Source: Candidatus Dormiibacterota bacterium (GTDB taxonomy: Bacteria > Chloroflexota > Dormibacteria > Dormibacterales > Dormibacteraceae). From it: a DNA stretch of 32,500 nucleotides. Numbering within the stretch: position 1 is the first letter of the stretch; every line of letters begins with the position of its first letter. The stretch covers positions 83,354 through 115,853 of the forward strand of contig CATPBP010000007.1 in NCBI GenBank assembly GCA_955652675.1, read 5' to 3'. This document shows positions 1 to 32,500 of this stretch, in pieces. The translations under genes and the position numbers were made by a program. The notes beneath the pieces are model-generated. The model searched no databases. It was not told where the DNA came from and worked only from the letters and a program-made list of their open reading frames with translations.

Positions 1-283
1 CACGCTGGGGATAGGCTCCGATCACCAGCTCGGGATGAACCTTGAGCGGGACGTCCTTGGCGCTGTGGACGGCCAGGTCCACGACTCCTGCGGCCAGTTC
101 CCGCTCCAGGGCGGCCACGAAAACGCCCTCCCCAATGCTCACATCAGGCGCTCGCCGGTCGCCCTCCGTCAACACCTCCACGATCTCGACCTCCACGCCC
201 GACGAGCGAAGGGCGCCCGCGACGATCTCGGCCTGGATCAGTGCCAGCCGCGAGCCGCGCGTTCCGATCCGAAGGTTCCTCAC
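1..283 (-). CDS. hemC: Hydroxymethylbilane synthase, N-terminal part (runs off the window)
   Basis: The visible 94 residues start at a GTG and are the N-terminal domain of porphobilinogen deaminase, which joins four porphobilinogens into hydroxymethylbilane in the cytoplasm. Recognisable motifs are IGTRGSRLALIQ near residue 5, a GDRR segment near 42, GEGVFVAALE near 52 and DLAVHSAKDVP near 70, which are the conserved substrate and cofactor-site blocks of the family. The dipyrromethane-cofactor cysteine lies in the missing C-terminal part. The GTG overlaps the hemA stop as GTGA, so translation is probably coupled to hemA. The gene is partial because the window begins inside it. Confidence 0.93.
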   Translation of the reverse strand, partial: MRNLRIGTRGSRLALIQAEIVAGALRSSGVEVEIVEVLTEGDRRAPDVSIGEGVFVAALERELAAGVVDLAVHSAKDVPLKVHPELVIGAYPQR

Positions 284-1362
284 AGGCGAAACAGCCTCCG
301 GGCCGCTTCGGCCCGGCTGCCGTCCGGGTCCTCGCGCAGGGCGCTCAGCGGCTCGTGAAGCAGGTCGGTCACGAGCTGCTCGGACATTGCCGAGACCAGC
401 GCCCGTTCGCGTTCGGGAAGATCGGGAAGACGGCGCAGGAGGCGCTCGAGCCGCTCCCGTCGCCGCTCCTCGGCATGAGCCTGGAGCGCCCGCAGAGTGT
501 CGATCGAGCCCCGCCCCGCCAACCAGCTCACGTACTCGTCCGCCGCGGCTTCGACAAGGGCGTCCGCCTGCGCAGTCCAGGCGGTTCCGGAGCCTGGGGG
601 CTGGAAGAGGGCGTCGACGCCGAGGAAGTTCCCGCCCAGCGCTGAGCGGACCTCCTCGGGTACGGCGGGCGGCGACGAGAGGTCGGCGACCGGCGGCAGG
701 CCGTCAGCCTGGCCGGCGAGCTCTTTCCAGGGTCCCGCCAGCGCCACGGCCACGGCGGCGGAACTACGCGCCGCTGCGGCGCCGGTCGCCAGGTCGATCG
801 AGGCTCGGCGCGGGTTCCGGCCCGCGACAGTGACCAAGGCGCCCGCCTCAGCCGCCGCCCGCGCCAGCATGGTGCCCATGACGCCCGTACCGGCAACCAC
901 GACCGGCCGCCGCGCCAGGCGGACCCGCGAGTCGAGCCAGGCAACCGCCTGCTCGGCGAGGCCGGGCTGCTGACGCCCGTCACCCGAACGAGCGCGCCGC
1001 CCGGTGGCGATGGCCATCTCGAAGAGCCGGGCGAGCCGCGGGTCGAGGCCTCGGCGCCTGGCGGTCGCCAGGGCGTCGCGCACCTGCCGCAGAACCTCGT
1101 TCTCGCCTGGAACGGTGCTCTCCAGCCCCGCCGCGACCCTGATCAGCCGGCCGGCGGCGGGCCGGCCTTGAAGTGCGAGCATTCCGGGCCAACTGGGGGC
1201 GGGCCCGACGCCGTACAGCTCCACCCGGTGGCAGGTCGTCAGCAGTGCCCAGCCGGAGTGGAATTGGAGCATCGCCTCCGCCTCCGCCTGGAACCGCGAC
1301 CGCTCGTCGACCGCCACCTGGTCGGCGGCCGCGGCGAGGACCCACGGCTCCGAGATGATCAT
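280..1362 (-). CDS. hemA: Glutamyl-tRNA reductase
   Basis: This 360-residue protein reduces glutamyl-tRNA(Glu) to glutamate-1-semialdehyde with NADPH, the first committed step of C5-pathway tetrapyrrole synthesis. LLTTCHRVELYG carries the catalytic Cys at about residue 44. LESTVPGENEVLRQV near 97 matches the conserved glutamate-recognition block, and GTGVMGTMLARAA near 158 is the NADPH-binding turn. The C-terminal helical dimerisation domain is present (ERERALVSAM onward). The protein is short for the family (about 420-450 residues) and divergent. The ATG overlaps the upstream regulator by 4 bp (ATGA) and its stop overlaps hemC (GTGA). It would supply heme, and siroheme for the sulfite reductase encoded nearby. 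Confidence 0.9.
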   Translation of the reverse strand: MIISEPWVLAAAADQVAVDERSRFQAEAEAMLQFHSGWALLTTCHRVELYGVGPAPSWPGMLALQGRPAAGRLIRVAAGLESTVPGENEVLRQVRDALATARRRGLDPRLARLFEMAIATGRRARSGDGRQQPGLAEQAVAWLDSRVRLARRPVVVAGTGVMGTMLARAAAEAGALVTVAGRNPRRASIDLATGAAAARSSAAVAVALAGPWKELAGQADGLPPVADLSSPPAVPEEVRSALGGNFLGVDALFQPPGSGTAWTAQADALVEAAADEYVSWLAGRGSIDTLRALQAHAEERRRERLERLLRRLPDLPERERALVSAMSEQLVTDLLHEPLSALREDPDGSRAEAARRLFRL

Positions 1363-2048
1363 TCGTGCTGCCAGGCCTCGATGAAGGCGAGCAGGAGCCG
1401 GTCACAGGCGTCCTGCGCTTCGACCAGCAGCTCGGTCGCCTCCCTGGTGTCGAGTCCGCGCTGTCGCGCCGTCCTCGCGAGCTCGTCTATGAAGGGTCCC
1501 CGGAAGCGGAGGAAGGCGGCCACCGCTTCGGACAGAGGCAGCTCGAGCCGGCCGCAGCGGAGGCCGTAGTCGGCCGCCAGGGCCGAGGCCTCTTGCAGCC
1601 GGGCCAGTGCGGTCTCGGGATCGTCGGCGTCCAGATGTGCGAGGAGCGATTCGGCGATCGCCCCGCCCAGGTGGCGGAACTGGGACACCTGCTCCGGCTC
1701 GAGCCGTGAGAGCCAGTCCGCCATGGGGCGGCGCTCCGTCGGCAGCGCCAGCCGGTAGGCCCGCGTCATGCGCGCGGGCGAGGTTCCGAGCTGCGCCAGG
1801 CGGGGGCGGCGCTCCCGGTCCGATGGAAGCAGCTTGAGGATCGCCTGGCGAGAGAACCGGCGGTGGCCGCCCACGGTTACGAAGCTGGGCACCCGACCGC
1901 GGTCCGACCAGCGCCGCAACGTCTCCGGAGCGACGCCCAGGAGCCGGCCGGCCTCGCCCAGCGTGAGCCAGTCCGTTTCGTCTCCGGTCGCTGCGGGCGA
2001 CTGCGGCCCCTGCGGGTCAGGCGGCCGGTCATCCCCAAAGCTGATCAA
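1359..2048 (-). CDS. MerR/excisionase-type HTH regulator of the hem operon
   Basis: This 229-residue protein has a MerR/excisionase-like winged helix at about residues 24-75 (DWLTLGEAGRLLGVAPETLRRW, then GGHRRF, the typical recognition-wing signature). A helical C-terminal domain of about 130 residues follows, which I do not recognise; it could be a sensor. It is the first gene of the hemA-hemC operon and overlaps hemA by 4 bp, so a role in controlling tetrapyrrole synthesis is a reasonable inference. The only in-frame start before the HTH is a TTG, with an in-frame TAG just upstream. No Shine-Dalgarno is visible, but a TAGATT box lies 9 nt upstream, so the mRNA may be leaderless. Confidence 0.75.
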   Translation of the reverse strand: MISFGDDRPPDPQGPQSPAATGDETDWLTLGEAGRLLGVAPETLRRWSDRGRVPSFVTVGGHRRFSRQAILKLLPSDRERRPRLAQLGTSPARMTRAYRLALPTERRPMADWLSRLEPEQVSQFRHLGGAIAESLLAHLDADDPETALARLQEASALAADYGLRCGRLELPLSEAVAAFLRFRGPFIDELARTARQRGLDTREATELLVEAQDACDRLLLAFIEAWQHE

Positions 2049-2199
2049 AACTGGACAAATCTACCATTCCCTCCCCTTTGTGAGGACGGCGAAGTTAGGC
2101 GGTATTCGTTTCGGTCAGGGCGGCGCGAGTGCACCTTTGACTGGTTGGAGAGGACCCCCTCCCGATCCTCCCCCACAAGGAGGAGGGAACTCCCTTCTC
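2049..2199. other. Intergenic region between luxR-type gene and hem operon
   Basis: This gap holds the candidate hem promoter and a C-rich block with a small stem (TCCTCC at 2166-2171 pairing with GGAGGA at 2179-2184). The stem directly follows the luxR-type stop codon on the minus strand and may end that transcript, although no convincing T tract follows. I see no further gene. Confidence 0.4.
2058..2063 (-). promoter_or_regulatory. Candidate -10 box of the hem operon (leaderless start)
   Basis: TAGATT on the minus strand lies 9 nt before the TTG start at 2048. No ribosome binding site intervenes, so transcription would begin at or next to the start codon. No clear -35 is seen. Confidence 0.35.
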
Positions 2200-2622
2200 T
2201 TAATCGGTGTGGTGGTGTTCGGTGTTGCTCCAGAGGCTGACGGCCTGGCTCATGGAGCGGACACCGAGTTTGCGCTTGATCCTCGACCAGTACTCGCGGA
2301 CGGTGCTCGTCTCGACGCCCATGCGGCGTGCCACCTCCTTCAGCTGGAGACCTCGGGCGAGAAGGGTCAGAAGCTCCTGCTCCCGTGCCGAGAGCGCCTC
2401 CATGCTGTGGTCGCCCGGCTCCGTCCTGGTATGGAAGCCGAACCGCAGCAGCTCGTCCTCGAGCTGCTCGAGCGGCGCCGCCGGCTCCAGGACCAGCTGC
2501 ACCCGGCCGGTGCTGAAGCGGGCGGAGTGAAGGCCGACCCCCAGCCGCGCGCAGGCACCGAAGACGTCTTCGAGCTGATCCGCCCCCGCTACCTCTGTGA
2601 CCGTGATCGTCCAGTGCGCCAT
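2200..2622 (-). CDS. Small LuxR/GerE-type HTH regulator
   Basis: From the ATG at 2622 this gives 140 residues. The C-terminal 60 residues are a canonical GerE/LuxR helix-turn-helix: LSAREQELLTLLARGLQLKEVARRMG, then TVREYWSRIKRKLGV. The N-terminal 65 residues (TITVTEVAGADQLEDVFGAC onward) look like a small alpha/beta ACT- or ferredoxin-like fold, not a receiver domain: the phosphoacceptor pattern is missing. A longer frame exists upstream, but it passes through two RNA hairpins and lacks protein character, so I chose the ATG next to AAGG. The ligand and targets are unknown. It could regulate the hem operon downstream or the sulfate operon upstream. Confidence 0.8.
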   Translation of the reverse strand: MAHWTITVTEVAGADQLEDVFGACARLGVGLHSARFSTGRVQLVLEPAAPLEQLEDELLRFGFHTRTEPGDHSMEALSAREQELLTLLARGLQLKEVARRMGVETSTVREYWSRIKRKLGVRSMSQAVSLWSNTEHHHTD

Positions 2623-2628
2623 TGCCTT

Positions 2629-2659
2629 AAACAACAAAGCCCCCGCCTGAAGCGGGGGC
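2629..2659 (-). terminator. Intrinsic terminator / attenuator in the leader of the luxR-type gene
   Basis: On the minus strand an 8-bp all-GC stem (GCCCCCGC / GCGGGGGC, loop TTCAG) is followed directly by TTTGTTGTTT. It ends only about 7-17 nt before the ATG at 2622. No minus-strand gene lies just upstream to be terminated, so it may act as an attenuator of the regulator gene itself. Confidence 0.6.
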
Positions 2660-2678
2660 CGGTCGCGTCTTCCTACTA

Positions 2679-2699
2679 CTCCGGCGTCAGGCGCCGGAG
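2679..2699 (-). promoter_or_regulatory. Second perfect hairpin in the luxR-type leader
   Basis: CTCCGGCG and CGCCGGAG form a perfect 8-bp stem. Its minus-strand loop, CCTGA, is complementary to TCAGG in and beside the loop of the terminator hairpin 20 nt downstream. This could allow a loop-loop contact. No T tract follows this stem. Confidence 0.45.
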
Positions 2700-2810
2700 G
2701 ACGGCCGCGCCATGCCGCCCTGCACACCCGATAGAAGAGAGGTCGCTGCGCAGAAGCACGAGCACGGTCAACATCGGGCCGAGTCTATCAGGCTGCTGAG
2801 CGATGGCATT

Positions 2811-2866
2811 CCTGTCCCCAAAAGTCAGGACTGCCGAGTTCGACGTCAGCCAAATCGGGGACAGGC
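2811..2866. repeat. 56-bp element with perfect 9-bp inverted ends
   Basis: CCTGTCCCC at 2811-2819 is the exact reverse complement of GGGGACAGG at 2858-2866, with 38 nt between them. It lies in the non-coding region between the luxR-type gene and cysI and looks like a small dispersed palindromic repeat or MITE remnant. There is no second copy in this window. Confidence 0.45.
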
Positions 2867-2895
2867 TGAAGCTGCGCCGAGATGTGCCACGACCA

Positions 2896-2901
2896 TATAT
2901 T
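2896..2901 (+). promoter_or_regulatory. Candidate -10 box for the sulfate operon
   Basis: TATATT lies in an AT-rich island (2895-2905) that stands out in this GC-rich region. If used, the cysI leader would be about 180 nt long and include two small stems (GGGCGC/GCGCCC near 3026-3042 and CCGCC/GGCGG near 3051-3065). No -35 is obvious, and the island could serve the minus strand as well. Confidence 0.35.
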
Positions 2902-3090
2902 TTTCGGCAATGATCGGCGGTCTGACCCTTTGCCCCCATCGACGACTGGCTCTCACCAGAAGGCGGGCATTGGACTTCGGCCGGCTGACTCGCTGCGCCT
3001 GTAGATAGCCTCCAGGTCTCGCAGCCGGGCGCCACGGCGCCCTGAATCCTCCGCCTCGTTGGCGGTCCCTTTTCCCGAGAGCACGCAAGC

Positions 3091-4815
3091 ATGCCTGAAA
3101 GCACACCTCCGCCGATCGACCCCGAAGGCCTTTCCCGGAACGAGAAGGTCAAGGCCTCCAGCAACCATCTCCGCGGCACCATCGCCGAGGAGCTGGGTAG
3201 TGGCGCGTCCACGTTTACCGAGGACGCGACCCAGGTGCTGAAGTTCCACGGCGTCTACCAGCAAGACGACCGCGACCGCCGCAAGGAGGCCCGCGCCCGA
3301 GGGCTCGACAAGCACTACCAGATGATGATCCGCACAAGGATTCCGGGCGGGCTGGTCAGCCCGGAGGGGTATCTGGCGCACGACCAGATCTCCGGGGACT
3401 GGGCCGACGGAACCCTGCGGGTCACCACCCGCCAGGACTTCCAGCTCCACGGCGTGCTGAAGGGCGACCTGCGGGCGAGCATTCGAGCGATCAACGACGC
3501 GCTCATGACCACGCTGGGAGGCTGCGGGGATCAGGAGCGAAACATCATGTGCTGCCCGGCCCCCCTCCGCGATCGGTTTCACGCCGAGGTCTCCACCCTT
3601 CTCTCGGAGCTCGTCCCGGCGCTCACGCCAACCACCGGCGCCTACCACGAGATCTGGATCGATGGGGTCCTGCAGGGCGCAGAGCAACCTCAGGGAGAGG
3701 TCGAAGACCTCTACGGCGAGCTCTACCTGCCGCGCAAGTTCAAGACGGCCATTGCCCTGGAGGGCGACAACTGCGTCGATGTGTACTCCAACGACCTGGG
3801 GCTGGTGGTCCGCCAGGGGCCGGATGGCGGCCTGGCGGGAGTGGACCTGCTGGTGGGGGGCGGCCTGGGGCGGACGGCCAACAAGCCGGAGACCTTCCCC
3901 GCCGTGGCCAAGCCGCTGGCCTTCGTGAGCCCCGAGCAGGCAGTCGCCACCTGCCGCGCCGTGGTCGCCGTCCAGCGCGACTTCGGCGACCGGGTCAACC
4001 GCCGCCATGCTCGCTTCAAGTACCTGATCCACGACCGGGGCGTGGACTGGTTCCGGGAGCGCGTCCAGGAGCGGCTTCCATTCCGCCTCGGCCCCTCCCG
4101 ACCGCTCTCCTGGAAGCCCGTGGACGACCACCTGGGCTGGCACGAGCAGGGTGATGGGCTCCTCTACTACGGCCTCTACGTGGAGAACGGCCGGATCAAG
4201 GACGAGAACGGAATGAGGCTCAGGTCCGCGCTTCGTGAGCTGGTCAGCCGGCTCCACCTGACCGTTCGCCTGACCGCTCAGCAGAATGTCATCCTGACCG
4301 GCGTCGCGCCCGAGGACCGGTCTCTGGTCGACGAGGTGCTGCGCGCTCACGGGGTGCCGCTCTCGGAGGACCTCTCGAACACACTGCGGCACTCCATGGC
4401 CTGCCCCGCCTATCCCACCTGCGGCCTCGCCGTCGCCGAGGCCGAGAGGGCGCTGCCGGATCTGATCCGGCGTATCGAGGGCCTGGTCGGGGAGCTTGGC
4501 CTGGCTGCGGAGCGGATCAGCTTCCGTATGACCGGATGCCCGAACGGGTGCGCCCGACCCTACCTTGGCGACGTCGGCTTCGTGGGGACCACGCTGGGCA
4601 AGTACGACGTCTTCCTGGGCGGCGACTTCGACGGCACCCGGCTCAACCGGCTCTACGCGAAGAACGTCCCTCTGGGCGACATCCCCGGCCTGCTTCGTGA
4701 TCCGCTGCATGCCTTCGCGGCCGAGCGGGAGGCGGGCGAAGGCTTCGGCGACTGGAGCGCCCGGCTGGGGGTCGATCACCTCCGCGAGCGGTTCCTGGAG
4801 GCGGTCAGCGTATGA
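3091..4815 (+). CDS. cysI: Assimilatory sulfite reductase hemoprotein
   Basis: This 574-residue siroheme/4Fe-4S enzyme reduces sulfite to sulfide with six electrons. The C-terminal cluster ligands are clear: ACPAYPTCGLAVAEAER (C-x5-C) and TGCPNGCARPYLGD (C-x3-C), the latter bridging the 4Fe-4S cluster and siroheme. The N-terminal half has the substrate-anion-site arginines (LRVTTRQDFQLHGV). The block YLPRKFKTAIALEGDNCVDV is typical of the NADPH-type CysI subfamily. No cysJ flavoprotein is in the window, so the electron donor is unknown (ferredoxin or a remote CysJ). It heads an eight-ORF operon, and the siroheme synthase at the operon end supplies its prosthetic group. The stop overlaps cysH as ATGA. 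Confidence 0.93.
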   Translation: MPESTPPPIDPEGLSRNEKVKASSNHLRGTIAEELGSGASTFTEDATQVLKFHGVYQQDDRDRRKEARARGLDKHYQMMIRTRIPGGLVSPEGYLAHDQISGDWADGTLRVTTRQDFQLHGVLKGDLRASIRAINDALMTTLGGCGDQERNIMCCPAPLRDRFHAEVSTLLSELVPALTPTTGAYHEIWIDGVLQGAEQPQGEVEDLYGELYLPRKFKTAIALEGDNCVDVYSNDLGLVVRQGPDGGLAGVDLLVGGGLGRTANKPETFPAVAKPLAFVSPEQAVATCRAVVAVQRDFGDRVNRRHARFKYLIHDRGVDWFRERVQERLPFRLGPSRPLSWKPVDDHLGWHEQGDGLLYYGLYVENGRIKDENGMRLRSALRELVSRLHLTVRLTAQQNVILTGVAPEDRSLVDEVLRAHGVPLSEDLSNTLRHSMACPAYPTCGLAVAEAERALPDLIRRIEGLVGELGLAAERISFRMTGCPNGCARPYLGDVGFVGTTLGKYDVFLGGDFDGTRLNRLYAKNVPLGDIPGLLRDPLHAFAAEREAGEGFGDWSARLGVDHLRERFLEAVSV

Positions 4816-5528
4816 GCGCGCTGGTCGAGGCGTCGGCCGCTCTGGAGGAGGGGACCGCCGAGGAGATCCTGCGCTGGGTCTACACCCGCTTCGAGCGGGT
4901 CGCCATCGTGGCCAGCTTCCAGGCGGAGTCCACCGTTCTGATCGACATGGCGTCGCAGCTGGTGGATCAGCCGCACGTCGTCACCCTCGACACCGGCCGG
5001 CTGCCACGCGAGACGCACGACCAGATCGACCGCGAGCTGGCCGCCCACCCCATCCGTCTCCAGGTGCAGGCGCCCGATCCGGAGGAGCTTCGAGCTCTGG
5101 CGGCTGAGCACGGCGCCAACCCCTTCTACCGCTCGGTCGAGCTGCGGCAGCTCTGCTGCGACATCCGCAAGACCCGGCCCCTGGCCCGGGCGCTGAGCGG
5201 GTTCGACGCCTGGATCACGGGACTTCGCCGAGAGCAGGCAAGTTCCCGGGCGGCGACGCCGGTCGTCGCGGAGGATCCGGCGCACGGCGGGATCGCCAAG
5301 GTGGCTCCGCTCGTGTGCTGGTCCGAGGAACAGGTCTGGGACTACATCAGGACCCGGCGACTCGAATACCACGAGCTATACGACCGGGGGTACCGATCGA
5401 TCGGCTGCGCGCCCTGCACCCGCGCGGTCAGCGCCGGGGAGGACCCCCGTGCGGGCCGCTGGTGGTGGGAGGAGGAGGAGATCAAGGAATGCGGACTGCA
5501 CTGGTCGCCGGCGGTGGCGCGCTCATGA
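4812..5528 (+). CDS. cysH: Adenylyl-sulfate (APS) reductase, 4Fe-4S type
   Basis: This 238-residue protein is of the PAPS/APS reductase family, which reduces activated sulfate to sulfite using thioredoxin. Visible features are the nucleotide-binding strand with SFQAEST near residue 35, LDTGRLPRETHD near 59, CCDIRK (Cys115, Cys116) and CAPC (Cys199, Cys202), which together are the four ligands of the 4Fe-4S cluster typical of APS-specific enzymes. The catalytic C-terminal ECGLH is at 226-230. The paired Cys motifs argue for APS, not PAPS, as substrate. Both ends overlap neighbours by 4 bp (ATGA). The sulfite product would go to CysI, encoded just upstream. Confidence 0.93.
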   Translation: MSALVEASAALEEGTAEEILRWVYTRFERVAIVASFQAESTVLIDMASQLVDQPHVVTLDTGRLPRETHDQIDRELAAHPIRLQVQAPDPEELRALAAEHGANPFYRSVELRQLCCDIRKTRPLARALSGFDAWITGLRREQASSRAATPVVAEDPAHGGIAKVAPLVCWSEEQVWDYIRTRRLEYHELYDRGYRSIGCAPCTRAVSAGEDPRAGRWWWEEEEIKECGLHWSPAVARS

Positions 5529-6559
5529 GGCGGCTTGGCCTGTCGCTGGTCGCCGTGGTTCTCTCTACTCTGGTGGCGGCCTGCGGAGGCGCCGCCTCCC
5601 AGTCCCCGGCCTCTCAGCAGGTGACCCTGCGGCTTGGGCACTTCGCCAACCTCACTCACGCCACCGCCCTGGTCGGGATCGAGCAAGGCTTGTTCGCCCA
5701 GAGCCTGGGAAGCAACGTGACGCTGAAGACCTCTGTGTTCAACGCCGGCCCGGAGGCGGTCACGGCCCTGCTCTCGGGGTCGATCGACGCCAGCTACCTG
5801 GGTCCCAACCCGGCAGTCAACGCCTACGTCCAGTCGCACGGCCAGGCCGTTCGCGTGATCTCCGGCGCAACCTCGGGAGGGGCCTCCCTGGTGGTCAAGC
5901 CTTCGATCACGACGTCCGAGGACCTTCGCGGCAAGAAGCTGTCCACGCCCCAGCTGGGGAACACGCAGGACGTCGCCCTGCGCTGGTGGCTCGGTCAGAA
6001 GGGCCTGAAGACCAACGTCCAGGGCGGCGGCGACGTGAGCATCATCCCGCAGGACAACGCCCAGACCCTCCAGTCCTTCCGCTCGGGCCAGATCGACGGC
6101 GCCTGGCTGCCGGAACCCTGGGCGACCAGGCTGATCGTCGAGGGGGGAGCCAGGCAGCTCGTCGACGAACGGGACCTCTGGCCGGGAGGCCTCTTCGCGA
6201 CCACCGTCCTTGCCGTCAGAACGGACTTCCTGCGCGCCCACGGCGACGTGGTGAAGCGGCTGCTCCAGGGGCAGGTCAAGGCTGACCTCGCGGTCAACCG
6301 CCAGCCCACCGAATCGCAGAGGGCGGCCAACGACGAGATCGGCAACATCACCGGAAAGAAGCTTCCCGAAGCCGAGGTCTCCGAGGCCTGGTCGCACATG
6401 CGGTTCACCAACGACCCCATCGCCGCCAGCGTCCGGACCTCCGCGGACCACGCCCAGAAGGTGGGCCTGCTCTCGAAGGTGGACCTGAAGGGCATCACCG
6501 ATCTCACGCTGCTCAACCAGGTCCTGGCGGACCAGGGCCTGCCCCGGGTGAGCGGATGA
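5525..6559 (+). CDS. ABC transporter substrate-binding lipoprotein (SsuA/TauA/NrtA family)
   Basis: This is a 344-residue extracytoplasmic binding protein. Residues 1-19 form a signal peptide ending in a lipobox (LVAAC, Cys20), so it is membrane-anchored. The mature part has the NMT1/SsuA fold signatures: LRLGHFANLTHATALVGIEQ near 36, a LSGSIDASYLGPNPAVN stretch, and a QIDGAWLPEPWATRL segment. The family binds sulfonates, taurine, nitrate or similar anions. Its place inside a sulfate-reduction operon points to sulfate, thiosulfate or a sulfonate, with sulfate most likely because the operon contains ATP sulfurylase. I chose the ATG that overlaps the cysH stop (ATGA); the frame is open further upstream but inside cysH. 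Confidence 0.9.
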   Translation: MRRLGLSLVAVVLSTLVAACGGAASQSPASQQVTLRLGHFANLTHATALVGIEQGLFAQSLGSNVTLKTSVFNAGPEAVTALLSGSIDASYLGPNPAVNAYVQSHGQAVRVISGATSGGASLVVKPSITTSEDLRGKKLSTPQLGNTQDVALRWWLGQKGLKTNVQGGGDVSIIPQDNAQTLQSFRSGQIDGAWLPEPWATRLIVEGGARQLVDERDLWPGGLFATTVLAVRTDFLRAHGDVVKRLLQGQVKADLAVNRQPTESQRAANDEIGNITGKKLPEAEVSEAWSHMRFTNDPIAASVRTSADHAQKVGLLSKVDLKGITDLTLLNQVLADQGLPRVSG

Positions 6560-7302
6560 GACCGGCAGTCCGGATCGACGGGGTATCGCACGCGTTCGGC
6601 CAGGGAGGCGAGCGGCTGCTCGCGCTGCACGACGTTTCTCTGGAGCTGAGGAAGGCCGAGTTCGCCTGCCTGGTGGGTGCCTCCGGGTCGGGCAAGAGCA
6701 CGCTCCTCAACCTGGTAGCGCGGCTCGACCCGCCCACCACAGGCGAGATCGAGACCTTCGGCTCGCGGACGGCTCTTCTCTTTCAGGAGGCCGCTCTCTT
6801 CCCCTGGCTCACCGCGGCGGACAACGTCGAGCTTCCGATGCGCATGCGGCACGTCGCCGCCGACAAGCGCCGAGAGGAGGCCCGGCAGCTGCTCTCCGCG
6901 GTGGGACTTGCGGACTTCGAAGCCAGCCGTCCCCACGAGCTCTCGGGCGGCATGAAGCAACGAGTCGCGCTGGCGCGGGCGCTCGCCCAGGACGCGGCCA
7001 TCCTTCTCATGGACGAGCCATTCGGCGCCTTGGACGCGATCACCCGCGACCTGCTCCACGACGAGCTGGAGCGCATCTGGCTGGAGCGCAACCTGACGAT
7101 CCTGTTCGTCACCCACAACGCGCGTGAGGCGGTGCGGCTGGGCGACCGGGTGCTGGTGTTCAGCAGCCGGCCGGGACGCGTCGCCGACGAGTTCCGAATC
7201 GACCTCCCACGCCCTCGCCGCCTTGAATCGCCGGAAGTAGCCCGCCTGGCCGGTCTGGTTGGAGACCGGCTGCGGGAGGAGGTGCTGACCCGTGGCCACT
7301 GA
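6556..7302 (+). CDS. ABC transporter ATP-binding protein (SsuB/TauB type)
   Basis: This 248-residue cytoplasmic ATPase powers the importer encoded on either side. All motifs are present: Walker A GASGSGKST near residue 39, Q-loop LFQEAALFPWL near 75, signature LSGGMKQRVALARAL near 130, Walker B ILLMDEPFGALD near 151 and the H-loop FVTHNAREA near 183. The sequence fits the nitrate/sulfonate/taurine subfamily. The ATG overlaps the binding-protein stop (ATGA), and its C-terminus overlaps the permease gene by 11 bp. Confidence 0.93.
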   Translation: MRPAVRIDGVSHAFGQGGERLLALHDVSLELRKAEFACLVGASGSGKSTLLNLVARLDPPTTGEIETFGSRTALLFQEAALFPWLTAADNVELPMRMRHVAADKRREEARQLLSAVGLADFEASRPHELSGGMKQRVALARALAQDAAILLMDEPFGALDAITRDLLHDELERIWLERNLTILFVTHNAREAVRLGDRVLVFSSRPGRVADEFRIDLPRPRRLESPEVARLAGLVGDRLREEVLTRGH

Positions 7303-8158
7303 ACCGCTGAGGATGCCGGCCTACGGGGCCGGCGAGCTGTCTGTGCTGGACAAGCTGGAGACAACGCCTCGTCCGGCGCGCCGGTTCCCGCTCCAGGTCT
7401 GGCGAGGCGCCTGGCCGCGGCTGGCGGCGGTCGCCATCGCACTCGCCGTCTGGCAGGCGGTCGTGCTCAGCGGCTGGCGTCCCGACTATCTCCTTCCGGG
7501 TCCGGTGCCGGTACTGCGTCGGCTGGCCGCCGATCTCACCCAGCCCGTCTTCTACGGCGCCATGGCGATCACCCTGGAGAGGGCGCTCTGGGGCTTCGGC
7601 CTGGCGATCGCGCTGGGCTCCGTGGTGGGCGCCGTGGTGGCGCGAAACCGCGTGCTGCGGGCGGCGGTGGGCTCGCTGATCACCGGACTGCAGTCGATGC
7701 CCTCGATCGCCTGGTTCCCGCTCGCCATCCTCCTCTTCGGGCTCACCGAGGGCGCCATCGGCTTCGTGGTCCTCCTGGGCGCGGCTCCCGCCATCGCGAA
7801 CGGCCTGATCAGCGGCTTCGATCAGATCCCGCCGTTGCTCATCCGCTCCGGCCGGGCTATGGGTGCCAGCCGGTTCCAGCTCTTCCGCCACGTGCTGCTG
7901 CCCGCCTCTCTGCCGGCCTTTATCGGCGGGCTGAAGCAGGGCTGGGCCTTTGCCTGGAGGAGCCTGATGGCCGGGGAGCTCCTGGTCATCATCAGCAACC
8001 ACCCTTCGCTGGGCGTCCGGTTGCAGCTCGCGCGCGAGACGGCCGACGCGGAAGGCCTGCTCGCCGCCATGGTTGTTGTGCTGGCGATCGGCATGGCCGT
8101 GGAGATCCTCTTCTCGTCAGTCGACGGCACCGTCCGGCGCCGCCGGGGCCTGGCCTGA
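7292..8158 (+). CDS. ABC transporter permease (SsuC/TauC type)
   Basis: This 288-residue membrane protein has about six predicted helices, the first near residues 46-64 (LAAVAIALAVWQAVVL). The EAA-type cytoplasmic loop that contacts the ATPase is GRAMGASRFQLFRHVLLPAS near 188, followed by FIGGLKQGWAFAWRSLMAGEL, a signature of SsuC/TauC/NrtB permeases. The GTG start lies inside the ATPase gene (11-bp overlap). The stop overlaps the next start as TGATG. It would form the channel of the sulfate or sulfonate importer. Confidence 0.9.
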   Translation: MATEPLRMPAYGAGELSVLDKLETTPRPARRFPLQVWRGAWPRLAAVAIALAVWQAVVLSGWRPDYLLPGPVPVLRRLAADLTQPVFYGAMAITLERALWGFGLAIALGSVVGAVVARNRVLRAAVGSLITGLQSMPSIAWFPLAILLFGLTEGAIGFVVLLGAAPAIANGLISGFDQIPPLLIRSGRAMGASRFQLFRHVLLPASLPAFIGGLKQGWAFAWRSLMAGELLVIISNHPSLGVRLQLARETADAEGLLAAMVVVLAIGMAVEILFSSVDGTVRRRRGLA

Positions 8159-9795
8159 TGGCCGGCTTCGTGGTCTGGCTCACCGGGCTCTCCGGTGCCG
8201 GCAAGAGCACGATCGCCAGCCGGCTCTCGGAGCAGCTTGCGGCTCGCGGCCGGGTGCCGGAGCTGCTCGACGGCGACGAGGTGCGAACTCACCTCTCCAA
8301 GGGGCTGGGCTTCTCCAAGGAGGACCGTGACACCAACATCCGGCGCATCGGCTATGTGGCTCGCCTGCTGGCGCGGAACGATGCCGCCGTCATCACCGCC
8401 GCCATCTCGCCCTACCGCGACGTGCGTGACGAGGTGCGGGGGCAGACGCCGGGGTTCGTCGAGGTGTACGTCCGCTGCTCCCTCGACGAGCTGGTGCGCC
8501 GTGACGTGAAGGGCCTTTACCGCAAGGCCCTGGCCGGAGAGCTGCCCAATTTCACCGGCGTCAGCGACCCCTACGAGCCACCCCTTCAGCCAGAGGTCGT
8601 CGTCGACTCCGAGCTGGAGACGGTGGAGGAGTCCGTCGAGAAGATCCTCGAGGCGCTGGTGCGGCTGCGGCACATCGCCGGACCGGCGCCGGAGAGCGTG
8701 CCGGAGGGCGAGGAGCTAGAGCGCGCGATCGCCGAGGCGGCCCGCCTGCCGCGGCTGGAGATCGGTTCCCGCGAGCACTCCGACCTCTACCTGCTCGCGA
8801 GCGGCGGCCTGGCGCCGCTGGACGGCTTCATGGGCGAAGCCGACTACGAGGCGGTGGTGGCCGATGGCAGGCTGGCAGCCGGGGCCCCGTTCACGATCCC
8901 CGTCACGCTCCGGGTGGACGACGCGGCGACCCTGGCTGACCGCCTGGCGCTATACCGCAAAGGCCGCCCGGTCGGCGTCATCGACGTCCAGTCGACCTTC
9001 CTGACCCGGCCCGAGGTCGAGGCCGAGGCCGTCTACGGGACCTCCTCTGACGATCACCCCGGCGTCAGTCTCCTGCGCTCACTGCCTCGTCGGGCGCTGG
9101 CGGGCTCCGCCATCGCCCTGGAGGCGCCGTCCTCCGGTTTCCCGGCCAACGACCTCTCTCCGCGCCGAGTGCGGCGGATCGCCGCCGAGAGGGGCTGGCG
9201 GACCATGGTCGGCTTCCAGACCCGGAACCCGGTCCACCGCGCCCACGAATACCTGCAGAAGGTGGCGCTCGAGCTCGTCGACGGGCTGCTGCTGCATCCG
9301 CTGGTGGGCGAGACGAAGAGCGACGACACCCCGGCCGCCGTCCGAATGGCCTGCTACGAGGCGCTGCTGGCCGGCTATTACCCGCCCGACCGCGTCCTCC
9401 TCGCCACCAACCCCGCCTGGATGCGGTACGCGGGCCCGAAGGAGGCAGTGTTCCACGCCATCCTTAGGCGGAACTACGGCTGCACGCACTTCATCGTCGG
9501 CCGCGACCACGCCGGCGTGGGCAAGTTCTACGACACCTACGCCGCCCACAGGATCTTCGACCGCTACCGGCCTGGCGAGCTGGGGATCGAGATCCTGCGT
9601 TTCGAGAACAGCTTCTACTGCCGCACCTGCGGAGGCATGGCGTCAACACGGACCTGCCCGCACCCCTCCGAGCAGCACGCCTCCCTGAGCGGCACCAGGG
9701 TGCGCGAGCTCCTGGCCGAGGGGGCGCCGCTGCCGGCTGAATTCACGCGCCCCGAGGTGGCGGACGTCCTGCGCCAGCCGTTGGTGAAAGCGTGA
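8158..9795 (+). CDS. Bifunctional APS kinase - ATP sulfurylase
   Basis: This is a 545-residue fusion. Residues 1-175 are APS kinase (CysC): P-loop GLSGAGKST at 10-18, DGDEVRTHLSKGLGFS near 38, ISPYRDVRDE near 83 and DVKGLYRKAL near 117. Residues about 190-545 are homomeric ATP sulfurylase (Sat): the LAPLDGFMG N-terminal block near 221, the ATP-binding QTRNPVHRAHE near 352, GRDHAGVGKFYD near 448, and the C-terminal CGGMAS / LSGTRVREL region. Sat makes APS from sulfate and ATP, and the kinase makes PAPS. The kinase-first order resembles animal PAPS synthases. The kinase active-site motifs look intact. The gene overlaps its neighbours by 1 bp (TGATG) and 4 bp (GTGA). Confidence 0.93.
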   Translation: MAGFVVWLTGLSGAGKSTIASRLSEQLAARGRVPELLDGDEVRTHLSKGLGFSKEDRDTNIRRIGYVARLLARNDAAVITAAISPYRDVRDEVRGQTPGFVEVYVRCSLDELVRRDVKGLYRKALAGELPNFTGVSDPYEPPLQPEVVVDSELETVEESVEKILEALVRLRHIAGPAPESVPEGEELERAIAEAARLPRLEIGSREHSDLYLLASGGLAPLDGFMGEADYEAVVADGRLAAGAPFTIPVTLRVDDAATLADRLALYRKGRPVGVIDVQSTFLTRPEVEAEAVYGTSSDDHPGVSLLRSLPRRALAGSAIALEAPSSGFPANDLSPRRVRRIAAERGWRTMVGFQTRNPVHRAHEYLQKVALELVDGLLLHPLVGETKSDDTPAAVRMACYEALLAGYYPPDRVLLATNPAWMRYAGPKEAVFHAILRRNYGCTHFIVGRDHAGVGKFYDTYAAHRIFDRYRPGELGIEILRFENSFYCRTCGGMASTRTCPHPSEQHASLSGTRVRELLAEGAPLPAEFTRPEVADVLRQPLVKA

Positions 9796-11132
9796 AGTAC
9801 TACCCGCTCTTCCTGGACCTCCGCGGCCAGCGCTGCCTGGTGATCGGCGCAGGGTCACTCGCGGAGGAGAAGGTCGCCGGCCTCCATCGCTCCGGAGCCG
9901 ACGTCGAGCAGGCGGAGTCCTTCCGCCCCGGGTCGCTGGCCGGGGTGCGGCTGGTGATCGACGCGAGTGGGGACGCGGGCACCGGTGAGCTGGTCTGGGA
10001 GGAGGCGGAGCGTCTGGGGGTGCTGGTCAACGTGGTCGACGTCCCGGACCGCTGCCGCTTCATCGCGCCGGCGATCGTGGACAGGGACCCGCTGGTTGTG
10101 GCCATCTCCACCTCCGGTGAGAGCCCTTACCTGGCCTCAGCGCTGCGGGCGCGCATGGAGCGCTGGCTGGGCGCGGAGTGGGGGCCCTTCGTGAGCCTGG
10201 TCGGCCGGATCAGGCGCCAGCTACGGGGCCAGGGCATGGCCCTCTCCCAGCAGACGCCGATCTACCGGCGGCTCCTGCGCTCTCGTGCCCGCCGTCTGTT
10301 CGCCCAGGGACGGGACCTGGAGGCGACCTTCGAGGCGGCGGCCATTGCGGAGGCCGGCGACTCCAGGGCCGGCCGTGTGGCCCTGGTCGGGGCCGGCCCT
10401 GGCGATCCAGGCCTGCTCACGGTGGCCGCCCAGGAGCTGCTTTTCGAAGCCGACCTCGTGATCCACGACGCCCTCGTGGCGCCCGAGGTTCTGGCGCTCT
10501 GCGGGCCACAGACTCGGTTGGTCCACGCGGGCAAGCGCGGCGGTCGCCCGAGCGCGCGGCAGGAGGAGATCAGCGCCTCACTGATCGAGGCCGCGCGCCA
10601 GGGGCTCGACGTGGTGCGTCTCAAAGGCGGTGACCCGTTCGTCTTCGGGCGCGGTGGGGAGGAGATGGCCGCGCTTTTGGAGGCTGGGATAGAGGTCGTG
10701 GTGGTGCCTGGGGTGAGCTCGGTGCAGGCCGCCCCGGCGGCGGCCGGCATTCCCCTCACACTGCGGGGAGTGGCGTCTTCCTTCGCGGTCACCTCGCTGA
10801 AGGCGGGCGACGCCGCCGCGGCCGCCTCGCGGCTGGAAGCGCTGGCCGCCGCGGTGGACACGCTGGTCGTCCTGATGCCGCTGGCCGACCTGGACCAGCT
10901 CGGGGCTCGCCTGGCCGGCGCGCTCGGCGACCGGCCGGCCGCCCTGGTCTCGGCCGCGGGCACGCCGGAGGAGCGCGTGGTGCGGGCGCCGGTCGCCGCC
11001 GTGGCGGAGGCGGCCCGCCGAGCTCGCCTGGAAGGCCCGGCCACGCTCGTCGTGGGCGAGGTGGTGAGCTGGAGCGCCGGCCACCCGCTGGCGCCGCCGG
11101 CCCAGGTGGTCGGGGCGGGGCGCGCGGGATGA
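9792..11132 (+). CDS. cysG: Siroheme synthase: precorrin-2 dehydrogenase/ferrochelatase - uroporphyrinogen-III methyltransferase
   Basis: This 446-residue fusion makes siroheme from uroporphyrinogen III. The N-terminal domain (about 1-190) is Met8/SirC-like: CLVIGAGSLAEEKVAGL near 15 is the NAD-binding turn and NVVDVPDRCRFIAPAIVDR near 78 holds the catalytic Asp region, followed by ISTSGESPYLA. The C-terminal domain (about 196-446) is SAM-dependent SUMT: VGAGPGDPGLLT near 199, RLKGGDPFVFGRGGEE near 276 and VPGVSSVQAAPAAAGIPLT near 305. The architecture equals CysG, apart from diverged C-terminal SUMT motifs. A GTG start overlaps the sulfurylase stop. Siroheme is the cofactor of CysI, so the operon makes both enzyme and cofactor. 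Confidence 0.92.
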   Translation: MKYYPLFLDLRGQRCLVIGAGSLAEEKVAGLHRSGADVEQAESFRPGSLAGVRLVIDASGDAGTGELVWEEAERLGVLVNVVDVPDRCRFIAPAIVDRDPLVVAISTSGESPYLASALRARMERWLGAEWGPFVSLVGRIRRQLRGQGMALSQQTPIYRRLLRSRARRLFAQGRDLEATFEAAAIAEAGDSRAGRVALVGAGPGDPGLLTVAAQELLFEADLVIHDALVAPEVLALCGPQTRLVHAGKRGGRPSARQEEISASLIEAARQGLDVVRLKGGDPFVFGRGGEEMAALLEAGIEVVVVPGVSSVQAAPAAAGIPLTLRGVASSFAVTSLKAGDAAAAASRLEALAAAVDTLVVLMPLADLDQLGARLAGALGDRPAALVSAAGTPEERVVRAPVAAVAEAARRARLEGPATLVVGEVVSWSAGHPLAPPAQVVGAGRAG

Positions 11133-11260
11133 AACCGGCAGCCGCCCGGGTCCTGCGCCTCCCGCCGCGCCTGAGAACGTTCATCTGCTGGACCGAGGAC
11201 TGGCTGAAGCGCACCGTCGAAGCCCTCGACGGCGAGCGCTTCTGGTACCCCAAGGCCTGA
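11129..11260 (+). CDS. 43-residue ORF, translationally coupled end of the sulfate operon
   Basis: An ATG overlapping the siroheme synthase stop (ATGA) opens a 43-residue frame, MKPAAARVLRLPPRLRTF..., ending FWYPKA just before the terminator. The product is basic, rich in Arg and aromatic residues, with one Cys (FICWTEDW). I do not recognise the family. The same 4-bp coupling used by every other gene of the operon, and the absence of any gap before the terminator, are the arguments that it is translated. It could be a small partner of the sulfite or APS reductase, but nothing in the sequence proves it. Confidence 0.55.
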   Translation: MKPAAARVLRLPPRLRTFICWTEDWLKRTVEALDGERFWYPKA

Positions 11261-11278
11261 AGAAGAAGGAAAAGGAAT

Positions 11279-11303
11279 CCCTTCCCGCATGGGGAGGGAA
11301 GGG
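11279..11303. terminator. Bidirectional terminator between sulfate operon and acyl-CoA synthetase
   Basis: CCCTTCCC pairs with GGGAAGGG around a 9-nt loop. On the minus strand it follows the acyl-CoA synthetase stop by about 10 nt and is followed by a pyrimidine-rich tail (GATTCCTTTTCCTTCTTCT). On the plus strand it follows the 43-residue ORF by 18 nt. Confidence 0.55.
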
Positions 11304-11313
11304 CAGGCTTTCC

Positions 11314-12954
11314 TTACGCGGTCTGGATGCCTGCTTCTTTCTGGAGGCCCAGTTCTTCGATTGCGGTCTCTCGCATGCGGAACTTCTGGATCTTGCCGGT
11401 CACGGTCATCGGGAACTCGTTCACGAACTTCCAATGACGGGGGATCTTGAAGCTGGCGATCCGGCCGCGGCAATACGCCTCGAGTTCATCGCCGCTGAGC
11501 GAGGCCCCCTCGCGGAGGCGGACCCAGGCCATGACCTCCTCTCCGTACCTCTCGCTCGGGATCCCGATGACCTGAACGTCGGAGACGTCCGGGTGCCCGT
11601 AGAGAAACTCCTCGATCTCGCGGGGATAGACGTTCTCACCGCCTCGGATGATCATGTCCTTGATCCGGCCGACGATCTTGAGGTAGCCCTCCTCGTCCAT
11701 GGTTGCGAGGTCGCCGGTGTGCATCCAGCGGGCCGAGTCGATCGCCTCCTGGGTCGCCGCTTCATTGTTCCAGTAGCCGAGCATGACCATGTACCCGCGG
11801 CTGCAGAGCTCGCCCCGCTCGCCGCGGGGGACGATGCGCCGCGACTCGGGGTCGATGACCTTGATCTCGGCGTGGGGATGGACGCGGCCCACGGTCCCTA
11901 CGCGCTTTTCCAGAGGATCGTCAGTGGTGCTCTGGGTGGAGACCGGCGAGGTCTCGGTCATGCCGTAGCAGATCGTCACCTCGGTCATGTTCATCCGGGA
12001 TTGAACCTTCTTCATGACCTCCACCGGGCAGGGCGATCCGGCCATGATCCCGGTGCGCAGGGTGGAGAAGTCGAAGCGTCCGAAGTCGGGATGGTCGAGC
12101 TCGGCGATGAACATGGTGGGCACCCCGTAGAGCGCCGTGCAGCTCTCGGCCTGCACCGCCTCCATGGACGCCAGGGGGTCGAAGCCCTCGGCCGGAATGA
12201 CCATCACCGCGCCGTGCGTCGTGCAGGCCAGGTTGCCGAGCACCATGCCGAAGCAGTGATAGAAGGGCACCGGGATGCAGACCCGGTCCTTCTCGCTGTA
12301 ATTCAGGTATTCGCCGATGAAGTAGCCGTTGTTGAGGATGTTGTGGTGGGAGAGGGTCGCCCCCTTGGGAAACCCGGTGGTCCCCGACGTGTACTGGATG
12401 TTGATGGGATCGTCGAACTGCAGCTCCGCCTCGCGCTCCGCGAGATGGGTCTCGGAGACTTCGCCGGCGTCGCGCAGCAGCGCATCCCAGCCGCTCTCCA
12501 GGACCAGGGCCTCTCGCAGCTCGGGGCAGCGGCCCTTGACCTCCGCGAGCATGCCGGCATAGTCGGCTGTACGGAAGGCCTGGGCCAGGATGAGGAAACT
12601 CACGCCCGACTGGTTGAGCGCGTATTCGAGCTCGGCCGTCTTGTAGGCGGGGTTGATGTTGACCAGGATCGCCCCCATCCGTGCGGTTCCGTACTGGACA
12701 GCGATCCACTCGTACCGATTGGGCGCCCAGATCCCCACCCGGTCGCCCTTCTGCACTCCGCGTGCCATGAGTCCCCTTGCCACCCTCCCGGTCAGGTCCC
12801 AGAGCTCTTGGTAGGTGGCCCGGTATCCCTGCTGCCGGGACACCACCGCTTCGTGGTCGCCGACGCGCTCGACCGTGCGCCGCAGGTTCTCGCCGATCGT
12901 CTCTCCAAGCAGGGGCGTGCTGCTGGCGCCGTGGACGTAGGAAAGCGAGGGCAT
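11314..12954 (-). CDS. Fatty acyl-CoA synthetase (AMP-forming)
   Basis: This 546-residue ANL-superfamily ligase activates a carboxylic acid, probably a medium- or long-chain fatty acid, to its CoA thioester via an acyl-adenylate. Motifs are the P-loop-like [18 protein letters not shown] near residue 190, YGMTETSP near 335, the [20 protein letters not shown] hinge region near 415, [14 protein letters not shown] near 443 and the catalytic Lys motif [10 protein letters not shown] near the C-terminus. I chose the ATG at 12954 because AGGAGG lies 9 nt before it and the protein aligns naturally from there; the frame remains open upstream without protein character. It is a single-gene transcript, convergent with the sulfate operon and unrelated to it in function. 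Confidence 0.9.
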
Positions 12955-13323
12955 GGTCAAGGACCTCCTATTGACGCTGCGATGGCCACCAGCATGGCAC
13001 TGCGGGGACCTCTGCGCCAGCCTGGGCAGCCCTCTCCGCGCTCGAAAAAGCAACCGGTTGACACCGGGGCGCCATCGGTACACCGTTAGGAGTGCGATCC
13101 GTTAGCCGTGGCGCCGCAGCTCACGCAAGGTTGGCCTCCACAAGAGGCGACGGGCCCTTCAGGGGCGCGACAGACACCCACAGCGTGTCACCCGGCGGAA
13201 GCGGCGCGAGGCGGTGCCGCCAGGGTGCCGCCTCGTTTGGTCTCCAGGGCGGCGGCGGGCAGGCCTTACCGGAAGTAGCCTCTCGGTGACCCCATCAAAA
13301 GCGTTAACGTTGTCCGGTCTCCC
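12955..13323. other. Divergent intergenic region with a GC-rich hairpin
   Basis: This 369-bp gap holds the acyl-CoA synthetase ribosome binding site and probably the promoters of both flanking genes. A stem GAGGCGG (13208-13214) / CCGCCTC (13228-13234) followed by GTTTGGT resembles a weak plus-strand terminator. A TTGACA at 13058-13063 has no matching -10 at normal spacing. CCGTTAG occurs twice near 13082-13105. I see no gene and no RNA family that I recognise. Confidence 0.4.
13305..13310 (+). promoter_or_regulatory. Candidate -10 box for DUF1232-rplI-dnaB
   Basis: TAACGT, within the palindrome-like GCGTTAACGTTG, lies 13 nt upstream of the ATG at 13324. There is no clear Shine-Dalgarno, so a very short leader is likely. 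Confidence 0.3.
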
Positions 13324-13752
13324 ATGCCCGTGAACCTGGCGCGGGTCCGGACCGTGGTCCTGGAGGTGCCGCGCAACGCCAAACTCGCTTACTGTCTGCT
13401 CCGCGATCCGCGCGTGCCGGCCGCGCCCAAGGCCGCCCTCGTGGCTGCGCTGGCACTCATCGTGAGCCCGGTGGACGTGCCGGCCTGGATCCCGGTCGTC
13501 GGAGAACTGGACGCGCTGGCGCTGGGCGTGCTGGCGGTGAAGGTCTTCATCGAGGCTTGCCCCGAGCCGCTGGTCCAGGACCAGCGGGGGGCGATCAAGC
13601 GAAAGGACAGCATCGCTGACAGAGACCTGCGGCTGCTCCGAGAACTGCTGCGCCAGGAGGCGCGGTCGTTGGTAGGCCGCGTGGTACAGAGGAGGAGAGC
13701 CAGGGCCATCGCCCGCAGAAGGCCCCGCTTAGTGGAGGACGAGCCCGCTTGA
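13324..13752 (+). CDS. DUF1232 (YkvA-like) membrane protein
   Basis: This 142-residue protein has a central block matching DUF1232: DPRVPAAPKAALVAALALIVSPVDVPAWIPVVGELDALALG, in which the SP(V/I)D and P(V/L)xGxLDD-like pattern is diagnostic. Two hydrophobic segments around residues 35-50 and 58-78 suggest a membrane hairpin, followed by a basic C-terminal tail (VQRRRARAIARRRPR). The function of the family is not established. It is the first gene of a cluster with bL9 and DnaB and overlaps rplI by 4 bp (TTGA). Confidence 0.75.
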   Translation: MPVNLARVRTVVLEVPRNAKLAYCLLRDPRVPAAPKAALVAALALIVSPVDVPAWIPVVGELDALALGVLAVKVFIEACPEPLVQDQRGAIKRKDSIADRDLRLLRELLRQEARSLVGRVVQRRRARAIARRRPRLVEDEPA

Positions 13753-14198
13753 AAATTATGTTGACCAAGGACGTCGAGAACATCGGCCGGGCCGGCGAGA
13801 TCAAGGATGTCGCCGACGGCTTCGGCCGCAACTACCTGATACCTCGCAAACTGGCCGTGCTCGCGGGGCGCGGTGCGGAGGGTGAGGCTCGCCGGATTAA
13901 GGACGCCGCCGCCCGCCGCGAGTCCAAGGAGCAGGAGGCGGCCAGGGAGCTGGCCGAGGAGATCGACAACAAGACGGTCGTCGTCCGGCTCAAGGTGGGG
14001 GCCGAAGACAAGGTCTTCGGTGCCATCACGAGCGAGGACATCGCCAAAGCCATCAAGCAGCAGCACCAGGTCGAGGTCGACCGCCGGAGGATCGAGCTCA
14101 AGGAGCCGCTCAAGCAGCTTGGCGAACACAAGGTCCCATTGCGTCTTCACCGGGATGTGGAAGCCCGCGTCAATCTGATCATCACGCGGGATCGGTAG
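13749..14198 (+). CDS. rplI: Ribosomal protein bL9
   Basis: This 149-residue protein has the classic bL9 N-terminus MKIMLTKDVENIGRAGEIKDVADGFGRNYLIPRKLA, which binds 23S rRNA, a long connecting helix (EARRIKDAAARRESKEQEAARELAEEI) and a C-terminal domain ending HVRLHRDVEA-like (VPLRLHRDVEARVNLIITRD). The start is a TTG overlapping the preceding stop: only this codon gives the conserved M-K-[IV] start. In many bacteria rplI lies between rpsR and dnaB. Here the rpsF-ssb-rpsR part is missing and DUF1232 takes its place. Confidence 0.95.
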   Translation: MKIMLTKDVENIGRAGEIKDVADGFGRNYLIPRKLAVLAGRGAEGEARRIKDAAARRESKEQEAARELAEEIDNKTVVVRLKVGAEDKVFGAITSEDIAKAIKQQHQVEVDRRRIELKEPLKQLGEHKVPLRLHRDVEARVNLIITRDR

Positions 14199-14205
14199 CG
14201 CCAAC

Positions 14206-15582
14206 TTGGCGCCGATCACGTCCCCGCCTAGGCAGGAGGGACGGGTCCCGCCGCACGACCTGGAGGCCGAGACCTCGGTCCTGGGAGCGATCCTCCTCGA
14301 CCAGTCGGCCATCACCCGAGTCCTCGACTTCCTCTATCCCGAGGACTTCTACCGGGAGAACAACGGGCACCTCTACCGGGCGGCCCAGAACCTCTTTCGC
14401 GAGGGGGAGCCGATCGACAACGTCACCCTCGCGGCCGAGCTCGAGAAGCTGGGCGTCCTGGAGCGGGTGGGCGGCCGGGCGCAGCTGGCGCTGCTCCAGG
14501 AGTCGGTCCCGACCGCTGCGAACGTGGAGTACTACGGCCGGATCGTCAAGGATCGGGCCTACAAGCGCCGGCTGATAACGGCCGGCTCCCAGGTCACCGG
14601 CCTTGGCTTCGAGGAGTCGATCGACGCCGAGGAGGCGGTCAACCAGGCCCAGTCGCACGTCTACGCCATCTCAGACGATCGGGTGGGCGGCGGCATGGAA
14701 CGCCTCTACGACCTCCTCAAGCCGGCTATGGACCGCATCGATGCCCAGATGGCGGCCGGTGGGGGGGTGATCGGCATCGCGTCCGGTTTCCACGACCTGG
14801 ACCGGATGACCAACGGCTACAAGCCCTCCGACCTGATCGTGATCGCGGGCCGTCCCAGCATGGGGAAGACCTCGTTCGTGCTGAACGTCGCCTTGAACGC
14901 GGCGGTCGAGCAGCGAAAGCCCGTCGCCGTGTTCAGTCTCGAGATGTCGAAGGAACAGCTGGTAGAGCGAATGCTCTGCGAGCAGGCGAGGATCGATGCC
15001 CAGCGGCTTCACCGCGGGATGCTCAGTGACGTCGAGTACGAGCGCCTGGCGGGCGCGCTCGGGCCGCTGGGGGACGCTCCCATCTACATCGACGACTCTC
15101 CGACCCTGGACGACCTGACGCTGCGTCTCAAGTCCAGGCAGGCGCGTGCGAGGGAGGGGATCGAGATGATCGTCCTCGACTACCTCCAGCTGATGCACGG
15201 GCGAGGCCGCAGCGACGACAGCAACCGCGTCCAGGAGGTATCCGCCATCTCGCGCGGCCTGAAGTCGATCGCCCGCGAGCTGAAGGTGCCGGTCATCGCC
15301 ATCTCGCAGCTCTCGCGAGCGCCTGAGGCTCGCCCCGACAAGCGGCCCATCCTCAGTGACCTGAGGGAGAGCGGGAGCATCGAGCAGGACGCCGACATCG
15401 TCATGTTCCTTTACCGCGACGACTACTACAAGAAGGACTCGGAGAAGCCGGGGATCGCCGAGATCATCGTAGCGAAGCATCGAAACGGACCCACCGGCAC
15501 CGTCGACCTGCTCTTCAGGAAGGAGCTGACGCGCTTCGAGAACCTCGACGCTCGGCGAATGGCGCCGAGGGACGAGGGCTGA
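14206..15582 (+). CDS. dnaB: Replicative DNA helicase DnaB
   Basis: This 458-residue hexameric 5'-3' helicase acts at the replication fork. The N-terminal domain (about 15-120: PPHDLEAETSVLGAILLD onward) forms the collar that contacts primase. The RecA-like motor has Walker A GRPSMGKTS near residue 216, FSLEMSKEQL near 243, Walker B IVLDYLQLM near 324 and the arginine-finger region near the C-terminus (AKHRNGPTGTVDLLF). No intein is present. It starts at a TTG 7 nt after rplI; no better in-frame start precedes the conserved PPHDLEAE block. Its N-terminal domain is strikingly similar to that of the island protein at 27129-29204. Confidence 0.95.
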   Translation: MAPITSPPRQEGRVPPHDLEAETSVLGAILLDQSAITRVLDFLYPEDFYRENNGHLYRAAQNLFREGEPIDNVTLAAELEKLGVLERVGGRAQLALLQESVPTAANVEYYGRIVKDRAYKRRLITAGSQVTGLGFEESIDAEEAVNQAQSHVYAISDDRVGGGMERLYDLLKPAMDRIDAQMAAGGGVIGIASGFHDLDRMTNGYKPSDLIVIAGRPSMGKTSFVLNVALNAAVEQRKPVAVFSLEMSKEQLVERMLCEQARIDAQRLHRGMLSDVEYERLAGALGPLGDAPIYIDDSPTLDDLTLRLKSRQARAREGIEMIVLDYLQLMHGRGRSDDSNRVQEVSAISRGLKSIARELKVPVIAISQLSRAPEARPDKRPILSDLRESGSIEQDADIVMFLYRDDYYKKDSEKPGIAEIIVAKHRNGPTGTVDLLFRKELTRFENLDARRMAPRDEG

Positions 15583-15660
15583 GCAGTCCGATCCGGGTAT
15601 TTCCTGCCATCTCCCGGAGGCGCAATTCGGTGGATCGGGGCCAGGTGGAGGGAAGTCCTG

Positions 15661-15668
15661 TTTAATAG
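15661..15668 (+). promoter_or_regulatory. Candidate -10 box of purA (leaderless)
   Basis: TTTAATAG ends 6-8 nt before the GTG of purA. There is no Shine-Dalgarno between them, so the message probably starts at or near the start codon. The -35 is unclear. Confidence 0.4.
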
Positions 15669-15674
15669 CCTGCC

Positions 15675-16961
15675 GTGGTAACCGCGATCATCGGCGGGCA
15701 GTGGGGGGACGAGGGGAAGGGAAAGATCATCGACCTCCTGGCCGAGAAGGCGGATGTCGTCATCCGCGCCCAGGGCGGCAACAACGCCGGCCACACGGTC
15801 GTCACCGAGCACGGTGAGTTCAAATTCCAGTTGATGCCGAGCGGCATCCTCTACCCGCACGTCACCTGTGTGATCGGGCATGGCGTGGTGGTCGATCCCC
15901 GTGTCCTCCTGAAGGAGATCGAGCAGCTGCACGAGCGTGGGCTCGAGCCGGCCAGCCTGGTCGTCAGCGAGCGGGCGCACATGGTCATGAGCTACCACCC
16001 GGTTCTAGATCGGCTGGAGGAGGACTCTCGCGGCGACGACCGCCTGGGGACCACCTGGCGGGGCATCGGGCCGGCCTACTCGGACAAGATCCGGCGGATC
16101 GGCTTCCGCATCGGGGACCTTCAGAAGGAGGCCTTCATGCGCAAGAAGCTGGACTTCGTCGTCCAGCAGGTGAAGAACCCGGTCATGACCGACCTCTACA
16201 AGCAGGACCGCTTCGACCCGGACATGATGCTCGAGGAGTACCTCGGCTACGCGTCTCAGCTAGACCCCTACATCAAGGACACCTACCCGATCGTCCAGGA
16301 CGCCCTCGACAGGGGCGCCCGGGTCCTCCTCGAGGGGGCGCAGGCGACCATGCTGGACCTCGACTTCGGAACCTATCCATACGTCACCAGCTCCAACCCG
16401 ACGGCCGGCGGAGCCTGCACCGGCTCCGGCGTTCCCCCGACCCGGCTGGACGCCGTGCTGCTCGTGCTCAAGGCCTACACCACCCGGGTCGGCTATGGCC
16501 CCTTCCCGACGGAGGAGACCGGCGAGGTCGGCGACCAGATCCGTGAGCGCGGCCGGGAGTTCGGGACGGTGACAGGACGGGCTCGCCGGGTGGGCTACTT
16601 CGACGGCGCGGTCGCCCGCTATGCGGCCCGGGTGAACGGTGCGACCTCCATCGCCCTCACCAAGCTGGACATCCTGGAGCAGCTGCCCGAGATCAAGGTC
16701 TGCGTCGGCTACGACTTTCGGGGTGAGTTCCACGACCACCCGATGGCCAACATCTCCCACCTCAAGCACTGCGAGCCGCGCTACGTAACCCTGCCGGGAT
16801 GGGAGCAGCCGATCGGCCACTGCCGGGCCTGGGAGGAGCTGCCGGCCAACTGCCGGAGCTATGTCGAGTGTCTGGAAGACGTCTGCGGCACGCTGGTCGA
16901 GCTGATCGGCGTCGGTCCCCGCCGAGACCAGTTCGTGGTGCGGGGAAGGAGCTTCCTCTAG
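15675..16961 (+). CDS. purA: Adenylosuccinate synthetase
   Basis: This 428-residue GTP-dependent enzyme joins IMP and aspartate to adenylosuccinate, the first step toward AMP. Motifs are the N-terminal P-loop GGQWGDEGKGKIIDLL at residues 7-22 (catalytic Asp and Lys), GGNNAGHTVV near 36, GTTWRGIGPAYSDK near 125, the IMP-site EGAQATMLDLDFGTYPYVTSS near 222 and the C-terminal GTP base-contact region. The length is normal. The GTG start is supported by the conserved V-T-A-I-I-GGQWGDEGKGK start. Its stop shares the palindrome CTAG with the convergent gene downstream. Confidence 0.96.
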   Translation: MVTAIIGGQWGDEGKGKIIDLLAEKADVVIRAQGGNNAGHTVVTEHGEFKFQLMPSGILYPHVTCVIGHGVVVDPRVLLKEIEQLHERGLEPASLVVSERAHMVMSYHPVLDRLEEDSRGDDRLGTTWRGIGPAYSDKIRRIGFRIGDLQKEAFMRKKLDFVVQQVKNPVMTDLYKQDRFDPDMMLEEYLGYASQLDPYIKDTYPIVQDALDRGARVLLEGAQATMLDLDFGTYPYVTSSNPTAGGACTGSGVPPTRLDAVLLVLKAYTTRVGYGPFPTEETGEVGDQIRERGREFGTVTGRARRVGYFDGAVARYAARVNGATSIALTKLDILEQLPEIKVCVGYDFRGEFHDHPMANISHLKHCEPRYVTLPGWEQPIGHCRAWEELPANCRSYVECLEDVCGTLVELIGVGPRRDQFVVRGRSFL

Positions 16962-17950
16962 ACCAGCGGCTCGCTGGTGCGCGCCTTCTGGCTGAGCCGG
17001 GTCGCGAGGCCAGGCGCCCGGGCGGCTCGGGCAACGTCGTGGAGGTGGTTCCGGTTGGGTAGCAGCCAGCCGAAGCCGTCCACCAGCGCCACCACGAGGA
17101 GAAGCGCGGCGACCGTGATGGGGGCCGCCTCGATGGCGCTGCCCCGCACGCGCGCCGCCATGCAGACGGTGCCCGCGGCGAGCCCGAGGAGTGGCGGCCC
17201 GAGGCCGGAGCTGGGCAGGTTTCGCCGGTCGGCCAGGATCAAGGCGGCCGAGAACCAGAGCGGCCCGCTGTCCAGGTGGTAGATCGGAGACCAGCCCATG
17301 AGCTTGATTGAAGCCAGCGCGCCCACGCCGAAGGTGAGCACGACGAGCGGGTTGAGCCGCCGCGCGTACCACAACCAGGCCGCACTCACCACGACCGCGA
17401 GCAGGGAGGTCGCGAACACCGGGCCTGGGACGTTGCCCACGTAGAGCCTCACCGGATCGATGGGACTCTGGCTCGCGCCGTAGAACTGCAGCCAGAGGCG
17501 GATCGGCTCCGGCATGGTCACGCCGGTTCGCGGCGTGAGATAGGCGGCGAGAGCCCCGTGGGAGAGCAGGAAGAGCGCCGAGTAGCTGAGGATCCCGAAC
17601 TCCAGCCGTACCCGCGGCGCGAATCGTGCTCGGGCCAGCTCGAGGAGCGCGGCCAGAAGCGCCACCGCAGCCGTCCAGAGGGGCGACGCGCCCGGGCCGA
17701 CCAGGGCCACGCCGATCATAGCCGGGACGATGGGGCTCAACTCATGTGGCTGCTTCAGGAGCCTGGCGGCACCGTGCACGGCCCCGCCGATCACAAGCGC
17801 AGCCATGAGCATCACGACCCCGGGAAAACCGAAGAAGAGTAGCCCGAGCAGTACTGGAGGGAACAGGGCTACCGCTGAGACCAGGGAGGGCGACGTCGTG
17901 TCAGGCCTGAAAGTCGCCCTGCTCAGGGCGTCCAGGGCTCGCCTGGCCAC
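16958..17950 (-). CDS. RnfD/NqrB-like integral membrane protein, stand-alone
   Basis: This 330-residue polytopic membrane protein has about nine hydrophobic helices. The layout resembles the NQR2/RnfD/RnfE family: an N-terminal region (SPSLVSAVALFPPVLLGLLFFG), a SPIVPAMIGVALVGPGASPLW segment like the RnfD entry to helix 3, and a C-terminal GPLWFSAALILADRRNLPS block similar to the RnfD WFNAxFMATDPVTSP region. I cannot see the S(T)GAT flavin-attachment motif, and no other rnf or nqr gene is nearby, so redox activity is doubtful. The GTG start lies 6 nt after a TAGAAT box. The last 4 bp overlap purA. Confidence 0.5.
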   Translation of the reverse strand: MARRALDALSRATFRPDTTSPSLVSAVALFPPVLLGLLFFGFPGVVMLMAALVIGGAVHGAARLLKQPHELSPIVPAMIGVALVGPGASPLWTAAVALLAALLELARARFAPRVRLEFGILSYSALFLLSHGALAAYLTPRTGVTMPEPIRLWLQFYGASQSPIDPVRLYVGNVPGPVFATSLLAVVVSAAWLWYARRLNPLVVLTFGVGALASIKLMGWSPIYHLDSGPLWFSAALILADRRNLPSSGLGPPLLGLAAGTVCMAARVRGSAIEAAPITVAALLLVVALVDGFGWLLPNRNHLHDVARAARAPGLATRLSQKARTSEPLV

Positions 17951-17956
17951 CGCGCG

Positions 17957-17962
17957 ATTCTA
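17957..17962 (-). promoter_or_regulatory. Candidate -10 box for the RnfD-like gene (leaderless)
   Basis: TAGAAT on the minus strand, then 6 nt (CGCGCG), then the GTG at 17950. No ribosome binding site fits between them. Confidence 0.45.
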
Positions 17963-18146
17963 GAGGTCCGACTGTCAACGAACGCAATTCGAGAGGCGCT
18001 CAGATTGTTTGCGAGTCTCTCCCCCGCGAGAGTCGGTCCGCGAGAGTCGGGGGAGTACCCGGCCGTAGGGCGGGGAGGGGGCCGCCGTACGGGAGGGAAT
18101 CCTCCTCACATCAGATCGTGGGGGTTGCCTGAGCGCCGGCATGGTG

Positions 18147-18152
18147 CATAAT
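18147..18152 (+). promoter_or_regulatory. Candidate -10 box of the beta-propeller gene
   Basis: CATAAT, preceded directly by TG, lies 11 nt upstream of the GTG at 18164. The intervening sequence has no Shine-Dalgarno. The rest of the 213-bp gap (17951-18163) holds C-rich and G-rich blocks and repeated CGCGAGAGTCGG-like words but no gene. Confidence 0.4.
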
Positions 18153-18163
18153 CCGCCGCTGAA

Positions 18164-19432
18164 GTGTCGCCGTCCTGCTCACGCTTTCTTGCGACAGCTT
18201 TTCTCGTTGCTGTCTTCGGCATGCTCGCCGCACCCAACGCGGCCGCCGCCAACGACGACAACACCTGGACCCTGCTGGCGGCACTGCCCCAGCCCCAGGA
18301 CCGGGCGCTTTTCGCACTCGCAGCCGACCCCAACGACTCTCGTGCCCTCCTCGTGGGCACCTCGAGCGGCGAGATCTACCGAAGCACCGACCGCGGAGCC
18401 TCGTGGCGCCTGGCCAAGTCGGGTCTCGGCCGTGGCGTGGTGGCCCTCGCCTTCAATCCCTTCAAGCCCGGCGCCGTCCTGGCCGGAACCCGCGGAACGG
18501 GGATCTGGCGCAGCGGTGACGGAGGGGCGACCTGGCAGGCGCAAGCTGGGACCGAGTCGCGCACGGCGCGTGCATTCAGCTTCACCAAGAGCATGAGCCT
18601 GGCGGGGACCGACCAGGGCGTCCTGGTCAGCCGTGACACCGGCGGGTGGACCTCGTCCGGGCTGCCGCAGGTGACGGTTAGCTCCGTGGCGGCCCCGGCG
18701 GTCAACGAGCCATCGCGGCTGATCGCGGGAGGAGACGGCAGCAGAGGCAACGAAGCGCTGCCGCTCTTCACGAGCGCAGACGGCGGCCAGACCTGGGTGC
18801 CGGCCGCAAGTGCTGTGGCGGGCAGCAGCGTCGTCGCCATGCTGGTGGCTGGTCCCCTCCCGCCCTCGCAGTCCGTGAGACCGCTGCTCATGGGCACCAA
18901 CACCGGGCTGTTCCTCTCGGGAGACAACGGCGCCGGCTGGCAGCAGCTGACTGGAGGCGGTACTCTGCCGGCCACCGACTTCAACTCCGCCAGCTTCCTG
19001 CCCAATCGCCCGGACCGCTTCTATGTCGGCAGTGATGGCGGGGCCTCGGAGCTCGGAGGCCTCTGGTCCACCACCGATTCGGGAGCGCACTTCAATTCAC
19101 TGAAGGCGCCGATCCCTTCGGTCACCGCTCTGGCCACCTCCAACGAGGACGTGCCGGTGCTCTACGTTGCCACCTTTCGAGGCAGGGACCACGCCGTCAT
19201 GCTCTGGTCCTACCGGGACGCGGGCGGCCAGCCTCGGCCTCCGGTGGCGGTGCCCACCACCTCGCCCGGCTCGGGAGTGAGCGCCTCCACCACGCCACCT
19301 CGCCCGGCCCGGTTCTGGCTGCTTCCGCTGCTGACGGGACCGGAGGCGCCGTACCTGGCCCTGGGCGTGCTCGCGCTCCTGGTGCTGACCGTGGCGGTGG
19401 TGACCTACTTCCGCCGGGCCCGCCGCCTCTAG
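18164..19432 (+). CDS. Secreted, membrane-anchored Asp-box (BNR) beta-propeller protein
   Basis: This 422-residue protein has an N-terminal signal peptide (FLATAFLVAVFGMLAAPNAAAA, cleavage near residue 28) and a C-terminal transmembrane helix (YLALGVLALLVLTVAVVTYF) followed by RRARRL, so the bulk faces outside. The middle holds repeated Asp boxes, S/T-x-D-x-G-x-T/S-W: IYRSTDRGASW, IWRSGDGGATW, LFTSADGGQTW and LFLSGDNGAGW, plus degenerate forms. This is the pattern of sialidase, sortilin or YCF48-like propellers. Catalytic residues of sialidase (the Arg triad) are not evident, so a binding or scaffolding role is more likely. It has a GTG start. Its stop shares CTAG with a DUF559 remnant. Confidence 0.75.
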   Translation: MSPSCSRFLATAFLVAVFGMLAAPNAAAANDDNTWTLLAALPQPQDRALFALAADPNDSRALLVGTSSGEIYRSTDRGASWRLAKSGLGRGVVALAFNPFKPGAVLAGTRGTGIWRSGDGGATWQAQAGTESRTARAFSFTKSMSLAGTDQGVLVSRDTGGWTSSGLPQVTVSSVAAPAVNEPSRLIAGGDGSRGNEALPLFTSADGGQTWVPAASAVAGSSVVAMLVAGPLPPSQSVRPLLMGTNTGLFLSGDNGAGWQQLTGGGTLPATDFNSASFLPNRPDRFYVGSDGGASELGGLWSTTDSGAHFNSLKAPIPSVTALATSNEDVPVLYVATFRGRDHAVMLWSYRDAGGQPRPPVAVPTTSPGSGVSASTTPPRPARFWLLPLLTGPEAPYLALGVLALLVLTVAVVTYFRRARRL

Positions 19433-19560
19433 GCCTTAGACCTGGAATGTACTAGAGCATCATTGATGGTTTCGATGACGCGCTCGATGTTCTCATCGAC
19501 CTCGCCACCGAGAACCTCAGCACGCGAAAGCCCATCTCGCCCAGCTGGTAAATCTCCGGT
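19429..19560 (-). pseudogene. Decayed DUF559 endonuclease, C-terminal fragment
   Basis: On the minus strand one frame reads QLGEMGFRVLRF and the next frame continues LGGEVDENIERVIETINDAL. Joined by restoring one base near 19515, they give the C-terminal GFRVLRF...EVxENxExVxETI signature of DUF559, a Vsr-like nuclease family. The N-terminal two thirds, including the catalytic residues, are absent, and a C/G-rich spacer replaces them. Its stop codon shares CTAG with the convergent propeller gene, which suggests it was once a normal neighbour. Not functional. Confidence 0.55.
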
Positions 19561-19643
19561 CGCAGACGTTAAGGCCCCCCTCCCAGCCTCTCGTCCCGGT
19601 CGGGGGGAGAACGTAAAAACCCTCCTCAGGATCTCGGGCGACA

Positions 19644-20393
19644 CTAGTCGCCGGTTCTCGAACTCCCCTCGGGGAGGGCGGTCTTCCGCCGCTCGGGGTG
19701 ATCCGGCAGTGCCGACGCGGAAGGCTGCGCGGGGCTCGTCTCGAGCTGCCGAGGCCAGCGGCGGTAGAGGCGAAACGACTCGAGGCCGGCGCTGCGCAGC
19801 ATCTCTGAGGCCAGCTCGTCGTAGCGGTGGGCGCTGAGGTCACCGACCGGGTCCCGGCTGGCGCTCATCAGGCGGGTGAAGGGAAGGCTGGCCACCGCCC
19901 GGAAGGCGAGCAGGGACCTGGCCTGCTCGAGCGACCCGCTTCTCTCCGCCGCCTGCACGAAGGCGAGCGCGGCGCCCATCTCGCGGGCGGAGCGCCATCG
20001 CCGGATCGAGTAGAGTCCGCCCACTATGAGGATCGGAGGTGCGGCGGTCAGCACGGCCATGGCGATCCCGAACTGCTGGATGGTGTCGTGGGCTTGGGCG
20101 CCGGTCTGGATGAGCGAGTCTCCCGTGTGCTGCTGGAGGGCGTTCGCGGCCGACGAAAGGTAGCCGCCGATGATGGGCAGGTTGCCGGGAAAGGCGTGCC
20201 GGAAGTCGGCTATCCAGGCGTTGAAAGTGTGACCCGTGCCGCTGATGGCGTCCGAGACCACCCAGAGAGCGGTCACCAGCCGGTATACGGCCAGCCCGGC
20301 GGCGATCCAGGCAGCCGCCCAGGCGAAGACCAGGAGGTCAAGCAGGAGCTGGGCGAAGCGCGCCCAGGGCCGGTCCGGGTAGAACTTCAGCAC
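19644..20393 (-). CDS. Membrane protein of unknown function
   Basis: This 249-residue protein has two clear hydrophobic helices: residues about 13-40 (FAQLLLDLLVFAWAAAWIAAGLAVY) and about 107-130 (FGIAMAVLTAAPPILIVGGLYSI). A polar, extracytoplasmic-looking stretch lies between them. A cytoplasmic C-terminal half has a basic start (RRWRSAREM) and a conserved-looking LLAFRAVASLPFTRLM...DPVGDL block. I recall similar unnamed proteins in GC-rich Gram-positive bacteria but no function. The start is a GTG only 24 bp from the divergent ridA-type start. A perfect stem GGCGAC-(4)-GTCGCC (19637-19652) includes the stop codon and may help end transcription. Confidence 0.65.
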   Translation of the reverse strand: MLKFYPDRPWARFAQLLLDLLVFAWAAAWIAAGLAVYRLVTALWVVSDAISGTGHTFNAWIADFRHAFPGNLPIIGGYLSSAANALQQHTGDSLIQTGAQAHDTIQQFGIAMAVLTAAPPILIVGGLYSIRRWRSAREMGAALAFVQAAERSGSLEQARSLLAFRAVASLPFTRLMSASRDPVGDLSAHRYDELASEMLRSAGLESFRLYRRWPRQLETSPAQPSASALPDHPERRKTALPEGSSRTGD

Positions 20394-20399
20394 CCTTCG

Positions 20400-20409
20400 A
20401 CACTACACT
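20400..20409. promoter_or_regulatory. Symmetric divergent -10 element (ACACTACACT)
   Basis: On the plus strand TACACT (20404-20409) lies 8 nt before the ridA-type GTG. On the minus strand TAGTGT (20405-20400) lies 6 nt before the GTG of the membrane protein. The two hexamers share the central TA. With start codons only 24 bp apart, both messages must be essentially leaderless. Confidence 0.5.
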
Positions 20410-20417
20410 CGCAAGCC

Positions 20418-20897
20418 GTGACTGAACCTCTCGACCGATTGCGTGAGCTCGGCTACGACCTACCGCCGGCGCCGGCGCCGATGGCATCCTACGTCCCCAC
20501 CCGGTTGGTGCCCCTGGGCAGCGACCGGGCCCTCCTCTACATCGCGGGTCAGGTGGCGATTCGAGACGGCAAGCTAATGACCGGGCGGGTGCCAGAAGAG
20601 GTGAGCATCGAGCAGGCCCAGGAGGCGGCGCGGGTATGCGCGCTGAACATCCTTGCCCAGATCGAGTCCGCCGCCGGACTGGAACGCGTGGAGCAGATCG
20701 CGCAGCTGACCGGCTGGGTGCTGTCCAGCGATGGTTTCGGGCAGCAGCCGGAGGTGATCAACGCGGCCTCCGAGCTGATCGGTCAGGTCCTCGGCGAACC
20801 CGGCAAACACACCAGGGCAGCCGTGGGCGCCAACGCCCTCCCCCGCAACGTGACCGTGGAGATCGCCGCCATGGTAGTAGTGAAAACCGACTCTTAG
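20418..20897 (+). CDS. RidA (YjgF/YER057c/UK114) family protein
   Basis: This 159-residue protein belongs to the longer RidA-like subgroup. LRELGYDLPPAPAPMASYVPTRLV at the N-terminus, LYIAGQVAIRDGKLMTGRVP near 46, AARVCALNILAQIESAAG near 75 and GKHTRAAVGANALPRNVTVEIAAMV near the C-terminus are the family blocks. The conserved Arg that defines imine-deaminase activity in true RidA falls in the R-A-A-V-G-A segment. True RidA proteins hydrolyse reactive enamines and imines; members of this subgroup are mostly uncharacterised. GTG is the only start that leaves room for the -10 box. A strong stem-loop follows the gene at 20994. Confidence 0.85.
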   Translation: MTEPLDRLRELGYDLPPAPAPMASYVPTRLVPLGSDRALLYIAGQVAIRDGKLMTGRVPEEVSIEQAQEAARVCALNILAQIESAAGLERVEQIAQLTGWVLSSDGFGQQPEVINAASELIGQVLGEPGKHTRAAVGANALPRNVTVEIAAMVVVKTDS

Positions 20898-20993
20898 AAA
20901 GGGGCCTCAGGGGATAGGGGCGGCTTTGCTGCCCCGAGTGAGTCCCCCTTCCCAACGACTCCGGACCCCACTCCGACACCGGAGGAGGGACAT

Positions 20994-21013
20994 GGGGGAG
21001 GCTCGCCTCCCCC
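20994..21013. terminator. Bidirectional stem-loop between ridA-type gene and yvcK
   Basis: GGGGGAGG and CCTCCCCC form a perfect 8-bp stem around CTCG. It lies between two convergent genes (stops at 20897 and 21022). The T-rich tail is weak on both strands, so efficiency is uncertain. Confidence 0.5.
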
Positions 21014-21021
21014 GTGCCTTG

Positions 21022-22296
21022 TTATGCGTCCCAGACCCGCTTCATGATCAGGCGCGACAGCTTCTGTGAGTCGTGGTGGGAGGGGATGCGGTTGTTGACC
21101 ACGTCTCCCGCGATGAACCGGACCTGGGGGCACTGGCGCTGTGCATCGCGGTAGTCGAAGATCACCTGTGACTGGCCGCCGGTCGGCAGGTGATTGAGGT
21201 TCGAGTTCACGATCACGAAGTCGAACAGGCTTTCGCCGATGTGCTCGTGGAGCACGTAGAGATAGTTGCTCACGTTGTAGTTGTCCGTCTCACCGTGCTG
21301 CGAGGCCACGTTGCAAACGAAGACCTTGAGGGCGGGGGACTCCTTGATCGTCCGCACCATGCCCGGCACCATCAGGTTGGGAAGGATCGAGGTGTAGAGC
21401 GAGCCGGGGCCCACGACGATGAGCTCGGCATTCATGATGGCCAGGGCCGCCTCGGGGTTGAGCTCCACCTCGTCGGGCTTGAGGAACACCCGGCTGATCG
21501 GTCCGTTCTGCTTGGGAATCTTCGACTCACCCTCCACCACGGAGCCGTTGACGCTGGCCACCAGGGTCACGTCCTGCAGGGTCGAGGGGATCAGCGTGCC
21601 CCGGACCGCGAGAACCCGCCCGGATTCCCGGAGCGCGCGCTCGAAGTTCCCGGTGACCTCCGCCATGGCCATGATGAACAGGTTGCCGAAGCTGTGGCCG
21701 TCGAGCGAGCCCTGGTGGAAGCGATGGTTGAAGAGCTCCTTGACCAGGGGTTCCGCGTCAGCCAGCGCGACCAGGCACTGGCGGAAGTCGCCCGGCGGAA
21801 GGATCCGGTACTCCTCTCGCAGCCTGCCGCTGGAGCCGCCGTCGTCCGCCACAGTGACGATCGCCGCCAGATTCGCCGTGTACTCCTTGAGCCCCCTGAG
21901 CAGGGTCGACATCCCGGTGCCGCCGCCGATCGCCACGAGCCTCGGCCCCCGGTTCCGCGTCCGGAAGGAGTAGATCAGCTCCGCCACGCTCCGTTCGCCC
22001 CCGGGCAGGAAGGGTCCCAGGACCGACCGCTGCAGCATCACGAACGAGAAGAGGAGCAGGCCGATGCCGGCGAATCCGAAGATGACTCCACGAAGCCAGC
22101 GAGGCAGGAACTGCAGGGTGATGTAGTAGAACTGCCTGGGCAGCTCGGTGAACTGGTAGAAGTCCTTGAGGAAGTAGGCCGCGCCCAGGTCGATGATCAG
22201 GATGCTTACGGCCAGGAGCAGAAGCCAGCGCTTGACCTGTAGACCGGGCGAGAGCCAGCGTAGCCAGCCGCTGGAAGAGCGAATCCTCAAACCCAT
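21022..22296 (-). CDS. yvcK: YvcK/CofD-type gluconeogenesis factor, membrane-anchored form
   Basis: This 424-residue protein of the YvcK family binds UDP-sugars and is needed in model bacteria for cell shape and growth on gluconeogenic carbon sources. Residues about 22-44 (VKRWLLLLAVSILIIDLGAAYF) and 68-88 (LRGVIFGFAGIGLLLFSFVML) are two transmembrane helices, an extension seen in some non-Firmicute lineages. The CofD-like domain begins at about 120 with VAIGGGTGMSTLLRGLK, followed by TVADDGGSSGRLR, PPGDFRQCLVAL, HSFGNLF and VVGPGSLYTSILPNL. I chose the ATG at 22296. The frame is open 39 codons further up, but that part is Pro-rich and out of step with an overlapping mini-ORF whose stop overlaps this ATG. 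Confidence 0.9.
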   Translation of the reverse strand: MGLRIRSSSGWLRWLSPGLQVKRWLLLLAVSILIIDLGAAYFLKDFYQFTELPRQFYYITLQFLPRWLRGVIFGFAGIGLLLFSFVMLQRSVLGPFLPGGERSVAELIYSFRTRNRGPRLVAIGGGTGMSTLLRGLKEYTANLAAIVTVADDGGSSGRLREEYRILPPGDFRQCLVALADAEPLVKELFNHRFHQGSLDGHSFGNLFIMAMAEVTGNFERALRESGRVLAVRGTLIPSTLQDVTLVASVNGSVVEGESKIPKQNGPISRVFLKPDEVELNPEAALAIMNAELIVVGPGSLYTSILPNLMVPGMVRTIKESPALKVFVCNVASQHGETDNYNVSNYLYVLHEHIGESLFDFVIVNSNLNHLPTGGQSQVIFDYRDAQRQCPQVRFIAGDVVNNRIPSHHDSQKLSRLIMKRVWDA

Positions 22297-22400
22297 CAGC
22301 TTCGCCCCAACGGGCTGCCCCAGAGCATGACGAAGGATGGGGGGAGGGGGGTCAGCAGCCGGCGAAGGCGGTTGCTGGAAGTTCGAATCCTCAAAGCCAT
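22296..22400 (-). CDS. 34-residue upstream ORF duplicating the yvcK start
   Basis: An ATG at 22400 opens MALRIRTSSNRLRRLL..., closely matching the yvcK N-terminus MGLRIRSSSGWLRWLS. The DNA similarity covers about 20 nt upstream and 40 nt downstream of both ATGs. The two ATGs are 104 bp apart. The copy runs 34 codons and stops at TGA, which overlaps the yvcK ATG as TGATG. This looks like a tandem duplication of the yvcK start region that became a translationally coupled leader ORF. GGAG lies 3 nt before its ATG. Whether the peptide is made is unknown. Confidence 0.45.
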   Translation of the reverse strand: MALRIRTSSNRLRRLLTPLPPSFVMLWGSPLGRS

Positions 22401-22444
22401 CGACTCCGTCCAAACGGGCGGCGGCAAAGGCCGGTTACAGGCGG

Positions 22445-22450
22445 GATAAT
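22445..22450 (+). promoter_or_regulatory. Candidate -10 box of the DUF5808 gene (leaderless)
   Basis: GATAAT, then 7 nt (CTGCATC), then the ATG at 22458. No Shine-Dalgarno can fit, so the transcript should start at or next to the ATG. Confidence 0.5.
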
Positions 22451-22457
22451 CTGCATC

Positions 22458-22802
22458 ATGAACCCCTCGCGCCGGATCCGTCGCCTGCGGCGCTTCGCCA
22501 AGCTGGCGGGTCTCGCGCTCACGCTGGCTGCCATCTCCCAGGAGATGGCCAAGCCCGAACCGGAACGGACCTGGCACGGCAAAGTAATGGGCTTCGTCCC
22601 CTACGACTTCCGGCCGCCGACCTGGGAACGCATCCGCCGAGCCTACTGGAATCCGGAGGACCCCCGCTTGTTCACCGATAGGGCTCTGGGCGTCGGCTGG
22701 TCTATCAATCTCTACCGGGCGAGCGAGTTGCTGGAGCGCGGCTTCCGCTCCATGATGGGCACGACGGCTGCCGGGCGCCTCTCCAGCCGGAAGACCGCCT
22801 AG
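22458..22802 (+). CDS. DUF5808-type small protein
   Basis: This 114-residue protein starts with a basic segment (MNPSRRIRRLRRFAK) and a moderately hydrophobic stretch (LAGLALTLAAI). The core GFVPYDFRPPTWERIRRAYWNPEDPRLFTDRALGVGWSINLYRA fits my memory of DUF5808, a short motif with W-N-P-x-D-P and G-x-G-W-x-(I/L)-N found mainly in GC-rich Gram-positives. The function is unknown. It is transcribed divergently from yvcK and overlaps the convergent S9 peptidase gene by the palindrome CTAG. Confidence 0.65.
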   Translation: MNPSRRIRRLRRFAKLAGLALTLAAISQEMAKPEPERTWHGKVMGFVPYDFRPPTWERIRRAYWNPEDPRLFTDRALGVGWSINLYRASELLERGFRSMMGTTAAGRLSSRKTA

Positions 22803-24583
22803 CCGGTCCAGCCGGGGTCCAGCCGCTCCTGGACGAAAGCCAGGGCCCGACCGTAGGCCCGAACTCGATTCGGGTGGCGCACGATGCCGTGGCCCTCGTC
22901 ATCGAAGATCATCAGCTCTGAGCCGGGAACCGCCTCGTGGATCTGGCGTGCCTCTGCGACCGGTACCCGAACATCGTTGCGGCCGTGGATCACCAGCAGG
23001 TGAGCGGTGATGGCGTCCGAGCGCCGGAGCGGGCTGAACTCGGCCAGGAACGTCCCGTCCGGCCCCTCCGGCTCGCCGTACTCCGAGACTCGCAGCGAAC
23101 GGCGCCAGCCGCTCGTGTTGCGGAGGAAGCTATGCCAGTCGGCGATTCCCACGACGTCTATTCCCACAGCCCACGGCGAGGGGTCCTCGACGAGGACGGC
23201 CAGGGTCATGAAGCCCCCGTAGGAGCCACCCATCGCAATCAGCTGGGTCGCGGTACCGGTGGCCCGGAGCCAGCGCCCCGCCTCACAGCCGTCTCGGACG
23301 GAGTTCCAGCGCAGCTCGCGGTCGTCCAGCGAATCGTAGGCCGCGCCGTAGCCGGTGCTGCCCCTCACATTGGGGGCCAGCACGTCGAAGCCGGCCGCGT
23401 TCCACATGGCGATGATCCCGTTGAAGGTGGCGCGGCTCTGCCCCTCGGGACCCCCGTGGAAGAACACCACTGTCGGCTTCGGAGCGCCGTCGATCCGGTA
23501 ATGGAGCGCCGGCACCTGGAGGCCGTCAAAGGAGCGGTACACGATCTGCTCCGGCGTGACGAGACCCGGCAGCGGATCGCCGCCGGCTCGCGTCCAGCGC
23601 TCTCCCGAGCCGGCGTCGACGATCTCCGCCGGGGAGGTGGCGGACTCCCAGGCGACGAAGAGCCTCTCGCCGTCCAGGCTCCAGGCGGCGTGCTGGGCTG
23701 GATCCGAGGCGTTGTCCGAGTAGACAAGGCCATCCGGGAGCTGCGCCCGCTCCAACTCCTGCCCGCTGGAGAGATCGATGATCCTCAGCGAGTCGTAGGC
23801 GCCCTCGTTGACCACCGCGGCCAGCCGCCGGCCGCCAGGATGCGGCTTGATGGCGACGACATCGTGAGCCTCGTCGATGAGGCGCCGGCTGGCGCGCCGG
23901 GGGTCGTCCGGGTCGACCTCAAGGAGACCCACGAAGTCCCGTTCGAGGTCCGAGAGCACCAGGAGGTGGCCGGCGACCCAGGCCGCGCTCTCGACCAGCC
24001 GCGCCCCGCTGATCAGGGGCTGCAGCTCGCCCTGGGGGGAGAGGAGGAAGGCCTCGCTACGGACAGGACACATGAGCTTCGCCACGACGGCAGCGCCGCC
24101 GTCTTCACGCCAGCCGAGCCAGGTCCAGTAACCACCGACGTCGAGCCATCGCTGAATCTCACCTGTCTCAAGATCGATCGCGCCGAGGACCCAATCGGAG
24201 CGGCCGTCGGGATTGTAGGCAAGCCCGCCTCGGAGGCCGTCTGGGCTGACCTTGACGTCGCGATGGATCGCCCTGCCGTCCCTGGTCAGCCGCCGCAGGT
24301 TTCCGCCCTCGTCGATCAGCCCCAACTGCCAGACCTCGTCGCCACCGCGGTCCTGACGAACCAGGAGGCCGAGAGGCGTTTCGGCGACAGGTAGGGTCCG
24401 ATCCTGGGTGGGCGCCAGGCGGACGGGAAACCGGTCAGGACCGTCGAGCCGATAGACCTGGCTCAATCCGGTCATGTCGGAGGCGAAGTACAGCCCACCT
24501 CCTGAGCTCGGGACGGGGAGGTAGGCGCGCGCCACCGTGAGGAGCTGTTCAGGTCGTAGAGCTGACAGGGGCCGTCTCTCCAT
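22799..24583 (-). CDS. S9-family prolyl oligopeptidase / acylaminoacyl-peptidase-like serine peptidase
   Basis: This 594-residue protein has an N-terminal beta-propeller (about 1-340, repeated W/Y-D blades such as YFASDMTGLSQVYRLDG) and a C-terminal alpha/beta-hydrolase domain. The nucleophile is in GGSYGGFM (Ser near residue 452), the Asp in HGRNDVRVP near 537 and the His in DDEGHGIVR near 565. VVFFHGGPEGQ near 372 forms the oxyanion region. The family cleaves short peptides, often N-acylated or after proline, in the cytoplasm; no signal peptide is visible. The ATG lies 7 nt after TAGCCT, another leaderless-looking start. The last 4 bp overlap the DUF5808 gene. Confidence 0.88.
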   Translation of the reverse strand: MERRPLSALRPEQLLTVARAYLPVPSSGGGLYFASDMTGLSQVYRLDGPDRFPVRLAPTQDRTLPVAETPLGLLVRQDRGGDEVWQLGLIDEGGNLRRLTRDGRAIHRDVKVSPDGLRGGLAYNPDGRSDWVLGAIDLETGEIQRWLDVGGYWTWLGWREDGGAAVVAKLMCPVRSEAFLLSPQGELQPLISGARLVESAAWVAGHLLVLSDLERDFVGLLEVDPDDPRRASRRLIDEAHDVVAIKPHPGGRRLAAVVNEGAYDSLRIIDLSSGQELERAQLPDGLVYSDNASDPAQHAAWSLDGERLFVAWESATSPAEIVDAGSGERWTRAGGDPLPGLVTPEQIVYRSFDGLQVPALHYRIDGAPKPTVVFFHGGPEGQSRATFNGIIAMWNAAGFDVLAPNVRGSTGYGAAYDSLDDRELRWNSVRDGCEAGRWLRATGTATQLIAMGGSYGGFMTLAVLVEDPSPWAVGIDVVGIADWHSFLRNTSGWRRSLRVSEYGEPEGPDGTFLAEFSPLRRSDAITAHLLVIHGRNDVRVPVAEARQIHEAVPGSELMIFDDEGHGIVRHPNRVRAYGRALAFVQERLDPGWTG

Positions 24584-24590
24584 GGTTGGC

Positions 24591-24596
24591 AGGCTA
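24591..24596 (-). promoter_or_regulatory. Candidate -10 box of the S9 peptidase gene
   Basis: TAGCCT (TANNNT form) is followed by 7 nt and the ATG at 24583 on the minus strand. It is a weak match, supported mainly by the same spacing at other genes here. Confidence 0.3.
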
Positions 24597-24638
24597 CTTA
24601 TCCCAGGCTGGGGAAGGGCTGTGGAAAACTTCGACGAG

Positions 24639-24668
24639 CTGCAGGCGCCCGCCGCGGGGCGCCTGCAG
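24639..24668. promoter_or_regulatory. Perfect 12-bp stem-loop upstream of tRNA-Gln
   Basis: CTGCAGGCGCCC and GGGCGCCTGCAG are exact inverted repeats around a 6-nt loop. No T tract follows on either strand. The stem covers the -35 position of the candidate tRNA promoter (TAGAAT at 24677-24682), so it may be an operator or a DNA cruciform rather than a terminator. Confidence 0.45.
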
Positions 24669-24676
24669 TCGACGGC

Positions 24677-24682
24677 TAGAAT
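24677..24682 (+). promoter_or_regulatory. Candidate -10 box of tRNA-Gln
   Basis: TAGAAT lies 21 nt upstream of the mature 5' end of the tRNA. The -35 region coincides with the perfect stem-loop and does not look canonical. Confidence 0.45.
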
Positions 24683-24703
24683 ATGTGATCGCTTGCCGGC
24701 TGC

Positions 24704-24779
24704 TGGGCGGTGGCCAAGTTGGTAAGGCGCCTGACTCTGGATCAGGAGATCGAGGGTTCAAATCCTTCCCGCCCAGCCA
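24704..24779 (+). tRNA. tRNA-Gln (anticodon CTG)
   Basis: A full cloverleaf can be folded by eye: acceptor TGGGCGG / CCGCCCA with discriminator G, D-arm GCC...GGC, anticodon stem CCTGA / TCAGG with loop CTCTGGA (anticodon CTG at 24737-24739), and T-arm GAGGG-TTCAAAT-CCTTC. The CCA end is encoded at 24777-24779. An integrase gene follows 135 bp downstream, so the 3' end of this tRNA is the probable attachment site of the island to its right. Confidence 0.93.
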
Positions 24780-24791
24780 ACCACCTTTCGT

Positions 24792-24809
24792 CGAACTCAG
24801 GTGAGTTCG
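24792..24809. repeat. Perfect inverted repeat in the attachment region
   Basis: CGAACTCA-GG-TGAGTTCG, 8-bp arms, lies 13 nt after the tRNA-Gln CCA end. Its half-site shares GAGT/ACTC with two further palindromes before the integrase gene, so it may be an integrase arm site or an operator. Confidence 0.45.
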
Positions 24810-24861
24810 CGTCAACCTCCTGCTCAGGCGGTACTGTCTGATCGTCAATCGCTTCGAGTCA

Positions 24862-24906
24862 GGCGAGTGATCAACTCGCCATTTTGAGAATAGCGAGTAA
24901 ACTCAC
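24862..24906. promoter_or_regulatory. Two palindromes overlapping the integrase promoter region
   Basis: GGCGAGT-GATCA-ACTCGCC (24862-24880) and GCGAGT-AA-ACTCAC (24893-24906, one mismatched pair) share the half-site GCGAGT. The second contains TAAACT (24898-24903), a plausible -10 box 11 nt before the integrase GTG. This arrangement suggests autoregulation or arm-type binding sites. Confidence 0.45.
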
Positions 24907-24914
24907 TCCTCGGC

Positions 24915-25841
24915 GTGAGCAAAGTGTCGGTAGTCGAGTCCGCCCCCGACACGCCCCTTCGCGGGCTGGCGAGCGACTGGCTGGCGTCAGCCCGGGCGGG
25001 GGGCAAGAGCCCGAGGACGCTTGAGGCATATCGCTGGCCCCTCTACAAGGTGCTGATCCCGGCGTGCGAGGGCGCGGGCCTCGACCATCCGTCCAAGATC
25101 GACCAGCGCTTCCTCGACAGGCTCAACGCGTCCTTGCTGGACTCGCGACGGTCGCCGGCGTCGGTACGCTCCTATCTCCGCCAGATAAACGTCTTCCTTC
25201 GCTGGTGCGAGCGGGAGGGCGAGGGATCGCGAGCGACGGCTCAGCTCCCGAAGGTACCCAAGAAGCTTTTGGCAGTCCTGAGCCGCGACGAGATCAAGAC
25301 CCTGGAGGACGCGGCGGTCACTGAGCGCGACAAACTGGTCATCCGGACGCTGGCCGACACCGGGCTGCGGCTGGGGGAACTGCTGGGCCTGCGGGTCGGC
25401 GACATCGAGCAGGACGGCGCCGGCTGGACGCTCCGGGTGATGGGGAAGGGGAGCAGAGAGCGCCGGGTCAACATCGCCCCCGCCTTGGGTCGCCGCCTGA
25501 AGCGGTACGCCGACCGCGGACGGCCGCGGGGCGTGAACACCGACCGGCTCTTTTTGACCACTAGGCGCAGCCCGCGCACCGGCGTCTTCGGACCGCTGAA
25601 CAAGCGGACGACCGAGATCATGATGAAGGTCGTGGCCGACCGTGCCGGCGTCGATCCCAAGCGGGTCTGGCCCCATGTGCTCAGGCACAGTTACTGCACG
25701 CACCTGCTCCAGCGGAACGTCTCGCCTGCCAAGGTCATGCAGCTGCTCGGACACAGCTCGATGGAGATGGTCATGACCGTATACAACCAGTTGCGGCCGG
25801 CCGATTCGATGGACGACGTGCTGCGAGCGCTGTCCGACTGA
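24915..25841 (+). CDS. Tyrosine recombinase / integrase of the island
   Basis: This 308-residue protein has an N-terminal SAM-like core-binding domain (about 16-105) and a C-terminal catalytic domain with all active-site residues: Arg152 (TGLRLGEL), Lys178 (GKGSRERR), His254 and Arg257 (HVLRHSYCTHLL), His280 (LLGHSS) and nucleophile Tyr290 (TVYNQL). It looks like an XerC/D-sized phage or island integrase without an arm-binding extension of obvious size. The position just after tRNA-Gln and ahead of plasmid-type genes makes it the likely integrase of this element. It uses a GTG start. Confidence 0.92.
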   Translation: MSKVSVVESAPDTPLRGLASDWLASARAGGKSPRTLEAYRWPLYKVLIPACEGAGLDHPSKIDQRFLDRLNASLLDSRRSPASVRSYLRQINVFLRWCEREGEGSRATAQLPKVPKKLLAVLSRDEIKTLEDAAVTERDKLVIRTLADTGLRLGELLGLRVGDIEQDGAGWTLRVMGKGSRERRVNIAPALGRRLKRYADRGRPRGVNTDRLFLTTRRSPRTGVFGPLNKRTTEIMMKVVADRAGVDPKRVWPHVLRHSYCTHLLQRNVSPAKVMQLLGHSSMEMVMTVYNQLRPADSMDDVLRALSD

Positions 25842-26261
25842 CCTAAGGACATCTCCAGGCATTCCACAGGTAGCAATGGCTTACAGACCCTTGCACGTCG
25901 TTGTCCGCGAGCGCAGGGATCGTCGGAGCTCCGAAAGCGGTCGACAGCGCTACCTGGGCCACTAATCGATGCTGCCGCAGCGTCAATAGGCGACTACTGG
26001 CTCGTCAACCGCCCCTTTGTTCGTGCTCTGCTTGGTTCCGCCTCCGACTGCAATCCGCGTCGGAGAGGACTTACAGCATCCTAGGGAGCAGGCTACGGTG
26101 CACCGTAGCAACGGGAGAACCAACTCCACACACGAGTCTTTCCGCTGACCGCCAGAGTGCGTAGCAACCTGCTTCCTCCACAAACCGTTGATCCCAGCGA
26201 ATACTGCCGAGGGGTATCGTCACGCGCGGTACTTGTAGTAACATCTGTAGCGGATTCGGAC
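25842..26261. other. Non-coding stretch after the integrase
   Basis: In 420 bp I find no convincing gene on either strand. It contains a perfect 18-bp palindrome (26092-26109) and a 7-bp stem CTCCGAC/GTCGGAG around 26042-26065. Base composition is visibly less GC-rich than the flanking chromosome, and so is the decayed gene that follows. Confidence 0.4.
26092..26109. promoter_or_regulatory. Perfect 18-bp palindrome
   Basis: GCTACGGTGCACCGTAGC is perfectly self-complementary with no spacer, the form expected of a dimeric repressor operator. It lies 250 bp after the integrase and 150 bp before the decayed membrane gene. The binding protein is unknown. Confidence 0.45.
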
Positions 26262-26941
26262 GTGCCGAAGCCTGCTGATCTCTATGTAAGCGTGACGACC
26301 CTCTTTGCGGTCGTGCTCCCCGGAGCAATACTCGCCTATTTCGCTCAGTCACTGGCTCAACCATACTTCGACAACCACACCTTCCCAGCCCTTCACTGAG
26401 ATGTGCAATACTGACTCGCCTTTGCAGTGGCCTCATATTTGTGCGGGCAGGCCGTGTACGTGCTCGGTGCTCTAGTAATGGAGCCGATATATCTTGTGAT
26501 CATGGAGATATCGTCGCGCGCGCAACTGTTTAAAGTCTTTCCCATTGAGGAGTTGTTTGAGGAGGTCCGAGCGCGGCTGCAAGAGTATCCCGGGTTCACG
26601 GGAGGCCAACGCTCCACTTGGGCGCGAACCGTGCTCCGGCTCTACTTTCCCAACGCTGCAGTGGAGTCAGACCGTCTCGAGGCCGATGCAAAGTTCTTTC
26701 GCAGCTTTAGTGTGGTCGCTCTTCTCGTTGCCATCAAATTCTTTCTTCCGCCAACAGCCATAGCACCTGCCATAGGATCAATAATTCTGGCGCTTGTCTC
26801 AGTGGTGTTGTACGCTTCCCGCCGGCTGGCTGTCTCAAGGCTGACTACCGTGCCTTCGTTATTCTTTCGCATCACAATCGCTCGATGGAAGTGCAGCAAG
26901 CGCAGCAAACACAGCAGCAAGACATCGGCCCAGAACCCTAG
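26262..26941 (+). pseudogene. Decayed membrane protein gene (two in-frame stops and a frameshift)
   Basis: From GTG 26262 the frame reads MPKPADLYVSVTTLFAVVLPGAILAYF, a hydrophobic start. It meets TGA at 26397 and again at 26412, then continues in the same frame as LAFAVASYLCGQAVYVLGALVMEPIY with good protein character and a second hydrophobic pair near 26715-26815. Near 26842 the frame must shift by one base to continue ADYRAFVILSHHNRSMEVQQAQQ and end at TAG 26939. Restoring two codons and one base gives one membrane protein of about 225 residues of unknown function. Lower GC than its neighbours suggests foreign origin. A shorter product from GTG 26427 remains possible. Confidence 0.5.
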
Positions 26942-27128
26942 GCCGAGACGCACGCAATTCATAATTTCCCACCGCCGCCATACCGCGCGAGCTCGAGCGC
27001 GTCCGCTCTTTACAGGGGTCGAGCTAAGAGAGCTCGCCGCCTCGTCATAGCAGACTTGTTCCTGCTATAAGGTGCGACGGATCGTTGGGGTCGCAATGGT
27101 GACCTACCACGTCGGGGACGGGCGCGGG

Positions 27129-29204
27129 TCATTCGCGGGCGTCCGTTACCGCAGAACCCGCAAAACCCGCAGAACCGCTCCCCTCGCCAAGGTTTTGCGA
27201 GTTTTGCGGGTTTCGCGCATACGGATTGACGCGGAACCGCTGGCTCGGCCGTCCGCCGGTGGGACTGTGAGCAGACGGCACCGGAGCCAGATACTCGTGG
27301 GCCACGAGCAGGGCGAGAGCCGGGTCCAGGTCGGTGACCTTCGGAACGCGCGCGCTGCGCAACTGGTCGAACGCGGCCCGGCGGCTGAACTCGGTTAGAC
27401 CGCGATCGTGAATCCAGCGGAGGACGCGGCCGGCCTGCTCGACGACTGGGTCCGCCCCCACGAGTGCGAAGACCGCTCGAGCGTGGGCGATCGCGTAGTC
27501 GCCAATGCTGATCGCTGCCTCGACCGCGTCAGTTGGCACCTCATCGCCCCACTCTCCACGAACGTTCCTACCCAGATGGACCAGGGCTGCGACCCGGGCG
27601 ATGGCGCCCGTCAGCTTGCCAGCCCAGTCTGCCATCGACCGCAGGTCCCGTTCCTCAGCTAGGCGGGGTTCGAGGCGGGCGGCGTAGTCATTCAGCATCC
27701 GATGACTGGCTGGGGCGAAGCGGATCAGCACGCCCGCGGCGGCAGCCTCGATGCTGCGGGCCAGGATGCAGAGGTTGGCCGCGTAATCATCCGCGAGGTT
27801 ACGGGGCACCGGATCGGGGTCCGCCCGGCGGCTTCCCATCCGGCTCACAGGCAGCGCATAGAGGAACCGTGCGAGGATTCCCAGGGCTCGGAGCTCCGGC
27901 ACATCTGCCATCGCCCGCAGCACGTCAGGCTGAACGGCTAGCCCGATGGTGAGCGCTGGTCGCTTCACATACTCCGGCGGTCGGCCCTTCCGGTCGACGC
28001 GGAGGCGGTCACCAGCGTGGCCTTTCAGATAGACGTCCAGGTTGGCGCCCGTTCCGCGCGCCGTCGAATACCGGCCTGCCATCTGGCCGAAGACACCGCC
28101 CTCAGCGCTGAGCACCGCCAAACGGCCGTCTTGCTCTGCCAGCAGAGAGGCTAGCGCCTCCGGAGTGGCATCGTCCGCGAGGAGACGGTAGGCGGCGGGC
28201 ACGATCACGGCTTCGGCTTCTGCGGCCAGCTGCGTGGCGCGCTCGATAGCCATCTCTCGAGCGCTGGACGTCTTCGCCTTGGCCGCCTCGGCCTGCGCCG
28301 ATTCGACGGCGCGCTCCAACGCACGGCGCCGGGTGGCCGCCGCAGTGACGATTGGAGCCAATGCTCGGGAGCGGTCCTCTTCGAAATCCGAGAGGGGCGC
28401 AGTGGCGGCCTCGAACACGGCCGATTTGCGCTCTCCGGGTGGCAGCGCGACCAGCACGTAGAGGTTCAACGGTTCCTCCCACCCATGCCGCACCTCTACC
28501 CGGACGCGGCCTCCGGCACACGTGGCCAGACCTGCGAGCACGATCATCCCAGCCAGATCCGGTGGCGTTTGTGTCGCCTCGGCCAGTGCCGCTGCGTAGG
28601 CGGCGCACCAGCCGGGTAGAGCCTCGAGTGGGAACGCGGGCAGCGCAGCCGCGTCCAGCAGCGGCAGCGGCGCATTCCATAGGGCCTCTCGGGTGGCCGC
28701 AGCTCGCAGGATGTCGGCGCGATCGGACAGCGCCACCACGTCGACGCCGGGATCGTGAGCAGCTGCTGCCAGCTGCCGCGCTTCCTCAGCGATGCGGCGC
28801 TTGGTGGCCAGATCTCGGACCTCTCGGGCGTAGTGCTCAACGTTGGCGGCGGTCGGCACTGACTCCTGGAGCAGCGCCAGGTGTGCGCGTCCGCCGATCC
28901 GCTCCAGCATGCCATTCCGCTCGAGCTCGGCCGCCAACGTGACGTTGTCGATCGGCTGGCTCCGCTGGGCCAGGGCCAGCGCGGCCTGGTAGATCGTCGC
29001 GTTGTTCTCGCGAAAGAAGTCGCCTTCATCCACCAGATCCCGGGCTCGGGCGATGACATGGCGGTCGAGGAGGATGGAGCCAAGCACCGCGACCTCGGCC
29101 TCGAGGTTGTGGGGCGGCACGCCATTGAACGACAGCACATGGAAGGTGGCGGCAGGGTCGCCGGCGGTGCGGAGACTGCCGCCGACCGGGCGCTCACGAG
29201 TCAT
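27129..29204 (-). CDS. DnaB N-terminal domain - DUF3987 fusion, island replication ATPase
   Basis: This is a 691-residue protein. Residues about 29-140 are a DnaB N-terminal domain (PPHNLEAEVAVLGSILLD, RENN, PIDNVTLAAELE, LALLQESVPTAANVE), almost the same blocks as the chromosomal DnaB at 14206. Residues about 190-600 are DUF3987, a primase/helicase-type P-loop ATPase of mobile elements, with Walker A LPPGERKSAVF at 254-264 and the SAEGGVFGQMAGRYS segment near 365. The C-terminus (about 600-665) looks like a winged helix, then a low-complexity tail NPQNSQN...GSAGFAGSA. DUF3987 is more often paired with primase domains. Here the primase-contacting DnaB collar replaces them, which suggests recruitment of the host primase. 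It overlaps the upstream small gene by 11 bp. Confidence 0.8.
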   Translation of the reverse strand: MTRERPVGGSLRTAGDPAATFHVLSFNGVPPHNLEAEVAVLGSILLDRHVIARARDLVDEGDFFRENNATIYQAALALAQRSQPIDNVTLAAELERNGMLERIGGRAHLALLQESVPTAANVEHYAREVRDLATKRRIAEEARQLAAAAHDPGVDVVALSDRADILRAAATREALWNAPLPLLDAAALPAFPLEALPGWCAAYAAALAEATQTPPDLAGMIVLAGLATCAGGRVRVEVRHGWEEPLNLYVLVALPPGERKSAVFEAATAPLSDFEEDRSRALAPIVTAAATRRRALERAVESAQAEAAKAKTSSAREMAIERATQLAAEAEAVIVPAAYRLLADDATPEALASLLAEQDGRLAVLSAEGGVFGQMAGRYSTARGTGANLDVYLKGHAGDRLRVDRKGRPPEYVKRPALTIGLAVQPDVLRAMADVPELRALGILARFLYALPVSRMGSRRADPDPVPRNLADDYAANLCILARSIEAAAAGVLIRFAPASHRMLNDYAARLEPRLAEERDLRSMADWAGKLTGAIARVAALVHLGRNVRGEWGDEVPTDAVEAAISIGDYAIAHARAVFALVGADPVVEQAGRVLRWIHDRGLTEFSRRAAFDQLRSARVPKVTDLDPALALLVAHEYLAPVPSAHSPTGGRPSQRFRVNPYARNPQNSQNLGEGSGSAGFAGSAVTDARE
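27155..27212 (-). repeat. 22-bp coding hairpin at the 3' end of the DUF3987 gene
   Basis: Arms 27155-27176 and 27191-27212 are inverted repeats matching at 20 of 22 positions, around a 14-nt loop. They encode the NPQNSQN and GSAGFAGS parts of the tail. Each arm is itself built of AACCCGCAAA-like direct repeats. It is far stronger than a typical coding-region structure. Confidence 0.7.
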
Positions 29205-29400
29205 GGCCTTCGGTCATCGCGGGCTCGGCCTGCTCGAGGTGGGCAAGACTTCGGGCGCAGCCGGCGCACATGTGGGGCGTACGACGGCCGCCCTCGCGAC
29301 CCGTGCGGGCGAGCACGGGCCGCATGCAGAGGGCCTGGTCCTGGCCTGGAGGCGCGAGGTGCATTCCTCGACCGCAAGCGGTAACGACTTCCCAGCGCAT
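29194..29400 (-). CDS. Small Cys-rich (zinc-ribbon-like) protein
   Basis: This 68-residue protein has Cys9, His14, Cys25, His43, Cys45 and Cys48. The last three form HMCAGC, a plausible metal-binding knuckle. Codon third positions are strongly GC-biased in this frame, which supports it as real. The ATG overlaps the upstream stop by 1 bp (TGATG), and its own end overlaps the DUF3987 gene by 11 bp. I do not recognise the family. Small zinc-binding proteins are common next to replication genes of such elements. Confidence 0.6.
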   Translation of the reverse strand: MRWEVVTACGRGMHLAPPGQDQALCMRPVLARTGREGGRRTPHMCAGCARSLAHLEQAEPAMTEGHDS

Positions 29401-29600
29401 CAGGACGCCCCTTCTGGGGCAGCCGCCGCCAGGTCTCCAATGCCTCCCAGAGGTGCCCGTAGAGACCGCTCTCGACGGCCTCCTGGGCTCGGCGCCCGTG
29501 AGCGCTCTGAGTCCTCGGCGAGCAGCGGCTCGATGTAGAGCTGGAGGAGCTTGCCGTGCTGCTCGAGGTTCAGGACATTGGCGACTACCTGCGGGGCCAT
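29400..29600 (-). CDS. Small island protein, probably frameshifted
   Basis: The start at ATG 29600 is supported by GGGAGG 7 nt upstream. The first 33 residues (VVANVLNLEQHGKLLQLYIEPLLAED) look like a real helical protein. After a CCC run near 29497 the coding character passes to the next frame, which reads QEAVESGLYGHLWEALETWRRLPQKG, while the annotated frame becomes Pro/Arg/Gly-rich (APSPGGRRERS). A one-base insertion, biological or from sequencing, is likely. The gene overlaps both neighbours (16 bp and 1 bp). Unknown family. Confidence 0.45.
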   Translation of the reverse strand: MAPQVVANVLNLEQHGKLLQLYIEPLLAEDSERSRAPSPGGRRERSLRAPLGGIGDLAAAAPEGAS

Positions 29601-29968
29601 GGCCGGTCCTCCCACCCTTGCACCAGGCTCCGGATCTCGATGTCAGACAGCCCCTCGGCCCAGGCCAGGAGGACCAGGCCTTCAGCGCTTACCAGACCCT
29701 GGCGGCGCCGGAGCACGTGGGCGAGCTCGCGCCGCAGGGGTTGGGGCGCTGGGCGATGCCAGCCGCCCCGTCGCGTCAGGCGAATGTCGGCGGCCATCAC
29801 TCGAGCTCCGCCGGCCGGCTTGAGCTGCTCGACCACTTCCGCCAACTCGTCGGCGATCGCAGCGGACGTCATCGCCTGGAAGCGGTGCAGTTCCTCCGGA
29901 CTCGCCTCCCGGATCTCACTCAGGGTGGGCAGGCAGTCCTTGACCGGTCGGGCGGTGAAGCTGGCCAT
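29585..29968 (-). CDS. Hypothetical island protein
   Basis: This 127-residue protein is mostly alpha-helical by composition, with an acidic, Leu-rich middle (AMTSAAIADELAEVVEQLKPAGG) and a basic section (RRELAHVLRRRQGLVSAEGL), ending RPWPRR. No known motif is visible. It is coupled to the upstream gene by TGATG and overlaps the downstream one by 16 bp, so it belongs to the replication-type operon that ends in the DnaB-N/DUF3987 gene. Confidence 0.6.
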   Translation of the reverse strand: MASFTARPVKDCLPTLSEIREASPEELHRFQAMTSAAIADELAEVVEQLKPAGGARVMAADIRLTRRGGWHRPAPQPLRRELAHVLRRRQGLVSAEGLVLLAWAEGLSDIEIRSLVQGWEDRPWPRR

Positions 29969-30201
29969 CAGGACGCGGCCTCCGCCACCAGCTGGACCAA
30001 CACATCGTCGGCGTGCAGTCCGTCCAGGTGGTTGAGCAGCGTACCCACCGCCTCCCAGAGCGCCGCCTGGGCGCCCTGGTCGTACGGGTGGCTACCTACG
30101 TCTTCGTGGCGGACGCGGACTTCGTCGAGGTGACCCTGCTGCGTGCAGGGCGTCCAGCTCGGGGATTCCGAGCACGCGGAGGATGCGTGTACAGTCGCCA
30201 T
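29968..30201 (-). CDS. Hypothetical island protein, first gene of the minus operon
   Basis: This 77-residue frame has a good ribosome binding site (AAGGAG, 5 nt before ATG 30201). From residue 24 on (HLDEVRVRHEDVGSHPYDQGAQ) it looks like a real protein. Residues 5-23 (HASSACSESPSWTPCTQQ) do not; the neighbouring frame there reads TRILRVLGIPELDALHAAG with much better codon use. A compensating pair of one-base indels is the simplest explanation. The family is unknown. The gene leads a five-gene overlapping operon. Confidence 0.5.
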   Translation of the reverse strand: MATVHASSACSESPSWTPCTQQGHLDEVRVRHEDVGSHPYDQGAQAALWEAVGTLLNHLDGLHADDVLVQLVAEAAS

Positions 30202-30272
30202 GAGATCTCCTTGTGAGAGGCGGTCTTGGCCGTCGCGCTTCGCTTGCAGGCCAGCGCGGCGGCATTTCTTTG

Positions 30273-30286
30273 GGTCGGTTCCGACC
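30273..30286. promoter_or_regulatory. Inverted repeat upstream of the island operon
   Basis: GGTCGG-TT-CCGACC lies about 72-85 nt upstream of the first gene of the minus operon, in a 128-bp gap. It could be an operator for that operon. The arms are short, so chance cannot be excluded. Confidence 0.3.
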
Positions 30287-30329
30287 GGATCAGATCAGCT
30301 CATAGGCGCCGCCCCCCAGCCCGCGGCGG

Positions 30330-30913
30330 TCATGCCTGCCACCAGTTGCCAAGGAACACCTGCTGCCCCAGCTCCAGGGTCATGCGACCGTTGCAAATGG
30401 CTGCTTTGACACGGTTCTCGATCTTGTCCTTGGACTGCGCCCCCGAGCCTGGCCTGGCGATTCCCTGCGGGTGTTGGCTGTCCTGCTCCCAGGGCTCGGG
30501 CCAGAGATCGGTCAGGTCGCGGGGGCGCGCCTCCGACCTCGAGGGGTATGCGGTGGTCGAGTTCATAGAGGCTGCCGTCGGAGGGAGATGCCATAGCGGC
30601 CGAGGACCTCGCCTTTGAGCCGGGCCGACTGGTGGCGGTCAGGCCTGACAGTCGAGGGCCAGCCTGTCTTGCAGATCGTCCGACCCAACACCTCCGGATC
30701 CCGAGTGATGTCACCGTTCAGGGCGCCAGGAGAACAGGCAGGGTCAGGCAGGCTATCGGCCGCCTGCAAGTGACAGGACGCAGGGGCGCTTGATTGCCGG
30801 GCCGCTGTCGCGGATGAAGAACCCGGAGACGAGTGATTGGTGGTCGCTGCTGCCGGCCTTGAGCACGCGAGAGCCGTCAGAAGCGCAAGGGCTGCGAGGG
30901 ACGCAGTGTTCAT
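30330..30913 (-). pseudogene. Frameshifted secreted HNH-like protein gene
   Basis: ATG 30913 begins a signal peptide (MNTASLAALALLTALACS), then a spacer, then CSPGALNGDITRDPEVLGRTIC, RLKGEVLGRYGIS. The next frame continues SDGSLYELDHRIPLEVGGAP, and the third frame RDLTDLWPEPWE to the end QVFLGNWWQA at 30330. Removing one C from a CCC run near 30591 and one from a CCCCC run near 30523 restores a single protein of about 190 residues with the HNH-like ELDHxIPLExGG motif, a family I know from secreted proteins of many bacteria. Both breaks are +1 at C runs, so sequencing error is a real alternative to decay. Confidence 0.6.
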
Positions 30914-30954
30914 GCTGGCGCCGTCCGGGGCACAATGGCGTCGAGGTCCTCACG

Positions 30955-31380
30955 ATGACCGACGCCATGATCCTGGCCGTGCTGCTGCCTCTGGGCCTGC
31001 TGGGCCTCGTCCTCTGGCTGGGCTCGGCCTGGCTGCAGGGCTACCTCAAAGGGCGCCGGGAGGAGCGGGAGTTGGAGGAGGCCGAGGAGGAGGAGGTTGA
31101 GCGGATCCGCAGCAGGGATGCCCAGCGCGCCGGGGAGCTTTCCAGCTGGCTTCGCAGCGGCTCTCTGCCCACCACCGTCATGCGGACTTACCCCACGCCC
31201 GATGAGCTGAGCTGGGACTGGGCACGCCTGCGCGATGTCGGGTACCGGATGGACCATGACCCGGTCGTGCTGGACGACAGCGAGCTGATGGTCAACTACT
31301 CGCTGCCCGGGCCGAGCCGCCAGCCGGAGTCGACTACGCTGCGCGTGGTGAGCCAAGACCTGCCGTCGCCGCCGAAGTAG
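30955..31380 (+). CDS. Membrane-anchored coiled-coil protein
   Basis: This is a 141-residue protein. Residues about 5-28 (MILAVLLPLGLLGLVLWLGSAW) form one transmembrane helix. A charged coiled coil follows at about 33-55 (GRREERELEEAEEEEVERIRSR), then a folded-looking C-terminal domain of about 80 residues. ATG 30955 is chosen because GAGG lies 8 nt upstream. The frame is open further up but overlaps the divergent secreted protein gene. The function is unknown; single-helix proteins with cytoplasmic coiled coils occur in conjugative elements. It ends 1 bp before the convergent replication-relaxation gene. Confidence 0.65.
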   Translation: MTDAMILAVLLPLGLLGLVLWLGSAWLQGYLKGRREERELEEAEEEEVERIRSRDAQRAGELSSWLRSGSLPTTVMRTYPTPDELSWDWARLRDVGYRMDHDPVVLDDSELMVNYSLPGPSRQPESTTLRVVSQDLPSPPK

Positions 31381-31381
31381 C

Positions 31382-32500
<1,119 letters not shown>

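Follow-up and report, generated by a model that had tools for sequence, protein, structure and literature searches.

Mobile-element proteins of the DUF3987 family (PF13148, the 'YfjI family') were earlier predicted to form a novel helicase family, on the grounds of their fusions to primases (PMC5862659). DUF3987 is likewise used to replicate small integrated elements in the PICMI and P4-like satellite primase-helicases (PMC10803314), and the Prim-Pol and RepPP module of the AICEs, integrative elements of actinomycetes, in the part of its description drawn on here, also places a replication ATPase in an integrase-bearing element (PMC3218068). Two residues of Geobacillus DnaB, Ile119 and Ile125, have been reported as key for binding of the primase DnaG (PMC2761005). 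Here we describe an integrated element in which these two lines meet in one protein, a DUF3987 ATPase with a DnaB collar at its N-terminus. Coordinates refer to the window, the whole stretch of 32,500 nucleotides that was analysed, unless a locus is named. The fusion gene and its domains are as follows.

27129..29204, minus strand: collar-DUF3987 fusion protein, 691 aa (ORF, Pfam, AlphaFold2 model)
28812..29117, minus strand: DnaB_N globular collar domain, residues 30-131 (PF00772, E 7e-30; DnaB N-terminal domain fold match)
28674..28811, minus strand: residues 132-177, the rest of the DnaB helical hairpin and a linker-helix-like segment (predicted secondary structure; PDB DnaB alignments)
27465..28571, minus strand: DUF3987 ATPase domain, residues 212-580 (PF13148, E 2e-97; weak nearest folds are AAA+ replication ATPases)
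28422..28442, minus strand: Walker A-like PPGERKS, residues 255-261 (R and K present in each of 40 homologues)
28095..28124, minus strand: Walker B-like strand with ...LSAEGG, residues 361-370 (E368 at least 90% conserved; predicted strand 361-366)
27225..27449, minus strand: C-terminal winged-helix-like domain, residues about 586-660 (predicted structure; wHTH proteins among fold matches)

The initial annotation had placed a DnaB N-terminal domain at residues 29-140 and a DUF3987 ATPase with its own Walker A motif in the remainder. Its coordinates are right, with the gene on the minus strand, and the domain search that it proposed for the 691-residue protein bears out both assignments. In Pfam, DnaB_N matches over model positions 2-103 of 103 with 103.5 bits (cut-off 23), with a collar fold in the structural model, and DUF3987 over positions 1-363 of 364 with 327 bits (cut-off 27); a PDB sequence search agrees with these calls. 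PHROG profiles divide the protein similarly, with phrog_19 (DnaB-like) at residues 29-168 and phrog_2373 ('DNA helicase') at 166-604, and the DnaB models of NCBIfam match on the N-terminal part only. Against the DnaB helicase model TIGR00665 the fusion scores 89.6 bits, below the cut-off of 385, and neither Pfam nor NCBIfam gives a DnaB_C match. In the host genome as a whole DnaB_N occurs twice, in the fusion and in the resident DnaB, and DUF3987 once. An assembly chimera with the resident dnaB is ruled out by the 43% divergence of the collar and the continuous frame, and the architecture recurs in named Streptomyces strains.

The AlphaFold2 model of the fusion (49 aligned sequences, mean pLDDT 86) presents residues 29-150 confidently as a DnaB collar, which matches the DnaB N-terminal domain 2r5u with a TM-score of 0.90 by target length (prob 1.00). 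Helices are predicted at residues 122-149 and 162-177, with low confidence beyond residue 155, and DnaB alignments from the PDB extend to residue 164-172 of the fusion. In the model the captured segment spans the helical hairpin (helix 122-149), and it perhaps also includes the linker helix (162-177, a low-confidence prediction). The motor was modelled separately (pLDDT 90); a PDB sequence search gave no solved sequence relatives at E up to 1. In fold comparison with the PDB the motor comes closest to MCM, RuvB and ORC, the best E being just 2.5e-3 and the TM-scores low, while papillomavirus E1 and AAV Rep rank lower with weak E-values and winged-helix proteins match part of the motor model. 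These weak matches suggest an ATPase of the AAA+ type, consistent with an earlier grouping of DUF3987 (PMC5862659). Profile comparison (hhalign) of the DUF3987 motor with DnaB motor domains returned a probability of 0.2%, which amounts to no relation. The architecture thus represents a domain swap between unrelated motors, and a diverged ordinary DnaB is ruled out, as any DnaB_C relation is absent by Pfam, NCBIfam and profile comparison alike. The best viral fold match, which spans the whole model of the fusion, is the DUF3987 protein of Gordonia phage GMA2 (L268:1192-3369, minus strand). Its N-terminal region gave no sequence match to DnaB_N, and the gene next to it looks Prim-Pol-like when judged by eye.

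The source of the collar was sought among DnaB proteins, beginning with the one encoded elsewhere in the window.

14206..15582, plus strand: resident DnaB, a member of the collar's source lineage, outside the element (TIGR00665, 561 bits; tree)

As the initial annotation had noticed, this protein and the fusion collar share two blocks exactly, LALLQESVPTAANVE and PIDNVTLAAELE. Over residues 29-155 the collar and the resident DnaB agree in 73 of 127 amino acids (57%), and their DNA is 67% identical, which indicates that the capture was not recent. A search of 110 genomes across the class found the fusion in a single genome, all other collar matches being short and of DnaB type; identity of the collar reached 57% with DnaBs of the host family and about 40% with those of other families. 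Among 301 genomes from the phylum the best matches again came from the host family, followed by one other family of the class, and phage and plasmid collars reached at most about 44% identity among the best matches listed. A tree built from 66 collars, of the kind suggested earlier to examine a proposed capture of a host DnaB collar, nests the window copy in the host-family DnaBs (98/96) with a branch length of 0.87, in line with that proposal. Constraining the window collar to just outside the host family was not rejected (AU p 0.064), so the source is most safely given as the host family or a near relative of it, and the sequences point to capture from a DnaB of that origin. The collar retains 30 of the 41 positions conserved among host DnaBs against 39 of the 101 variable ones, which implies that it is under constraint.

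The element in which the fusion lies can be followed from a tRNA gene to the end of the contig.

24704..24779, plus strand: tRNA-Gln (CTG), likely integration target, left end of the element (ARAGORN)
24915..25841, plus strand: tyrosine integrase (PF00589, E 8e-28; phrog_1 integrase, E 4e-49)
29194..29400, minus strand: small Cys-rich ORF, 68 aa (ORF scan)
29585..29968, minus strand: element gene, 127 aa (ORF; no Pfam family above cut-off)
31382..32353, minus strand: replication-relaxation protein (PF13814, E 1e-17)

The integrase starts 135 bp downstream of the tRNA, and the stop of the Cys-rich ORF overlaps the fusion start by 11 bp, which suggests that these two genes form an operon. The region between integrase and fusion gene (25900-27100) has a GC content of 57% vs 69% and contains no recognisable genes. 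A second copy of the tRNA 3' end, as a right attachment site, was not found anywhere in the assembly, which implies that the right end of the element was not assembled; the contig ends at window position 32500 (contig 115853), inside the element. The assembled 3.3 kb upstream of the fusion contain no Prim-Pol, and even at E 10 none is found in the element as far as it is assembled; given the contig end a primase is possible in the missing part.

Using the DUF3987 part as the query, a scan of 84,980 species genomes yielded 80 loci. Seven of these, all from Streptomyces, have a Pfam-confirmed DnaB_N in frame, and in an eighth (L172, a Pseudonocardiales contig) DnaB_N is a separate gene abutting DUF3987 directly upstream, where the primase would usually lie, with no Prim-Pol. 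The search of other genomes contradicts the view of a one-off architecture: the full collar-DUF3987 fusion is present in at least 9 genomes of a Streptomyces sample of 296, and at least four more from the same set have a collar on a divergent DUF3987. The architecture is therefore not unique, and it recurs rarely in Streptomyces elements. Related proteins of this genus are listed below.

L250:4685-7081 (minus strand), L251:5812-7905, L252:5899-7812, L253:5827-7809: DnaB_N with divergent DUF3987; no Prim-Pol in the locus
L203:596-1624, L204:1363-2952, L205:1420-3267: DnaB_N with an AAA_25-type ATPase, three proteins

Streptomyces also encode tandem double DnaB_N proteins or short DnaB_N-only ORFs (L208:1459-2658, plus strand; L210:754-2265, minus strand; L207; L211), and no ATPase domain was found in these four.

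In the collar tree the Streptomyces fusion collars group with Streptomyces DnaB (100/100), and trees in which they are forced together with the window collar are rejected (AU p 0.0047 and 0.0079). At these values (0.005 and 0.008 when rounded) a single ancestral fusion spread by transfer is ruled out for the collar, and collar capture has thus happened at least twice. Trees of DUF3987 place the window outside both Streptomyces fusion clades, and at least three switches of fusion state are counted in the proteins sampled, at the window, in L244-L249 and in L130/L183. Viral contigs scanned with a single protein gave no match, and no collar is present in 41 viral contigs with DUF3987. The closest DUF3987 segment found, 58% identical and split by a frameshift, is on a viral contig (L070:1142-2682), in a locus where neither a collar nor Prim-Pol was found.

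The expectation that DUF3987 usually carries or neighbours a primase holds well: in 61 of the 69 loci without a fusion, mostly from Actinomycetota, Prim-Pol overlaps DUF3987 or is its immediate neighbour, and further cases are fused or involve Toprim. The eight loci without a Prim-Pol match include one with a fused Prim-Pol (L111), one with an adjacent DnaG zinc ribbon (L169) and the split collar of L172, the remaining five being L138, L153, L125, L157 and L134; weak Toprim matches are fused to DUF3987 in the relatives L038, L041 and L079. In the Streptomyces fusion loci, by comparison, Prim-Pol is beside DUF3987 in 1 of 14 (Streptomyces only, the window locus left out), with a Fisher p of 5e-9 that overstates the difference because the 14 loci fall in two clades and provide only two phylogenetically independent pairs. 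A phylogenetic pair test found the expected direction in 1.6 of 2 pairs on average, significance being unreachable with two pairs, and the exclusion is based on two or three fusion origins. At a relaxed E of 10, Prim-Pol is still absent from 13 of the 14 loci and from the four loci with a collar on divergent DUF3987; collar and Prim-Pol nearly exclude one another among the Streptomyces fusion loci. The sole Prim-Pol among the Streptomyces collar-DUF3987 elements (L244:6017-6679) is shortened, at 221 aa, and L244 may represent a transitional state. In several Streptomyces elements the fusion is flanked by the integrase on one side and by an FtsK-like or large uncharacterised ORF on the other.

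We propose that the fusion acts as the replication ATPase of the integrative element, and infer for it helicase activity, hexamer formation, DnaG binding and origin binding. The C-terminal winged helix would probably bind the element origin and place the motor there, where the DUF3987 motor would unwind DNA; the collar, in the usual position of the primase, would most likely dock host DnaG at its C-terminal domain, and after excision the element could thus prime its own replication with the host primase. We think it more likely than not that docking of host DnaG by the collar takes the place of a primase encoded by the element. The host genome encodes a single DnaG, with a DnaB_bind domain (PF10410) above cut-off. 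Recruitment of host primase had been suggested in the initial annotation, and such a role agrees with how rarely the fusion loci have a primase of their own, although the module proves to be a rarely recurring one rather than a singular invention. Judged from the alignment, the strongest point against docking lies in the contact residues, one of the two known ones being changed in the window copy: the equivalents of Ile119 and Ile125 are Ala139 and Leu145 in the window collar, and I and I/V in the host-family DnaBs. The Streptomyces fusions have I,I or I,L at these positions in 8 of 14 cases and A,L in three. L244 has A,L and is also the one fusion with Prim-Pol, which suggests that the DnaG contact may be weakened in some copies.

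The alanine in place of Ile119 would also suit a collar used for oligomer assembly only, which trimerises or hexamerises the DUF3987 motor and has lost its primase contact, and the N-terminal hairpin of DnaB is known to make dimers and organise the hexamer (PMC2761005). Most DUF3987 proteins have no collar, which implies that assembly does not need one, and the absence of Prim-Pol from the fusion loci would be left unexplained; we consider this unlikely. Loss of the element primase is not predicted if what the collar brings to the origin of the element is not primase but the initiator DnaA of the host, or some other host protein that partners the N-terminus of DnaB. The N-terminal region of DnaB does contact DnaA as well, and a collar taken from the lineage of the host would be suited to whichever partner is specific to that host, but we regard such a role as improbable.

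A free collar could in principle compete with the resident DnaB for DnaG, and the fusion might then be an inhibitor or decoy that titrates away the DnaG of the host or poisons replication, be it of the host or of a phage. Set against this, the ATPase is conserved, the gene lies in the replication locus of the element, and the Streptomyces fusions occupy the rep position next to xis-int, making a decoy very improbable. The long collar branch (0.87) and the truncation of the element by the contig end would be compatible with a functionless relic or chance fusion; with an intact 691-aa frame, a conserved collar core and recurrence at least twice elsewhere, we give this explanation next to no credence.

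If the collar does dock host DnaG, the primase dock of bacterial helicases would be transferable and able to function on a motor foreign to it, and mobile elements could switch between bringing a primase and borrowing that of the host. Such fusions would let one ask in a natural setting whether docking of the primase is by itself enough to couple priming to unwinding, and whether docking still functions on a motor that possibly runs on the other strand. Docking would also offer a candidate function for collar-bearing proteins otherwise labelled DUF3987 or DnaB-like. More generally, and at slightly less than even odds in our estimation, the site upstream of or N-terminal to DUF3987 may be a 'primase slot', filled repeatedly in different phyla by the DnaB collar of each element's own host; this would give chimeric helicases with a DnaB-type primase dock on an AAA+ motor, one that belongs to another superfamily and may travel the opposite way, and the host primase would replace that of the element.

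Consideration of the known systems shows where the fusion departs from them. It shares the collar and helical hairpin with the replicative helicase DnaB, whereas an unrelated ATPase takes the place of the RecA-type motor. It shares its motor with other DUF3987 mobile-element proteins, being 43-50% identical to members from Actinomycetota and viral contigs, but where those have a primase or Toprim partner it has an N-terminal DnaB collar instead. In the PICMI and P4-like satellites DUF3987 is modelled as part of the element's primase, and there is no collar (PMC10803314). The rep position of the Streptomyces fusions is where the Prim-Pol and RepPP of an AICE would be expected from the portions of the description used here; these assign a Prim-Pol to the AICE module, while a Prim-Pol gene is absent from 13 of the 14 fusion loci, and they make no mention of collar variants (PMC3218068). 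The window element has a tyrosine integrase (PF00589), as looked for in an AICE, but its host belongs to the Chloroflexota and is not an actinomycete. We take SCO4618/RepPP to be a DUF3987 protein. No description of the collar-DUF3987 architecture was found in the open literature searched, and the fusion may be catalogued without comment in domain databases. What makes the system of interest is that collars were captured convergently, each from the DnaB of the host lineage concerned, and that a primase has apparently been exchanged for a primase dock. Taken together, both domain families and the helicase prediction for DUF3987 were known before, and the fusion of the DnaB collar to DUF3987 is, as judged from the open literature, new.

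Follow-up and report, generated by a model that had tools for sequence, protein, structure and literature searches.

An inverted array of short repeats at the end of a DUF3987 gene is a probable replication origin of an integrative element

The DUF3987 gene of an integrative element ends in an inverted array of short repeats, and arrays of this kind are a real, recurrent DNA signal at the ends of DUF3987 genes. We interpret the array, with a probability of about 0.74, as the core of the element's replication origin, made of double-stranded iterons to which the DUF3987 protein would bind through its C-terminal winged helix and at which this helicase would start copying. The window, by which we mean the whole 32.5-kb stretch of DNA that was analysed, contains an integrative element that adjoins a tRNA-Gln gene and carries a tyrosine integrase gene, the DUF3987 gene and a Replic_Relax gene.

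The array lies in frame within the final codons of the DUF3987 coding sequence (27129-29204, minus strand; 691 aa; PF13148, E 1.7e-97), and the protein tail that it encodes reads ...NPYARNPQNSQNLGEGSGSAGFAGSAVTDARE. Twenty of 22 positions pair between the arms at 27155-27176 and 27191-27212, which are separated by a G+C-rich loop of 14 nt (27177-27190). Using a repeat search, the arms were found to extend over 35 nt each (27142-27176 and 27191-27225) with 80% complementarity. Each arm holds three copies of a unit with a 9-nt period, CGC(A/G)(A/G)AAC, with opposite orientation in the two groups: CGCAGAACC (27150-27158), CGCAAAACC (27159-27167) and CGCAGAACC (27168-27176) make up one, while the other reads, on the minus strand, CGCAAAAC (27199-27192), CGCAAAAC (27208-27201) and CGCGAAAC (27217-27210). 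A preliminary description of this DNA had reported a 22-bp inverted repeat with 20 matches and a 14-nt loop, arms built of short direct repeats, and a protein tail encoded by the repeat; our analysis confirmed all three. The motif CGCARAACC occurs five times in the 32.5 kb, four times inside the array, compared with 0.55 occurrences expected, and five were reached in none of 100 shuffles. Folded as DNA, the repeat stretch gave -30.5 kcal/mol versus -19.3 ± 2.5 kcal/mol for shuffled sequences (z -4.5, 0/200).

A recombination site, also raised in the preliminary description, would be expected at the junction of element and chromosome. The array lies 2.4 kb from the tRNA-Gln (CTG) gene (24704-24779, plus strand), the likely integration site of the element, beside the integrase gene (24915-25841, plus strand; PF00589, E 8e-28). 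The Replic_Relax protein of the same element is encoded at 31382-32353 on the minus strand (PF13814, E 1e-17; phrog_9381). The other junction of the element lies beyond the contig, which stops at the window end, and no second copy of tRNA-Gln, sought as a mark of the far end, was present in the assembly. Other features of the region include an inverted repeat with perfect 12-bp arms, CTGCAGGCGCCC/GGGCGCCTGCAG, a short distance upstream of tRNA-Gln (24639-24668). A run of repeated GGCTCC (32440-32485) lies close to where the contig ends, upstream of Replic_Relax. Between the integrase and DUF3987 genes, the G+C content falls to ∼0.54-0.58 from ∼0.69 (26150-26900), and this stretch contains a 207-aa open reading frame of no known family.

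An AlphaFold model of the DUF3987 protein, built from a 64-row alignment (mean pLDDT 83.7), shows a core spanning roughly residues 194-580 and a winged helix at residues 586-660 (27225-27449, minus strand), which we propose as the reader of the units. The DUF3987 domain (27465-28571, minus strand) adopts an MCM-like AAA+ fold in the model, and the core superimposed on MCM helicases with a Z of 18.3 and an rmsd of 3.5 over 272 residues. Foldseek with the same model gave a best E of 1.7e-3, with RuvB, E1 and the SaPI5 primase-helicase also listed weakly. The repeat-encoded tail is mostly below pLDDT 50 and is predicted to be disordered. Pfam lists only PF13148 and PF00772 for this protein; there was no match to an MCM family at E 1e-3, to the DnaB C-terminal ATPase domain, or to the DUF927 or Primase_Cterm/D5 families. 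The PF00772 match is a DnaB-type N-terminal domain fused ahead of DUF3987 (28812-29117, minus strand; E 7e-30), which may recruit a host primase. This fused domain is absent from the alignment of close relatives.

DUF3987 relatives were gathered by their protein, blind to repeats. Viral contigs and bacterial genomes each contributed 80 loci, to which named plasmid and phage loci and two loci of the same class were added. A search of genome and viral contigs with the single protein (P0001) returned no relative, and alignments were needed to find them. Inverted repeats with a span <160 were scored at +1 for a match and -2 for a mismatch from -120 to +230 of the stop codon, with a threshold of at least 14; by this scoring the window repeat reaches 16. 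One locus that stops at the match (L176) was left out, as were loci containing N or lacking 230 nt past the stop, hence the totals of 154, 162 and 163 given here. Scores of at least 14 were found at the DUF3987 ends of 29/78 viral and 44/76 genome loci, compared with 17/1708 and 63/1778 for other stretches from those loci; a score of 14 was reached in none of 3080 dinucleotide shuffles of the 350-nt DUF3987-end stretches of the 154 relatives. Ends of other long open reading frames gave 99/1377, versus 76/162 for DUF3987 ends. With one row per 60%-identity cluster, the proportions were 16/48 for DUF3987 ends and 18/403 for other gene ends, and among 63 further candidate reading frames gathered later, 22 reached the threshold. 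Units of the form SACARAA or CGCARAA averaged 3.55 per 350 nt at DUF3987 ends versus 0.29 elsewhere. The array is not a feature of every DUF3987 gene: 57/163 loci have fewer than three units, and the E. coli YfjI locus has no clear array. In the 106 loci with at least three units, it lies after the stop codon in 93, across it in 9 and inside the gene in 4. The pattern GACARAANNGACARAANNGACARAA alone was also tried as a detector and rejected as unspecific, since of the 88 stretches that it returned, 12 loci had DUF3987 by HMM and many of the others were collagen-like GQK repeats.

This design recurs among relatives from several bacterial phyla. The CARAA core is kept while the unit drifts (GACARAA, CGCARAA, CACARAA), and the arm orientation differs between high-GC and low-GC loci. 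Streptomyces elements have arms of 34-38 bp, based on TGACARAACC, ∼80-190 nt after the stop, plus extra direct copies; one circular 18-kb Streptomyces plasmid record contains a prim-pol gene, a DUF3987 gene and the array. The GC skew of this plasmid has no extreme at the array and was uninformative. The array as a whole is framed by an inverted TGACCTG/CAGGTCA pair, which is present without change in each of the 15 Streptomyces elements that were aligned (e.g. 2941-3130 of L012) and is perhaps the site of a second factor. Pseudonocardia tails of the AAKAAEAAE type are encoded by (GCCGCAGAA)n, with the inverted partner extending beyond the stop; a Tsukamurella protein ends in GQKGQKGQK, encoded by (GGACAGAAG)3; and planctomycete tails (SHNSRNS...NSGNIGN) come from units of the CCCACAATT type with weaker palindromes. 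In Clostridium carboxidivorans, the stop is followed by a 20/20 repeat. Many low-GC phage loci carry (TTTTGTCC)n, then an AT-rich stretch, then (GGACAAAA)n, and in low-GC loci the stretch between the inverted groups, whose arms are 80-100 nt apart, has a median AT content of 0.73 versus 0.62 for the locus.

Quite different units were also seen. The Streptacidiphilus fuscans element has ∼10 copies of GTCAGGGA past the DUF3987 stop in a long palindromic arrangement, and five further loci (L331, L269, L349, L353 and L364) have strong inverted repeats past the stop built of units such as GTTGAACGG and TGACNNCAT. In L182 (∼3300-3420), a 35/35 inverted array crosses the stop of a distant DUF3987 gene whose tail is DTSDKTDKTDDTDNTD. 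The DUF3987 protein of the same-class genome G108 is identical to that of Candidatus Aeolococcus gillhamiae (480/480 residues), which makes the host of the window element a probable member of the Dormibacteria.

The preliminary description had suggested a recurring DNA or RNA signal of varying sequence, and had mentioned similar tri-residue tails in related proteins. Such tails were found in Pseudonocardia, Tsukamurella and planctomycetes (AAKAAEAAE, GQKGQKGQK and SHNSRNS), and the signal does recur with drifting units as DNA; a transcript end is not supported. The exact window pattern is confined to one of 101 genomes of the phylum, the window's own, and only the kind recurs (76/162 versus 99/1377, as above). 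What had been described as a terminal coding hairpin recurs as inverted arrays of varied units, which lie mostly after the stop codon. If the origin reading is true, the odd repetitive tails (NPQNSQN, GQKGQK, AAKAAE) are explained as DNA signals that happen to be in frame.

Evidence for the identity of the reader came from co-variation between the units and the protein. Units were classed by the base two positions before CARAA, and protein columns were scanned against the class; the classes were initially GA and other, and inspection of locus L129 led us to use base G and base C instead. Exclusion of loci without three same-base units left 96 of 166 aligned rows. In this discovery set, G occurred with Arg at residue 613 in 72/72 rows and C with neither Arg nor Lys in 24/24, an agreement of 96/96. 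Within the high-GC loci (69 rows, 18 clusters, 494 columns), 613 was the sole column with zero leave-one-cluster-out error, the next best being 0.124. In the scan of all loci, 613 was outside the 12 best columns, which we attribute to the assignment of unseen residues to the commoner class. In a tree built from the core and excluding the winged helix, each trait changed six times and independent pairs on supported branches agreed in 5/5 cases (p 0.0625); a larger tree gave four independent pairs on supported branches, 3.8 the same way and none opposite.

In 15 held-out loci scored by the redefined rule, G was found with R in seven and with Q, G or V in three, and C with Q or T in four and with a gap in one. 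Under a stricter rule requiring three units of one dinucleotide, which dropped L356 and L347, 11/13 agreed; the exceptions were L241 (GA nine times, with Val) and L317 (GG three times, with Gly). The former, a distant DUF3987 with nine GACARAA-type units, is a true exception to the rule. In the combined data, 79/81 G loci have Arg or Lys and two another residue, while 28/28 C loci have neither, a contrast for which a Fisher test ignores kinship. The window, with CGCARAA units, has Asp at this position (codon 27366-27368, minus strand), where GACARAA relatives have Arg or Lys. This codon precedes the array by ∼47 codons, which means that the co-variation cannot stem from the array overlapping the reading frame. 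The model places residue 613 in helix 2 of the winged helix, outside the usual recognition helix. Whole-domain co-divergence of winged helix and unit class gave no clear signal, a difference appearing only at 60-70% core identity (0.508 versus 0.568); the signal resides in a single position. The link between residue 613 and one base of the unit makes the DUF3987 protein the probable reader of the repeats; if it is, part of the binding specificity could be read from a single residue.

Two other explanations for a conserved inverted array deserve discussion, and we consider both unlikely. The stronger of them is that a DNA hairpin or cruciform is recognised as a structure on single-stranded DNA, as a priming or strand-transfer site, with the repeats serving to pair. 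Arms that are perfectly mirrored despite differing units argue for it (32/32 in L129 and in L122, 35/35 in L182, 26/26 in L331), as do the 15 Streptomyces arrays, in which 8 of 41 pairs change on both sides versus 2.5 in shuffled data (0/500). Over 22 clusters, mirror identity was 0.80 and the best displaced register gave 0.61, although choosing the register biases this comparison. However, several Streptomyces positions are unpaired in many rows, the arms of low-GC loci are 80-100 nt apart, and the link between residue and base requires no hairpin. In several Pseudonocardia loci (L142, L150 and L154) mirror and displaced identity are equal; units there match their neighbours as well as their mirror units, and therefore it is unit identity, not pairing, that is kept. 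A pure hairpin constraint thus gave a mixed result, with paired changes in Streptomyces and equal registers in Pseudonocardia. Unit identity and dyad order are kept across arrays, while a functional hairpin is unproven. Of the single-strand initiation site suggested in the preliminary description, initiation of replication survives as the best reading; a single-strand or hairpin signal is not needed, and double-stranded iterons fit better.

Slightly less probable still is that the iterons serve replication control or partition and are bound by another protein of the element, such as the prim-pol, an excisionase-like HTH protein or Replic_Relax. It is common for initiators and regulators to share iterons, and HTH or prim-pol genes adjoin the array in the Streptomyces plasmid. 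Against this, the array stays behind DUF3987 in elements with different neighbours, and the unit base tracks a DUF3987 residue in a scan that covered DUF3987.

A transcript end or other RNA signal, although consistent with the gene-end position and with the RNA fold of the window repeat (z -2.4, 1/200 shuffles), is very improbable: a run of at least five T follows only 3/76 repeats and none is present in the window, such repeats are rare at other gene ends of the same loci, Rfam matches only tRNA, the CARAA core is conserved, and spacers reach 80-100 nt. The T-run count and the gene-end controls led us to reject an intrinsic terminator. A protein function of the repetitive tail has as little in its favour, for although the array is in frame with a 9-nt period in the window and some relatives, the tail is predicted to be disordered (pLDDT <50), tails vary between lineages, and the signal floats across the stop codon, lying after it in 93/106 loci with at least three units, which makes a mainly protein role unlikely and, as had been suspected, protein function alone insufficient.

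We thus return to the reading of the array as an origin of double-stranded iterons. In the proposed mechanism, the element would excise, and the DUF3987 winged helix would bind the two opposite groups of three 9-bp iterons as double-stranded DNA. MCM-like hexameric AAA+ rings would then assemble, probably one at each of the inverted groups; the DNA would melt at the origin; and a primase would start synthesis, so that the excised element is copied. We infer the binding by the DUF3987 protein from the position of the array and the co-variation, and double-ring loading, unwinding and replication by analogy. No AT-rich region lies between the iteron groups of the window, where the spacer is 14 nt and G+C rich, and consequently no opening site of this type is visible. 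An earlier prediction assigned DUF3987 a helicase role in mobile elements (PMC5862659), and deletion of the primase gene of a satellite family, a gene matched by DUF3987 and DUF5906 profiles, led to fewer circular copies (PMC10803314). Together with the layout of SaPI and SCCmec origins, these observations make the proposed mechanism the most likely one. In the open-licence literature we found no description of the origin of DUF3987/YfjI elements, under searches that included DUF3987 inverted repeats, YfjI iterons, TGACAAAA iterons, the Sfi21 origin and MCM winged-helix iterons.

A broader proposal is tentative, and we rate it somewhat below even odds. DUF3987 proteins might be widespread bacterial MCM-type initiator helicases whose own winged helix, fused to the ring, reads CARAA-type iterons by a residue-base code (Arg613 for G), with the mirrored groups seating two rings head to head. 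This would be a one-protein counterpart of ORC-directed MCM double-hexamer loading, the origin having slid into the initiator gene in some lineages. Genes of the DUF3987 (YfjI) family occur widely among phages, satellites and integrative elements. If the array is indeed an origin read by the DUF3987 protein, origins could be predicted from sequence beside many of these genes, and such elements would be compact systems in which to study origin recognition and opening by an MCM-like ring.

Among known systems, the origins of SaPIs likewise place short repeats next to the 3' end of the gene for a self-loading helicase, those of the window lying inside the gene end. SaPI origins have an AT-rich centre between the iteron groups. 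This centre is matched by the low-GC DUF3987 loci (median AT 0.73) but not by the window, whose array is inside the gene and whose spacer is short and G+C rich. The C-terminal domain of SaPI Rep binds the iterons directly behind its own gene, and two hexamers have been proposed (Ubeda et al. 2007, as cited in PMC7581432). Unlike the window protein, Rep is of the DUF927 or Primase_Cterm/D5 family, and that paper names no DUF3987. It also describes the isolated C-terminal domain of Cch2 as binding direct repeats behind its own gene, at the putative SCCmec origin. The position downstream of a helicase gene is shared with the window; in contrast, the SCCmec unit is AAGTG in three direct copies, and its inverted repeats are dispensable for binding (PMC7581432). 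A phage-satellite iteron origin containing inverted sub-repeats is that of the Vibrio satellites (PLE) with RepA (PMC7145576); this origin lies in a non-coding region, unlike that of the window, and has a RepA_N initiator lacking a helicase.

The window protein resembles eukaryotic and archaeal MCM in its predicted AAA+ core fold (Z 18.3) followed by a C-terminal winged helix, and several of the MCM structures among the matches are double hexamers. MCM is loaded by ORC/Cdc6, whereas the window protein, which matches no MCM Pfam family, would read its own site. The origins of SV40 large T and papillomavirus E1 consist of inverted sites and take two hexamers. These helicases, which belong to superfamily 3, recognise their own origin, as the DUF3987 protein would, but do so through an N-terminal DNA-binding domain (PMC7581432), unlike DUF3987, for which we propose a C-terminal reader. 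Judged from sequence and by analogy with these systems, the array of the window is most likely a variant of the known iteron-origin layout, with a candidate recognition code.
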